Positions 1 to 38,792 of a stretch of 38,792 nt of DNA are shown here, one piece after another; the first letter of the stretch is position 1; every line of letters starts with the position of its first letter. Under the pieces are notes generated by a model. The model saw only the letters and a program-made list of their open reading frames with translations. It ran no database searches and was not told the origin of the DNA. Source of the stretch: Nitrospirota bacterium (GTDB taxonomy: Bacteria; Nitrospirota; Thermodesulfovibrionia; Thermodesulfovibrionales; JdFR-86); contig JARRLN010000007.1 of NCBI GenBank assembly GCA_037386965.1, positions 1-38,792 of the forward strand. Direction: 5' to 3'. A program made the translations under genes and the position numbers.

Positions 1-1
1 C

Positions 2-781
2 GTGGCACAATTGGCCGACCATGTCCTGGAAGTACTGGAGCGAATCGGCGTTCTCTGCCAGAATCGCGACATCCTGGAGGCACTGGCCGGGGCCGGCATG
101 GACCCCCGGGCGGTCTGCTCGGTGCAGGCCGCGGCGGTCCTGGAGACAGCGCCCTCCCCGGAGGCGCTTCCGGGGCTCCTTCTGGAGGGGGTGAAGATAG
201 ACGAGAGGCAGCGGCTCCTCCTTGCCTTCAAGGAGATGGAGTCCCCGCGGGTCAACCTCCGGCGGGGCGAGTTCTCCTACACCCGGGAGACCGAGCGGGT
301 GAAGCGTTCCCTCAGGCTTGCCGCCCTGGGGGCGGTGCTCCTGGCCCTGGTGCTGGCCGGGGACCTGAGCTTGAAGGCACACGCCTTCAAGCGCGACGCC
401 GCCCGACTGGAAGCGCAAATCATGGAGTCTTACAGGACGGCCTTCCCTTCCGAGAAGCCCGCCAGTGCGCAGGGGCTGGGCTACAAGATGCGCGCCCGGC
501 TTTCGCAACTCCGCGCCGAGGACGAAGCCCTTACGGGCGTGGACCCCCTGGCCGTGCTCATGGAGCTTCAGGGAGCCGGGCTCAAGGGCGCCGTGCTCCG
601 GGAGATAAGCATGGAGAAGGAGGTTCTCGTCCTGAAGGGCGAGGCCGCGACCCTGAGCCAGGTGGAGCACGCCCGGAGCCGCCTCGGGGAGCTCTATCCC
701 GAGGTCAATCTCACCGGCACGGGGCAGTCGGCCAGGGACAAGGTGGACTTCACCATAACGGCCCGGGGGAAGAAGAAATGA
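2..781 (+). CDS. gspL: Type II secretion protein GspL, C-terminal part (5' truncated by window)
   Basis: This is the 3' part of a gene entering from the left; the first in-frame codon begins at base 2 and no true start is visible. The visible 259 residues hold the end of a cytoplasmic domain, one membrane segment around residues 105-122 (rich in Leu, Ala and Val), and a periplasmic domain of about 130 residues ending in a basic tail. In GspL the cytoplasmic ASKHA-like domain recruits the GspE ATPase and the periplasmic ferredoxin-like domain pairs with GspM in the inner-membrane platform. The assignment rests on this architecture and on the gspM- and gspN-like genes that follow through ATGA overlaps. 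A PilN-like protein is the main alternative, but the gspN neighbour favours type II secretion. Confidence 0.7.
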   Translation: MAQLADHVLEVLERIGVLCQNRDILEALAGAGMDPRAVCSVQAAAVLETAPSPEALPGLLLEGVKIDERQRLLLAFKEMESPRVNLRRGEFSYTRETERVKRSLRLAALGAVLLALVLAGDLSLKAHAFKRDAARLEAQIMESYRTAFPSEKPASAQGLGYKMRARLSQLRAEDEALTGVDPLAVLMELQGAGLKGAVLREISMEKEVLVLKGEAATLSQVEHARSRLGELYPEVNLTGTGQSARDKVDFTITARGKKK

Positions 782-1260
782 AAAAGTCCACCCTCATGAT
801 TGCCGCGGCGGGGGCCCTGGCCCTCGGCGCTTTGCTCTTTGCCTTCCAGAGCCTTTCCTCCGCCAGGGAGAAAGCGGCCTCCCTCAAGAAGACCCGCGAG
901 GAGATGCGGCTCATGCAGGAAGAGGTCCTGGCCCTCCGGAGCACGGTGGAGCGGCTGGAGGGCAGGCAGCGGCTCACCGGCATAAAGGGCATCGGCCGGG
1001 CCGTGGACGAGGTCTTCGAGCCCCTGGGCCTCCGGGAGAAGGTGAAGTCCGTCAAGACCATCGAATCGGGCTCCGCGGGCGAGGAGAAGGCCGAGGTGAA
1101 GGTGGAGGGGCTCACGCTGAACGAGGCCGTAAACGCCTTCTACTCCCTGAAGAACTCTCCCATGCTCCTCATCGTCCGGAAGGCGGACCTGAAAACGTCC
1201 TTTGAAAACCCTGAACGCCTGGACGTCACCATGACCCTTTCCCTCATCACGTCCCAATGA
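778..1260 (+). CDS. gspM: Type II secretion protein GspM
   Basis: The 160-residue protein has a short cytoplasmic N-terminus, a single membrane segment (about residues 7-27), a coiled-coil stretch rich in Glu, Lys, Arg and Leu (about 30-65), and a small periplasmic alpha/beta domain. That is the layout of GspM, which dimerises with GspL in the inner-membrane platform of the type II secretion system. The start ATG overlaps the gspL stop (ATGA) and its own stop overlaps the next start the same way, so the three genes are translationally coupled. GspM sequences diverge strongly, so the call depends on architecture, size and position more than on conserved residues. Confidence 0.7.
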   Translation: MKKSTLMIAAAGALALGALLFAFQSLSSAREKAASLKKTREEMRLMQEEVLALRSTVERLEGRQRLTGIKGIGRAVDEVFEPLGLREKVKSVKTIESGSAGEEKAEVKVEGLTLNEAVNAFYSLKNSPMLLIVRKADLKTSFENPERLDVTMTLSLITSQ

Positions 1261-2039
1261 AAAAGGCCCTGGCGGCTTGTCTCATCGTAGCGGCCCTGAT
1301 ATGGGGGGCCTGGCTGGTTGCCCTCCCCCAGGAGGTGCTGCTCGCGCGCGTCGAGGACGCCCTGGCCCAGGGCCAGGTGCGGGCCGACATCACGGGGTTC
1401 AGGAAGGGGCTCTTCTACAATTTTCACGCCGACGCCGTGGACATCTCGGCCTCGGGGGTGCGGGTCCTCAGGGTGCAGGACCTCAGGGGGCGCCTCCTGT
1501 TTCTTCCCCTTCTCCGGCTCACCGCGGCCCTGGACCTCAGGGGCCGGGCCGGAGGGGGCCCCCTTAGCGGAAGGGTGGAGCTTGGCCGGTCGGGCTACGG
1601 CGTGCGCATGGATGCCGCAGGCGCCCGGCTCGAGGAGCTGGGCCTTGTCCAGAGCAACCGGCTGCCCTGGAAAGGCGAGGTCCGGGCGGACCTCGCCGTC
1701 ACCAACGGCCGGGGCTCGGTGACCTTCTCGGTGCGCAAGACCAGGCTCGGCCCTCTCTCCCTCTATGGCATGAGCATTCCCTTGGAGAGCGTCAGGGACA
1801 TACGCGGGGCCGTGCGCATAAGGGGCGCCACGCTCGTGGTGGAGTCCATCTCCCTGGAGGGCCCGGACATCTACGCCCGGGTCTCCGGGAACATCCGGGG
1901 CTCCCGGGCGGACCTCACCCTGGAGGTCATGCCCGTGGGCGACAGGTTCTCAGACCCCCTGCTGGGGCAGCTCCTTGCCCGGTACAAAGTCGCCCCGGGC
2001 CACTACGTCATCCCCGTGAAGCAGTCCCTGCGCTTTTAG
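1257..2039 (+). CDS. gspN: Type II secretion protein GspN
   Basis: The protein has 260 residues with one N-terminal membrane segment (residues 4-23) followed by an exported beta-rich domain with repeated short strands such as VRVLRVQDLRGRL, typical of GspN and AsmA-like folds. GspN is an accessory inner-membrane component present in only some type II secretion systems. The start overlaps the gspM stop by four bases. The C-terminus ends shortly after a strand containing YVIPVK. The next gene is convergent and only three bases away, so this is the end of the secretion operon; no hairpin terminator fits in the gap. Confidence 0.75.
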   Translation: MKKALAACLIVAALIWGAWLVALPQEVLLARVEDALAQGQVRADITGFRKGLFYNFHADAVDISASGVRVLRVQDLRGRLLFLPLLRLTAALDLRGRAGGGPLSGRVELGRSGYGVRMDAAGARLEELGLVQSNRLPWKGEVRADLAVTNGRGSVTFSVRKTRLGPLSLYGMSIPLESVRDIRGAVRIRGATLVVESISLEGPDIYARVSGNIRGSRADLTLEVMPVGDRFSDPLLGQLLARYKVAPGHYVIPVKQSLRF

Positions 2040-2042
2040 GCA

Positions 2043-2744
2043 TCAGGGAAGCTCCGCCCTCACCGCCCCCAGTATGCGGAGGCTTTCGGCCGTCTCCTCC
2101 CGCTCGTTTATCTCCAGGAGGACGTCCACGTCCCGCCGGCGCTTGAGAAGCTCTCTCAAGGCCCGCACCTCGCGGCAGTCCGCCCTCAGGGGCCAGTGGT
2201 CCGTGAGCCCGCCGTGCAGGGAGCCGTTTCTGTGCATGTGGACATAGCGGACCCGCCGGAGGATATCCTCCGGCAGGGCCCGGACGAACGCTGCGGAGTC
2301 AAGCCCCGCCGACTCCATGTGGCCCATGTCCAGGGTGACGCTCCGGGCAAACTCCTCCCAGAACCAGGGGGCGTCCCCGCTGTCCGTGGCGTTCTCGAAG
2401 GAGAGATGGGCAAGCTTGCTCAATTCCCGGGCCGCCGCCCTGAACTCCTCGGCCTCCCGCCCTCTCAACCGCCCCCCGTCCGGGGCGCGCTCGTCATGGA
2501 GGATGAGGGCGTCGCCGGAGAGCCGGGCCATCTCTCGCAGCTCGTCCAGGCAGGCCGGCTCAAGCAGGCTGTACTGCACCGGATGCACCACGTAGGGCGT
2601 GCCTTCCGCCGAGGCGGCCCGGGCGCAGCGGGCCAGGCGGCCAAGGTTGTCCCCGCGGCCCCGGTAGAGGCTTATCTGGTAGATTTCCGCCCCTTCCCAC
2701 TTGCCCACTTCGCCGGGCTCCACGATGCGATGACCGATGCGCAT
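2043..2744 (-). CDS. Sugar-phosphate isomerase/AP-endonuclease-2-like TIM-barrel protein
   Basis: The 233-residue protein looks like a compact xylose-isomerase-like TIM barrel. Candidate metal ligands lie on successive strand ends: His in YVVHP, Glu in LSFENA, Asp and His in LDMGH, His in YVHMH and Glu in LLEINE. This pattern is shared by endonuclease IV and sugar isomerases or epimerases of the COG1082 type; the substrate cannot be told from sequence. It is shorter than typical 270-290-residue members. The gene is monocistronic, convergent with gspN, and divergent from the Janus-like gene. The start ATG has no Shine-Dalgarno sequence and is preceded five bases upstream by a TACAAT hexamer, so the mRNA may be leaderless. 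Confidence 0.7.
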   Translation of the reverse strand: MRIGHRIVEPGEVGKWEGAEIYQISLYRGRGDNLGRLARCARAASAEGTPYVVHPVQYSLLEPACLDELREMARLSGDALILHDERAPDGGRLRGREAEEFRAAARELSKLAHLSFENATDSGDAPWFWEEFARSVTLDMGHMESAGLDSAAFVRALPEDILRRVRYVHMHRNGSLHGGLTDHWPLRADCREVRALRELLKRRRDVDVLLEINEREETAESLRILGAVRAELP

Positions 2745-2749
2745 GCGCT

Positions 2750-2755
2750 ATTGTA
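2750..2755 (-). promoter_or_regulatory. -10 element immediately upstream of the TIM-barrel gene
   Basis: Reading the minus strand, TACAAT is followed by AGCGC and then the start ATG at 2744. A start site six or seven bases after the hexamer would fall on or next to the A of the start codon, giving a leaderless mRNA. No good -35 box is seen at 16-18 bp spacing, so this is supported only by the hexamer and its position. Confidence 0.45.
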
Positions 2756-2797
2756 ATACACTCAAGGCCGTGCGCCATCAAAAAAAGCTCTCCGCGT

Positions 2798-2826
2798 TTG
2801 ACACCACCGGGGCCGGGCGCTATGAT
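2798..2826 (+). promoter_or_regulatory. Sigma-70 promoter for the Janus-like/O-methyltransferase operon
   Basis: TTGACA at 2798-2803 is separated by exactly 17 bp from TATGAT at 2821-2826. Both boxes and the spacing are near consensus. Transcription would start near 2833 and leave a leader of about 80 nt before the ATG at 2915. A tiny reading frame (ATG at 2831, eight codons) sits at the predicted start site; nothing shows that it is translated. Confidence 0.7.
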
Positions 2827-2914
2827 GTGCATGTTCGCCCCGGCGGGAGCCGCGTGAAAAGGCTGCGCCGCCCGGAAGGGAAGGGGCTCCGTGTGAGGGT
2901 ATGGATAGCGAGCG

Positions 2915-3319
2915 ATGGCCCTGTTTGTCGTGGATTACTCCAGGGAGCACTATGAAAAGCGCGCGGGGGGCCCGGCGCCGCCCGAAAGGCACGGCAAGTT
3001 CATCCAGGTCCGGGGAGGCGATGCGGAATATCTCGTCTTCTCCATCCGGGAACTCCATCGCTACCACGCCGACATCGCCCGGACGTTCCTCGCCTCCCGG
3101 GGGGTGCGGGGGGCCTATAACCAACCGCGCCACAGGTTCGAGTCCCGGGAGGCCGGCTGGCGGGTGCTGGGAGGGGGGTTGTGGTCCGTCGACGAAGGGA
3201 GGAAGGTGCTTGAGCTCTCCGGCAACTCCTCGGCATACGGAAAATACCGGACCGAAGGTCTCGCCGCCGGGCTCAGGCGGGTCGAGGGCCTCGGAGATTA
3301 CACCATAGTGGTAAAATAG
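2915..3319 (+). CDS. Janus/Ocnus-family (phosphohistidine phosphatase-like) protein
   Basis: The 134-residue soluble protein resembles animal 14-kDa phosphohistidine phosphatase (PHPT1) and Drosophila Janus/Ocnus. It has an N-terminal strand ending FIQVR, then YLVFS, then RYHADIA with His51 aligned to the catalytic His of the YHADI motif in PHPT1, then a VLGGG turn (residues 84-88) and a SSAYG motif (105-109) matching the SMAYG of the animal protein. PHPT1 removes phosphate from histidine in proteins; whether the bacterial protein does so is inferred. The ATG is the first in frame; a weak GAG-type ribosome site precedes it. It lies three bases before an O-methyltransferase gene in the same operon. 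I compared motifs from memory, so the alignment should be confirmed. Confidence 0.65.
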   Translation: MALFVVDYSREHYEKRAGGPAPPERHGKFIQVRGGDAEYLVFSIRELHRYHADIARTFLASRGVRGAYNQPRHRFESREAGWRVLGGGLWSVDEGRKVLELSGNSSAYGKYRTEGLAAGLRRVEGLGDYTIVVK

Positions 3320-3322
3320 CCC

Positions 3323-3949
3323 GTGGACATTACCGACCCCCGCATAGAAAAGTACCTGAAGGAGCTGGCCCCCGAGGAAGACCCCCTCCTTCTGGAGATG
3401 GAGGACCTGGCGCTCGGGCGGGGCTTTCCCATCGTGGACCGGCTGGTAGGGCGGCTCCTGTTCGTCATCACCCGGCTCAAGAAGCCCCGCTTGGTGGTGG
3501 AGCTCGGCTCGGGCTTCGGCTACTCCGCCTACTGGTTTGCCCGGGCGCTTCCGGAAGGCTCCACCGTGGTGCTGACCGACAGAAGCGAGGAGAATATCGG
3601 CAGGGCCCGGCAGACGTTCGAGCAGGCGGGCATGGCCCAAAAGGCGGAGTTCAGGGCCGGAGACGCCCTGGACATCGCCCGGGAGTATCGGGACATCGAC
3701 ATCCTCTTCATAGACATGGACAAGAGGGACTATCCCCGGGCGGTGAAAGCGCTCATCCCCCACCTGGCTCCCCACGCCCTCATCATCGCCGACAACTCGC
3801 TCTGGTACGGCAGGATGCTCGAAGGCGTGAACGACGAGGAGACCCGGGGCATCGAGGAGTTCAACCGCCTCATGGCGGGGCACCCGGAATTCTTCACCAG
3901 CATCGTCCCCTTGAGAGACGGCGTGCTCATCTCCCTCAAGGTGGCCTGA
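3323..3949 (+). CDS. Class I SAM-dependent O-methyltransferase (family 3, COMT-like)
   Basis: The 208-residue protein has the SAM-binding motif VVELGSGFGYSA (about residues 58-69), an acidic strand end VLTDRS that would bind the ribose, and the metal and substrate region ILFIDMDKRDY followed by IIADNSLW, which holds the Asp and Asn ligands typical of Mg-dependent catechol/caffeoyl-CoA-type O-methyltransferases. The methyl acceptor is unknown. Translation starts at GTG three bases after the Janus-like gene stop, so the two are probably co-expressed and may be functionally linked. A GC-rich hairpin follows the stop. Confidence 0.85.
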   Translation: MDITDPRIEKYLKELAPEEDPLLLEMEDLALGRGFPIVDRLVGRLLFVITRLKKPRLVVELGSGFGYSAYWFARALPEGSTVVLTDRSEENIGRARQTFEQAGMAQKAEFRAGDALDIAREYRDIDILFIDMDKRDYPRAVKALIPHLAPHALIIADNSLWYGRMLEGVNDEETRGIEEFNRLMAGHPEFFTSIVPLRDGVLISLKVA

Positions 3950-3982
3950 GCCCCGGGGATAATCCGGGGCCTTCCCTGTTTT
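3950..3982 (+). terminator. Probable terminator after the O-methyltransferase gene
   Basis: GCCCCGG (3950-3956) pairs perfectly with CCGGGGC (3964-3970) around a seven-base loop, followed by a pyrimidine-rich run ending in TTTT. The T-run is interrupted, so termination may be only partial. Confidence 0.5.
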
Positions 3983-4008
3983 GACGGACCCACCCGTAAA
4001 CCCGGGTA

Positions 4009-4038
4009 TTGACAGCTCCCGCGTTCCGTGCGTTAATG
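4009..4038 (+). promoter_or_regulatory. Candidate sigma-70 promoter for the molybdenum hydroxylase operon
   Basis: TTGACA (4009-4014) is a perfect -35 box, 18 bp before TTAATG (4033-4038), a weaker -10. The leader to the GTG at 4175 would be about 130 nt. Nothing else promoter-like stands out between the preceding terminator and the operon. Confidence 0.5.
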
Positions 4039-4174
4039 GTCTTGTGGCCGGGCTCCCCGTGCGCCGGCCTTGCGGGAGGAGAGCGCAAACCGCTTATCGG
4101 CATATCGACCCGAAGAGGTGTAAACGGAGCTTTTTCCGTCTCAGCCCCGAGCCGGAACCTTTCAGAGGAGGCCC

Positions 4175-4810
4175 GTGAAGAAAAATAAGCGGAAAGAAGG
4201 GCATGGCCGGTGCGGCCGGGGCGTGAGCCGCCGCTCCTTCCTTGCCGCCGTGGGGGCGGGGACGGCGGCGCTGGCCTCCCCGGGCAGGTTCGCCTCCGGT
4301 CAACCGGAAGGCCGCGAGGAGGTCCTTGAAGGGGCCGAGACGAGCCGGGTCGCCCTCCTTGTCAACGGCCGCACCCATTGGGTGCTCGTGGAGCCCCGCA
4401 CGACGCTTCTTTACGTCCTCAGGGAGAAGCTCGGGCTTACCGGCACGAAGGAGGGCTGCGGGCGGGGCGAGTGCGGCGCGTGCACCGTGCTCATGGAGGA
4501 CACGCCCCGGTACGCCTGCATGACCCTGGCGGTGGAGGCCGAAGGGGTCTCCATAACCACGGTGGAAGGGCTCATGGAGGGCGAGGACCTGGGGCCCGTG
4601 CAGAGGGCCTTCGTGGAGCACGACGCCTTTCAGTGCGGCTACTGCACCCCGGGGCAGGTCATGTCGGTGGAGGGCCTCATGAGGGCCAACCCCGACCCCT
4701 CGCTCGAAGATATCCGTACAGCGGTGAGCGGAAACCTCTGCCGCTGCGGGGCTTACGCGAATATCTTCAAGGCCGCCCGGCGGGCCCGTGAATTGAGACC
4801 GCACACATAA
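4175..4810 (+). CDS. Tat-exported [2Fe-2S] subunit of an aldehyde/xanthine-type molybdenum hydroxylase (PaoA-like)
   Basis: The 211-residue protein begins with a twin-arginine signal (S18-R-R-S-F-L followed by an Ala/Gly-rich segment), so the folded complex should be exported. A plant-type [2Fe-2S] domain follows with Cys95, Cys100, Cys103 and Cys115, then a helical [2Fe-2S] domain with Cys154-x2-Cys157 and Cys189-x-Cys191. This is the standard small subunit that passes electrons from the molybdenum cofactor to FAD. The GTG start is chosen for its AGAGGAGG ribosome site. It heads an operon with the Mo-binding and FAD subunits. A Tat signal on this subunit is what distinguishes periplasmic PaoABC-type enzymes from cytoplasmic xanthine dehydrogenases; substrate identity is inferred only. 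Confidence 0.88.
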   Translation: MKKNKRKEGHGRCGRGVSRRSFLAAVGAGTAALASPGRFASGQPEGREEVLEGAETSRVALLVNGRTHWVLVEPRTTLLYVLREKLGLTGTKEGCGRGECGACTVLMEDTPRYACMTLAVEAEGVSITTVEGLMEGEDLGPVQRAFVEHDAFQCGYCTPGQVMSVEGLMRANPDPSLEDIRTAVSGNLCRCGAYANIFKAARRARELRPHT

Positions 4811-4822
4811 GGGGGCAAGGAG

Positions 4823-7144
4823 ATGGCCGGGGAGAAAAAAGAATATTACGTGGAGGGCATCCCTGTGCCGGAGACCCCGGGGCCCGGCGAGCCCCTGCCC
4901 CCCTGGGGAAAGACCCGCGTGCTTGGCTCCCGCAGGCCCCGCGTGGACGCCTACGAGCGGGTAAGCGGCACCGCGGTCTACCCCTCGGACATCGTCCTTC
5001 CGGGGATGCTGTACGGCGCGGTGCTCCGCTCGCCGCATGCCAACGCCCTGGTCAAGAGCGTGGACACGCGCAAGGCCGCCGGGATGCCCGGCGTGAGGGC
5101 AATCATAACCGGCTCCACCCCGGGGGCGGACCTGCCCTGGACCTACCGGGGAGGCGGCGGGGTGGCATCGAAGCTCTTCGACCCCCACTGCCGCTACGAA
5201 GGAGACGCCGTGGCCGCCGTGGCGGCGGACAGCCGGGACGAGGCATGGGACGCCGTGCGCGCCATCGAGGTGCAGTACGATGTCCTGCCCTACGTGGCCG
5301 ACATGGAAGCCGCCCTCCGGAAAGGGGCCCCCAGGGTGCACGAGGAGGGCAACGAGGCCAAGACCGAGAGCTACGAGCGGGGAAGCGTGCAGGAGGGCTT
5401 CGCCCGGGCCGACGCGGTCCTGACCGAGACCTACCGGACCGAATGCGAGCTTCACACCCCTCTTGAGCTACACGGGTGCGTGGCCCGGTGGGACGGCGAC
5501 GCGCTGAACATCTGGGAGTCCACCCAGGGGGTCTACTCCGTGCAGTCGCAGGTGGCCGAGACCCTGGGGCTTCCCCTGTCCAAGGTGCGGGTCATCGGGC
5601 ATTACATGGGCGGGGGGTTCGGAAGCAAGCTCTGGCCCGGGAAATACACCATTATCGCCGCGCTCCTGGCAAAGAAGACGGCCCGCCCCGTGAAGCTCTT
5701 CCTCTCCCGGGAGGAGACCTACCTTTCGGTGGGAAACCGGCCGCCCGCCCTGATGACCCTGAAGGCCGGGGTGAAGCGGGACGGGACCCTCACGGCGCTG
5801 GAGTTCACGGCCACCGGGACCGGGGGGGCCTACCTCTCCGGCGGCATCTCCCTTCTGGACTGGCTGGTCCGGGACCTGTACACCTGCCCCAACGTTCGCA
5901 CCCGCGCCACCGACGTCTACATAAACGCCGGCCCCGCCCGGCCCTTCCGGGCGCCGGGCCACCCGCAGTGCTCCTGGGCCCTGGAGCAGATGATGGACTC
6001 CCTGGCCGAGGCCATCGGGATGGACCCCGTCGAGTTGAGGCTCAAGAACATCCCCACGGTGAGCCAGGCGAAGGAAAAGCCATACAGCACGACGGGCCTC
6101 AGGGCCTGCATCGAGCAGGGGGCGCGGGCCTTCGGCTGGAAGGAGGCCCGCCGGAGAAGCCGCTCCCAGGGCGGAGGGCACCTGAGGCGCGGCGCGGGCA
6201 TGGCCGCCGCCCTCTGGTTCGCCGGAGACGGCGGGCCCCCCTCGACGGTTGTCGTGAAGCTCTTCTCCGACGGAAGCGTCAACCTCAACATGGGGGCCAG
6301 CGACATCGGCACGGGCACGAAGACCGTGATGGCCATGGTCGTATCGGAGGAGCTGGGCATACGCCCGGAGCTCATCCAGATAGAAAACGCCGACACCGGC
6401 ACCACCCAGTACGCCACCCCGAGCGGGGGAAGCAAGACCGTCCCTACCGAGGCCCCCGCCGTGAGGCGCGCCGCGGTGCGCGTGAAGCGCCAGCTCCTCG
6501 AGATGGCCTCGGAGGACCTGGGGGTGCCCGCCGGGGACCTTCGCCTTGAAGGCGATGAGATATTCTCTCCCGGCGACGGCGCAAGGCGGGTGAAGCTCAC
6601 CGGCATATCCAGGCTCAAGAAGAGGGGCGTGGTGGTGGGCGTGGGCTACAGGGGGCCCAACCCCGCGGACAAGGTCATAAACCCCTTCTCGGCCCAGTTC
6701 TGCGAAGTCGAGGTCAACACCCGAACCGGCGAGGTCAGGATTCTGCGTTTCGTGGGCGCCAACGAAAGCGGACGGGTGATGGACGCCCTGACTTTCGGAA
6801 GCCAGGTCATCGGCGGCATCACCATGGGCATCGGCCTGGGGATGACCGAAATGCGCGTCCTGGACGAGGCCCGCACGGGCAAGCTCTGTAACGGGAACTG
6901 GCACGACTACAAGCTCCCCACGGCCCTGGACGTGCCCGCCGACATCCAGCCGGTCCCCATCGACATGCCCGACCCGGAGGCAAACCCCGCCGGGGCCAAG
7001 GGGCTGGGCGAGCCCGTCACCATCCCCACGGCCGCGGCCATCGCGGGCGCGGTCCATGACGCCACGGGCGTCCGGCCCACCGGCACACCCATGACGCCGG
7101 TGCTCCTTGCAGAACTGCTAGCCCGCAAGACGGAGAAAGGATAG
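4823..7144 (+). CDS. Molybdopterin-binding catalytic subunit of xanthine dehydrogenase/aldehyde oxidase family (PaoC-like)
   Basis: At 773 residues the length is normal for this large subunit. Recognisable segments are the N-terminal a/b hammerhead domain (about residues 38-150), GGGFGSK (about 263-269) in the cofactor-binding region, RPFRAPGHPQ (about 370-380), GASDIGTGTKT in the second cofactor domain, and GLGEP near the C-terminus with Glu730, the general base that activates the substrate in this family. The protein has no signal peptide of its own, so it should leave the cytoplasm with the Tat-signal-bearing iron-sulfur subunit. It starts 12 bases after that gene with an AAGGAG ribosome site. 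Aldehydes are the likeliest substrates, by analogy to PaoABC. Confidence 0.88.
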   Translation: MAGEKKEYYVEGIPVPETPGPGEPLPPWGKTRVLGSRRPRVDAYERVSGTAVYPSDIVLPGMLYGAVLRSPHANALVKSVDTRKAAGMPGVRAIITGSTPGADLPWTYRGGGGVASKLFDPHCRYEGDAVAAVAADSRDEAWDAVRAIEVQYDVLPYVADMEAALRKGAPRVHEEGNEAKTESYERGSVQEGFARADAVLTETYRTECELHTPLELHGCVARWDGDALNIWESTQGVYSVQSQVAETLGLPLSKVRVIGHYMGGGFGSKLWPGKYTIIAALLAKKTARPVKLFLSREETYLSVGNRPPALMTLKAGVKRDGTLTALEFTATGTGGAYLSGGISLLDWLVRDLYTCPNVRTRATDVYINAGPARPFRAPGHPQCSWALEQMMDSLAEAIGMDPVELRLKNIPTVSQAKEKPYSTTGLRACIEQGARAFGWKEARRRSRSQGGGHLRRGAGMAAALWFAGDGGPPSTVVVKLFSDGSVNLNMGASDIGTGTKTVMAMVVSEELGIRPELIQIENADTGTTQYATPSGGSKTVPTEAPAVRRAAVRVKRQLLEMASEDLGVPAGDLRLEGDEIFSPGDGARRVKLTGISRLKKRGVVVGVGYRGPNPADKVINPFSAQFCEVEVNTRTGEVRILRFVGANESGRVMDALTFGSQVIGGITMGIGLGMTEMRVLDEARTGKLCNGNWHDYKLPTALDVPADIQPVPIDMPDPEANPAGAKGLGEPVTIPTAAAIAGAVHDATGVRPTGTPMTPVLLAELLARKTEKG

Positions 7145-7145
7145 C

Positions 7146-8123
7146 ATGCTGCCCCGTTTCTCCTACGTCAGGCCCGCCTCCCTCAAGGAAGCCCTTGGCC
7201 ATCTGGGTACGCCGGGAGCCCTGGTGCAGGCCGGAGGCACGGACCTCCTGGGCTGCCTGAGAGACCGTGTCTTCGGCATCGAGAAGATGGTAAGCCTCTC
7301 GGCACTCAAAGAACTCGGGGAGATACGGGAGACCCCGGACGGCGGCCTCCTGATAGGTGCGCTGGCCACGGTGGCCCAGGCGGCGGCACACCCCGCCGTC
7401 CTCAGGCGCTATCCCGGCCTCGCCCAGGGGGCCCGGGAGGTGGCAAGCCCCCAACTGCGCAACCAGGGGACCATGGGCGGAAACCTCTGCCAGAAGCCCC
7501 GGTGCTGGTACTACCGGGGGGACTTCTTCTGCATCCGGAAAGGCGGCGACCTCTGCTATGCGGAGGGCGGAGAGAACCAGTTTCACTGCATCTTGGGAGG
7601 GGGCCCGTGCTTCATCGTGCATCCCTCGGACACCGCCCCTCCCCTGGTAGCCCTGGGCGCTGCGGTCCGCATAAGCGGGCCCGGCGGCACGCGGAGCGTT
7701 CCGGTGGAGGGTTTCCACGTTCTCCCCGAGGTGGACGCCACGCGGGAGACCGTGCTTGAGCCCGGGGAGGTCGTAACCGGGATAGACCTGCCCCCCTCTC
7801 CGGCGGGGCTCCGGAGTTCCTACCGGAAGGTCCGGGCGCGCCGGGCGTGGGACTTCGCCCTGGCCGGGGTGGCCCTCGCCCTCACCATGGAGAGCGGCAG
7901 GGTAAAGGCGGGGCACATCGTGCTCGGCGGCGCTGCCCCCGTCCCGTGGCGGGCCCGGGAGGCCGAAGACGCCATAACGGGCAGGCGCCTGGACGAGGCC
8001 GCCGCGGACCGGGCCGCCCGGGCGGCCCTCACGGGTGCGCAGGCCATGAGCAAGAACGCGTACAAGCTGTCCCTCTTTCGGGGCCTCGTGAAGGAGGAGC
8101 TTCTGAAGCAGGCCACCGCCTGA
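7146..8123 (+). CDS. FAD-binding subunit of the molybdenum hydroxylase with an extra [4Fe-4S] loop (PaoB/HcrB-like)
   Basis: The 325-residue subunit has the two FAD pyrophosphate loops AGGTDLL (residues 29-35) and TMGGNL (109-114), followed by a Cys-rich insertion with Cys115, Cys120, Cys129, Cys137, Cys148 and Cys155 and then HPSD. Insertions of this type bind a [4Fe-4S] cluster in PaoB and in 4-hydroxybenzoyl-CoA reductase; which four Cys bind here is not certain. The C-terminal CO-dehydrogenase flavoprotein domain is complete. The start ATG follows the catalytic-subunit stop by one base. The last codons lie inside the first unit of a 19-bp tandem repeat that continues past the stop. No XdhC/PaoD-type cofactor chaperone gene accompanies the operon here. 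Confidence 0.87.
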   Translation: MLPRFSYVRPASLKEALGHLGTPGALVQAGGTDLLGCLRDRVFGIEKMVSLSALKELGEIRETPDGGLLIGALATVAQAAAHPAVLRRYPGLAQGAREVASPQLRNQGTMGGNLCQKPRCWYYRGDFFCIRKGGDLCYAEGGENQFHCILGGGPCFIVHPSDTAPPLVALGAAVRISGPGGTRSVPVEGFHVLPEVDATRETVLEPGEVVTGIDLPPSPAGLRSSYRKVRARRAWDFALAGVALALTMESGRVKAGHIVLGGAAPVPWRAREAEDAITGRRLDEAAADRAARAALTGAQAMSKNAYKLSLFRGLVKEELLKQATA

Positions 8124-8187
8124 GAGACAGGCCACCGCCTGAGGGACAGGCCACCGCCTGAGGGACAGGCCACCGCCTGAGAGGGAC
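8112..8187. repeat. 19-bp tandem repeat, nearly four copies, across a gene end
   Basis: Units begin at 8112, 8131, 8150 and 8169 and read GCCACCGCCTGAGNGACAG, with A or G at the variable site; the fourth unit is incomplete. The first unit contains the stop codon of the FAD-subunit gene, so extra copies do not change the protein. Three near-identical copies suggest recent slippage. Confidence 0.9.
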
Positions 8188-8215
8188 GGAGGGTGGGCAG
8201 TGGAAGAACCGGTGG

Positions 8216-8998
8216 CTAGAGATGTTCGCCGGAGGACCGGCTGGTCAAAAGCTCCTGGATGAACCGGGAGAGGTCCTCCCGGTCCTTCCTGCGCAGGCCC
8301 TTGAACTCCACGGCCATGCCCGCCGGGCGCCGGCCGTCTCCCGCATGGATATTGACGTATGCCACCGTCCCGGGCAGCGTCAGGGGGGCATCGGGCCGGG
8401 GAAAAGTCACCTCCAGGCCGCTGCCCACCGGAAGGGGCTCGGAGGTGACGAGGTACATGCCTACTTCCGAGAGGCTTCGGGCCTCCAGGGTCCGCTTGAG
8501 GCCCGAGGCGGAAATCATGACCGGCTCGCTATAGGGGGTGCGCACATGCATGCGGCGATGGCCCCGCGGGGCAAAGAGGTTCTCCTCGAGGACGTCGTGC
8601 AGGCACTCGACGTCCAGGGGTTTCATGAGGCAGCCCGCGCTGCCCAGCCGGCGGCACTCCTCAAGGGGGGCGGCGCTCCGCTCGCTTGAGAGCATGACCA
8701 CCGGGATGCGCCTGGTCTCGGCGTTCTCCTTGAGGGCCTTGAGCGTGGAGAGGCCGTCCACGACGGGCATCTGCAAGCTGAGCAGGATGAGGTCCGGACG
8801 CATCATCCGGGCCCGCCTGAGCGCCTCCATGCCGTCGGTCGCCGGGATGACGTCAAAGCCCATCCGCCCCAGCAGGGCCGAGAGAGTCATGAGGATGCCA
8901 TGGCTATCGTCGGATACGAGGACCCTCTTCTTCCAGATGGCTTTTCCCCACCCTTTCTCCAAAGACCCCCAGGACCGCCGGGTCCATGCCCCGTACAA
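8216..8998 (-). CDS. Receiver-like domain fused to PilZ domain; phospho-acceptor Asp replaced by Ser
   Basis: The protein has an N-terminal CheY-like domain (about residues 24-140) and a C-terminal PilZ domain (about 143-250). The receiver keeps the acidic pair (Asp30-Asp31), the Ser of the switch strand and the Lys-Pro of LMKPLD, but the acceptor position is Ser74 in LILLSLQMP where Asp is expected, so it probably cannot be phosphorylated normally. The PilZ part has an RRMHVR Arg motif and a degenerate SLSEVG in place of D/N-x-S-x-x-G, so cyclic-di-GMP binding is likely but unproven. The start is uncertain: TTG at 8998 lies just after a TATAAT hexamer, and TTG at 8959 is a shorter choice. 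It is divergent from a CheR-type methyltransferase gene and convergent with the molybdenum hydroxylase operon. Confidence 0.8.
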   Translation of the reverse strand: MYGAWTRRSWGSLEKGWGKAIWKKRVLVSDDSHGILMTLSALLGRMGFDVIPATDGMEALRRARMMRPDLILLSLQMPVVDGLSTLKALKENAETRRIPVVMLSSERSAAPLEECRRLGSAGCLMKPLDVECLHDVLEENLFAPRGHRRMHVRTPYSEPVMISASGLKRTLEARSLSEVGMYLVTSEPLPVGSGLEVTFPRPDAPLTLPGTVAYVNIHAGDGRRPAGMAVEFKGLRRKDREDLSRFIQELLTSRSSGEHL

Positions 8999-9012
8999 AT
9001 GTACCGATTATA
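8993..9012 (-). promoter_or_regulatory. -10 element plus palindrome between the PilZ and CheR-type genes
   Basis: On the minus strand TATAAT (9012-9007) lies eight bases before the TTG at 8998. A palindrome, GTACAAATGTAC (8993-9004), covers the expected transcription start and could be an operator. On the plus strand the same A/T core reads TTATAC and could serve the divergent gene. No -35 box at proper spacing is evident. Confidence 0.4.
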
Positions 9013-9070
9013 CGTCCAAAAATCAAGGGGTGCGGCACAAAACCGCGTCGGCCCGGGGAAGCGGGCCGAG

Positions 9071-9904
9071 ATGACCGGCCGGGAGTGCCGGGAATTCCTC
9101 CAATGGGCCCTTCCCCGCCTCCGTCTGAGATGGGCGGGGTTCCGCAAGGTCCAGGGGCAGGTCTGCAAGCGTCTCGCGCGCCGCCTGGCCGCGCTGGGTC
9201 TGGAAAACCCGGCGGCCTACCGGTCCTATCTGGCCTCCCACCCCGCCGAATGGGAAGCCCTGGAGCATCTCTCACGCGTGACCATTTCCCGTTTCGGCCG
9301 CGACAGGGGAGTCTTCGAGGCCCTCTCAAACGTGGTCCTGCCCCGGTTGGCCCGGATGGCCCTGCGGGAAGGCAGCGGCATCGTCTCGGCCTGGAGCGCC
9401 GGATGCGCTTCGGGGGAGGAGCCTTACGGCCTTCAGGCCTTCTGGCGGCTCCGCGTCCTGCCCGCCCTGGGAGAAGACGTCGGGCTCCGCGTCCTGGCCA
9501 CCGACATCGACCCCCGGCTCCTTGAGCGGGCCCGGCAGGGGCGGTACCCCGCCAGCAGCCTCAAGGACCTGCCCGAGGACATCCGCCGGCAGGCGTTCAC
9601 GCCCCTGGCAGGCGGGGGGGTTCTCCTGAGGGAAGAATTCCGGCGGGACGTCGTCTTCCTCAGGCAGGACATCCGCCGGGAGCGCCCGGAGGGCAGGTTT
9701 CACCTGCTGCTGGTGCGGAATCTCGTCTTCACGTACTTCGAGGAAGGGCTCCAGAGGGAGATGCTCGATGTGCTCACCGAGAAACTGCTGCCCGGCGGCT
9801 ACCTTGTCGTGGGAACACATGAGAAGCTTCCCGACGGCGCGGAATTCTCCCCGGCGTCTCCGGCGGTCTTTAGGAAAGGGGACGAAAAAAATGGTGGACG
9901 GTAA
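9071..9904 (+). CDS. CheR-type protein-glutamate O-methyltransferase
   Basis: The 277-residue protein has the CheR layout: a helical N-terminal domain, then a SAM-binding domain with WSAGCASGEEPYG (motif I), VLATDIDPRLLERAR (ribose-binding Asp), and LLLVRNLVFTYFE matching the family's L-x-CRN-x-x-x-YF strand. CheR methylates glutamates of chemoreceptors. No receptor, CheA or CheB is nearby, so this is an orphan copy, and its partner may be a different signalling complex. The ATG at 9071 starts just before the conserved helical domain; a longer in-frame extension to 8900 would overlap the divergent PilZ gene and is Pro/Gly-rich, so I reject it. The stop codon lies inside the 3' end of the convergent tRNA gene. 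Confidence 0.82.
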   Translation: MTGRECREFLQWALPRLRLRWAGFRKVQGQVCKRLARRLAALGLENPAAYRSYLASHPAEWEALEHLSRVTISRFGRDRGVFEALSNVVLPRLARMALREGSGIVSAWSAGCASGEEPYGLQAFWRLRVLPALGEDVGLRVLATDIDPRLLERARQGRYPASSLKDLPEDIRRQAFTPLAGGGVLLREEFRRDVVFLRQDIRRERPEGRFHLLLVRNLVFTYFEEGLQREMLDVLTEKLLPGGYLVVGTHEKLPDGAEFSPASPAVFRKGDEKNGGR

Positions 9905-9967
9905 GGGGATCGAACCCTCGACCTCCACGTTGCGAACGTGGCGCTCTCCCAGCTGAGCTAACCGCCC
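9892..9967 (-). tRNA. tRNA-Ala (anticodon CGC)
   Basis: The 76-nt minus-strand cloverleaf is complete. The acceptor stem GGGCGGT pairs with ACCGTCC and contains the G3-U70 wobble that marks alanine tRNAs; the D arm is GCTC/GAGC; the anticodon stem CCACG/CGTGG encloses loop TTCGCAA, giving anticodon CGC for codon GCG; the T arm is GAGGG/CCCTT with a TTCGATC loop. CCA is encoded (9892-9894). The 3' end overlaps by 13 bp the convergent CheR-type coding sequence. Confidence 0.95.
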
Positions 9968-10013
9968 GACCATCGCGCGGCGCCGGCCTGGGTGCATCCG
10001 GAGCCGCAGGAAT

Positions 10014-10019
10014 ATTTTA
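10014..10019 (-). promoter_or_regulatory. Candidate -10 box for the tRNA-Ala gene
   Basis: TAAAAT on the minus strand lies in an AT-rich patch about 47 bp upstream of the tRNA 5' end, within otherwise GC-rich DNA. No convincing -35 box is visible, so the call is weak. Confidence 0.3.
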
Positions 10020-10082
10020 GCATTTTTCCCGCGCACCTCTCCATCGGGGACACTCTTCGGGAGGGGTCGGGGCGTCCGGAGG

Positions 10083-11438
10083 CTACGGGGCTTTCTCTAT
10101 CGCCTCGGGGGAGACCTTGGCCTCCGACTGCCTGGCTACGACCACGAAGACGGCCTCCGCGGGATGCAGGTACTTCCGGGCGGCGGCACGGACGTCATCG
10201 AGGGTTACGGAGCCGATGAGCTCCTTGTACCTGTCGGGATAGTCAAGGCCCAGGCCGTAGAACTCCACCAGGGAAAGGAATCTCGCCATCTTGCCCATGG
10301 TGTCGATGCGCCGGGGAAAGCTCCCGATGAGGTAGGCCTTGGCCTCTTCGAGCTCCTCCCCGGTGATGCCCTTGTCCTTCATGGCCTCAATCTGCCGGAC
10401 GATTTCCTCGATGACGGTGCCCGCCGAGGAGTTTTTCGTCTGCACCTGCACGACGAAGTGGCCGTCGTCCTTGTAGGCCGCCAGGGAGCTGTACACACTG
10501 TAGGCCAGGCCCATCCGGTCCCGTATGGTCTCCATCAGGCGCGAGGCGAACCCGCCGCCGCCGAGGACATAGTTCATGACTCTCAGGGCGTAGTAATCGG
10601 GGTCGATGCGCCTCACCGCCTTGTGCCCGACGGCTATGTTGGCCTGAGCGAGGTCGCGGTCGATGAGGACGACCTTTCTTTCCTCGGGGGGCATGGGCTC
10701 CCGGACGGGGGGCGGCAGGGGAGCCCGCTGCCAGCCGTCCAGATACGTGTCAACGAGCTTTCCGAGCTCCTCACGGTCGAGGTCGCCCACCACGACGAGG
10801 ATGGCGTTGTCGGGCCGGTACCACGTCGAGTAGAAATCCCGGACGTCCTTTCTCGTGATGTCCCCGAGGGTTTCGCGCGAACCCCGCACGAGGCGGCCAT
10901 AGGGGTTTTTGCCGTAAACGCGGCTGCGGAAGGCCCTCATCACCAGAAAACCCGGCTGCTCCTCGCTCTGCTGGAGGCTGCCTCCTATGAGGCTTATCTT
11001 CCGTGCGACCTCTTCGTCCGGGAAGGTGGGGTGCAGGAGGACGTCCGAGAGAATCTCGAATCCCCTCCGCACGTCCTTTCTGAGCACGGAGAGGGAGGCC
11101 CTCGTGAAGTCGTAACTGGCCTCGACGTCCAGCTGCGCTCCGATGAAGGCCAGCTGCTCGCTTATCTCCGTCGCCGTCCGGCTCTCGGTGCCTTCGGTCA
11201 GAAGAGCGGCCGTCAGGTTGGCCAGGCCGGCTTTTTCGGCCGGCTCCTGCACCACGCCGGACTTGACCAGGAGCACCACCTCCACCAGGGGCAGGGTGTG
11301 CCGCTCCACGTGCAAAACGGTGAGTCCGTTGGCCAGAACGCTTCGCTTCACATCGAGCATATCCGCCCGGGCCGGGGAAGAGAGGCCGAGGACGACAAGA
11401 AACACGAGAAACGCCACCCGTCCGGAGCCCCTTTTCAC
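10083..11438 (-). CDS. M16-family peptidase-like protein, non-catalytic partner
   Basis: The 451-residue protein has a signal peptide (basic start, hydrophobic stretch to about residue 20, Ala-rich cleavage region ending near residue 25) and the two-domain M16 fold. In the place where active members have HxxEH it reads LANLT, so zinc binding and catalysis are lost. It keeps the C-terminal GLAYSVYSS region with the Arg and Tyr (in RDRMGLAY) that shape the active site of the partner. Bacterial M16B enzymes of this kind work as heterodimers of an active and an inactive chain, like mitochondrial processing peptidase. Its start overlaps the stop of the upstream active chain by four bases, which fits a 1:1 complex in the periplasm. 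Confidence 0.88.
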   Translation of the reverse strand: MKRGSGRVAFLVFLVVLGLSSPARADMLDVKRSVLANGLTVLHVERHTLPLVEVVLLVKSGVVQEPAEKAGLANLTAALLTEGTESRTATEISEQLAFIGAQLDVEASYDFTRASLSVLRKDVRRGFEILSDVLLHPTFPDEEVARKISLIGGSLQQSEEQPGFLVMRAFRSRVYGKNPYGRLVRGSRETLGDITRKDVRDFYSTWYRPDNAILVVVGDLDREELGKLVDTYLDGWQRAPLPPPVREPMPPEERKVVLIDRDLAQANIAVGHKAVRRIDPDYYALRVMNYVLGGGGFASRLMETIRDRMGLAYSVYSSLAAYKDDGHFVVQVQTKNSSAGTVIEEIVRQIEAMKDKGITGEELEEAKAYLIGSFPRRIDTMGKMARFLSLVEFYGLGLDYPDRYKELIGSVTLDDVRAAARKYLHPAEAVFVVVARQSEAKVSPEAIEKAP

Positions 11439-12784
11439 CGTCCCTCCTTCCCCTTGCCGTCCTCCTGCGCCTGGCGCGCCTCGGGTATGAGAATGCCCAC
11501 GGTGCGCTTGTCGCGGTCGAAATATTTCCGGGCGACCCGGCGAACGTCCTCCGCCGTGACCGCCCGTATGTTTTCCACGTACCGGTCCTTGAGCCGCCAG
11601 TCCTTGAGGAGATGGAACCTGCCGATGGTCATGGCCTGGGAGAATATGGAATCCTGCCGCATGATGAAGTCCGCCTCTATCTGGTTCTTGGCCTTGGCAA
11701 GCTCGAAATCCGATACCGGCTCCTCCTTCAGGCGCTCCACCTCGGCGTAAAGGGCCTTCTCCAGGGCCGCGTCGGAGGCACCGGGGGCGACGGTGCCCCC
11801 GATGGTGAAAAGATAGGGGTCGCGGTGCAGGCCCCCGTAGTCGGCAAAGACGTTCAGGGCGACCTTCTGCTCGTAAATGAGGGAGCGGTACAATCGGCCG
11901 CTCCTGCCTCCTCCCAGGATGGTGGAGAGCACGTCCAGGGCGTAGCCGTCCTCGTCAAGCAGCGTGGGCACGTGGTACGCGGCCACCACGTAGGGCAGCT
12001 CAGCCTCCCTGTCGAGATAGACCCGGCGCTCACCGTCCAGAGGAGGCTCCTGGCTGATGCGGTCCTCCGGAGGAGGCGAGGGCTTGATTGAGCCGAAGTA
12101 TTTCTCTATCTCTTTGAAAAGGGCGTCCGGGTCGATGTCCCCCACGACCACGATGAAGGCGTTGTTCGGGGTATAGTGGGTCCGGTAGTACTGCTTGAGG
12201 TCCTCGAGCTTCAGGTGGGCGAGGTCGGGCATCCACCCGATGACCGGCCAGTGGTAGGGATGCACCCTGAAGGCGGCGGCCTCCGTCTCCTCGTACAGGG
12301 AGCTCTGGGGGTCGTCCTCCAGCCTGAGCCTCCTTTCCTCCATGACCACGGCCCGCTCCGCCTGGAAATCCTCCTCCCGGAGCAGGAGGTTCGCCATCCG
12401 GTCGCTTTCGAACTTCAGGGAAAGGTCCAGGTGCTCCGAGGGAAGGATCTGGAAGTAGACGGTGGAGTCCATGGAGGTGAACGCGTTGTCTGTGCCGCCG
12501 TAACGCTGGATAGTGCGGGAGAACTCCTTGGACCCGTATTTCTTGGTGCCCTTGAACATCATGTGCTCAAGGACATGGCTCAGGCCCGTCTTGCCGAAAC
12601 TCTCGTCCATGGAGCCCACCCTGTACCATATCTGGAAGACGGCCAGGGGAGATTTGTGGTCCTCGGCCATCAGGACCTGAAGCCCGTTGGGAAGGGTGCG
12701 CTGCACCACCTCAGGATACACCTTGAAGGGGGCGAAAACAAACAGGACAAGGAAAAGGGCCGCGGTCCGTGTGAGCACGCTCAC
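11435..12784 (-). CDS. M16-family zinc peptidase, catalytic chain
   Basis: The protein (up to 449 residues) starts with a signal peptide and has the inverted zinc motif His70-V-L-Glu73-His74, with the third ligand Glu near 149/150 in VVMEE, about 76 residues downstream as expected for HxxEH-x76-E. It should cleave peptides in the periplasm together with the inactive chain encoded next. Length is normal for M16B peptidases. The start could be GTG at 12784 or GTG at 12778; the latter lies six bases after a TATTAT box and would suit a leaderless mRNA. The gene is divergent from pilB. Confidence 0.9.
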   Translation of the reverse strand: MSVLTRTAALFLVLFVFAPFKVYPEVVQRTLPNGLQVLMAEDHKSPLAVFQIWYRVGSMDESFGKTGLSHVLEHMMFKGTKKYGSKEFSRTIQRYGGTDNAFTSMDSTVYFQILPSEHLDLSLKFESDRMANLLLREEDFQAERAVVMEERRLRLEDDPQSSLYEETEAAAFRVHPYHWPVIGWMPDLAHLKLEDLKQYYRTHYTPNNAFIVVVGDIDPDALFKEIEKYFGSIKPSPPPEDRISQEPPLDGERRVYLDREAELPYVVAAYHVPTLLDEDGYALDVLSTILGGGRSGRLYRSLIYEQKVALNVFADYGGLHRDPYLFTIGGTVAPGASDAALEKALYAEVERLKEEPVSDFELAKAKNQIEADFIMRQDSIFSQAMTIGRFHLLKDWRLKDRYVENIRAVTAEDVRRVARKYFDRDKRTVGILIPEARQAQEDGKGKEGR

Positions 12785-12813
12785 ATAATAACAAAAAAGG
12801 CTTTTTTAGGCAA
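12785..12813 (-). promoter_or_regulatory. Promoter of the M16 peptidase operon
   Basis: On the minus strand TTGCCT (12813-12808) is 17 bp upstream of TATTAT (12790-12785). The start site would fall near 12778, on the second in-frame GTG, implying a leaderless transcript; there is no Shine-Dalgarno sequence. Confidence 0.55.
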
Positions 12814-12870
12814 AAAAGGAGGTTTATTCAACAAAAACAGCGTCTTGCGGCATTCTTGTGAACACAATTA

Positions 12871-12899
12871 TTGACAGGATTTGGCACTTTGCTTATTTT
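12871..12899 (+). promoter_or_regulatory. Promoter of the pilBTCSR cluster
   Basis: A perfect TTGACA (12871-12876) is 17 bp from TATTTT (12894-12899). The predicted start is at about 12906, one base before the pilB ATG at 12907, so the transcript would be leaderless. A TGGCAC within the spacer recalls a sigma-54 box but has the wrong spacing to a GC element. Confidence 0.65.
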
Positions 12900-12906
12900 A
12901 GGCACC

Positions 12907-14745
12907 ATGGCGCCCAAGCTGGGGCAAATGCTCATATCCACCAACCTCATTACCGAGGAGCAGTTGAAGCAGGCCCTCACCCTGCAGAAGAAGGAAGGGG
13001 GCCGCCTCGGCTCGAGCCTGGTGAAGCTGGGCTACGTCAACGAAGAGAAGCTGGTGGCGTTCCTGAGCAAGCAGTTCGGAGTGCCCGCCATCAATCTGGC
13101 CGACTACAAGATAGACCCTTCGGTGGTCAAGCTGGTCCCCTACGACATGGCCAGGAAATACACCATCATGCCCGTGGCCCGGGTCGGGGCCACCCTGACC
13201 GTCGCCATGACCGACCCCTCCAACGTCTTCGCCATCGACGACGTGAAGTTCCTGACCGGCTACAACGTGGAGGTGGCCGTCACCAGCGAGAGCGGCATCC
13301 AGGGCGCCATGGCCCAGTACTACGGGGCCGGGGCAGCCTCGGCCTCCCTCGAGGAGATGCAGAAAAAGGAGCAGGACCCCGAGGACGCCTCCAAGATTCT
13401 CTCGGCGCGGGACTACACCCTCAGCGACGACGACATTGATGCGGGGGCAATGGCGGGCAAGGGCTACGACGACGGGCCCATGGTGGACGTGGAGGACTTC
13501 GATAAGGTCGTCGGAAGCGCCCTGGACAATGTCCAGGCGGTGGAGGAGCAGGAGGAGTCCGAGGCCGTCCGCGAGGTGGAGGCCCCCATCGTCAAGCTCG
13601 TCAACGGCATATTCGTCAACGCCGTGAAGGCCGGGGCGAGCGACATCCACGTGGAGCCCTACGAGACGTCCCTCCGGGTGCGGTTCCGGGTGGACGGCGT
13701 CATGTACACGGTCATGAACCTCCCCACCAAGATAAAGGCCGCCCTGACCTCCAGGATAAAGATCATGGCCCGGCTGGACATCGCCGAGCGCCGCCTCCCC
13801 CAGGACGGAAGGATAAAGCTCAAGCTCGGCAAGAAAAGGGACATCGACTTCCGGGTCTCCACGCTCCCCACCCTTTTCGGGGAGAAGACCGTCCTGAGGC
13901 TCCTGGACAAATCCAACCTGGAGATAGACCTCACCAAGCTGGGGTTCGAGGAGAAGGCCCTGCAGCACTTCATGGGGTCCCTGGACAAGCCCTACGGGAT
14001 GATCCTGGTCACGGGGCCCACGGGCTCCGGAAAGACCACTACGCTGTACTCGGCCCTCTCCTACCTCAACAAGCCCGGCATAAACATCATGACCGCCGAG
14101 GACCCCGTGGAGTTCAACTTCCTCGGCATCAACCAGGTCCACGTGCGGGAGGACATAGGGCTGACCTTCGCGGCCGCCCTCCGGAGCTTCCTCAGGCAGG
14201 ACCCCGACGTCATCATGGTGGGCGAGATCCGGGACTTCGAGACGGCCGAGATAGCCATCAAGGCCGCCCTCACCGGCCACCTGGTGCTCTCCACCCTGCA
14301 CACCAACGACGCCCCGAGCACCATCAACAGGCTCCTGAACATGGGCATCGAGCCCTTCCTGGTCAGCTCCTCGGTCCTCGTCATCCTCGCGCAGCGGCTG
14401 GCGCGCCGCATCTGCCCCAAGTGCAAGGAGGAAGAACGGGTGCCGGCGCCGGCCCTGGTGAAGGTGGGCTTCTCCCCGGAGGAGGCCGAGGGCTTGACCG
14501 TGTACAAGGGAAACGGCTGCCCGTACTGCAACGGCTCGGGCTACAAGGGCCGGGTGGCCCTCTACGAGGTCATGCTCGTCAGCGACGAGATAAAGGACCT
14601 CGTCCTGGAGGGCGCATCCACCGAGGAGATAAAGCGCACGGCCGTAAAGGACGGCATGAAGACCCTGCGCATGTCGGGGCTGACCAAGGTCAAGGAGGGC
14701 GTCACCACGGTGGAGGAGGTCCTCCGCGTGAGCTTCGGAAACTGA
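12907..14745 (+). CDS. pilB: Type IV pilus assembly ATPase PilB with N-terminal MshEN domain
   Basis: This 612-residue cytoplasmic hexameric ATPase powers pilus extension. Its N-terminal MshEN domain has two 24-residue motifs starting at Lys4 and Arg33, 29 apart; the second (Arg33-Leu-Gly to Gln56) keeps the Arg, Gly, Leu and Gln of the consensus, so cyclic-di-GMP binding is predicted. A low-complexity acidic linker (about 145-225) precedes the catalytic domain with Walker A GPTGSGKTT (370-378), acidic box, Walker B and His box, and a four-Cys zinc site (CPKC and CPYC). The ATG at 12907 gives the family-typical MAPKLGQ start; it has no ribosome site but a promoter directly upstream. A longer TTG start at 12871 falls on the -35 box and is rejected. 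Confidence 0.95.
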   Translation: MAPKLGQMLISTNLITEEQLKQALTLQKKEGGRLGSSLVKLGYVNEEKLVAFLSKQFGVPAINLADYKIDPSVVKLVPYDMARKYTIMPVARVGATLTVAMTDPSNVFAIDDVKFLTGYNVEVAVTSESGIQGAMAQYYGAGAASASLEEMQKKEQDPEDASKILSARDYTLSDDDIDAGAMAGKGYDDGPMVDVEDFDKVVGSALDNVQAVEEQEESEAVREVEAPIVKLVNGIFVNAVKAGASDIHVEPYETSLRVRFRVDGVMYTVMNLPTKIKAALTSRIKIMARLDIAERRLPQDGRIKLKLGKKRDIDFRVSTLPTLFGEKTVLRLLDKSNLEIDLTKLGFEEKALQHFMGSLDKPYGMILVTGPTGSGKTTTLYSALSYLNKPGINIMTAEDPVEFNFLGINQVHVREDIGLTFAAALRSFLRQDPDVIMVGEIRDFETAEIAIKAALTGHLVLSTLHTNDAPSTINRLLNMGIEPFLVSSSVLVILAQRLARRICPKCKEEERVPAPALVKVGFSPEEAEGLTVYKGNGCPYCNGSGYKGRVALYEVMLVSDEIKDLVLEGASTEEIKRTAVKDGMKTLRMSGLTKVKEGVTTVEEVLRVSFGN

Positions 14746-14796
14746 GGGGCAAGGGGACACTGACATAATCTTTCACGGATTGCGAGGAATGCATAC

Positions 14797-15888
14797 ATGG
14801 CCACTCTGTACGACCTGCTGAAGACGATGATCGAACGGGGCGCTTCCGACCTGCACCTGACGACGGGCAACCCTCCGCGGCTGCGGGTGGACGGCAGGCT
14901 CAAGCCCCTGGAGCCCGACGCCCCCTCGCTGGGTCCGGCCGACACCAAGGCCCTGTGCTACAGCATCCTGACCGACGCCCAGAAGCACAAGTTCGAGGAG
15001 GAAAGCGAGCTGGACCTCTCCTTCGGCCTGAAGGGGCTGAGCCGCTTCAGGGCGAACATCTTCATGCAGCGGGGCGCCGTCGCCGGGGCCTTCCGGTCCA
15101 TCCCCTTCGAGATAAAGACCTTCGAACAGTTGAGGCTTCCCCCCATCGTCCTGGAGATGGTCAAGAAGCCCCGGGGCCTCATCCTGGTCACCGGCCCCAC
15201 CGGGAGCGGGAAGTCCACGACCCTGGCCACCATGGTGGACAAGATAAACTCCGAGCGCGAGGACCACATCATCACCGTGGAAGACCCCATCGAGTACCTC
15301 CACGTGCACAAGAAGTCCCTCATCAACCAGCGGGAAGTCGCCGCGGACACCCAGAGCTTCCGAAACGCCCTCCGCTACATCCTCAGGCAGGACCCCGACG
15401 TGGTGCTCATTGGGGAGATGCGCGACCTGGAGACCATCGAGTCGGCCCTGAAGGTCTCCGAGACCGGCCACCTCACCCTGGCCACCCTGCACACGAACAA
15501 CGCTGTTCAGACCATCAACCGCATCATCGACGTCTTTCCCCCGCACCAGCAGGACCAGGTGCGCGTTCAGTTGAGCTTCGTCCTGGAGGGCATCCTGGCG
15601 CAGCAGCTCATCCCCAAGCGCAACGGGGGCCGGGTGCTCGCCATCGAGACCCTCGTGCCCAACGCCGCCATCCGCAACCTCATCAGGGAAGACAAGGTGC
15701 ACCAGATATATTCCATGATGCAGACGGGGCAGGCCCGGTTCGGCATGCAGACGATGAACCAGTCGCTGCTGGAGATTTACCAGAAGGGCTTTATTACGAG
15801 GGACGACGCCCTGGCACGCTCGCTGGTGCCGGAAGAAATGGTCGCCATGCTGCAAAAAGTGGAGAGCACAGCGCAGAGGAGGGCATAG
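14797..15888 (+). CDS. pilT: Type IV pilus retraction ATPase PilT
   Basis: The 363-residue ATPase depolymerises the pilus for twitching and DNA uptake. Walker A GPTGSGKS is at residues 133-140, followed by the acidic box around ITVEDPIEYLH, Walker B with LIGEMRDLET, and the His box around TGHLTLATLHTNN. The C-terminal AIRNLIRE motif, needed for retraction in PilT proteins, is intact. Length is typical. The ATG has a GAGGA ribosome site. It lies 51 bp downstream of pilB and four bases upstream of pilC, in an order common outside the Proteobacteria. Confidence 0.95.
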   Translation: MATLYDLLKTMIERGASDLHLTTGNPPRLRVDGRLKPLEPDAPSLGPADTKALCYSILTDAQKHKFEEESELDLSFGLKGLSRFRANIFMQRGAVAGAFRSIPFEIKTFEQLRLPPIVLEMVKKPRGLILVTGPTGSGKSTTLATMVDKINSEREDHIITVEDPIEYLHVHKKSLINQREVAADTQSFRNALRYILRQDPDVVLIGEMRDLETIESALKVSETGHLTLATLHTNNAVQTINRIIDVFPPHQQDQVRVQLSFVLEGILAQQLIPKRNGGRVLAIETLVPNAAIRNLIREDKVHQIYSMMQTGQARFGMQTMNQSLLEIYQKGFITRDDALARSLVPEEMVAMLQKVESTAQRRA

Positions 15889-15891
15889 GTC

Positions 15892-17106
15892 ATGGCAGAA
15901 ATGGTATTCCAATGGGCCGGGAAGACGCCTCAGGGGACGATAGAGTCCGGGGAGATGACGGCCAAGTCAAAGGACGAGGTCCAGGCACTCCTCAGGCGAC
16001 GGAAAATCACGCCCACCACCATAACGGAGAAGCAGAAGAAATCCTTCTGGAGCCTTCAACTGGGCGACAAGAAGATCACGGACAAGGACATCGTCGTCTT
16101 TACGCGCCAGTTCTCGGTGATGATAGACGCGGGCCTCCCCCTGGTGCAGGCCCTGGAGATACTGTCTACCCAGGTCGAGAACAAGAGCCTGGGGAAGGTG
16201 CTGGCGGCCATCAAGGAAGACGTGGAAGGCGGCTCCACGTACGCCGACGCCCTGAGGAAACACCCGCGGACGTTCACGGAACTCTACGCCAACATGGTGG
16301 CGGCCGGCGAGAGCGGCGGTATCCTGGACACCATCCTCCAGAGACTGGCCGCCTACATGGAGAAGGCCATGAAGCTCAAGAAGAAGGTCAAGGGCGCCCT
16401 GGTCTACCCCGCCACCATCACCGTGGTAGCCGTCATCGTGGTGGCCGTCATCCTCGTGTTCGTGGTCCCCACCTTCACCGAGATGTTCGAGACCCTGGGC
16501 GGCACCCTGCCGGTGCCGACCAAGATAGTGGTGGGCATCTCCGACTTTATGAAGAGCACCTGGTGGATGATCCTGATTGCCCTGGTGGGCCTGGTGATCT
16601 TCCTCAGGCAGTTCCGCAGGACGCCCAAGGGCCAACGGATGACCGACGGCCTGTTCCTCAAGCTGCCCATCTTCGGCGAGCTCCTGAACAAGGTGGCCAT
16701 CTCGAAGTTCACCCGCACCATGGGCACCCTCACCAGTAGCGGCGTGCCCATCCTGGAAGGCCTGGAGATAACGGCCAAGACCTCAGGCAACAAGGTGGTG
16801 GAGCTTGCCATCATGGACGTCCGGCAGGCGGTCAGCGAGGGCAAGACCCTGGCCGAGCCCCTGGCCAAGGCGAAGGTGTTCCCGCCCATGGTGACGCACA
16901 TGATAGCCGTGGGCGAGTCCACCGGCGCCCTGGACAGCATGCTCACCAAGATAGCGGACTTCTACGACGACGAGGTGGACAACACGGTGAACAACCTGAC
17001 GGCCATGATGGAGCCCATGCTCATGGTCTTCCTCGGGACCACCGTGGGCTTCATCATCGTGGCCATGTACCTGCCCATCTTCAGGATGATGACCCTGATC
17101 AAATGA
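15892..17106 (+). CDS. pilC: Type IV pilus inner-membrane platform protein PilC
   Basis: This 404-residue polytopic protein has two repeated GspF-type domains (about 65-190 and 265-395), each followed by membrane segments: a Val/Ile-rich helix around residues 174-195, one around 220-240 and a last one near 375-398. Motifs such as FTRQFSVMIDAGLPLVQALE and the repeat MGTLTSSGVPILEGLE are diagnostic. PilC anchors the PilB and PilT motors and passes their rotation to the growing pilus. The gene overlaps the next one (pilS) by four bases, so pilus motor and regulator genes form one transcription unit. Confidence 0.95.
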   Translation: MAEMVFQWAGKTPQGTIESGEMTAKSKDEVQALLRRRKITPTTITEKQKKSFWSLQLGDKKITDKDIVVFTRQFSVMIDAGLPLVQALEILSTQVENKSLGKVLAAIKEDVEGGSTYADALRKHPRTFTELYANMVAAGESGGILDTILQRLAAYMEKAMKLKKKVKGALVYPATITVVAVIVVAVILVFVVPTFTEMFETLGGTLPVPTKIVVGISDFMKSTWWMILIALVGLVIFLRQFRRTPKGQRMTDGLFLKLPIFGELLNKVAISKFTRTMGTLTSSGVPILEGLEITAKTSGNKVVELAIMDVRQAVSEGKTLAEPLAKAKVFPPMVTHMIAVGESTGALDSMLTKIADFYDDEVDNTVNNLTAMMEPMLMVFLGTTVGFIIVAMYLPIFRMMTLIK

Positions 17107-18656
17107 CCGACGGCTCCCTGACCATGAGGCTCAAGACTCTGATCGCCTTCAGGGTCGTTTTCGTCACGGTGCTGCTGGGCTCTTTCTTCGTCCTGCGCAT
17201 CGGCGACAGGGTATTGCCGTACCCCGCCGCGGTGCTCTACCTGATCATCCTCCTCTACGTCGCCTCCATCATCTATCTGGTCCTCCTGGACAGGGTGCCC
17301 AACCGCGTCCTTGCCTACGCCCAGATAGCCGTGGACGCCGTGGCCATCAACGCCCTCATCGTCTTCACCGGCGGCATCGAGAGCTGGTTCTCCTCCCTTC
17401 TGCTGCTCATCGTCATCTACTCCGCCATCGTCATGGGAAAGCGCGCCGGCTACACGGCGGCCGTCATGGCGAGCATCCTGTACGGGGCGCTCATCGACCT
17501 TCAGTTCTACGGCGTCATCCCCATCGACTTTGCCCAGGGACTTGAGGTGAAGGACTTCCTCTACAAGATATTCTCCCACCTCCTGGCCCTTTTCCTCACC
17601 GCCTATCTCACCGGGTACCTCTCCTCGCGCATCGAGCGCCGGGACATGGACATCGAAGACCTCACGCTGTTCAACCGCGAGGTCATCGAGAGCACCCCCA
17701 GCGGGCTGTTCACCACGGACGTGGAGGGCAACATCCGGCTCTTCAACAGGGCGGCCGAGAGCATCACGGGGTACGGGCGGTCCGAAGTGGCGGGCGCCGA
17801 CGTGCGGCTCGTCTTTCCCTTCATCGTCGACCTCACCGAGCAGAAGAGGATGGAGGCCACCGTGCGGTTCGGCGAGGCCGAAAGGGTCATCGGCTCCAGC
17901 ATATCCCGGATGAAGGACACCAAGGGGGAGGACACGGGCTACATCGGCATTTTCCAGGACCTGACCGAGCTGAAGAAAATGGCCGAGGAGATGAAGAAGA
18001 AGGAAAAACTCGCGGCCATAGGCGAGCTGTCGGCCAACATGGCCCACGAGATACGAAACCCCCTGGCCTCCCTGAAAAGCTCCATCGAGATGCTCACCGA
18101 GGGCGTCATCCCGGAAGCGCAGAAGGAGCGCCTCATGACCATAGCCCTGCACGAGATGGACCGGCTAAACTCCATCATCGACGATTTTCTCGGGTACTCC
18201 CGTCCGACCCCAGTGGTCATGGAAGAGTTCGACCTGCACGGCGCCCTCGAGGACACCCTGGAGTTCCTGGAAAACCGGGACCACGCGGACATCGTCTTCA
18301 GAAGGCGGTTCTCCGGCCCCTTCCGCGTGAAGGCCGACGCCGGGAAGCTCCAGCAGGTCTTCTGGAACCTGGGCATCAACGCCCTGGACGCCATGCCCGA
18401 GGGCGGCTCCCTTACCGTGGGGACCGGGGCCCGCAACGGGCTTGTGGAGATCAGCTTCGAGGACACGGGAAAGGGCATCGCCCGGGAGGACCTGGAAAGA
18501 ATCTTCTTCCCCTTCTATACTACCAAGAACACCGGAACCGGACTCGGCCTGAGCATCGCCTATCGCATCGTGGAGGACCACAAGGGTATCCTCACCGTGC
18601 GCAGCGTGCCGGGCCAGGGTGCGCGGTTCGATATTCTCCTGCCGAGGGACGCATGA
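17103..18656 (+). CDS. pilS: PilS-type sensor histidine kinase
   Basis: The 517-residue kinase has six membrane helices in residues 12-175 with almost no periplasmic loop, the PilS arrangement that senses membrane pilin. A PAS domain follows (about 190-290), then a HisKA domain with MAHEIRNP (His315) and a catalytic domain with the N-box around WNLGINALDA, the DTGKGI G1 box and GTGLGLSI. The start overlaps the pilC stop and its stop overlaps the pilR start (both ATGA). In the classical system PilS phosphorylates PilR to drive sigma-54-dependent pilin transcription; the target gene is not in this window. Confidence 0.9.
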   Translation: MTDGSLTMRLKTLIAFRVVFVTVLLGSFFVLRIGDRVLPYPAAVLYLIILLYVASIIYLVLLDRVPNRVLAYAQIAVDAVAINALIVFTGGIESWFSSLLLLIVIYSAIVMGKRAGYTAAVMASILYGALIDLQFYGVIPIDFAQGLEVKDFLYKIFSHLLALFLTAYLTGYLSSRIERRDMDIEDLTLFNREVIESTPSGLFTTDVEGNIRLFNRAAESITGYGRSEVAGADVRLVFPFIVDLTEQKRMEATVRFGEAERVIGSSISRMKDTKGEDTGYIGIFQDLTELKKMAEEMKKKEKLAAIGELSANMAHEIRNPLASLKSSIEMLTEGVIPEAQKERLMTIALHEMDRLNSIIDDFLGYSRPTPVVMEEFDLHGALEDTLEFLENRDHADIVFRRRFSGPFRVKADAGKLQQVFWNLGINALDAMPEGGSLTVGTGARNGLVEISFEDTGKGIAREDLERIFFPFYTTKNTGTGLGLSIAYRIVEDHKGILTVRSVPGQGARFDILLPRDA

Positions 18657-20023
18657 AAGAGACCAAGGCCAAGATACTGGTCGTCGAGGACGAGAAGAAC
18701 ATGCGCGAGGTCCTGAGCATCCTCCTGGAGGGCGAGGGCTACGAGGTGGTGACCGCCGCCGACGGCGACGAGGGCCTGCAGTGGATACGCAAGGACATCT
18801 TCGACCTCATCATCACCGACATCAAGATGCCCGGCGCCGGCGGCTTCGACATCCTTGAGTGCGCCCGCGAGGCCTCCCCCGAGACCCTGGTCATCATGAT
18901 CACCGCCTTCGGCACCATGGAGTCGGCCATCGACGCCATGAAGCACGGGGCCTACGACTACATCCACAAGCCTTTCAAGATAGACGAGATCCGCCTCATC
19001 GTCAGAAACGCCGTCGACAAGCACCGCCTGAAGCAGGAAGTCTCCCTCCTGCGGGAGACGGTGCGGACCTCCTCCGAGATGGACAACATCATCGGCAAGA
19101 GCAGGCCCATGCAGGAGGTCCTCGCCCTGATTCCCAAGGTCGCCGGCAGCAACTCCAACGTCCTCATCACCGGGGAGAGCGGCACGGGCAAAGAGCTGGT
19201 GGCCAGCGCGCTTCACAACATGAGTCCGCGCGGGGAGCGGGCCTTCGTCGCCATCAACTGCGCCTCCCTCCCCGAGGGGCTCCTGGAAAGCGAGCTCTTC
19301 GGGCACATGAGGGGCTCCTTCACGGGGGCCGTGCAGAACAAGCAGGGGCTCTTCGAGACGGCCAACGGCGGCACCCTTTTCATGGACGAGGTCGCTGAGA
19401 TGCCGATGAACCTGCAGGCGAAGTTCCTCCGGGCCATCGAAAACGGGACCTTCCGCAGGGTGGGGGGGAACACCGACATCCGGGTGGACACCCGCATCAT
19501 CGCGGCAACCAACAAGAATCTCGACGAGGCCATCCGGACCGGCACCTTCAGGGAGGACCTGTACTTCCGGCTCAACGTCATTCCCCTGCACATCGCACCC
19601 CTGAGGGAGAGGCAGGAGGACATTCCCCCCCTGGTGGAGCATTTCATCGGCAAGTACTCCGACGGAAAGAGACAGTTCTCCGGAAGCGCCATGAAGCTCC
19701 TCATGGAGCACCCCTGGAAGGGCAACGTGCGGGAGCTGGAAAACATGGTGGAGCGCATCCTCCTGTTTACAGACACCGAGATAATCACCGACGCCGACCT
19801 CCCGCCGGAGCTGAAGGCGAAGCCCCGGAGCGAGGAGGCCCTTCTGCCGGACATTTCCTCCAACGGGGGCGTGGACCTGGAGGAGATGCTGGCCGAGTTC
19901 GAAAAGAAATACCTCGTCGAGGCCCTCAGGAGCACCGGAGGAAAACAGACGGAGGCCGCGGAGCTCCTGAGGCTCTCCTACCGGTCCTTCCGCCACAAGC
20001 TCTCCAAATACGGCATCAGGTAG
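18653..20023 (+). CDS. pilR: PilR-type sigma-54-dependent response regulator
   Basis: The 456-residue activator has a complete NtrC layout. Its receiver domain has Asp56 in IITDIKMP, with a Lys in HKPF. The AAA+ domain has Walker A GESGTGKE (174-181), the sigma-54-contacting loop GSFTGA (221-226), Walker B TLFMDE (241-246) and an intact arginine region. A Fis-type helix-turn-helix lies at the C-terminus around QTEAAELLRLSYRSFRHKL. Unlike the other NtrC-like gene of this window it appears fully functional. It is last in the pil cluster; a GC-rich imperfect hairpin followed by TTTTCT lies about 20-50 bp downstream. Confidence 0.93.
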   Translation: MKETKAKILVVEDEKNMREVLSILLEGEGYEVVTAADGDEGLQWIRKDIFDLIITDIKMPGAGGFDILECAREASPETLVIMITAFGTMESAIDAMKHGAYDYIHKPFKIDEIRLIVRNAVDKHRLKQEVSLLRETVRTSSEMDNIIGKSRPMQEVLALIPKVAGSNSNVLITGESGTGKELVASALHNMSPRGERAFVAINCASLPEGLLESELFGHMRGSFTGAVQNKQGLFETANGGTLFMDEVAEMPMNLQAKFLRAIENGTFRRVGGNTDIRVDTRIIAATNKNLDEAIRTGTFREDLYFRLNVIPLHIAPLRERQEDIPPLVEHFIGKYSDGKRQFSGSAMKLLMEHPWKGNVRELENMVERILLFTDTEIITDADLPPELKAKPRSEEALLPDISSNGGVDLEEMLAEFEKKYLVEALRSTGGKQTEAAELLRLSYRSFRHKLSKYGIR

Positions 20024-20052
20024 CCCCTCCGGCTCGCGCCGGCGCGCCCTCG

Positions 20053-20081
20053 TTGCCCCGGGGCGCCTTTTCTGCTAGCAT
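20053..20081 (+). promoter_or_regulatory. Candidate promoter for ku-ligD
   Basis: TTGCCC (20053-20058) and TAGCAT (20076-20081) are 17 bp apart, upstream of ku. The leader would be about 25 nt and includes an AAGGAG ribosome site. Each box deviates from consensus, and a possible terminator hairpin of pilR overlaps the region. Confidence 0.4.
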
Positions 20082-20113
20082 CTGGCTATCAAGAAAGGAA
20101 AAGGAGTCGGGGC

Positions 20114-20962
20114 ATGAAGAGCACGTGGAAGGGATATATCCGGTTCTCCCTGGTGACCATCCCTGTGAAGATGTACACCGCCATCTCCCGGAAGACCATA
20201 AGCTTCAACCTCCTGCACGGGGAGTGCGGAACCCGCGTCCGCCAGCACACCTACTGCCCCCACTGCGAGAAGGAGCTGGACAGGGAGGAGATCGTCAAGG
20301 GCTACCGCTACGGCAGGGACACGTATGTGCCCATCGAGGACGAGGAGATCGAGCGGGCGAAGAAAGAGGCCACCGACGCCATCGAGGTGATGAAGTTCGT
20401 CGACGAGGGGAAGATACATCCCCTGTACTACTCCGAGGCCAGCTACCTGGTGCCCGACGGCAAAGTGGGGGCGGAGGCCTTCGCCCTGTTCCTCCGGGCG
20501 GTGGAGAAGACGGGCAAGGCGGCCCTTGCCAAGGTGGTCATCAGAAACAGGGAGCACATCATGGCCATCAAGCCCCATGACGGAGCCCTGGTGGCCTACA
20601 CCCTGCATTACCCCGAGGAAATTCAGAAGGTCTCCGAGCTCGGCGAGACAGCCCTGGCCGCGGAGGCCCCGGTGGACGAGGAGCAGCTCGCGCTCGCCGT
20701 GCAGATCATGGAGAACATGAGCGGCCCCTTCCGGCCCGAGGAGCTCGTGGACGAGTACTCCGAGACCCTCATGAGCATCATCGAGGCCAAGGCCAAGGGC
20801 AAGAAGCTCGAGGTGCGGCGCCCCGAGGAGAGGAGGAAGGTGGTAAGCCTCATGGACGCCCTGAGGAAAAGCGTGCAGGAGTCCCGGCAGATGCCCGGGA
20901 AAAAGGAGATGGCCGCCGGAAGGAAAAGGAAGCCCGGGGAAAGGAAGCGCAAGACGGCCTAG
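20114..20962 (+). CDS. ku: Non-homologous end-joining protein Ku
   Basis: The 282-residue protein is a single Ku core domain of the usual bacterial length. It opens with STWKGYIRFSLVTIPVKMY, the classical Ku start, and has a CPHC zinc-like pair at about 51-54, IVKGYRYGRDTYV and an HGLVAY-like segment (HDGALVAYTL). The C-terminus ends in a Lys/Arg-rich tail (GRKRKPGERKRK), the kind that helps Ku bind and thread on DNA. Ku dimers bind broken ends and recruit LigD. The stop codon abuts the ATG of the ligase gene without a gap, so the two form an operon. Confidence 0.95.
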   Translation: MKSTWKGYIRFSLVTIPVKMYTAISRKTISFNLLHGECGTRVRQHTYCPHCEKELDREEIVKGYRYGRDTYVPIEDEEIERAKKEATDAIEVMKFVDEGKIHPLYYSEASYLVPDGKVGAEAFALFLRAVEKTGKAALAKVVIRNREHIMAIKPHDGALVAYTLHYPEEIQKVSELGETALAAEAPVDEEQLALAVQIMENMSGPFRPEELVDEYSETLMSIIEAKAKGKKLEVRRPEERRKVVSLMDALRKSVQESRQMPGKKEMAAGRKRKPGERKRKTA

Positions 20963-21880
20963 ATGCCCCGCAAGCCCGTCAGGCCCATGCTGGCCTACTC
21001 CTCCCGGCCCTTCGACTCGCCCCGCCACCTCTACGAGATAAAGTGGGATGGCACCCGCTGCATCCTCTTCAAGGAGGCCGGGGGGGTGCGCCTTCAGAAC
21101 CGGAGGCTCCTGGACATAACCCGCCGCTACCCCGAGCTCGGCGAACTCACGGGGGCCATCCGTGCAAAGACCGCCATCCTGGACGGGGAGCTCGTGGTCT
21201 TCTCCGGGGGGCTCACCAGCTTCCCCAGGCTCCAGGAGCGGGAGCACCTGGACAACCCCCTGAAGATATCTCTTCTTTCCAGGGAGATGCCGGCCACCTA
21301 CGTGGCCTTCGACATCCTGTACCTCGACGGCCGGTGGCGGACCGCGAGGCCCCTCCGGGAGAGGAAAAAGCTCCTGGCGCGCACGCTCGGGCTCTCGGAG
21401 CGCCTCCTTGAGTCCATGTACGTGGCGGCCGAGGGGCGGCGGTTCTTCGAGGAGGCCGTAAAGCGGGGCTTCGAGGGGGCGATGGCCAAGGACATGGAAA
21501 GCCCCTACCTGCCGGGCAAGAGGTCGCGCTACTGGCTCAAGATAAAGCCCCGGGGCGCGGAGATTTGCTTCATCATAGGGTACACACCGGGCAAGGGCGC
21601 GCGGAGCGCCACCTTCGGGGCCCTGGCCCTGGCCACCCCCGAGGAGGAGCGGTGGGTGTACAGGGGCAAGGTGGGCACGGGCTTCGGCGAGAAGGAGGCC
21701 CGGCGGCTCAGGGGGAAGCTCGAGGAGCTTCGCACCGCAGAGCCGCCCTCTCCGTCCTTCCGGAACATCAGGGAGGACATCCGCTGGGTGCGCCCCGAGC
21801 TTCGGGCCGAGGTCCTCTTTCAGGAGAGGACCCGCGACGGGATGTTCAGGGCACCCGTTTTCAAGCGTCTGATAGAGTGA
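20963..21880 (+). CDS. ligD: Stand-alone LigD-type ATP-dependent DNA ligase
   Basis: The 305-residue protein contains only the ligase part: adenylation domain with motif I YEIKWDGTR (nucleotidyl Lys27), motif III-like VAFDILYLDG, motif IV FEGAMAKD, motif V WLKIKP and a C-terminal OB-fold. The polymerase and 3'-phosphoesterase domains found in large LigD proteins such as that of Mycobacterium are absent here and would have to be encoded elsewhere if present. With Ku it would seal double-strand breaks. The ATG directly follows the ku stop. The downstream gene fdhD is convergent. Confidence 0.93.
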   Translation: MPRKPVRPMLAYSSRPFDSPRHLYEIKWDGTRCILFKEAGGVRLQNRRLLDITRRYPELGELTGAIRAKTAILDGELVVFSGGLTSFPRLQEREHLDNPLKISLLSREMPATYVAFDILYLDGRWRTARPLRERKKLLARTLGLSERLLESMYVAAEGRRFFEEAVKRGFEGAMAKDMESPYLPGKRSRYWLKIKPRGAEICFIIGYTPGKGARSATFGALALATPEEERWVYRGKVGTGFGEKEARRLRGKLEELRTAEPPSPSFRNIREDIRWVRPELRAEVLFQERTRDGMFRAPVFKRLIE

Positions 21881-21916
21881 GGGCCCCAAACGCTACCGGG
21901 GATGGGTGGGCCTCGC

Positions 21917-22678
21917 TCAGGGGAAGGTGATGCGCTCGGGGTGGGTATAGATGTTGAAGCGCCTGCCGCGGGCAAAGCCCACCACGGTGACCCCGCTTTC
22001 CTCGGCGATATCCAGGGCCAGCGCCGTGGGGGCGGTGCGGCTTACCACCAGGGGAATGCCCCATCGGGCGCACTTGGAGACGATTTCCGAGGACAGGCGG
22101 CCGCTGGCCAGCATCAGCCGGCCGGAGAATCCGAGTTCCTCCAGGAGGGCATAACCGATGACCTTATCCACCGCGTTATGCCGCCCGATGTCCTCGGCAT
22201 GGCAGAGGATGTCCTCCCCGTCGGAGAGGGCCGCGCTGTGGACGCAGCCGGTGGAGTTGTAAAGGTCGGAGCGGTGCTGAAAGCGCCCGAAGACATCCAG
22301 GAGCCGCCCGGCCCCCATGCGCATCGGGTCGCTCCGTGCCCGGGTGGTGTGCTTCTTCTCAAAGCTGATGCCCCCCACGCAGCCCGAGGTGACCGACGCC
22401 CCCTTGGTGCTGACCCGCCCCTCGGCGGCCACGTCCACCGTTATCTCCTCGCCGTAGACGATGCTCATGCGCTCTGCACAGACACCCTCGGCAACACCCT
22501 CGGTCACGAGAAGGCCCACCACCAGCTCCCGCACCATCAGGGGCGTGCAGTACAGGCTCAGGCGCTCCGAGCCGTTGACGCGCACGCGGAGCCTCCGCTC
22601 CAGGGCAACCAGGTCTTCGACCTCGGCCCTGGCGTCCCCGGTGACCTTGATGACCTTCTGCGTACGGGCGCCGTTCAC
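21917..22678 (-). CDS. fdhD: Formate dehydrogenase sulfur-carrier/maturation protein FdhD
   Basis: FdhD passes sulfur from a cysteine desulfurase to the molybdenum or tungsten cofactor of formate dehydrogenase. The 253-residue protein has LVVGLLVTEG in the first half, a TSGCVGG loop with Cys100, GCVHSAAL, the very conserved EDIGRHNAVDKVIG, LMLASGRLSSEIVSK and a C-terminal GFARGRRFNIYTHPERI. The loop has a single Cys instead of the C-x-x-C of the E. coli protein. The GTG start has only a weak ribosome site and a strong promoter close by, leaving a leader of less than about ten bases. No formate dehydrogenase gene is in the window. Confidence 0.93.
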   Translation of the reverse strand: MNGARTQKVIKVTGDARAEVEDLVALERRLRVRVNGSERLSLYCTPLMVRELVVGLLVTEGVAEGVCAERMSIVYGEEITVDVAAEGRVSTKGASVTSGCVGGISFEKKHTTRARSDPMRMGAGRLLDVFGRFQHRSDLYNSTGCVHSAALSDGEDILCHAEDIGRHNAVDKVIGYALLEELGFSGRLMLASGRLSSEIVSKCARWGIPLVVSRTAPTALALDIAEESGVTVVGFARGRRFNIYTHPERITFP

Positions 22679-22690
22679 GTCTCGTTGTGG

Positions 22691-22720
22691 ATTATAAAGA
22701 GTCTCATTTCAGGGGGTCAA
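22691..22720 (-). promoter_or_regulatory. Promoter of fdhD
   Basis: On the minus strand TTGACC (22720-22715) is 18 bp from a perfect TATAAT (22696-22691). Transcription would begin at about 22684, so the leader before the GTG at 22678 is only a few bases. Confidence 0.65.
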
Positions 22721-22726
22721 ACCTGC

Positions 22727-22732
22727 TACAAT
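22727..22732 (+). promoter_or_regulatory. -10 element directly before the divergent membrane-protein gene
   Basis: TACAAT is followed by seven bases and the GTG start at 22740, with no Shine-Dalgarno sequence. The -35 region (around 22704) is poor. The spacing suggests a leaderless mRNA, with the promoter overlapping the -35 region of fdhD on the other strand. Confidence 0.45.
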
Positions 22733-22739
22733 ACGACCT

Positions 22740-23801
22740 GTGTCTCTCTCGGACGCCATAACGGAAGGCTTCCGGCTCGTCAACCGCACCTGGCAACTGG
22801 TGCTCGTCCAGCTCGTCATGGCCGTCATTCAGGCGGTCGGGTTCGTGGTCCTGGTGGTCGTTCCGGTAGCGGCGGCCCTGCTCGTAAACGGAGCGCACCT
22901 GCCGGAGGTAAAAAGCCTGACGGACCTGGCGGCGGCTGCCGGAAACCCCTGGGAGCTCGTCAGCCGCTTTCTCTGGATCTTTGTGGTGGTCCTCGTAAGC
23001 ATTCTCAACTACTTGACCTTCTCGTTTTCCGTCTGGCTCTACGTCCTCGGGGGCTCCGCGGGCGTCCTCGGCCAGGCCGTCAAGGACGCCTCCTTCCGGT
23101 TTTCCATGGGGAGCTTCACGCACTGGGCAAAGAGGCTCTTCGTTCCCCTCATGGGCTATACCCTGCTGGTGGGGCTCCTCTTCATCGGCCTCTTCCTTCT
23201 GGGGTCGGTCTCCGCGGTAGCCGGCTTTCTCGCCCTGGACCGGCTCGCCCCGCACGAAGGCGCCCTCGGGGTCTTCTTCAGGACCTTCTTCATCCTCTCG
23301 GCCCTGTTTTTCCTCTTCGCCTTCATCTTCGGCCTCTATCTTCTGAGCCTGGAGGGCATCGCCCCCCTTGCCCTCCAGGGGGAAAGGCCGTCCCGCTCCC
23401 TGGACAGCGCGTTTGCATTCCTGAAAAGGCAGCCCCGGGCCGTCGGCCTCTTCGCCCTGCTGGCCCTGCTTTACATAGGCGCCCAGTTCGCCCTCGTCCT
23501 GGTGGGCATCCCGCTTCAGTTCGTCCCCTTCGTGGGCATTATCCTGGCCATCCCGTACCAGTTCCTGAGCCTGGCCGTCCAGGCCTACCTGTGCCTGGTC
23601 ATCCTGGGCTCGGTGATGCTTTTCTATCACCGGGGCACCTCCCCGCCGGCCCAGGAGCCTAGCGCCTCAGGGTCCAGCCCGGCGACAGGTACTTCTCCCG
23701 TTCAAGGGCACGGGCCCGCTTCAGCTCTTCCTCCGTGGGAGGAGCAGGCAGAAGGGCCTGGCCCAATACCTCCTCAAAACCCAGACGAAGAGCGTCCTTG
23801 A
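22740..23801 (+). CDS. Six-helix integral membrane protein of unknown function
   Basis: I do not recognise the family with confidence. The 353-residue product has about six long hydrophobic segments: near residues 20-50, 78-105, 135-165, 175-205, 235-258 and 262-300. It is followed by a C-terminal tail of about 50 residues rich in Pro, Gly, Ser and Glu. The layout recalls glycerophosphodiesterase-membrane-domain or DUF-type envelope proteins. The GTG start is the first possible codon and lies seven bases after a TACAAT box. The tail is encoded opposite the 3' end of the lipM-like gene (143 bp convergent overlap), so the tail may be poorly conserved. Confidence 0.7.
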   Translation: MSLSDAITEGFRLVNRTWQLVLVQLVMAVIQAVGFVVLVVVPVAAALLVNGAHLPEVKSLTDLAAAAGNPWELVSRFLWIFVVVLVSILNYLTFSFSVWLYVLGGSAGVLGQAVKDASFRFSMGSFTHWAKRLFVPLMGYTLLVGLLFIGLFLLGSVSAVAGFLALDRLAPHEGALGVFFRTFFILSALFFLFAFIFGLYLLSLEGIAPLALQGERPSRSLDSAFAFLKRQPRAVGLFALLALLYIGAQFALVLVGIPLQFVPFVGIILAIPYQFLSLAVQAYLCLVILGSVMLFYHRGTSPPAQEPSASGSSPATGTSPVQGHGPASALPPWEEQAEGPGPIPPQNPDEERP

Positions 23802-24429
23802 GGGCCTCCGGGGTCACGTCCGGCACCACCTCGCAGAGCCCCGCCGGGGGTGCCTCCTCGCCGGAGAGCCGGAAGACGCGCGCCGTGCGTGCGCGGTCCA
23901 CCTCGCGGGGAAGGGAGCCCTGCTGGAGAAACCCGTCGGGCCAGCGCCTCTGGGCGGAGCCCACCACCTTTTTCCCCCTCAGGGTCACCTCTCCGTAGGA
24001 GGGTGAGGCAAAGCAAAGGGGGCTTCTCTCCGCGGAGGGCCTGCGGCCGGTGTGGGCCGAGGGCTCCAGGCCCAGGAGCTTGAAGGCCGCGAGGAAGGCC
24101 GCGCTCAGGGCGCGGTACGTCCCCAGAAGACTCGAGGGCATGAGGGCGCCCCGCGGCGCCGAAACACTGTAGGTGAGCTCCCGCCCGTGAAACACCGCCC
24201 TTCCCCCGGTGGGCCTGCGCACGACGGCAATGGACTCCCTCTCGCAGAAGGCCAGGTCCACGTCCCGGGCCCGCTGAAAACACCCGATGCTTACCGACGG
24301 AGAGGTCCAGCCGTAAAACCTCACTGTGGGAGGGGCCGCGCCCCGCCGCACCGCAGCCGCCACGGCCTCGTCCAGGGCCATGTTCCAGGCCGCGCCCCCG
24401 TCGGCCGTCTCCACGAGCCTCCAGGCCAC
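23659..24429 (-). CDS. lipM: Lipoyl-pathway octanoyltransferase/lipoate-protein ligase family (LipM-like)
   Basis: The 256-residue protein starts with WRLVETADGGAAWNMALDEA, then has the RRPTGGRAVFHG substrate loop, and LCFASPSYGEVTLRGKKVVGSAQRR, where the Lys of the GKKVVGSAQ motif binds the acyl-adenylate or thioester. The Cys in LCFASPS aligns with the catalytic Cys of LipM octanoyltransferases (CFDAPS region of the Bacillus enzyme), so LipM is favoured over an LplA ligase. The enzyme would attach octanoate from acyl carrier protein to GcvH or E2 subunits. Start GTG 24429 is chosen for a GGAGG site at its 5' side and because the longer frame is not family-like. It sits five bases after cooT. 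Confidence 0.82.
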   Translation of the reverse strand: MAWRLVETADGGAAWNMALDEAVAAAVRRGAAPPTVRFYGWTSPSVSIGCFQRARDVDLAFCERESIAVVRRPTGGRAVFHGRELTYSVSAPRGALMPSSLLGTYRALSAAFLAAFKLLGLEPSAHTGRRPSAERSPLCFASPSYGEVTLRGKKVVGSAQRRWPDGFLQQGSLPREVDRARTARVFRLSGEEAPPAGLCEVVPDVTPEALKDALRLGFEEVLGQALLPAPPTEEELKRARALEREKYLSPGWTLRR

Positions 24430-24434
24430 GGGAC

Positions 24435-24620
24435 TCAGGCCTCCAGGACGACCGTGTTGTTCTTGAGCGAGACTTCCTTTATCTTCGCCTGAAGCCTCTT
24501 CTCCTCGCCGAAGAGGTTCCGCACGACGACCGTGCCCTGCTCGGCCTGGATGACGGTCACGCTTTCCAAGACAAGCTCCTGAGTGCCGTCCCTTAAAACA
24601 TACGCGTTGAGCTCGCACAT
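24435..24620 (-). CDS. cooT: CooT-family nickel-binding protein
   Basis: This 61-residue protein begins MCELN, with Cys2 the nickel-binding residue of the CooT family, followed by AYVLRDGTQELVLESV and NLFGEEKRLQ, then KIKEVSL and a C-terminal strand; all are family-typical. CooT was described with carbon monoxide dehydrogenase maturation in Rhodospirillum; many homologs sit away from CODH genes, as here. The ATG has an excellent AGGAGGTGAG ribosome site. Stop and next start are five bases apart, so cooT and lipM are cotranscribed. A nickel or metal role in this operon is inference from the family. Confidence 0.82.
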   Translation of the reverse strand: MCELNAYVLRDGTQELVLESVTVIQAEQGTVVVRNLFGEEKRLQAKIKEVSLKNNTVVLEA

Positions 24621-24707
24621 GGGAAACTCACCTCCTGTCGCTCTTCAAACCGGCTCCTCTCTCCTTATTTTAAAAGGAGACCGGTGATAAAGTATACGAG
24701 GAGGGCC

Positions 24708-25544
24708 ATGGAGCGGCGTCTCGGTGTCCACACGTCCATAGCGGGAGGGCTCGCAAAGGCCCTGAGGCGCGCCCGCGACCTGGGATGCACGGCCGTGCAG
24801 ATATTCAGCCATAACCCCCGCGGATGGAAGACCGGAGAGCTTCCCGAAGAGGAGGCCGCCCTCTTCCGAAGGGAGCGCGAGCGCCTGGACATCTCCCCCG
24901 TTGCGGTCCATGCGTCCTATCTCATCAACTTGGCCTCGCCCCGGAAAGACCTGCGGCGCGCGTCCATCGCCCTCCTTGCAGAGGAGATGAGGAGGGCGGA
25001 CCTCCTGGGCGCGGACTACGTGGTGCTTCACCCGGGGAGCTCCCGGGAGGGGAACGCCGCGCGCTTGAGCGTGCAAGGCATGGCGGAAGCCCTGGAGCTG
25101 TCCTCGCCCTCCCGGACGGGGCTCCTCATCGAGAACACCTCGGGCAAGCGCGGCGACGTGGCCTCCTCGATGGAGCAGGTGGCCCGGATTCTCCAAGCAG
25201 CCGGGGGCGCCGTCCGCGGCATATGCCTGGACACCTGCCACGCGTACGCCGCGGGCTACGACCTGGGCACGGAAGAGGGCCTCCGCACCCTGAGCGAGAA
25301 GATGGAGGCGTTCTTCGGCCTCTCCCGGGTCCTTCTGGTGCACCTGAACGACTCCAGGGGAGGGCTCGGCAGCGGCCTGGACAGGCATGAGCACATAGGC
25401 AAGGGGAAGATAGGCAGCCGGGGAATGAAGCGCTTTCTGCACCACGAGTCCTTCGGAAGCGTCCCCCTTATCCTCGAAACGCCCAAGACGTCGCCCGCCG
25501 ACGACCCGGAGAACCTCCGGCGGGTGCGCGCCCTGCTGCGCTGA
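24708..25544 (+). CDS. nfo: Endonuclease IV (AP endonuclease, Nfo)
   Basis: The 278-residue TIM-barrel enzyme cleaves abasic sites using three zinc ions. All nine ligand positions of E. coli Nfo are visible: His in VHASY, His in VLHPGS, Glu in IENTSG, Asp and His in CLDTCHAY, His in LVHLNDS, Asp and His in DRHEHIG, and Glu in ILETPK. The ATG at 24708 gives the family-typical start (RRLGVHTSIAGG) with a GGAGG ribosome site; a GTG at 24684 with an AGGAGA site is an alternative start adding eight residues. It is divergent from cooT. Ku and LigD lie a few kilobases away, so DNA-repair genes recur here. Confidence 0.93.
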   Translation: MERRLGVHTSIAGGLAKALRRARDLGCTAVQIFSHNPRGWKTGELPEEEAALFRRERERLDISPVAVHASYLINLASPRKDLRRASIALLAEEMRRADLLGADYVVLHPGSSREGNAARLSVQGMAEALELSSPSRTGLLIENTSGKRGDVASSMEQVARILQAAGGAVRGICLDTCHAYAAGYDLGTEEGLRTLSEKMEAFFGLSRVLLVHLNDSRGGLGSGLDRHEHIGKGKIGSRGMKRFLHHESFGSVPLILETPKTSPADDPENLRRVRALLR

Positions 25545-25583
25545 GGGCCGTTTCGTGACCGGCATCACCAAAAAACTGCGTTC

Positions 25584-25637
25584 GCTTTTTGTAAACGTTC
25601 TCTATGTGTAAACGCGTTCACAAAAAAGCATTTTTTG
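25584..25637. repeat. AT-rich inverted repeats upstream of the wHTH regulator gene
   Basis: GCTTTTTGTAAACG (25584-25597) and CGTTCACAAAAAAGC (25615-25629) form an imperfect inverted repeat with a 17-base centre. CAAAAAA (25621-25627) and TTTTTTG (25631-25637) form a second, tight one. They stand in a 170-bp AT-rich gap after nfo and before a strong promoter at 25651. They could be operators, a terminator of nfo, or both. Confidence 0.6.
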
Positions 25638-25650
25638 TTCATCTTTTTTA

Positions 25651-25679
25651 TTGACACACTTCAGGTGATATGTTATAAA
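25651..25679 (+). promoter_or_regulatory. Near-consensus sigma-70 promoter of the regulator/Lys-repeat operon
   Basis: TTGACA (25651-25656), 17 bp, TATAAA (25674-25679). It is one of the best matches to the sigma-70 consensus in the window. The start would be near 25686, leaving a 32-nt leader with an AGGAGG ribosome site before the ATG at 25718. Confidence 0.8.
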
Positions 25680-25717
25680 AATGCGGTGAGACGTTTCATT
25701 ATACGTGCAGGAGGCAG

Positions 25718-26266
25718 ATGCTAAAGAAGCTCTTCTCATCGTCGATACGGGCTGACGTCCTCTCCCTCCTCCTGAGCAGCCCCGACGAGATGTTCTACGT
25801 CAGGGAAATCGCCAAGCTCCTGCGGAAGAACCCCTCGGGCATCAAGCGAGAGCTGGACAACCTCGAACGCATGGGCATCGTCACCAGCGAGCACGTGGCC
25901 AATTTGAGGTACTTCCAGGCCAACAAGGAATCCCCCCTCTTCCGGGAGCTGAGAAGCCTGATTACGAAGTCGCTGGGCCTTCCGGGCGCCTTGAAGGCCG
26001 TGCTCCGGGCCTCCGGGGTAAAGGCCGCCTTCATCTACGGACCCTACGCCGAGGGGGAGGACGCCGATACGGTGGACCTCATGGTGGTGGGGGCCCAGGA
26101 CGACCTGGTAAAGGAGTTCCGGAGCATCGAGAGGAAGTTCAACGTAAAGATAACGTGGATAGAGATGGAAGAGGAAGAGTTCAAGCGCAGACGGAAAAGA
26201 CGCGATGCACAGTTGAGGAAGATACTCTCCGGAAAGAGGATCTCGCTGGTCGGACGCGTCAGATAA
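25718..26266 (+). CDS. Winged-helix transcription regulator with degenerate nucleotidyltransferase-like domain
   Basis: The 182-residue protein has an N-terminal winged helix (about residues 1-75; FYVREIAKLLRKNPSGIKRELDNLERMGIV is the recognition region, in the style of ArsR-like regulators). A C-terminal domain of the MNT nucleotidyltransferase type follows (AFIYGPYAEGEDADTVDLMVVG, about 108-130). In active MNT-fold enzymes the loop is GS followed by D-x-D; here it is GP with an altered acidic pattern, so catalysis is doubtful. Proteins of this architecture occur widely in bacteria and archaea and are mostly uncharacterised. It is the first gene of an operon with the Lys-repeat protein 40 bases downstream. 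Confidence 0.8.
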   Translation: MLKKLFSSSIRADVLSLLLSSPDEMFYVREIAKLLRKNPSGIKRELDNLERMGIVTSEHVANLRYFQANKESPLFRELRSLITKSLGLPGALKAVLRASGVKAAFIYGPYAEGEDADTVDLMVVGAQDDLVKEFRSIERKFNVKITWIEMEEEEFKRRRKRRDAQLRKILSGKRISLVGRVR

Positions 26267-26306
26267 TCCAGTCTCCGTCCGAGGAGGCCAGAAAGGAGGT
26301 GATTTG

Positions 26307-26423
26307 ATGGCGAACAACGCGGCCAAGAAGAAGACCACGGCCAAGAAGAAGACCGCGGCCAAGAAGAAGACCGCGGCCAAGAAGAAGACCGCGGCCAAGA
26401 AGAAGACCGCAGCCAAGAAGTAA
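26307..26423 (+). CDS. 38-residue Lys/Ala/Thr repeat protein, histone H1-tail-like
   Basis: This small gene encodes MANN followed by an almost perfect six-residue repeat, K-K-K-T-A-A, giving 17 lysines in 38 residues and no hydrophobic core. Similar (K)-(K)-x-A-A-K repeats make up the tails of AlgP-like and histone H1-like bacterial proteins that bind DNA; a DNA- or RNA-binding role is inferred from that. Evidence that it is real: the ribosome site AAGGAGGTGAT is an eleven-base match to the 16S 3' end, six bases before the ATG; the reading frame ends 40 bp before a textbook terminator; and the upstream gene shares its promoter. The DNA is an 18-bp near-perfect repeat, so its length could vary among strains. 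Long frames on the other strand are shadows. Confidence 0.75.
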   Translation: MANNAAKKKTTAKKKTAAKKKTAAKKKTAAKKKTAAKK

Positions 26424-26463
26424 GCGGAGAAGAAGCAGCAACGAACAAGGCTGCGAGGTCTGG

Positions 26464-26498
26464 AATGGGCTGGGAAGGGATTCCCAGCCCATTTTTTC
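26464..26498 (+). terminator. Strong intrinsic terminator after the Lys-repeat gene
   Basis: AATGGGCTGGGAA (26464-26476) pairs perfectly over 13 bp with TTCCCAGCCCATT (26481-26493), with loop GGGA and a T6 run. It is the clearest intrinsic terminator in the window. Confidence 0.95.
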
Positions 26499-26535
26499 TC
26501 TCCGGAGTTCTTTTAGAGTCTATGCCGGGGGAAAC

Positions 26536-26570
26536 GGAAAAATCAAGGCTTTAATTATAAGCCTTTGATT
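26536..26570 (-). terminator. Terminator of lpxC
   Basis: On the minus strand AATCAAAGGCTTAT and AAAGCCTTGATT form a stem-loop with one bulge, directly followed by a short run of T. It lies 16 bp past the lpxC stop. Confidence 0.7.
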
Positions 26571-26585
26571 ATGCGGCCTTTTTGG

Positions 26586-27464
26586 TTACGCAGGGACCCT
26601 CAGGCCGTGCTCCGCCCCCGAGACGATCTGCCAGCACCCGGGGTCGGAGAGAAGGTGTCTGAGGAACTTCGTGTTGGCGGCGTGGCCGGAGCGGGAGACG
26701 ATGAAGTGCGCCTCGATGGGCAAGCCCGCCAGGGAGAGGTCCCCCACGAAGTCCAGGATCTTGTGGCGGACGCACTCGTCCTTGAAACGCAGGCCCGAGG
26801 CGTTAATAACCCCCGTGTCGCTCAGGAGCACGGCGTTGTCCAGGGAGCCACCCTGGGCCAGGCCCATGGACTTCAGCCGCTGCACGTCCTTCAGGAACCC
26901 GAAGGTCCGGGCAGGGGCGATTTCGCGGACGAAGCTCTCCTCGTCCTCCAGGTCCACGCACATCCGCTGCTCACCGACGAGGGGGTGGCCGTAGGAGACG
27001 TGACAGGTGACGGCCCTGCCCTCGTAAGGAAGGGCCACTATCTCGGCATGCCCGTCCCTGAAGGAAACGGGCTCGATGACCTTGATATAGGAGCGGTAGA
27101 CTCCCTGCGGGGCGACGCCCGCGGCCAGAATGCCCTCGGCGAAGGCCCTGGCGCTGCCGTCCATGATGGGCACTTCGGGCCCCTCGAGCTCCACCACCAT
27201 GTTGTCCACGCCGAGGCCCGCGGCCGCCGAAAGGAGATGCTCCACCGTCCGCACGCGCGAGCCGTTTACCCTGAGGGTGGTGGCGAAGGCCGTGTCGGAG
27301 ACCATGGCGACCTGGGCCGGAACGAACCCGCCCTTGTCCCGCCGGTGAAAGACGACGCCGGTGTCCCGCGGCGCGGGCCTCAGAAGCATCCGGGCCCGCC
27401 TGCCGGAGTGCAGCCCCCAGCCGGTGAAGCTCCTCTCGCCCCTTATGGTCCGCTGTAAACGCAC
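26586..27464 (-). CDS. lpxC: UDP-3-O-acyl-N-acetylglucosamine deacetylase LpxC
   Basis: LpxC performs the committed step of lipid A synthesis, so the organism has an outer membrane. The 292-residue protein has LQRTIRGE at the start, the TVEHLL motif with zinc ligand His76, the MDGSA motif, DECVRHKILDFVGDL with the second His and Asp ligands, and the catalytic His in SGHAANTKFLRHL. All residues needed for zinc and acid-base catalysis are present. I choose GTG 27464, which gives MRLQRTIRG; a TTG at 27476 overlaps a sigma-54-like box. No ribosome site precedes either. The gene follows tldD on the same strand after 121 bp that carry the putative promoter. Confidence 0.93.
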   Translation of the reverse strand: MRLQRTIRGERSFTGWGLHSGRRARMLLRPAPRDTGVVFHRRDKGGFVPAQVAMVSDTAFATTLRVNGSRVRTVEHLLSAAAGLGVDNMVVELEGPEVPIMDGSARAFAEGILAAGVAPQGVYRSYIKVIEPVSFRDGHAEIVALPYEGRAVTCHVSYGHPLVGEQRMCVDLEDEESFVREIAPARTFGFLKDVQRLKSMGLAQGGSLDNAVLLSDTGVINASGLRFKDECVRHKILDFVGDLSLAGLPIEAHFIVSRSGHAANTKFLRHLLSDPGCWQIVSGAEHGLRVPA

Positions 27465-27476
27465 GGGTAAGAACAA

Positions 27477-27492
27477 AGCAATTTATGTGCCA
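27477..27492 (-). promoter_or_regulatory. Putative sigma-54 promoter of lpxC
   Basis: On the minus strand TGGCAC (27492-27487), five bases, then TTGCT (27481-27477) match the sigma-54 consensus with GG and GC exactly ten bases apart. Transcription would start at about 27466, two bases before the GTG at 27464, so the mRNA would be nearly leaderless. Confidence 0.55.
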
Positions 27493-27585
27493 CATGAAAC
27501 AAGCTGATAAACAAGGAATTTCCTCCCTGCTCCTGTGGCGCTGTATCCGCAGTGACGCAGAAAGGACACAGGGAGAGCCGCACCC

Positions 27586-28971
27586 TCAGACCTCGCCCCC
27601 CACCACCATCTCTGCTATCCTGACCGTGGGCATGGCGTCGGAGACGGGCACTCCCTGGGCATCCTTGCCGCAGGTGCCGATGGCGAAGCCGAGGTCCGAG
27701 CCCACCATGTCGATATTCATGAGAACGTCGGGGCCGTTTCCGGTGAGGGTGGCCCCCCGCACGGCCTCGCCCTGCGCACCGTTTTCGATGAGGTAGCCCT
27801 CCTGCACGTCGAAGACGAACTCCCCGGTCACCGTGTTGACCTGCCCGCCGCCCATCCTCTTTACCAGGAGCCCTCTCGCGGTGGACCGCACGATGTCCTC
27901 CGGCTCCGAGGCGCCGGGGGCGATGAAGGTATTGGTCATCCGGGGGATGGGGCGGTGGCGGTAGCTCTCGCGCCTGCCGTTGCCCGTGGACTGGGCCCCC
28001 TCACGCATGGCCGAGAGCTTGTCGAACATGTAGGTGCGGAGGACGCCGTCTTTCACCAGAACGGTCCGCGCCGAGGGTGTCCCCTCGTCATCGAACCGGA
28101 AGGAGCCCCGCTTCCCCGGCAGGGTGGCGTCGTCGATGACGGTGACCAGGGGGGAGGCCACCTGGCGGCCCAGCAGGCCGGAGAACTTCGAGAGCCCCTG
28201 CCCCGCCAGGTCCGCCTCCAGGCCGTGCCCGATGGCCTCGTGTATCATGGTGCCCCCGGCCTCCGAGGAGATGACGACCGGCATCCTCCCGCCGGGGGCC
28301 CGGCGGGCCGTGAGCATGGCCAGGGCCCGGCGCACGGCCCGCAGGGCGGCCTGCACGAAGGACTCCTCGGCGAAAAGCTCAAACCCCACCAGGCCGCCCA
28401 TGGTCTCATAGCCGGTCTGCACCACGTCCTTCTCCTGGGCCACCACGTTCACCAGCGAAATCGTATGGATGCGCTCGTCCTCGGCCAGGGCGCCCTCCGA
28501 GGTGGCCACCTGCACCCTCTGGACCGAATCGCGGTAGACGAGGCTCACCTGCCGCACCTTCTCTCCGCCCAGCGCGCGGGCGGCGTGGTCGGCCTCCCTG
28601 AGGAGCGAGACCTTTCTGGGCAGGGCAACCGCGTCGGGCCGCTCCCGGAAGGTAAAATCCACTGCGGGCCGCTGGGTCATCAGCGAGAGCCCGGGGGCGC
28701 TCTCCCCCCGGGCCACGGCGACGCTCAGCCCCCGGGCCGCCAGGAGGAGGGTTTCCTCCCGCAGGTCGTTACTGAAGGCGAAGGCGGTCTTCCCGTCGAA
28801 GAGGACGCGGATGCCCGCGCCCTGCTCCACCCCGGTCAGTACCTTCTCTATGCGCCCCTCTTCCATCTGCAACGTGGTGGGGCGCTTCCACTCCACGAAG
28901 ACGTCGGCGTAGTCCCCGCCCCGGCAGAGGGCCTTCCGGAGGACTTTCTCAAGGAGCATCTGGTCAAGCAC
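27586..28971 (-). CDS. tldD: TldD metallopeptidase
   Basis: TldD pairs with TldE/PmbA to form a protease that processes modified peptides and the CcdA antitoxin in E. coli. This 461-residue protein has normal length and the zinc motif HEAIGHGLEAD in mid-sequence, the metal-binding GTCGKDAQG segment near the C-terminus, and the conserved DVQEGYLIENG. No pmbA lies next to it. The GTG start gives MLDQMLLEKVL, matching family N-termini; ATG 28959 is a shorter alternative. It shares a central -10 region with the divergent phosphorylase gene. The reaction on physiological substrates in this organism is unknown. Confidence 0.92.
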   Translation of the reverse strand: MLDQMLLEKVLRKALCRGGDYADVFVEWKRPTTLQMEEGRIEKVLTGVEQGAGIRVLFDGKTAFAFSNDLREETLLLAARGLSVAVARGESAPGLSLMTQRPAVDFTFRERPDAVALPRKVSLLREADHAARALGGEKVRQVSLVYRDSVQRVQVATSEGALAEDERIHTISLVNVVAQEKDVVQTGYETMGGLVGFELFAEESFVQAALRAVRRALAMLTARRAPGGRMPVVISSEAGGTMIHEAIGHGLEADLAGQGLSKFSGLLGRQVASPLVTVIDDATLPGKRGSFRFDDEGTPSARTVLVKDGVLRTYMFDKLSAMREGAQSTGNGRRESYRHRPIPRMTNTFIAPGASEPEDIVRSTARGLLVKRMGGGQVNTVTGEFVFDVQEGYLIENGAQGEAVRGATLTGNGPDVLMNIDMVGSDLGFAIGTCGKDAQGVPVSDAMPTVRIAEMVVGGEV

Positions 28972-29030
28972 GAGGCACCGTCTCTTTCATGGGTTCGTGG
29001 TTTCCGGCGGACGTCCGGCGGCGCGTTTCG

Positions 29031-29050
29031 ATGGTGTATTATATCACCAT
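29031..29050. promoter_or_regulatory. Shared bidirectional -10 region with ATGGTG/CACCAT inverted repeat
   Basis: A/T core 29037-29043 reads TATTAT on the plus strand and TATAAT on the minus strand. It is enclosed by ATGGTG (29031-29036) and CACCAT (29045-29050), whose right arm contains the first two bases of the phosphorylase start codon. The plus transcript would be leaderless; the minus one would run about 60 nt to tldD. No good -35 boxes are seen. Confidence 0.5.
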
Positions 29051-29837
29051 GCAGAGCGTGGGTGTGATAGGCGGAAGCGGGCTGTATGACATCGAGGGGC
29101 TGAAAATCCTGGAACAACGGGAGCTGGAAACGCCCTACGGCAGGCCCTCCGCCCCCTTTGCCCTGGGCGAGCTGGACGGGGTGCGGCTGGTCTTCCTGCC
29201 CCGCCACGGCCTCCGGCATGAAATCGCCCCGCACCGCGTCAACTACAGGGCCAACATCCGGGGGTTCCGGGACCTGGGCGTGGAGCGCATCATATCGGTC
29301 AACGCAACGGGGGGGATAAACCCCTCCCTGGCCCCGGGGGACCTGGTCATCCTGGACCAGGTGCTGGACATGACGCAGGGGGCGCGCCCCGGCACTTTCT
29401 ACGAAGAGGGCGAGGTCGTCCACGTGGATTTCACCGAGCCCTATTGCCCGGAGCTTCGAGCATCGGCCCTTCTGGCGGGCAAGGAGGCGGGCCTCGCCCT
29501 GAGGGCGGAGGGCACCTATCTCTGTGTCAACGGCCCCCGGCTTGAGTCCCGCGCGGAGGTGCGGTTCTTCGCCCGAGGGGGCGCCGACCTGGTGGGGATG
29601 ACGGGCATGCCCGAGGCCGTCCTGGCCAGGGAGCTCGAGATGTGCCTGCTGGGCATATCGGTGGTGACCAACCGCGCGGCCGGACTGACCGGCCAGAAGC
29701 TCACCACCGAGGAGGTGGTGCAGATGATGAAGGAGTCCACCCGGAGGCTCAGGCTCCTCATCAAAGAGACGGTGGCGCGGATTCCCCCCCGCCGGCACTG
29801 CCCCTGCAAGGACGCCCTGACGGGCGCCCGCATGTAG
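29049..29837 (+). CDS. MTAP/MTIP-type purine nucleoside phosphorylase
   Basis: The 262-residue enzyme belongs to the methylthioadenosine phosphorylase branch of the PNP family. VGVIGGSGLYD binds phosphate at the N-terminus, followed by PRHG, HRVNYRANI, NATGGI, and GMTGMPEAVLARE. In the purine-binding region it reads VTNRAAG, with Asn where adenine-specific MTAPs have Asp, which points to 6-oxopurines (methylthioinosine, inosine or guanosine). It would salvage S-methyl-5'-thio nucleosides or purines. The ATG at 29049 starts exactly at the family N-terminus; an upstream in-frame extension to 28989 is rejected. The last residues contain a CPC pair (RHCPCKDAL) common in this subgroup. It is convergent with the RNase E/G gene, four bases away. 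Confidence 0.85.
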   Translation: MQSVGVIGGSGLYDIEGLKILEQRELETPYGRPSAPFALGELDGVRLVFLPRHGLRHEIAPHRVNYRANIRGFRDLGVERIISVNATGGINPSLAPGDLVILDQVLDMTQGARPGTFYEEGEVVHVDFTEPYCPELRASALLAGKEAGLALRAEGTYLCVNGPRLESRAEVRFFARGGADLVGMTGMPEAVLARELEMCLLGISVVTNRAAGLTGQKLTTEEVVQMMKESTRRLRLLIKETVARIPPRRHCPCKDALTGARM

Positions 29838-29841
29838 GAGG

Positions 29842-31806
29842 CTAGCCCTCCGCGGCTCCTTCCCCCGCGGCCTGCACGGATTCGGACGCTTCGGGCTTCT
29901 CTTCCGGGGCCTTCTTGCGCGGACCCCTCCGGCGGGGCCGCCGCCTCTTCCTGGCCCCCCCGGTTGCGGCTTCCGCCGGAGCGCCGGCGGCCTCCGCTAC
30001 AGGGGCTTCTTCACCGGACGGCTCCGCGGGGGCCTCGGCTGCCGTCTCCCCTTCCCCTTTGGGGAGCTGGGCCGCTTTCTTCCGCCCCCTCCGGCGGGGC
30101 CGCCTTTTTTTCCTGGGCCCCTCGGGTGCCGCTTCCCCTTGCGCTTCCTCAGGGGTTTCCGGCGCGGCTTCTTCCCCGGCTGCCTTTTCCTGGACCGTCA
30201 CCGCCTCCTCCTCCGGGGCCTCGGCAGCTTCCTTCCCGGCCGGCTTCTTCCGGCCCCGCCGCCGCGGCCTCTTTTTCTTCCTGGGCGCCTCGGGCGTCTC
30301 CTGCTCCTCGGCCGGGGCCTCCCCGGCTTCCTTCTGTGCCTGCACCTGCACCTGCCCGGGGGGCAGGGTGCCGTCGGCCAGCACCGAGACGCGGACCTTG
30401 AACTCCTTCTCCAGGGCCACGAGGTCCTGGCGCATCTCGTTCATGAGGAAGTTCGCGCTGGCCACCGGGAGCCTGCAGATGAAGCCCTCGATGCCGCCCT
30501 CGGAGGCCCGCGTGTGCATCTCCCTGAAGGCCGAGAGGGCGACCAGCTCGTCGGCCTTGAGCACGCCGGCTCCCGCGCAGACGGGGCACGCGCGGGTGGT
30601 GGTCTCGAAATAGGTGGACCGCAGGCGCTCTCTGGTCATCTCCAGCATCCCGAATTGCGATATCCTGCCCAGGTCCCACTTGGCCTTGTCCTCGTGGAGG
30701 GCCGTGCTCAGGCGGGCCTCCACCTCCCGCCTGTGCTTCACCTGCTCCATGTCGATGAAATCGATGACGATGAGCCCGCCGATGTCCCGGAGGCGGAGCT
30801 GCCGGGCAATCTCGTCGGCGGCCTCCAAGTTCGTCTTCAAGGCGGTCTGCTCCACCCCCTTTTCCTTGCGGCTGCGGCCCGAGTTGACGTCGATGGCCGT
30901 CAGCGCCTCGGTCTTGTCCAGGACCAGGTACCCGCGGGAGGGAAGGGAGACGAACCGCTCCCCGAGCTTTGCTATCTGCACCTCCAGGCCGTAGATGTCA
31001 AAGAGAGGCCGCGCGGCCTTGTAGTACGTGACGTTTATCTTCCGCCAGGGCATCGTCCTTCGGAGGAAGGCCCGGACGGCCCGGGCAGTCTCTTTCTCGT
31101 CGACGATGACCTCGGCCACGTCGGTGGTGAGGTAGTCCCGCACGGTGCGCACGGCGATGTCCTCCTCCTTGTAGACAAGGGCCGGGGCCGAGGCCTTCTT
31201 GGCCTCGGCCTGTATCTTGTTCCAGAGCTTGGTGAGGTACTTCAGGTCGTGGGCCAGCTCCTCGGTGGAACGCTCCATGCCCGCGGTGCGCAGGATGAAG
31301 CCCGCGTCTCCGGGGAGCTTCAGGGACTGGAACAGCTCCTTGAGGCGCTCCCGCTCGGCCCTGCTTTCGATCTTCCGGGAGACGCGCACCTTCTCCTGCC
31401 CCGGCATCATGACCACGTAGCGGCCGGGCAGCGATATGTAGGTGGTCAGGCGCGCCCCCTTGGTGTCGCGCTCCTCCCTCTCCACCTGCACGATGAGCTC
31501 CTGCCCCTTGCCCAGGGCGTCCTGGATGCGCCCCTTGCCCCCGGCCCCCGCCTTTCTCACGGAAGGCATGACCTCGTCGTACTGGAGGAAGCCGTGGCGC
31601 TTCGGGCCGAAGTCCACGAAGGCGGCATGCAGCGAGGGCTCCACCCGCGCCACCGCGGCCTTGTAAATGTTTCCCTTCAGGTGCTCCTTGAGGGGGACCT
31701 CCACGTAGAAGTCCACGAGGAGCTCCCCCTGGACGATGGCGACCCGTTTCTCCACGGGGTGTCTGGCGTTGATGAGGATCTTCTTCTCGTTGTTCCCAGT
31801 CTTCAC
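29842..31806 (-). CDS. rng: Ribonuclease E/G with three Arg-rich repeats in the C-terminal tail
   Basis: The 654-residue protein (from GTG 31806, with a GGAGG ribosome site) opens with the typical KKILINA segment, then an S1 RNA-binding domain inserted near 40-125, RNase H-like and DNase-I-like domains with the Mg-binding Asp in TAIDVNSG and in IVIDFIDM, and the Zn-link CPVC. From about residue 492 the tail is low complexity: Ala/Glu/Pro/Gly segments alternate with three basic blocks, RKKKRPRRRGRKK, RKKRRPRRRGRKK and RKRRRPRRRGPRKK, at about 509, 565 and 619. This resembles the Arg-rich RNA-binding part of RNase E. RNase E/G processes rRNA, tRNA and mRNA. A longer ATG start at 31866 is possible. 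It is the last gene of a run of minus-strand genes. Confidence 0.9.
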   Translation of the reverse strand: MKTGNNEKKILINARHPVEKRVAIVQGELLVDFYVEVPLKEHLKGNIYKAAVARVEPSLHAAFVDFGPKRHGFLQYDEVMPSVRKAGAGGKGRIQDALGKGQELIVQVEREERDTKGARLTTYISLPGRYVVMMPGQEKVRVSRKIESRAERERLKELFQSLKLPGDAGFILRTAGMERSTEELAHDLKYLTKLWNKIQAEAKKASAPALVYKEEDIAVRTVRDYLTTDVAEVIVDEKETARAVRAFLRRTMPWRKINVTYYKAARPLFDIYGLEVQIAKLGERFVSLPSRGYLVLDKTEALTAIDVNSGRSRKEKGVEQTALKTNLEAADEIARQLRLRDIGGLIVIDFIDMEQVKHRREVEARLSTALHEDKAKWDLGRISQFGMLEMTRERLRSTYFETTTRACPVCAGAGVLKADELVALSAFREMHTRASEGGIEGFICRLPVASANFLMNEMRQDLVALEKEFKVRVSVLADGTLPPGQVQVQAQKEAGEAPAEEQETPEAPRKKKRPRRRGRKKPAGKEAAEAPEEEAVTVQEKAAGEEAAPETPEEAQGEAAPEGPRKKRRPRRRGRKKAAQLPKGEGETAAEAPAEPSGEEAPVAEAAGAPAEAATGGARKRRRPRRRGPRKKAPEEKPEASESVQAAGEGAAEG

Positions 31807-31867
31807 GAAACCCTCCGGAACCCGCTCGGAAATGCCCGTACGAACCATAACATAGAAGTTTACCATA

Positions 31868-31903
31868 CCCGTCTCGCCCGAGGCGTGCGGAAGGAGAGAC
31901 GGG
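31868..31903 (-). repeat. Hairpin between the NtrC-like gene and RNase E/G gene
   Basis: CCCGTCTC (31868-31875) and GAGACGGG (31896-31903) are perfect 8-bp arms around a 20-base loop in the gap between the two genes. It has no T-run; it could lie in the RNase E/G 5' leader, where RNase E autoregulates in some bacteria, but that is only a guess. Confidence 0.4.
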
Positions 31904-31906
31904 GGG

Positions 31907-33199
31907 TCAGGGGGAGATGCGGTAGTTCTTTATCTTGGTCCTGAGGGTGGTGCGGTTTATGCCCAGGGTGGCCGCGCTCTTGAGCTGGTTGCCCGAGGCT
32001 TCCTCCAGGACCAGCTCGATGAGGGACTTCTCCACCTCGTTCATCACCGTGGCATGCAGGCCCGCCCTGCGCAGTTTGGTCATCTCGCCTATGTATTTGC
32101 CGAGCTTGACCTGGAGGAACTCCTTGATGGAGCAGTGGGCGGCCACGTCTCCCAGGACGAAGTGCCTCTCCTCCACCAGCTCGTCGCTGGAAAGGAGACA
32201 GGCCTTCCGGATGGCGTTCTTCAGCTCCCCCACGTTTCCCGGCCAGGGATGGCGGGTGAGGTACTTCCTGGCTCCCTGGGCCAGGCGCTTCGGGCCGGTC
32301 TCGAAGACCTGCGCGCACTCCGTGAGGAACTGCTCGGCCAGGGGGACGATGTCCTCCACGCGTTCCCTCAGGGGCGGAAGCCTGAGCACCCTGCACGAGC
32401 TGGTACGGAGAGGGTCGTCGCCCTGGATGCCGTTTAACGAGCAGAGGACCCGCACGTCCAGGCGGCTCCCCGATGAGCCGGGCAGGGTCCGCTCCTTCAT
32501 GAAGGCACCCACGCTCCTGGCCCGTTCGGGGGCAAGACCGTCGAGGTTCTTGAGGAAGAGCGTGCCCCCTTCGGCGCTCACCGCCTTGCCGGGGGAGCCC
32601 TCGGTCCCGAAAAGGGCCGTCTCCAGGTCGCCGCCCGCACCCTCCACCGTGACGAAGGACCGCGTTCTGCGGCTGCTCATCCGGTGCATGACGCGGGCCA
32701 TGTGCTCGCGGCCCGTGCCCCTCTCGCCGGAGATGAGCACGGGGACGTCCCGCCGGGCCAGGCGCTCCACCTCCCTCAGGACCTTGCGCATGGCCGTGCC
32801 GCCGTAGAGGTCCACCGGCACGGCGGCCTCGTCCTGGCGCTTCTCCAGTTCGTCCCTGAGGGCCAGATAGCCGTGCGCGCTCCTGACGGCTGCGGCGAGC
32901 CGGTGGGTGTTCAGGGGCTTGACCAGGCAGAAATGCGCCCCCTCCTGCACGGCGGACTTGGCGCAGTCCTCCCGGGTGGTCACCAGCACGACGGCCTCGG
33001 GGTGGTAGGAGCGTATCTCCCGCGTGGCCCGGGCGACGTCGGAGACGTCCGCCAGGACGAGGTCGGGCCCCTGCATGGCCCTGAGCAGGGCGGGCAGGCG
33101 CTGCTTGACCGTAACGGCAACGCCCAGAGGCTCCAGGGTGCGGCGCGCCACGGCAACACTTGTCTGGTCCGAAGAGAGAAGGTAAAGGTGCCTTTCCAT
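31907..33199 (-). CDS. Degenerate NtrC-family regulator (receiver, crippled AAA+ domain, Fis-type HTH)
   Basis: The 430-residue protein has the NtrC order but key motifs are lost. The receiver has one acidic residue at the N-terminal site and an Asp in VLADVSD. The AAA+ domain has Walker A GERGTGRE, with Arg for the usual Lys; the GAFTGA region is replaced by GTEGSPGKAVSA; Walker B reads TLFLKN rather than TLFLDE. So ATP hydrolysis and sigma-54 activation are unlikely. The C-terminal HTH (KSAATLGINRTTLRTKIKNY) looks intact, suggesting a repressor or DNA-bound scaffold. Start ATG 33199 (MERHLYLLSSDQ) is the sensible one for a receiver; there is a TATAAT promoter 100 bp upstream. RNase E/G follows on the same strand. 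Confidence 0.85.
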   Translation of the reverse strand: MERHLYLLSSDQTSVAVARRTLEPLGVAVTVKQRLPALLRAMQGPDLVLADVSDVARATREIRSYHPEAVVLVTTREDCAKSAVQEGAHFCLVKPLNTHRLAAAVRSAHGYLALRDELEKRQDEAAVPVDLYGGTAMRKVLREVERLARRDVPVLISGERGTGREHMARVMHRMSSRRTRSFVTVEGAGGDLETALFGTEGSPGKAVSAEGGTLFLKNLDGLAPERARSVGAFMKERTLPGSSGSRLDVRVLCSLNGIQGDDPLRTSSCRVLRLPPLRERVEDIVPLAEQFLTECAQVFETGPKRLAQGARKYLTRHPWPGNVGELKNAIRKACLLSSDELVEERHFVLGDVAAHCSIKEFLQVKLGKYIGEMTKLRRAGLHATVMNEVEKSLIELVLEEASGNQLKSAATLGINRTTLRTKIKNYRISP

Positions 33200-33300
33200 G
33201 TCAGCGTAAAAAGTGTTCCGGCGAAAGAGAAGACAGCTGCCCGTGTATCGAAACTCCCCCACTACCCCCGGCGAGACGGTGACTCTCCCGGGAGGGCTTT

Positions 33301-33329
33301 ATTATACACATCAAAGGGGGGGACATCAA
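33301..33329 (-). promoter_or_regulatory. Promoter of the NtrC-like regulator gene
   Basis: On the minus strand TTGATG (33329-33324), 17 bp, TATAAT (33306-33301). The start would be near 33295, with a leader of about 95 nt to the ATG at 33199. Confidence 0.7.
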
Positions 33330-33381
33330 CAGTGTGCGCGGAGGGTGCAACGGTCCCCGCGGCGGCTTTTCCCCCTCTTGC

Positions 33382-33395
33382 GGCGAAAGCCGCTC
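33382..33395. repeat. GCGGC-GAAA-GCCGC hairpin
   Basis: A compact hairpin with five GC pairs and a GAAA tetraloop lies 19 bp past the stop of the small membrane protein gene. Without a T-run it is a weak terminator candidate, but may block 3' decay. Confidence 0.35.
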
Positions 33396-33413
33396 AAAAG
33401 CGGAGAGAGCCCC

Positions 33414-33833
33414 TCAGGGGCGGCGCTCTTCGCCCGCCAGGCGGAGCCAGTAGGAGGCCACCACGCCCCAGATGCTGTTGTAAATGATGACGAAAAGCGG
33501 GGTCAGGGCTCCGAGGTCAAGGCCCGCCGTTCCCTTGCCCAGCTTCAGGGGAAACACCCAGAAGAGCATGCCCAGGGTGGGCCCGAACCCGTAGAGGACG
33601 CCCCGCCAGAAGGGCCGCTTCCGAAGAAGCGGTATCAGGAACAGAGCGCCCCATATGCCTCCCCACACCAGGCGGGGATAAAGCCACGGCACCGTAAGGG
33701 CGGGGGCCAGCGAGACTCCCAGGGCCTCGGGGAAGCCTATCCGGCCGAAAAACCAGACCGCCAATCCGTTTATAAGGCCGCCCAGGGCACCGGCGGAAAA
33801 GACGAGGGACATCTGAAGGGCTAACCGTCGCAT
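33414..33833 (-). CDS. Small integral membrane protein of unknown function (four helices)
   Basis: I do not recognise the family. The 139-residue product has about four hydrophobic segments: residues 8-30, 38-70 (broken by Pro and Arg), 78-98 and 108-132. Gly-rich turns (GALGGLING, WGGIWGALF, YGFGPTLGM) suggest tight helix packing. ATG 33833 is chosen for its GAGG ribosome site. It lies 83 bp after the MshEN-repeat gene and on the same strand; it may belong to the same transcript, so a link to cyclic-di-GMP or response-regulator signalling is possible but unproven. Confidence 0.7.
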   Translation of the reverse strand: MRRLALQMSLVFSAGALGGLINGLAVWFFGRIGFPEALGVSLAPALTVPWLYPRLVWGGIWGALFLIPLLRKRPFWRGVLYGFGPTLGMLFWVFPLKLGKGTAGLDLGALTPLFVIIYNSIWGVVASYWLRLAGEERRP

Positions 33834-33916
33834 GGGAACCTCGCTTTGCTTCTCGTGTTGTCCGGGAATATTCCTTCGGCCCCGGGGGGAGGCCGGACTA
33901 TCCGATACGGCCGGCC

Positions 33917-34366
33917 TCAGGCGTGGTGCTCCCCTTCCAGCCTGAGCCTCTGAAACTGCACGAAGTTCTCCTCCATCTCCTCCTTGGTGAGCACGCCGAG
34001 GTTCACCAGGGCCTCGCCGAAGAGCACATAGCTCTCCTGCATCTCCTTGAGCAGGCTCTCCAGCCTCTCCAGGGATATGTAGCCGTGCTCCAGGGCCACC
34101 TGCCCGAACTTCCGGAAGTCCTCCTCCTGGTAAGTGAGGATGCGGGCCACGTCGGCCGTGGAGAGCCATCCCTTCTCCCGGGCCAGCTCGCCGATTCTGC
34201 GGTTGTGCTGCCTCTGCATCATCCGGGCGTTGAAGACGTCCTCCTCCGTGATGAGCCCTTTCATCCTCAGGAACTGCCCGAAGAGGAAGGAGCGCGGGAC
34301 CGGGGAATCCAGGGCCAGGATATCGGAGAGATAGTCCTCCTCCCGCCTTTCAAAAGCCCTATCCAC
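33917..34366 (-). CDS. Stand-alone protein of four tandem MshEN-type repeats
   Basis: The 149-residue soluble protein is nearly all repeats. Four units with G at residues 30, 59, 88 and 117 recur at exactly 29 residues, each reading x-(F/I)-G, four to six residues, G-(hydrophobic)-(I/L), then a helix; units 1 and 2 end with Gln at the 24th position (51 and 80). This is the repeat of the MshEN domain that binds cyclic di-GMP in MshE and PilB ATPases, but here without any ATPase. Unit 2 (Arg57-I-G to Gln80) best keeps the ligand-binding residues; the others have Phe in place of Leu and lack the Arg. The start lies eight bases inside the upstream response-regulator gene, so both are made together. 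Confidence 0.8.
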   Translation of the reverse strand: MDRAFERREEDYLSDILALDSPVPRSFLFGQFLRMKGLITEEDVFNARMMQRQHNRRIGELAREKGWLSTADVARILTYQEEDFRKFGQVALEHGYISLERLESLLKEMQESYVLFGEALVNLGVLTKEEMEENFVQFQRLRLEGEHHA

Positions 34367-34796
34367 GGGTCTCCTCCTTTCTCCGGACGAGCCTCTCCAG
34401 GAGGGACTTCAGCTCGTCCGTGTCGGAGGACTTCACCACGTATCCGTCGGAGGGAAGGTTCTTCATCTTGTCGGTATAGTCGAAGGCGGTAAGCATGATG
34501 ACCGGGATGGAGCCGTCCATGCCCTTCATCTGCTGAAGGAGCCGGATGCCGGTGGGGTTGACCGTGCTTCTGAGCCTGCCCCCCTGCACCATGGGCAGCA
34601 TGATGTCCAGGGTCACGGCGTCGGGCTTCTCGCTGGCGAAGAGCTCCAGGGCCTCCTGCCCGCTTGTGGCGGTTACCACGTCGTAGCCCTCGTCGGCGAG
34701 CTCCGCCTCGTAGAACATCAGGATGGGCGCCTCATCGTCCACCATGAGGACCTTGGGGGCCTGCCTCCGTCTTTTCGCGGCACCGTTGCCTCGCAT
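34359..34796 (-). CDS. CheY-like single-domain response regulator
   Basis: The 145-residue protein has a basic N-terminal tail (about 14 residues) then a receiver domain with Asp20-Asp21, phospho-acceptor Asp64 in VTLDIMLP, the MLTAF switch Thr103 and Lys122. An insertion of about 14 residues (QGGRLRSTVNPTG) follows the acceptor loop, where typical receivers have M-P-x-x-x-G. It has no output domain, so it acts by protein contact. The MshEN-repeat protein encoded in an overlapping frame is the obvious candidate partner. No histidine kinase is adjacent. The ATG is six bases after a TAGAAT hexamer and lacks a ribosome site. Confidence 0.88.
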   Translation of the reverse strand: MRGNGAAKRRRQAPKVLMVDDEAPILMFYEAELADEGYDVVTATSGQEALELFASEKPDAVTLDIMLPMVQGGRLRSTVNPTGIRLLQQMKGMDGSIPVIMLTAFDYTDKMKNLPSDGYVVKSSDTDELKSLLERLVRRKEETRG

Positions 34797-34802
34797 GTCC
34801 AG

Positions 34803-34808
34803 ATTCTA
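34803..34808 (-). promoter_or_regulatory. -10 element before the response-regulator gene
   Basis: TAGAAT on the minus strand is followed by six bases (CTGGAC) and the ATG at 34796. There is no Shine-Dalgarno sequence and no convincing -35 box, which fits the leaderless pattern seen at several other starts. Confidence 0.45.
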
Positions 34809-34970
34809 ACAGAAAGTCAACCGGCTGCATAGGAGCGGGCTCACACGTGGGCAGGCGGGACCTTCGCCCGCCCCCCGGCCGCCCGCACCGTCATGCTCTT
34901 GGACCAGGGGGATGTCTTCCTAGAGCGCCCTGGTGGCCGTTTTGCGGGTGCAAAATGGCGAAATGAGGCC

Positions 34971-34999
34971 TTGACATCCGCCGGCAATGCTTCTTAGAA
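34971..34999 (+). promoter_or_regulatory. Upstream promoter (P1) of the PEP carboxykinase gene
   Basis: TTGACA (34971-34976), 17 bp, TTAGAA (34994-34999). The -10 lies within a perfect palindrome, GCTTCTTAGAAGC (34989-35001), which could be an operator blocking this promoter. Confidence 0.5.
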
Positions 35000-35010
35000 G
35001 CGACTAGTAT

Positions 35011-35040
35011 TTGACAAGGGCCCGAACCCCGGTCTATGAT
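35011..35040 (+). promoter_or_regulatory. Downstream promoter (P2) of the PEP carboxykinase gene
   Basis: TTGACA (35011-35016), 18 bp, TATGAT (35035-35040). The start would be near 35047, giving a leader of about 20 nt that includes the AAGGAG ribosome site of the ATG at 35067. Confidence 0.7.
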
Positions 35041-35066
35041 AAGTGATTCACTCCAAGGAGAACCTT

Positions 35067-36740
35067 ATGGCGACGGAACAGAAGCTTCCCGCCTCCCCCT
35101 GGAGGGCCATCATCGAGACGGGCATGCATGCCAACTCGGTGAGAAAGACCACCATGGCGGAGCTCTACGACCTGGCCCTCACCCAGCACGAGGTGGTGGC
35201 CACCGACATGCCGATGTACCGCCCCGAACACTTCGGCCTGCCGGCGGACGCCAGGATACTGGTGAGCAACGACGGCAGCGTGGTGGGCCGCACCGCGCGG
35301 GCCCGCCTCCTTGTGCGCAACTTCGACAGGGCCCAGAGCGAGAAGTTCCAGGCCGTTCTGCGGGAAGCGGTATACCGGTTCAACCAGAGCCCGGGCCTGT
35401 GGCTGGAGGGCATCGTGGGGCTGCACCCGGACTTCATGGTAAAGGCCCACCTGCTCTCACCGGAGGCCGACGCCAAGAACATGCTGGACTGGGGGCTGAA
35501 CTTCCAGCCCTTCATCAAGCCCTGGACGGAGATATACGAACGCTCCCGCCGCATCGATGAGCCCGACATCGTCGCCTTCGCGGACCCCTCGTGGACCCAT
35601 CCGGAGTTCCCCCACGGCTGCGTCATCATCGACGAGGCCCACAACTGCATCGCCATCCTGGGGCTCCGGTACTTCGGCGAGCGCAAGAAGGGCACCCTCA
35701 CCCTGGCCTGGACGGTGGGCGTGCGGCACAACATGGTAGCCTGCCACGGGGGCATCAAGAAGATAGGAAACGCCCCGCCCGTTGCTGTCTTCGGCCTGTC
35801 GGGCTCGGGCAAGAGCTCCATCACCAACAGCCTGGACCACGAGGGCCTGCTCCGCGAGGACGAGAAGGTGACCGTCATCCACGACGACGCCTTCCTCATC
35901 GACCTGGAGAACGACTTCTCGGTGGCCCTGGAGCCCTCTCTCTTCGACAAGACCGACGCGGTCACCTTCAACGACCCCACGCTCAGGTACTTCTACTCCG
36001 CGCAGAACGTGGCGGTCACCCAGCTTCCCACGGGCGAGAAGCGCCTGGTGGCCCTGGACGTCAGAAACTCCAACGGCCGCTGCCTGAAGAGCCGCGACAT
36101 GTTCACCCACTCGGAGCACTGCGAGAGGCCGGGCATGGTCATCTGGCTTCAGAAGGACACGAGCCTTCCCCCCGTCTGCAAGGTCAAGGGGAGCGCCCTG
36201 GCCGTGGCCCTGGGGGCGTCGCTGTCCACCCTGAGGGCCAAGGGGGTGGAGAACGTGGAGGCCAAGGAGCTCGAGAAGCTGGTCATCGAGCCCTTCGCCA
36301 ACCCCTTCCGGGTGCACCCGCTCCTGGAGGACTGCGAGCAGTTCCGGAAGCTCTTCAAGATGGACTGCGAGTGCTACATCATGAACACTCACGCCTTCGG
36401 CCTTCCCGGCGAGCTCCTGGACATCCCCAAGCAGCTCTCCCTGGCCATCGTCACCGCGCTCATCCGGGACAGCGTCCAGTGGAGGGAGTGGCGCACCTTC
36501 CACGGGCTGCTCGTTCCCAAAAACGGCAACGAGCTCTTCGAGCCCGACTACGACAAGAAGTACAAGCCCCGGCGCACCCAGGCCTACCTGGGCTACCTGC
36601 GCGACCGGCTCCAGGACCGCATCACCTACCTGTCGAACAAGCGGGACATCGAGCACGACATGTCCAACAACTTCATCGCCCCGCTGGTTCTGGCCAGGAC
36701 CACCATCGACAAGATTCTGAACCCGGACCTCTACGGGTAG
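35067..36740 (+). CDS. pckA: Divergent phosphoenolpyruvate carboxykinase (ATP)-like protein
   Basis: The 557-residue protein is related to ATP-type PEP carboxykinase, which converts oxaloacetate and ATP to PEP in gluconeogenesis. Matching elements: VVGRTARAR (74-80; substrate Arg region), GLRYFGERKKG (199-209; metal-binding Lys), ACHGG with His227 (second metal ligand), P-loop GLSGSGKSS (243-251) and the kinase-2 Asp pair in VIHDDAF (273-274). The last third is poorly similar to the classic enzyme, the P-loop has Ser for Thr, and the kinase-2 motif lacks the GDDEHGW pattern. It may therefore be a distinct subfamily, and its substrate is not certain. ATG 35067 is chosen for the AAGGAG ribosome site; an upstream in-frame GTG at 35043 falls before the transcription start. 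Confidence 0.75.
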   Translation: MATEQKLPASPWRAIIETGMHANSVRKTTMAELYDLALTQHEVVATDMPMYRPEHFGLPADARILVSNDGSVVGRTARARLLVRNFDRAQSEKFQAVLREAVYRFNQSPGLWLEGIVGLHPDFMVKAHLLSPEADAKNMLDWGLNFQPFIKPWTEIYERSRRIDEPDIVAFADPSWTHPEFPHGCVIIDEAHNCIAILGLRYFGERKKGTLTLAWTVGVRHNMVACHGGIKKIGNAPPVAVFGLSGSGKSSITNSLDHEGLLREDEKVTVIHDDAFLIDLENDFSVALEPSLFDKTDAVTFNDPTLRYFYSAQNVAVTQLPTGEKRLVALDVRNSNGRCLKSRDMFTHSEHCERPGMVIWLQKDTSLPPVCKVKGSALAVALGASLSTLRAKGVENVEAKELEKLVIEPFANPFRVHPLLEDCEQFRKLFKMDCECYIMNTHAFGLPGELLDIPKQLSLAIVTALIRDSVQWREWRTFHGLLVPKNGNELFEPDYDKKYKPRRTQAYLGYLRDRLQDRITYLSNKRDIEHDMSNNFIAPLVLARTTIDKILNPDLYG

Positions 36741-36748
36741 CGCGGGGG

Positions 36749-37414
36749 ATGGGCGGACTGGACATTCCGAGCATTCTCAGGCAGGTGGCCATCGCGGCCG
36801 TGCCCATCCTGGTGGCCATCACCTTCCACGAGGTGGCCCACGGCCTGGCGGCCTACAAGATGGGAGACGGCACGGCCAAGTTCTCCGGCCGCCTCACCCT
36901 GAACCCCCTGGCCCACATCGACCCCATCGGCACCGTGCTGTTGCCGGTCATCCTGCTCATCACCACTCAGGGGCAGTTCGTCTTCGGCTACGCCAAGCCC
37001 GTGCCCATCAACCCTTACAATTTCCGCAATCCCAAGCGCGACATGGCGCTCTCGGCCGCGGCCGGTCCGGGGATGAACCTGGCCCTGGCCGTGGCCTGCG
37101 TGCTGCTTGTCAAGCTGGTGGTAAACCCCCTGTCGGGCGTCCTCCCGGAGGCCATCATCCTGCCCCTTTTCCTGATGCTCCGCTCCGGGGTCCTCATCAA
37201 CGTGGTGCTGGCGGCCTTCAACCTCATACCCGTCCCCCCGCTTGACGGCGGCCGGGTGCTGGCGGGCTTTCTGCCCATCCGCCAGGCCGACCAGCTCAAC
37301 CGCCTGGAGCCCTACGGGATGATTATTGTTATAATACTCATCATGACGGGGCTGGCGGGGGTCTTCATCACCCCGCTCATCCGCCTGTTCATGGCCCTCT
37401 TGAATCTCTTGTAA
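36749..37414 (+). CDS. M50-family site-2 protease (inner-membrane zinc peptidase)
   Basis: The 221-residue polytopic protein belongs to the compact YwhC/FtsH-independent branch of the site-2 protease family. HEVAH (residues 27-31) supplies two zinc His and the catalytic Glu, and NLIPVPPLDGGR near residue 160-171 supplies the third ligand, Asp. About five hydrophobic segments surround these motifs, with no PDZ domain, so it is shorter than RseP. Such enzymes cut membrane proteins within the bilayer; the substrate is unknown. The ATG at 36749 lies eight bases after the PEP carboxykinase stop and has only a GGGGG stretch as a ribosome site. It probably forms one operon with pckA and trpS. Confidence 0.9.
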   Translation: MGGLDIPSILRQVAIAAVPILVAITFHEVAHGLAAYKMGDGTAKFSGRLTLNPLAHIDPIGTVLLPVILLITTQGQFVFGYAKPVPINPYNFRNPKRDMALSAAAGPGMNLALAVACVLLVKLVVNPLSGVLPEAIILPLFLMLRSGVLINVVLAAFNLIPVPPLDGGRVLAGFLPIRQADQLNRLEPYGMIIVIILIMTGLAGVFITPLIRLFMALLNLL

Positions 37415-37429
37415 TCGAAGGAGGTCTCC

Positions 37430-38443
37430 ACGGCACCGACGAAGCGCGTCCTGAGCGGCATGCAGGCCAGCGGCAAACTGCACCTGGGCAACCTGGTGGG
37501 GGCCCTGCAGAACTGGGTGGCCCTGCAGGAGACGTACGACTGCTACTACTTCATCGCCGACTGGCACGCCCTGACCACCGGCTACGCCCACCCCGAGGCC
37601 ATACGGGAGTCCGTGCGGGACATCCTCATGAATTACATCGCCGCGGGCCTGGACCCGGAGCGCTGCACCATCTTCCTGCAGAGCCGCATCCTGGAGCACG
37701 CGGAGCTGCATCTCCTGCTGTCCATGGTCACCCCGGTGGGCTGGCTGGAGCGCGTCCCCAGCTACAAGGAGAAGAAGGAGCAGCTCGCCGACCGGGACCT
37801 CAACATGTACGGCTTCCTCGGATACCCGGTGCTTCAGAGCGCCGACATCCTGATGTACAAGGCCGACCTCGTGCCCGTGGGGGAGGACCAGGTGCCCCAC
37901 CTGGAGATAACCCGGGAGATAGCCCGCCGCTTCAACGGCCTGTACGGCGAGCTCTTCCCCGAGCCCCAGCCCCTGCTGACCCTCTTCCCCAAGGTGCCCG
38001 GCGTAGACGGGCGGAAGATGTCCAAGAGCTACCACAACGCCATCTACCTCTCGGACTCCCCCCAGGTGGTGGAGGAGAAGATACGCACCATGATGACCGA
38101 CCCCGCCCGGGTGAAGCGCACCGACCGGGGCGACCCCGAGAAGTCCCCCGTCTACCAGCTGCACAAGATATTCTCCACCCGGGCCGAGCAGGACGAGGTG
38201 GCCCGGGGCTGCGTCACCGCCGCCATAGGCTGCATAGACTGCAAGAAGATCCTCATCAAGAACGTCTTCCGCGTGATGGAGCCCATCTGGGCCAAGCGCG
38301 AGGAGCTTCTGGAAAACCCCGCCCGCCTCGAGGAGATAGCCGCCCTGGGCAGCGAGCGTGCGGCCGTGGTGGCCCGGGCCACCATGGCCAGGGTGCGGGA
38401 GGCCCTGGGCTTCGGCAACCTCGCCAGAAATATTCGAAAGTAG
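37430..38443 (+). CDS. trpS: Tryptophan--tRNA ligase, apparently starting at ACG
   Basis: This class I synthetase charges tRNA-Trp. The HIGH-type signature is KLHLGN and the second signature is an exact KMSKS (in GRKMSKS); NMYGFLGYPVLQSADIL and GEDQVPHLEITREI are family motifs. The first in-frame ATG (37460) would lose the conserved KRVLSG strand that precedes the signature. Upstream, a perfect AAGGAGG (37418-37424) sits five bases before an in-frame ACG (37430), which would give MAPTKRVLSGMQASGKLHLGN, the family-typical N-terminus, and a 337-residue protein. No ATG, GTG or TTG lies between. So an ACG start, or a sequencing error or mutation of ATG, is likely. A GCCGCCC/GGGCGGC hairpin without a T-run follows the stop. 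Confidence 0.92.
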   Translation, partial: TAPTKRVLSGMQASGKLHLGNLVGALQNWVALQETYDCYYFIADWHALTTGYAHPEAIRESVRDILMNYIAAGLDPERCTIFLQSRILEHAELHLLLSMVTPVGWLERVPSYKEKKEQLADRDLNMYGFLGYPVLQSADILMYKADLVPVGEDQVPHLEITREIARRFNGLYGELFPEPQPLLTLFPKVPGVDGRKMSKSYHNAIYLSDSPQVVEEKIRTMMTDPARVKRTDRGDPEKSPVYQLHKIFSTRAEQDEVARGCVTAAIGCIDCKKILIKNVFRVMEPIWAKREELLENPARLEEIAALGSERAAVVARATMARVREALGFGNLARNIRK

Positions 38444-38469
38444 CCGCCCGGAGTTCCTCTTGGGGCGGC
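38443..38469 (+). terminator. Hairpin after trpS, T-run lacking
   Basis: GCCGCCC (38443-38449) and GGGCGGC (38463-38469) pair perfectly around a 13-base loop. No T-run follows, so a factor-independent terminator is not established; it may serve as a 3' stabiliser or a Rho-dependent end. Confidence 0.35.
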
Positions 38470-38578
38470 AGCACCCTTACCCTTACCCTTACTCCTGTTC
38501 TTTCCCCTGAAGTGAGAAGCCTTCGGACTTTCCTCTGAGAAATCCTCCCATTAAGGCCAAAAGAATTCTTCCCCGTCA

Positions 38579-38703
38579 GGGGGATACGTAAGGGGGATAT
38601 GTAAGTTCTTTTTTTCGTTTTGTCTTTGGGGGATACATAAGGGGGAGAGACTCCCCCTTATGCGGACGGGGATACGTAAGGGGGATGCGAGTTCCCCTTA
38701 CGG
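38579..38703. repeat. 13-bp direct repeats (GGGGGATAYRTAA) and paired hairpins
   Basis: The 13-mer occurs at 38579, 38592, 38628 and, shortened by one G, at 38668, each followed by more GGGGGA. Two long hairpins are built from the same words: CATAAGGGGGAG (38636-38647) with CTCCCCCTTATG (38651-38662), a perfect 12-bp stem with a three-base loop, and CGTAAGGGG (38675-38683) with CCCCTTACG (38694-38702). The block looks like a REP- or MITE-type intergenic element. Confidence 0.8.
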
Positions 38704-38788
38704 AAGGTTTCATTTTGTGATTTGCATTACACGAATGGTTGTGCCAAAGAGTACATTATCTTGTGTAAAGCGAAGTGGAGGGCTGCCG

Positions 38789-38792
38789 ATGC
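38789..38792 (+). CDS. Possible start of the next gene at the window edge
   Basis: ATG at 38789 is preceded by a GGAGGG ribosome site (38777-38782) with seven-base spacing. Only the start is inside the window, so nothing can be said of the product, and the call is tentative. Confidence 0.3.

Follow-up and report, generated by a model that had tools for sequence, protein, structure and literature searches.

The gene at positions 33,917 to 34,366 (minus strand) of the stretch of Nitrospirota DNA analysed here (38,792 nucleotides, hereafter the window) encodes a real, conserved and ordered protein of four MshE-type motifs. The reading I consider reasonably probable is that this protein is a small soluble c-di-GMP receptor with a single site, built from MshE-type motifs only and bearing two specialised flanking units. 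If so, it would define a new class of small soluble c-di-GMP receptor in Nitrospirota, easy to express and crystallise, and the MshE motif would act here as a repeat with specialised positions, not as a regulator of an ATPase. Receptors consisting only of the motif escape the Pfam MshEN model.

Four motifs in one small protein

The coding sequence (149 amino acids, GTG start) is supported by its open reading frame, an NCBIfam match and orthologues, and an AGGAGG ribosome-binding site lies six bases before the GTG (34,373-34,378, minus strand), within the 3' end of a response-regulator gene. Glycines at residues 30, 59, 88 and 117 mark four ungapped units spaced by exactly 29 residues, as originally predicted: when the protein is matched to itself with BLOSUM62, an offset of 29 scores +41, the next best offset scores -22, and none of 5,000 shuffles reached 41 at any offset. 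The units, all on the minus strand, are residues 28-51 (LFGQFLRMKGLITEEDVFNARMMQ; 34,214-34,285), 57-80 (RIGELAREKGWLSTADVARILTYQ; 34,127-34,198), 86-109 (KFGQVALEHGYISLERLESLLKEM; 34,040-34,111) and 115-138 (LFGEALVNLGVLTKEEMEENFVQF; 33,953-34,024). Before them stands an N-terminal extension (residues 1-25; 34,292-34,366, minus strand) with a predicted helix at residues 9-18, and a similar extension occurs in L054, from a genome (G004) of the same family.

The NCBIfam model NF053729.1, a 53-position c-di-GMP motif model covering one pair of motifs, matches the protein with an E-value of 1.6e-19 (69.4 bits; cut-off 38), and it also matches all 24 aligned family members (best 7.3e-31). PilB of the window matches this model too, through its canonical pair of motifs (12,916-13,074, plus strand; 73.3 bits), and its sequence bears out the claim that it shares the 29-residue spacing. 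The T2SSE ATPase domain is absent from the array protein, which places it outside the traffic ATPases (PilB/GspE) and agrees with the description of an MshE-type array free of any ATPase. Pfam PF05157 (MshEN) does not match the array protein, which lacks the C-terminal alpha/beta subdomain of a full MshEN domain. The original prediction had proposed this profile as a test, but its silence is uninformative and would mislead, because in the window's PilB the model spans only that subdomain (residues 69-154), C-terminal to the motif pair. Matches to FumaraseC_C and DUF4388 were weak and below cut-off; I read them as resemblance between helix hairpins, since fumarase helices appear in Foldseek too. 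A viral fold search returned no match.

Orthologues from 61 related genomes form a sharp set in which identity is 39-52% across some 120 residues. Most have a length of about 125-150 amino acids, and the frame of four times 29 residues is ungapped across them. The 57 loci were reduced to 46 members by removal of duplicates, the window protein included; open reading frames at these loci, often GC-rich, were called approximately. A scan of genome contigs with the single array sequence found no relatives, whereas an alignment-based scan did. In named genomes, orthologues were found in Nitrospirota, many labelled Thermodesulfovibrionales, and a single weak partial match came from a Gemmatimonadetes record. 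The family is thus widespread in Nitrospirota, although in a sample of the phylum the array protein is present only patchily.

With AlphaFold, the window protein was modelled from 24 sequences and a consensus member from 41 (pLDDT 83.0 and 84.8); the helices of the two models agree. Both predicted models contain the four-helix bundle expected of an MshEN-type fold, at about 1 A from PilF-GSPIIB. Foldseek matched them to crystal structures of c-di-GMP-bound PilF-GSPIIB and of MshE over 51-53 columns, mostly at 0.8-1.2 A, with probabilities up to 1.00. The E-values, at best 0.2, are poor owing to the short alignment of about 53 residues. The best stretch of the family profile against PilF GSPII-B (8pdk) is units 2-3 (8.1e-06). 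Foldseek gives 30% identity over 53 columns between the window model and 8pdk, with the aligned range not reported; in fixed register the identities are 30.2% for units 2-3, 28.3% for pair 1-2 and 34.0% for pair 3-4, so that the agreement of the Foldseek value with the count for units 2-3 is only suggestive that these are the units aligned.

Predicted ligand positions of the central pair

The motif given in the text of PMC5013675 is RLGxx(L/V/I)(L/V/I)xxG(L/V/I)(L/V/I)xxxxLxxxLxxQ, in which, according to the same text, ligand is contacted by the amides of Gly3, the hydrophobic residues at positions 2, 17 and 21, and Gln24. An arginine at position 1, used as a criterion in the original prediction, is not required: PilF GSPII-B, with Lys and Leu at this position, has a higher affinity than MshE, at 6 nM (PMC11731258). 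I therefore called a half-site complete when it had Gly3, hydrophobic residues at 2, 17 and 21, Gln24, and Arg, Lys or Leu at position 1.

By this definition the half-site is complete in 34 of the 46 members for unit 2, in 40 for unit 3 and in none for units 1 and 4, consistent with the earlier suspicion that not all units need bind ligand. Both half-sites of pair 2-3 are complete in 30/46 (in the other 16 at least one central unit is incomplete), and neither pair 1-2 nor pair 3-4 is complete in any. Unit 1 has its Gly and Gln, and position 21, where a ligand-contacting Leu is expected, is Arg in 45 of the 46 members (Arg48 in the window copy); a Leu-to-Arg change there is among the differences of XpsE, which no longer binds (PMC5013675). 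Unit 4 has Phe or Tyr in place of Gln24 in every member, and usually an aromatic residue at position 1 too. Judged by these residues, the family is an ordered array of non-canonical, canonical, canonical and non-canonical units with one canonical site, since units 2 and 3 alone are complete while units 1 and 4 are altered in fixed ways.

The window copy departs from this pattern at one position. Its unit 2 is complete, and the only shortfall of pair 2-3 is Gln24 of unit 3, which is Met109 where 42/46 members have Gln; L054, with the same N-terminal extension, has Ala. Thus the statement that only unit 2 keeps its Arg and Gln well holds for the window copy, but not for the family, where units 2 and 3 are both intact. 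In PilF GSPII-A both glutamines are needed to rebuild binding (PMC12002112), yet Q190E and Q218E variants of PilF-GSPIIB have been deposited as c-di-GMP-bound structures, according to their entry titles. I consider c-di-GMP binding at this predicted site likely for the family and uncertain, though not excluded, for the window copy, given Met109 on the one hand and the ligand-bound variants on the other; the site of the window organism is probably weaker.

The alternative that survives best, although I regard it as unlikely, is that ligand binding has been lost and the fold is retained for protein-protein contacts, as a helical-repeat scaffold or adaptor. It would account for the fixed, non-canonical character of units 1 and 4, for the inclusion of residues outside the ligand set (Ala47, Arg48, Asn55 and Glu81) among the most conserved in the family, and for the missing Gln of the window copy. 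Degenerate MshEN domains are also known: the text of PMC5013675 describes XpsE, in which binding was lost and a change from Leu to Arg at position 21 is among several differences. However, most members keep all ligand-contacting positions of the central pair, which is hard to explain without selection for ligand, and the best solved match of that pair is a 6-nM binder.

The response regulator and the gene neighbourhood

Upstream of the array gene lies a single-domain response regulator of 145 amino acids (34,359-34,796, minus strand; PF00072, 2.4e-18), and the two genes overlap by exactly the eight bases first noted (34,359-34,366). The regulator has its phospho-acceptor residues. In the beta3-alpha3 loop, after the phospho-acceptor strand, it carries 11 inserted residues (about GGRLRSTVNPT) that are absent from seven relatives. 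A shorter homologue is encoded elsewhere in the same genome (C108).

These features invite the idea that the array and receiver proteins form a dedicated pair integrating c-di-GMP and phosphorylation. Co-expression is likely, because the genes overlap and the ribosome-binding site of the array lies inside the regulator gene, and the regulator's phospho-acceptor residues and its insertion near the active site would fit such a role. Elsewhere, genes directly upstream of array paralogues encode NtrC-type regulators (L102, L107) or a histidine kinase (L105), an HDOD gene upstream of the array closes a run of receiver-containing genes at L070 and L072, and a relative has a four-unit array fused to CheX, with a homologue of that fusion in the window genome. 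However, at none of the other loci among the 57 surveyed (46 non-redundant) does a single-domain receiver gene overlap or adjoin the array, a count made by phmmer with three receiver queries, which very divergent receivers may escape. Of the 61 sampled genomes, 59 encode near homologues of the regulator, among them genomes that lack the array. Moreover, the window genome (2.5 Mb) has 62 receiver matches, and the three direct upstream receiver neighbours seen in 46 loci, against about one expected by chance (a rough estimate; P about 0.1), are not clearly above chance. I therefore consider a dedicated pair very unlikely.

A conserved partnership with phospho-signalling was thus not supported by the survey. 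With a receiver-only neighbour at 1 of 57 loci, a conserved operon of receiver and c-di-GMP adaptor is rejected, and the link to the response regulator, adjacent to the array in the window genome only, is a local feature. No conserved neighbourhood of any kind was found in the surveyed array loci, where the immediate upstream genes also encode epimerase, tRNA-synthetase-type and DNA-alkyltransferase-type proteins. Two genomes from the same family as the window have a HAD hydrolase-PilZ fusion gene (L051:4246-5265 and L062:6401-7408) upstream of the array gene, ending two bases before it or overlapping it, which puts a second c-di-GMP domain into what is probably the same operon.

Downstream, 83 bases after the array gene, the small membrane protein that had been pointed out is indeed present, as a hydrophobic open reading frame of 139 amino acids (33,414-33,833, minus strand) without a family match. 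As a partner it is rejected: it was found in 3/21 genomes and does not track with the array, so it is probably not functionally tied to it. An NtrC-family activator (31,907-33,262, minus strand) has a receiver domain that scores 20.4 bits, under the Pfam cut-off, and is possibly degenerate.

A possible switch and known MshE-type proteins

In both AlphaFold models one continuous helix is formed by the second helix of unit 1 and the first of unit 2, although this is a ligand-free prediction and the long helix could be an artefact. The notion that units 1-2 and units 3-4 form independent bundles, each with one c-di-GMP, is implied by the duplicated module of the original prediction; it is the least probable of all and is rejected on the residue table of the 46 members: NF053729 does score units 1-2 of the window copy highest among its adjacent pairs (39.8 bits; units 2-3, 33.7 bits) and that pair has both Gln, but neither pair is complete in any member, the Arg of unit 1 and the aromatic residue of unit 4 vary hardly or not at all, and a single helix passes through the 1-2 linker in both models.

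Under the preferred reading of a one-site receptor, the central pair would bind one c-di-GMP, by extension from published work on PilF and MshE, and units 1 and 4 may serve as modules for interaction or as latches. When PilF binds its ligand, the corresponding helix unwinds at its first turn (PMC11731258; PMC12002112). Because the helix unwound in PilF corresponds to the continuation of unit 1 in the models, binding of ligand could be linked to the placement of unit 1: speculatively, ligand at units 2-3 could interrupt the long helix, so that unit 1 swings and the protein changes what it binds. The partner probably differs between lineages, and in the window organism the array gene is probably co-expressed with the receiver-only response regulator. 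The complete scheme would make the array a c-di-GMP adaptor that is portable: ligand at the central pair would break the continuous helix of units 1 and 2 and free unit 1 for a lineage-specific partner (the receiver protein in the window organism; in others HAD-PilZ, HDOD or NtrC-type proteins). As it stands, this scheme seems to me unlikely.

The window genome has 10 GGDEF and 17 PilZ matches. Besides PilB, its MshE-motif proteins include two CheA, a four-unit protein whose C-terminus is CheX-related, a J-domain protein bearing a motif array, two DUF4388 proteins and two ATPase-less MshEN proteins, so that the array protein has company as a candidate c-di-GMP receptor in this genome.

Among known systems, MshE MshEN_N of Vibrio cholerae (5htl) and Thermus PilF GSPII-B (8pdk) share with the array the 24-residue motif, the 5-residue spacer and the four-helix bundle, array units 2-3 retain their ligand positions, and the predicted bundle superposes on them at about 1 A. 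Unlike them, the array has four motifs, not two, and lacks both the MshEN_C subdomain and the ATPase. Thermus PilF GSPII-C likewise has more than two motifs in a row (three in one domain), but as part of an ATPase (PMC11731258). NF053729, named 'cyclic di-GMP-binding domain-containing protein, MshE-related', matches the array, yet the ordered four-unit layout falls outside its 53 positions.

As early as 2016, the text of PMC5013675 reported MshEN motifs that are duplicated, in tandem as (MshEN_N)2, free of an ATPase, or fused to REC, CheA, CheX or HD-GYP. These resemble the array in being ATPase-free and duplicated; the array differs in having no fused output and in placing its canonical pair centrally, not as two separate pairs. 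The suggestion that the arrangement was little described thus fails for ATPase-free, duplicated or fused MshEN and stands for the ordered stand-alone array, which looks undescribed: the open-licence papers, with PMC5013675 taken apart from its supplementary tables, cover tandem and fused MshEN and gave no account of it. Nothing was found on MshE-type receptors in Nitrospirota in the open-licence papers.

Several other proteins of these genomes carry the motif in different settings. Two CheA kinases of the window genome (L080:248-2380 and L081:5651-7759) carry two MshE motifs as a pair, placed after the Hpt and before the dimerisation domain. Four-unit arrays joined to a CheX-type domain occur in the window genome (L007:844-1671) and at L083:1164-2042; the latter matches CheX, and the former, its homologue, is 33% identical over its length. 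In these proteins a c-di-GMP array would be joined to what may be a receiver phosphatase. The J-domain protein of the window genome (L075:506-1189, C20) has a C-terminal MshE motif array and a weak DnaJ match (2.2e-05, below cut-off). At L084:5356-6237 (genome G030) an array stands beside a cyclic-nucleotide-binding domain, possibly bringing two nucleotide signals into one chain, and at L074:5425-6393 (genome G017) the array follows a Cys-rich N-terminal segment (beginning CWEYRKCGRQLGG) that has no Pfam match.
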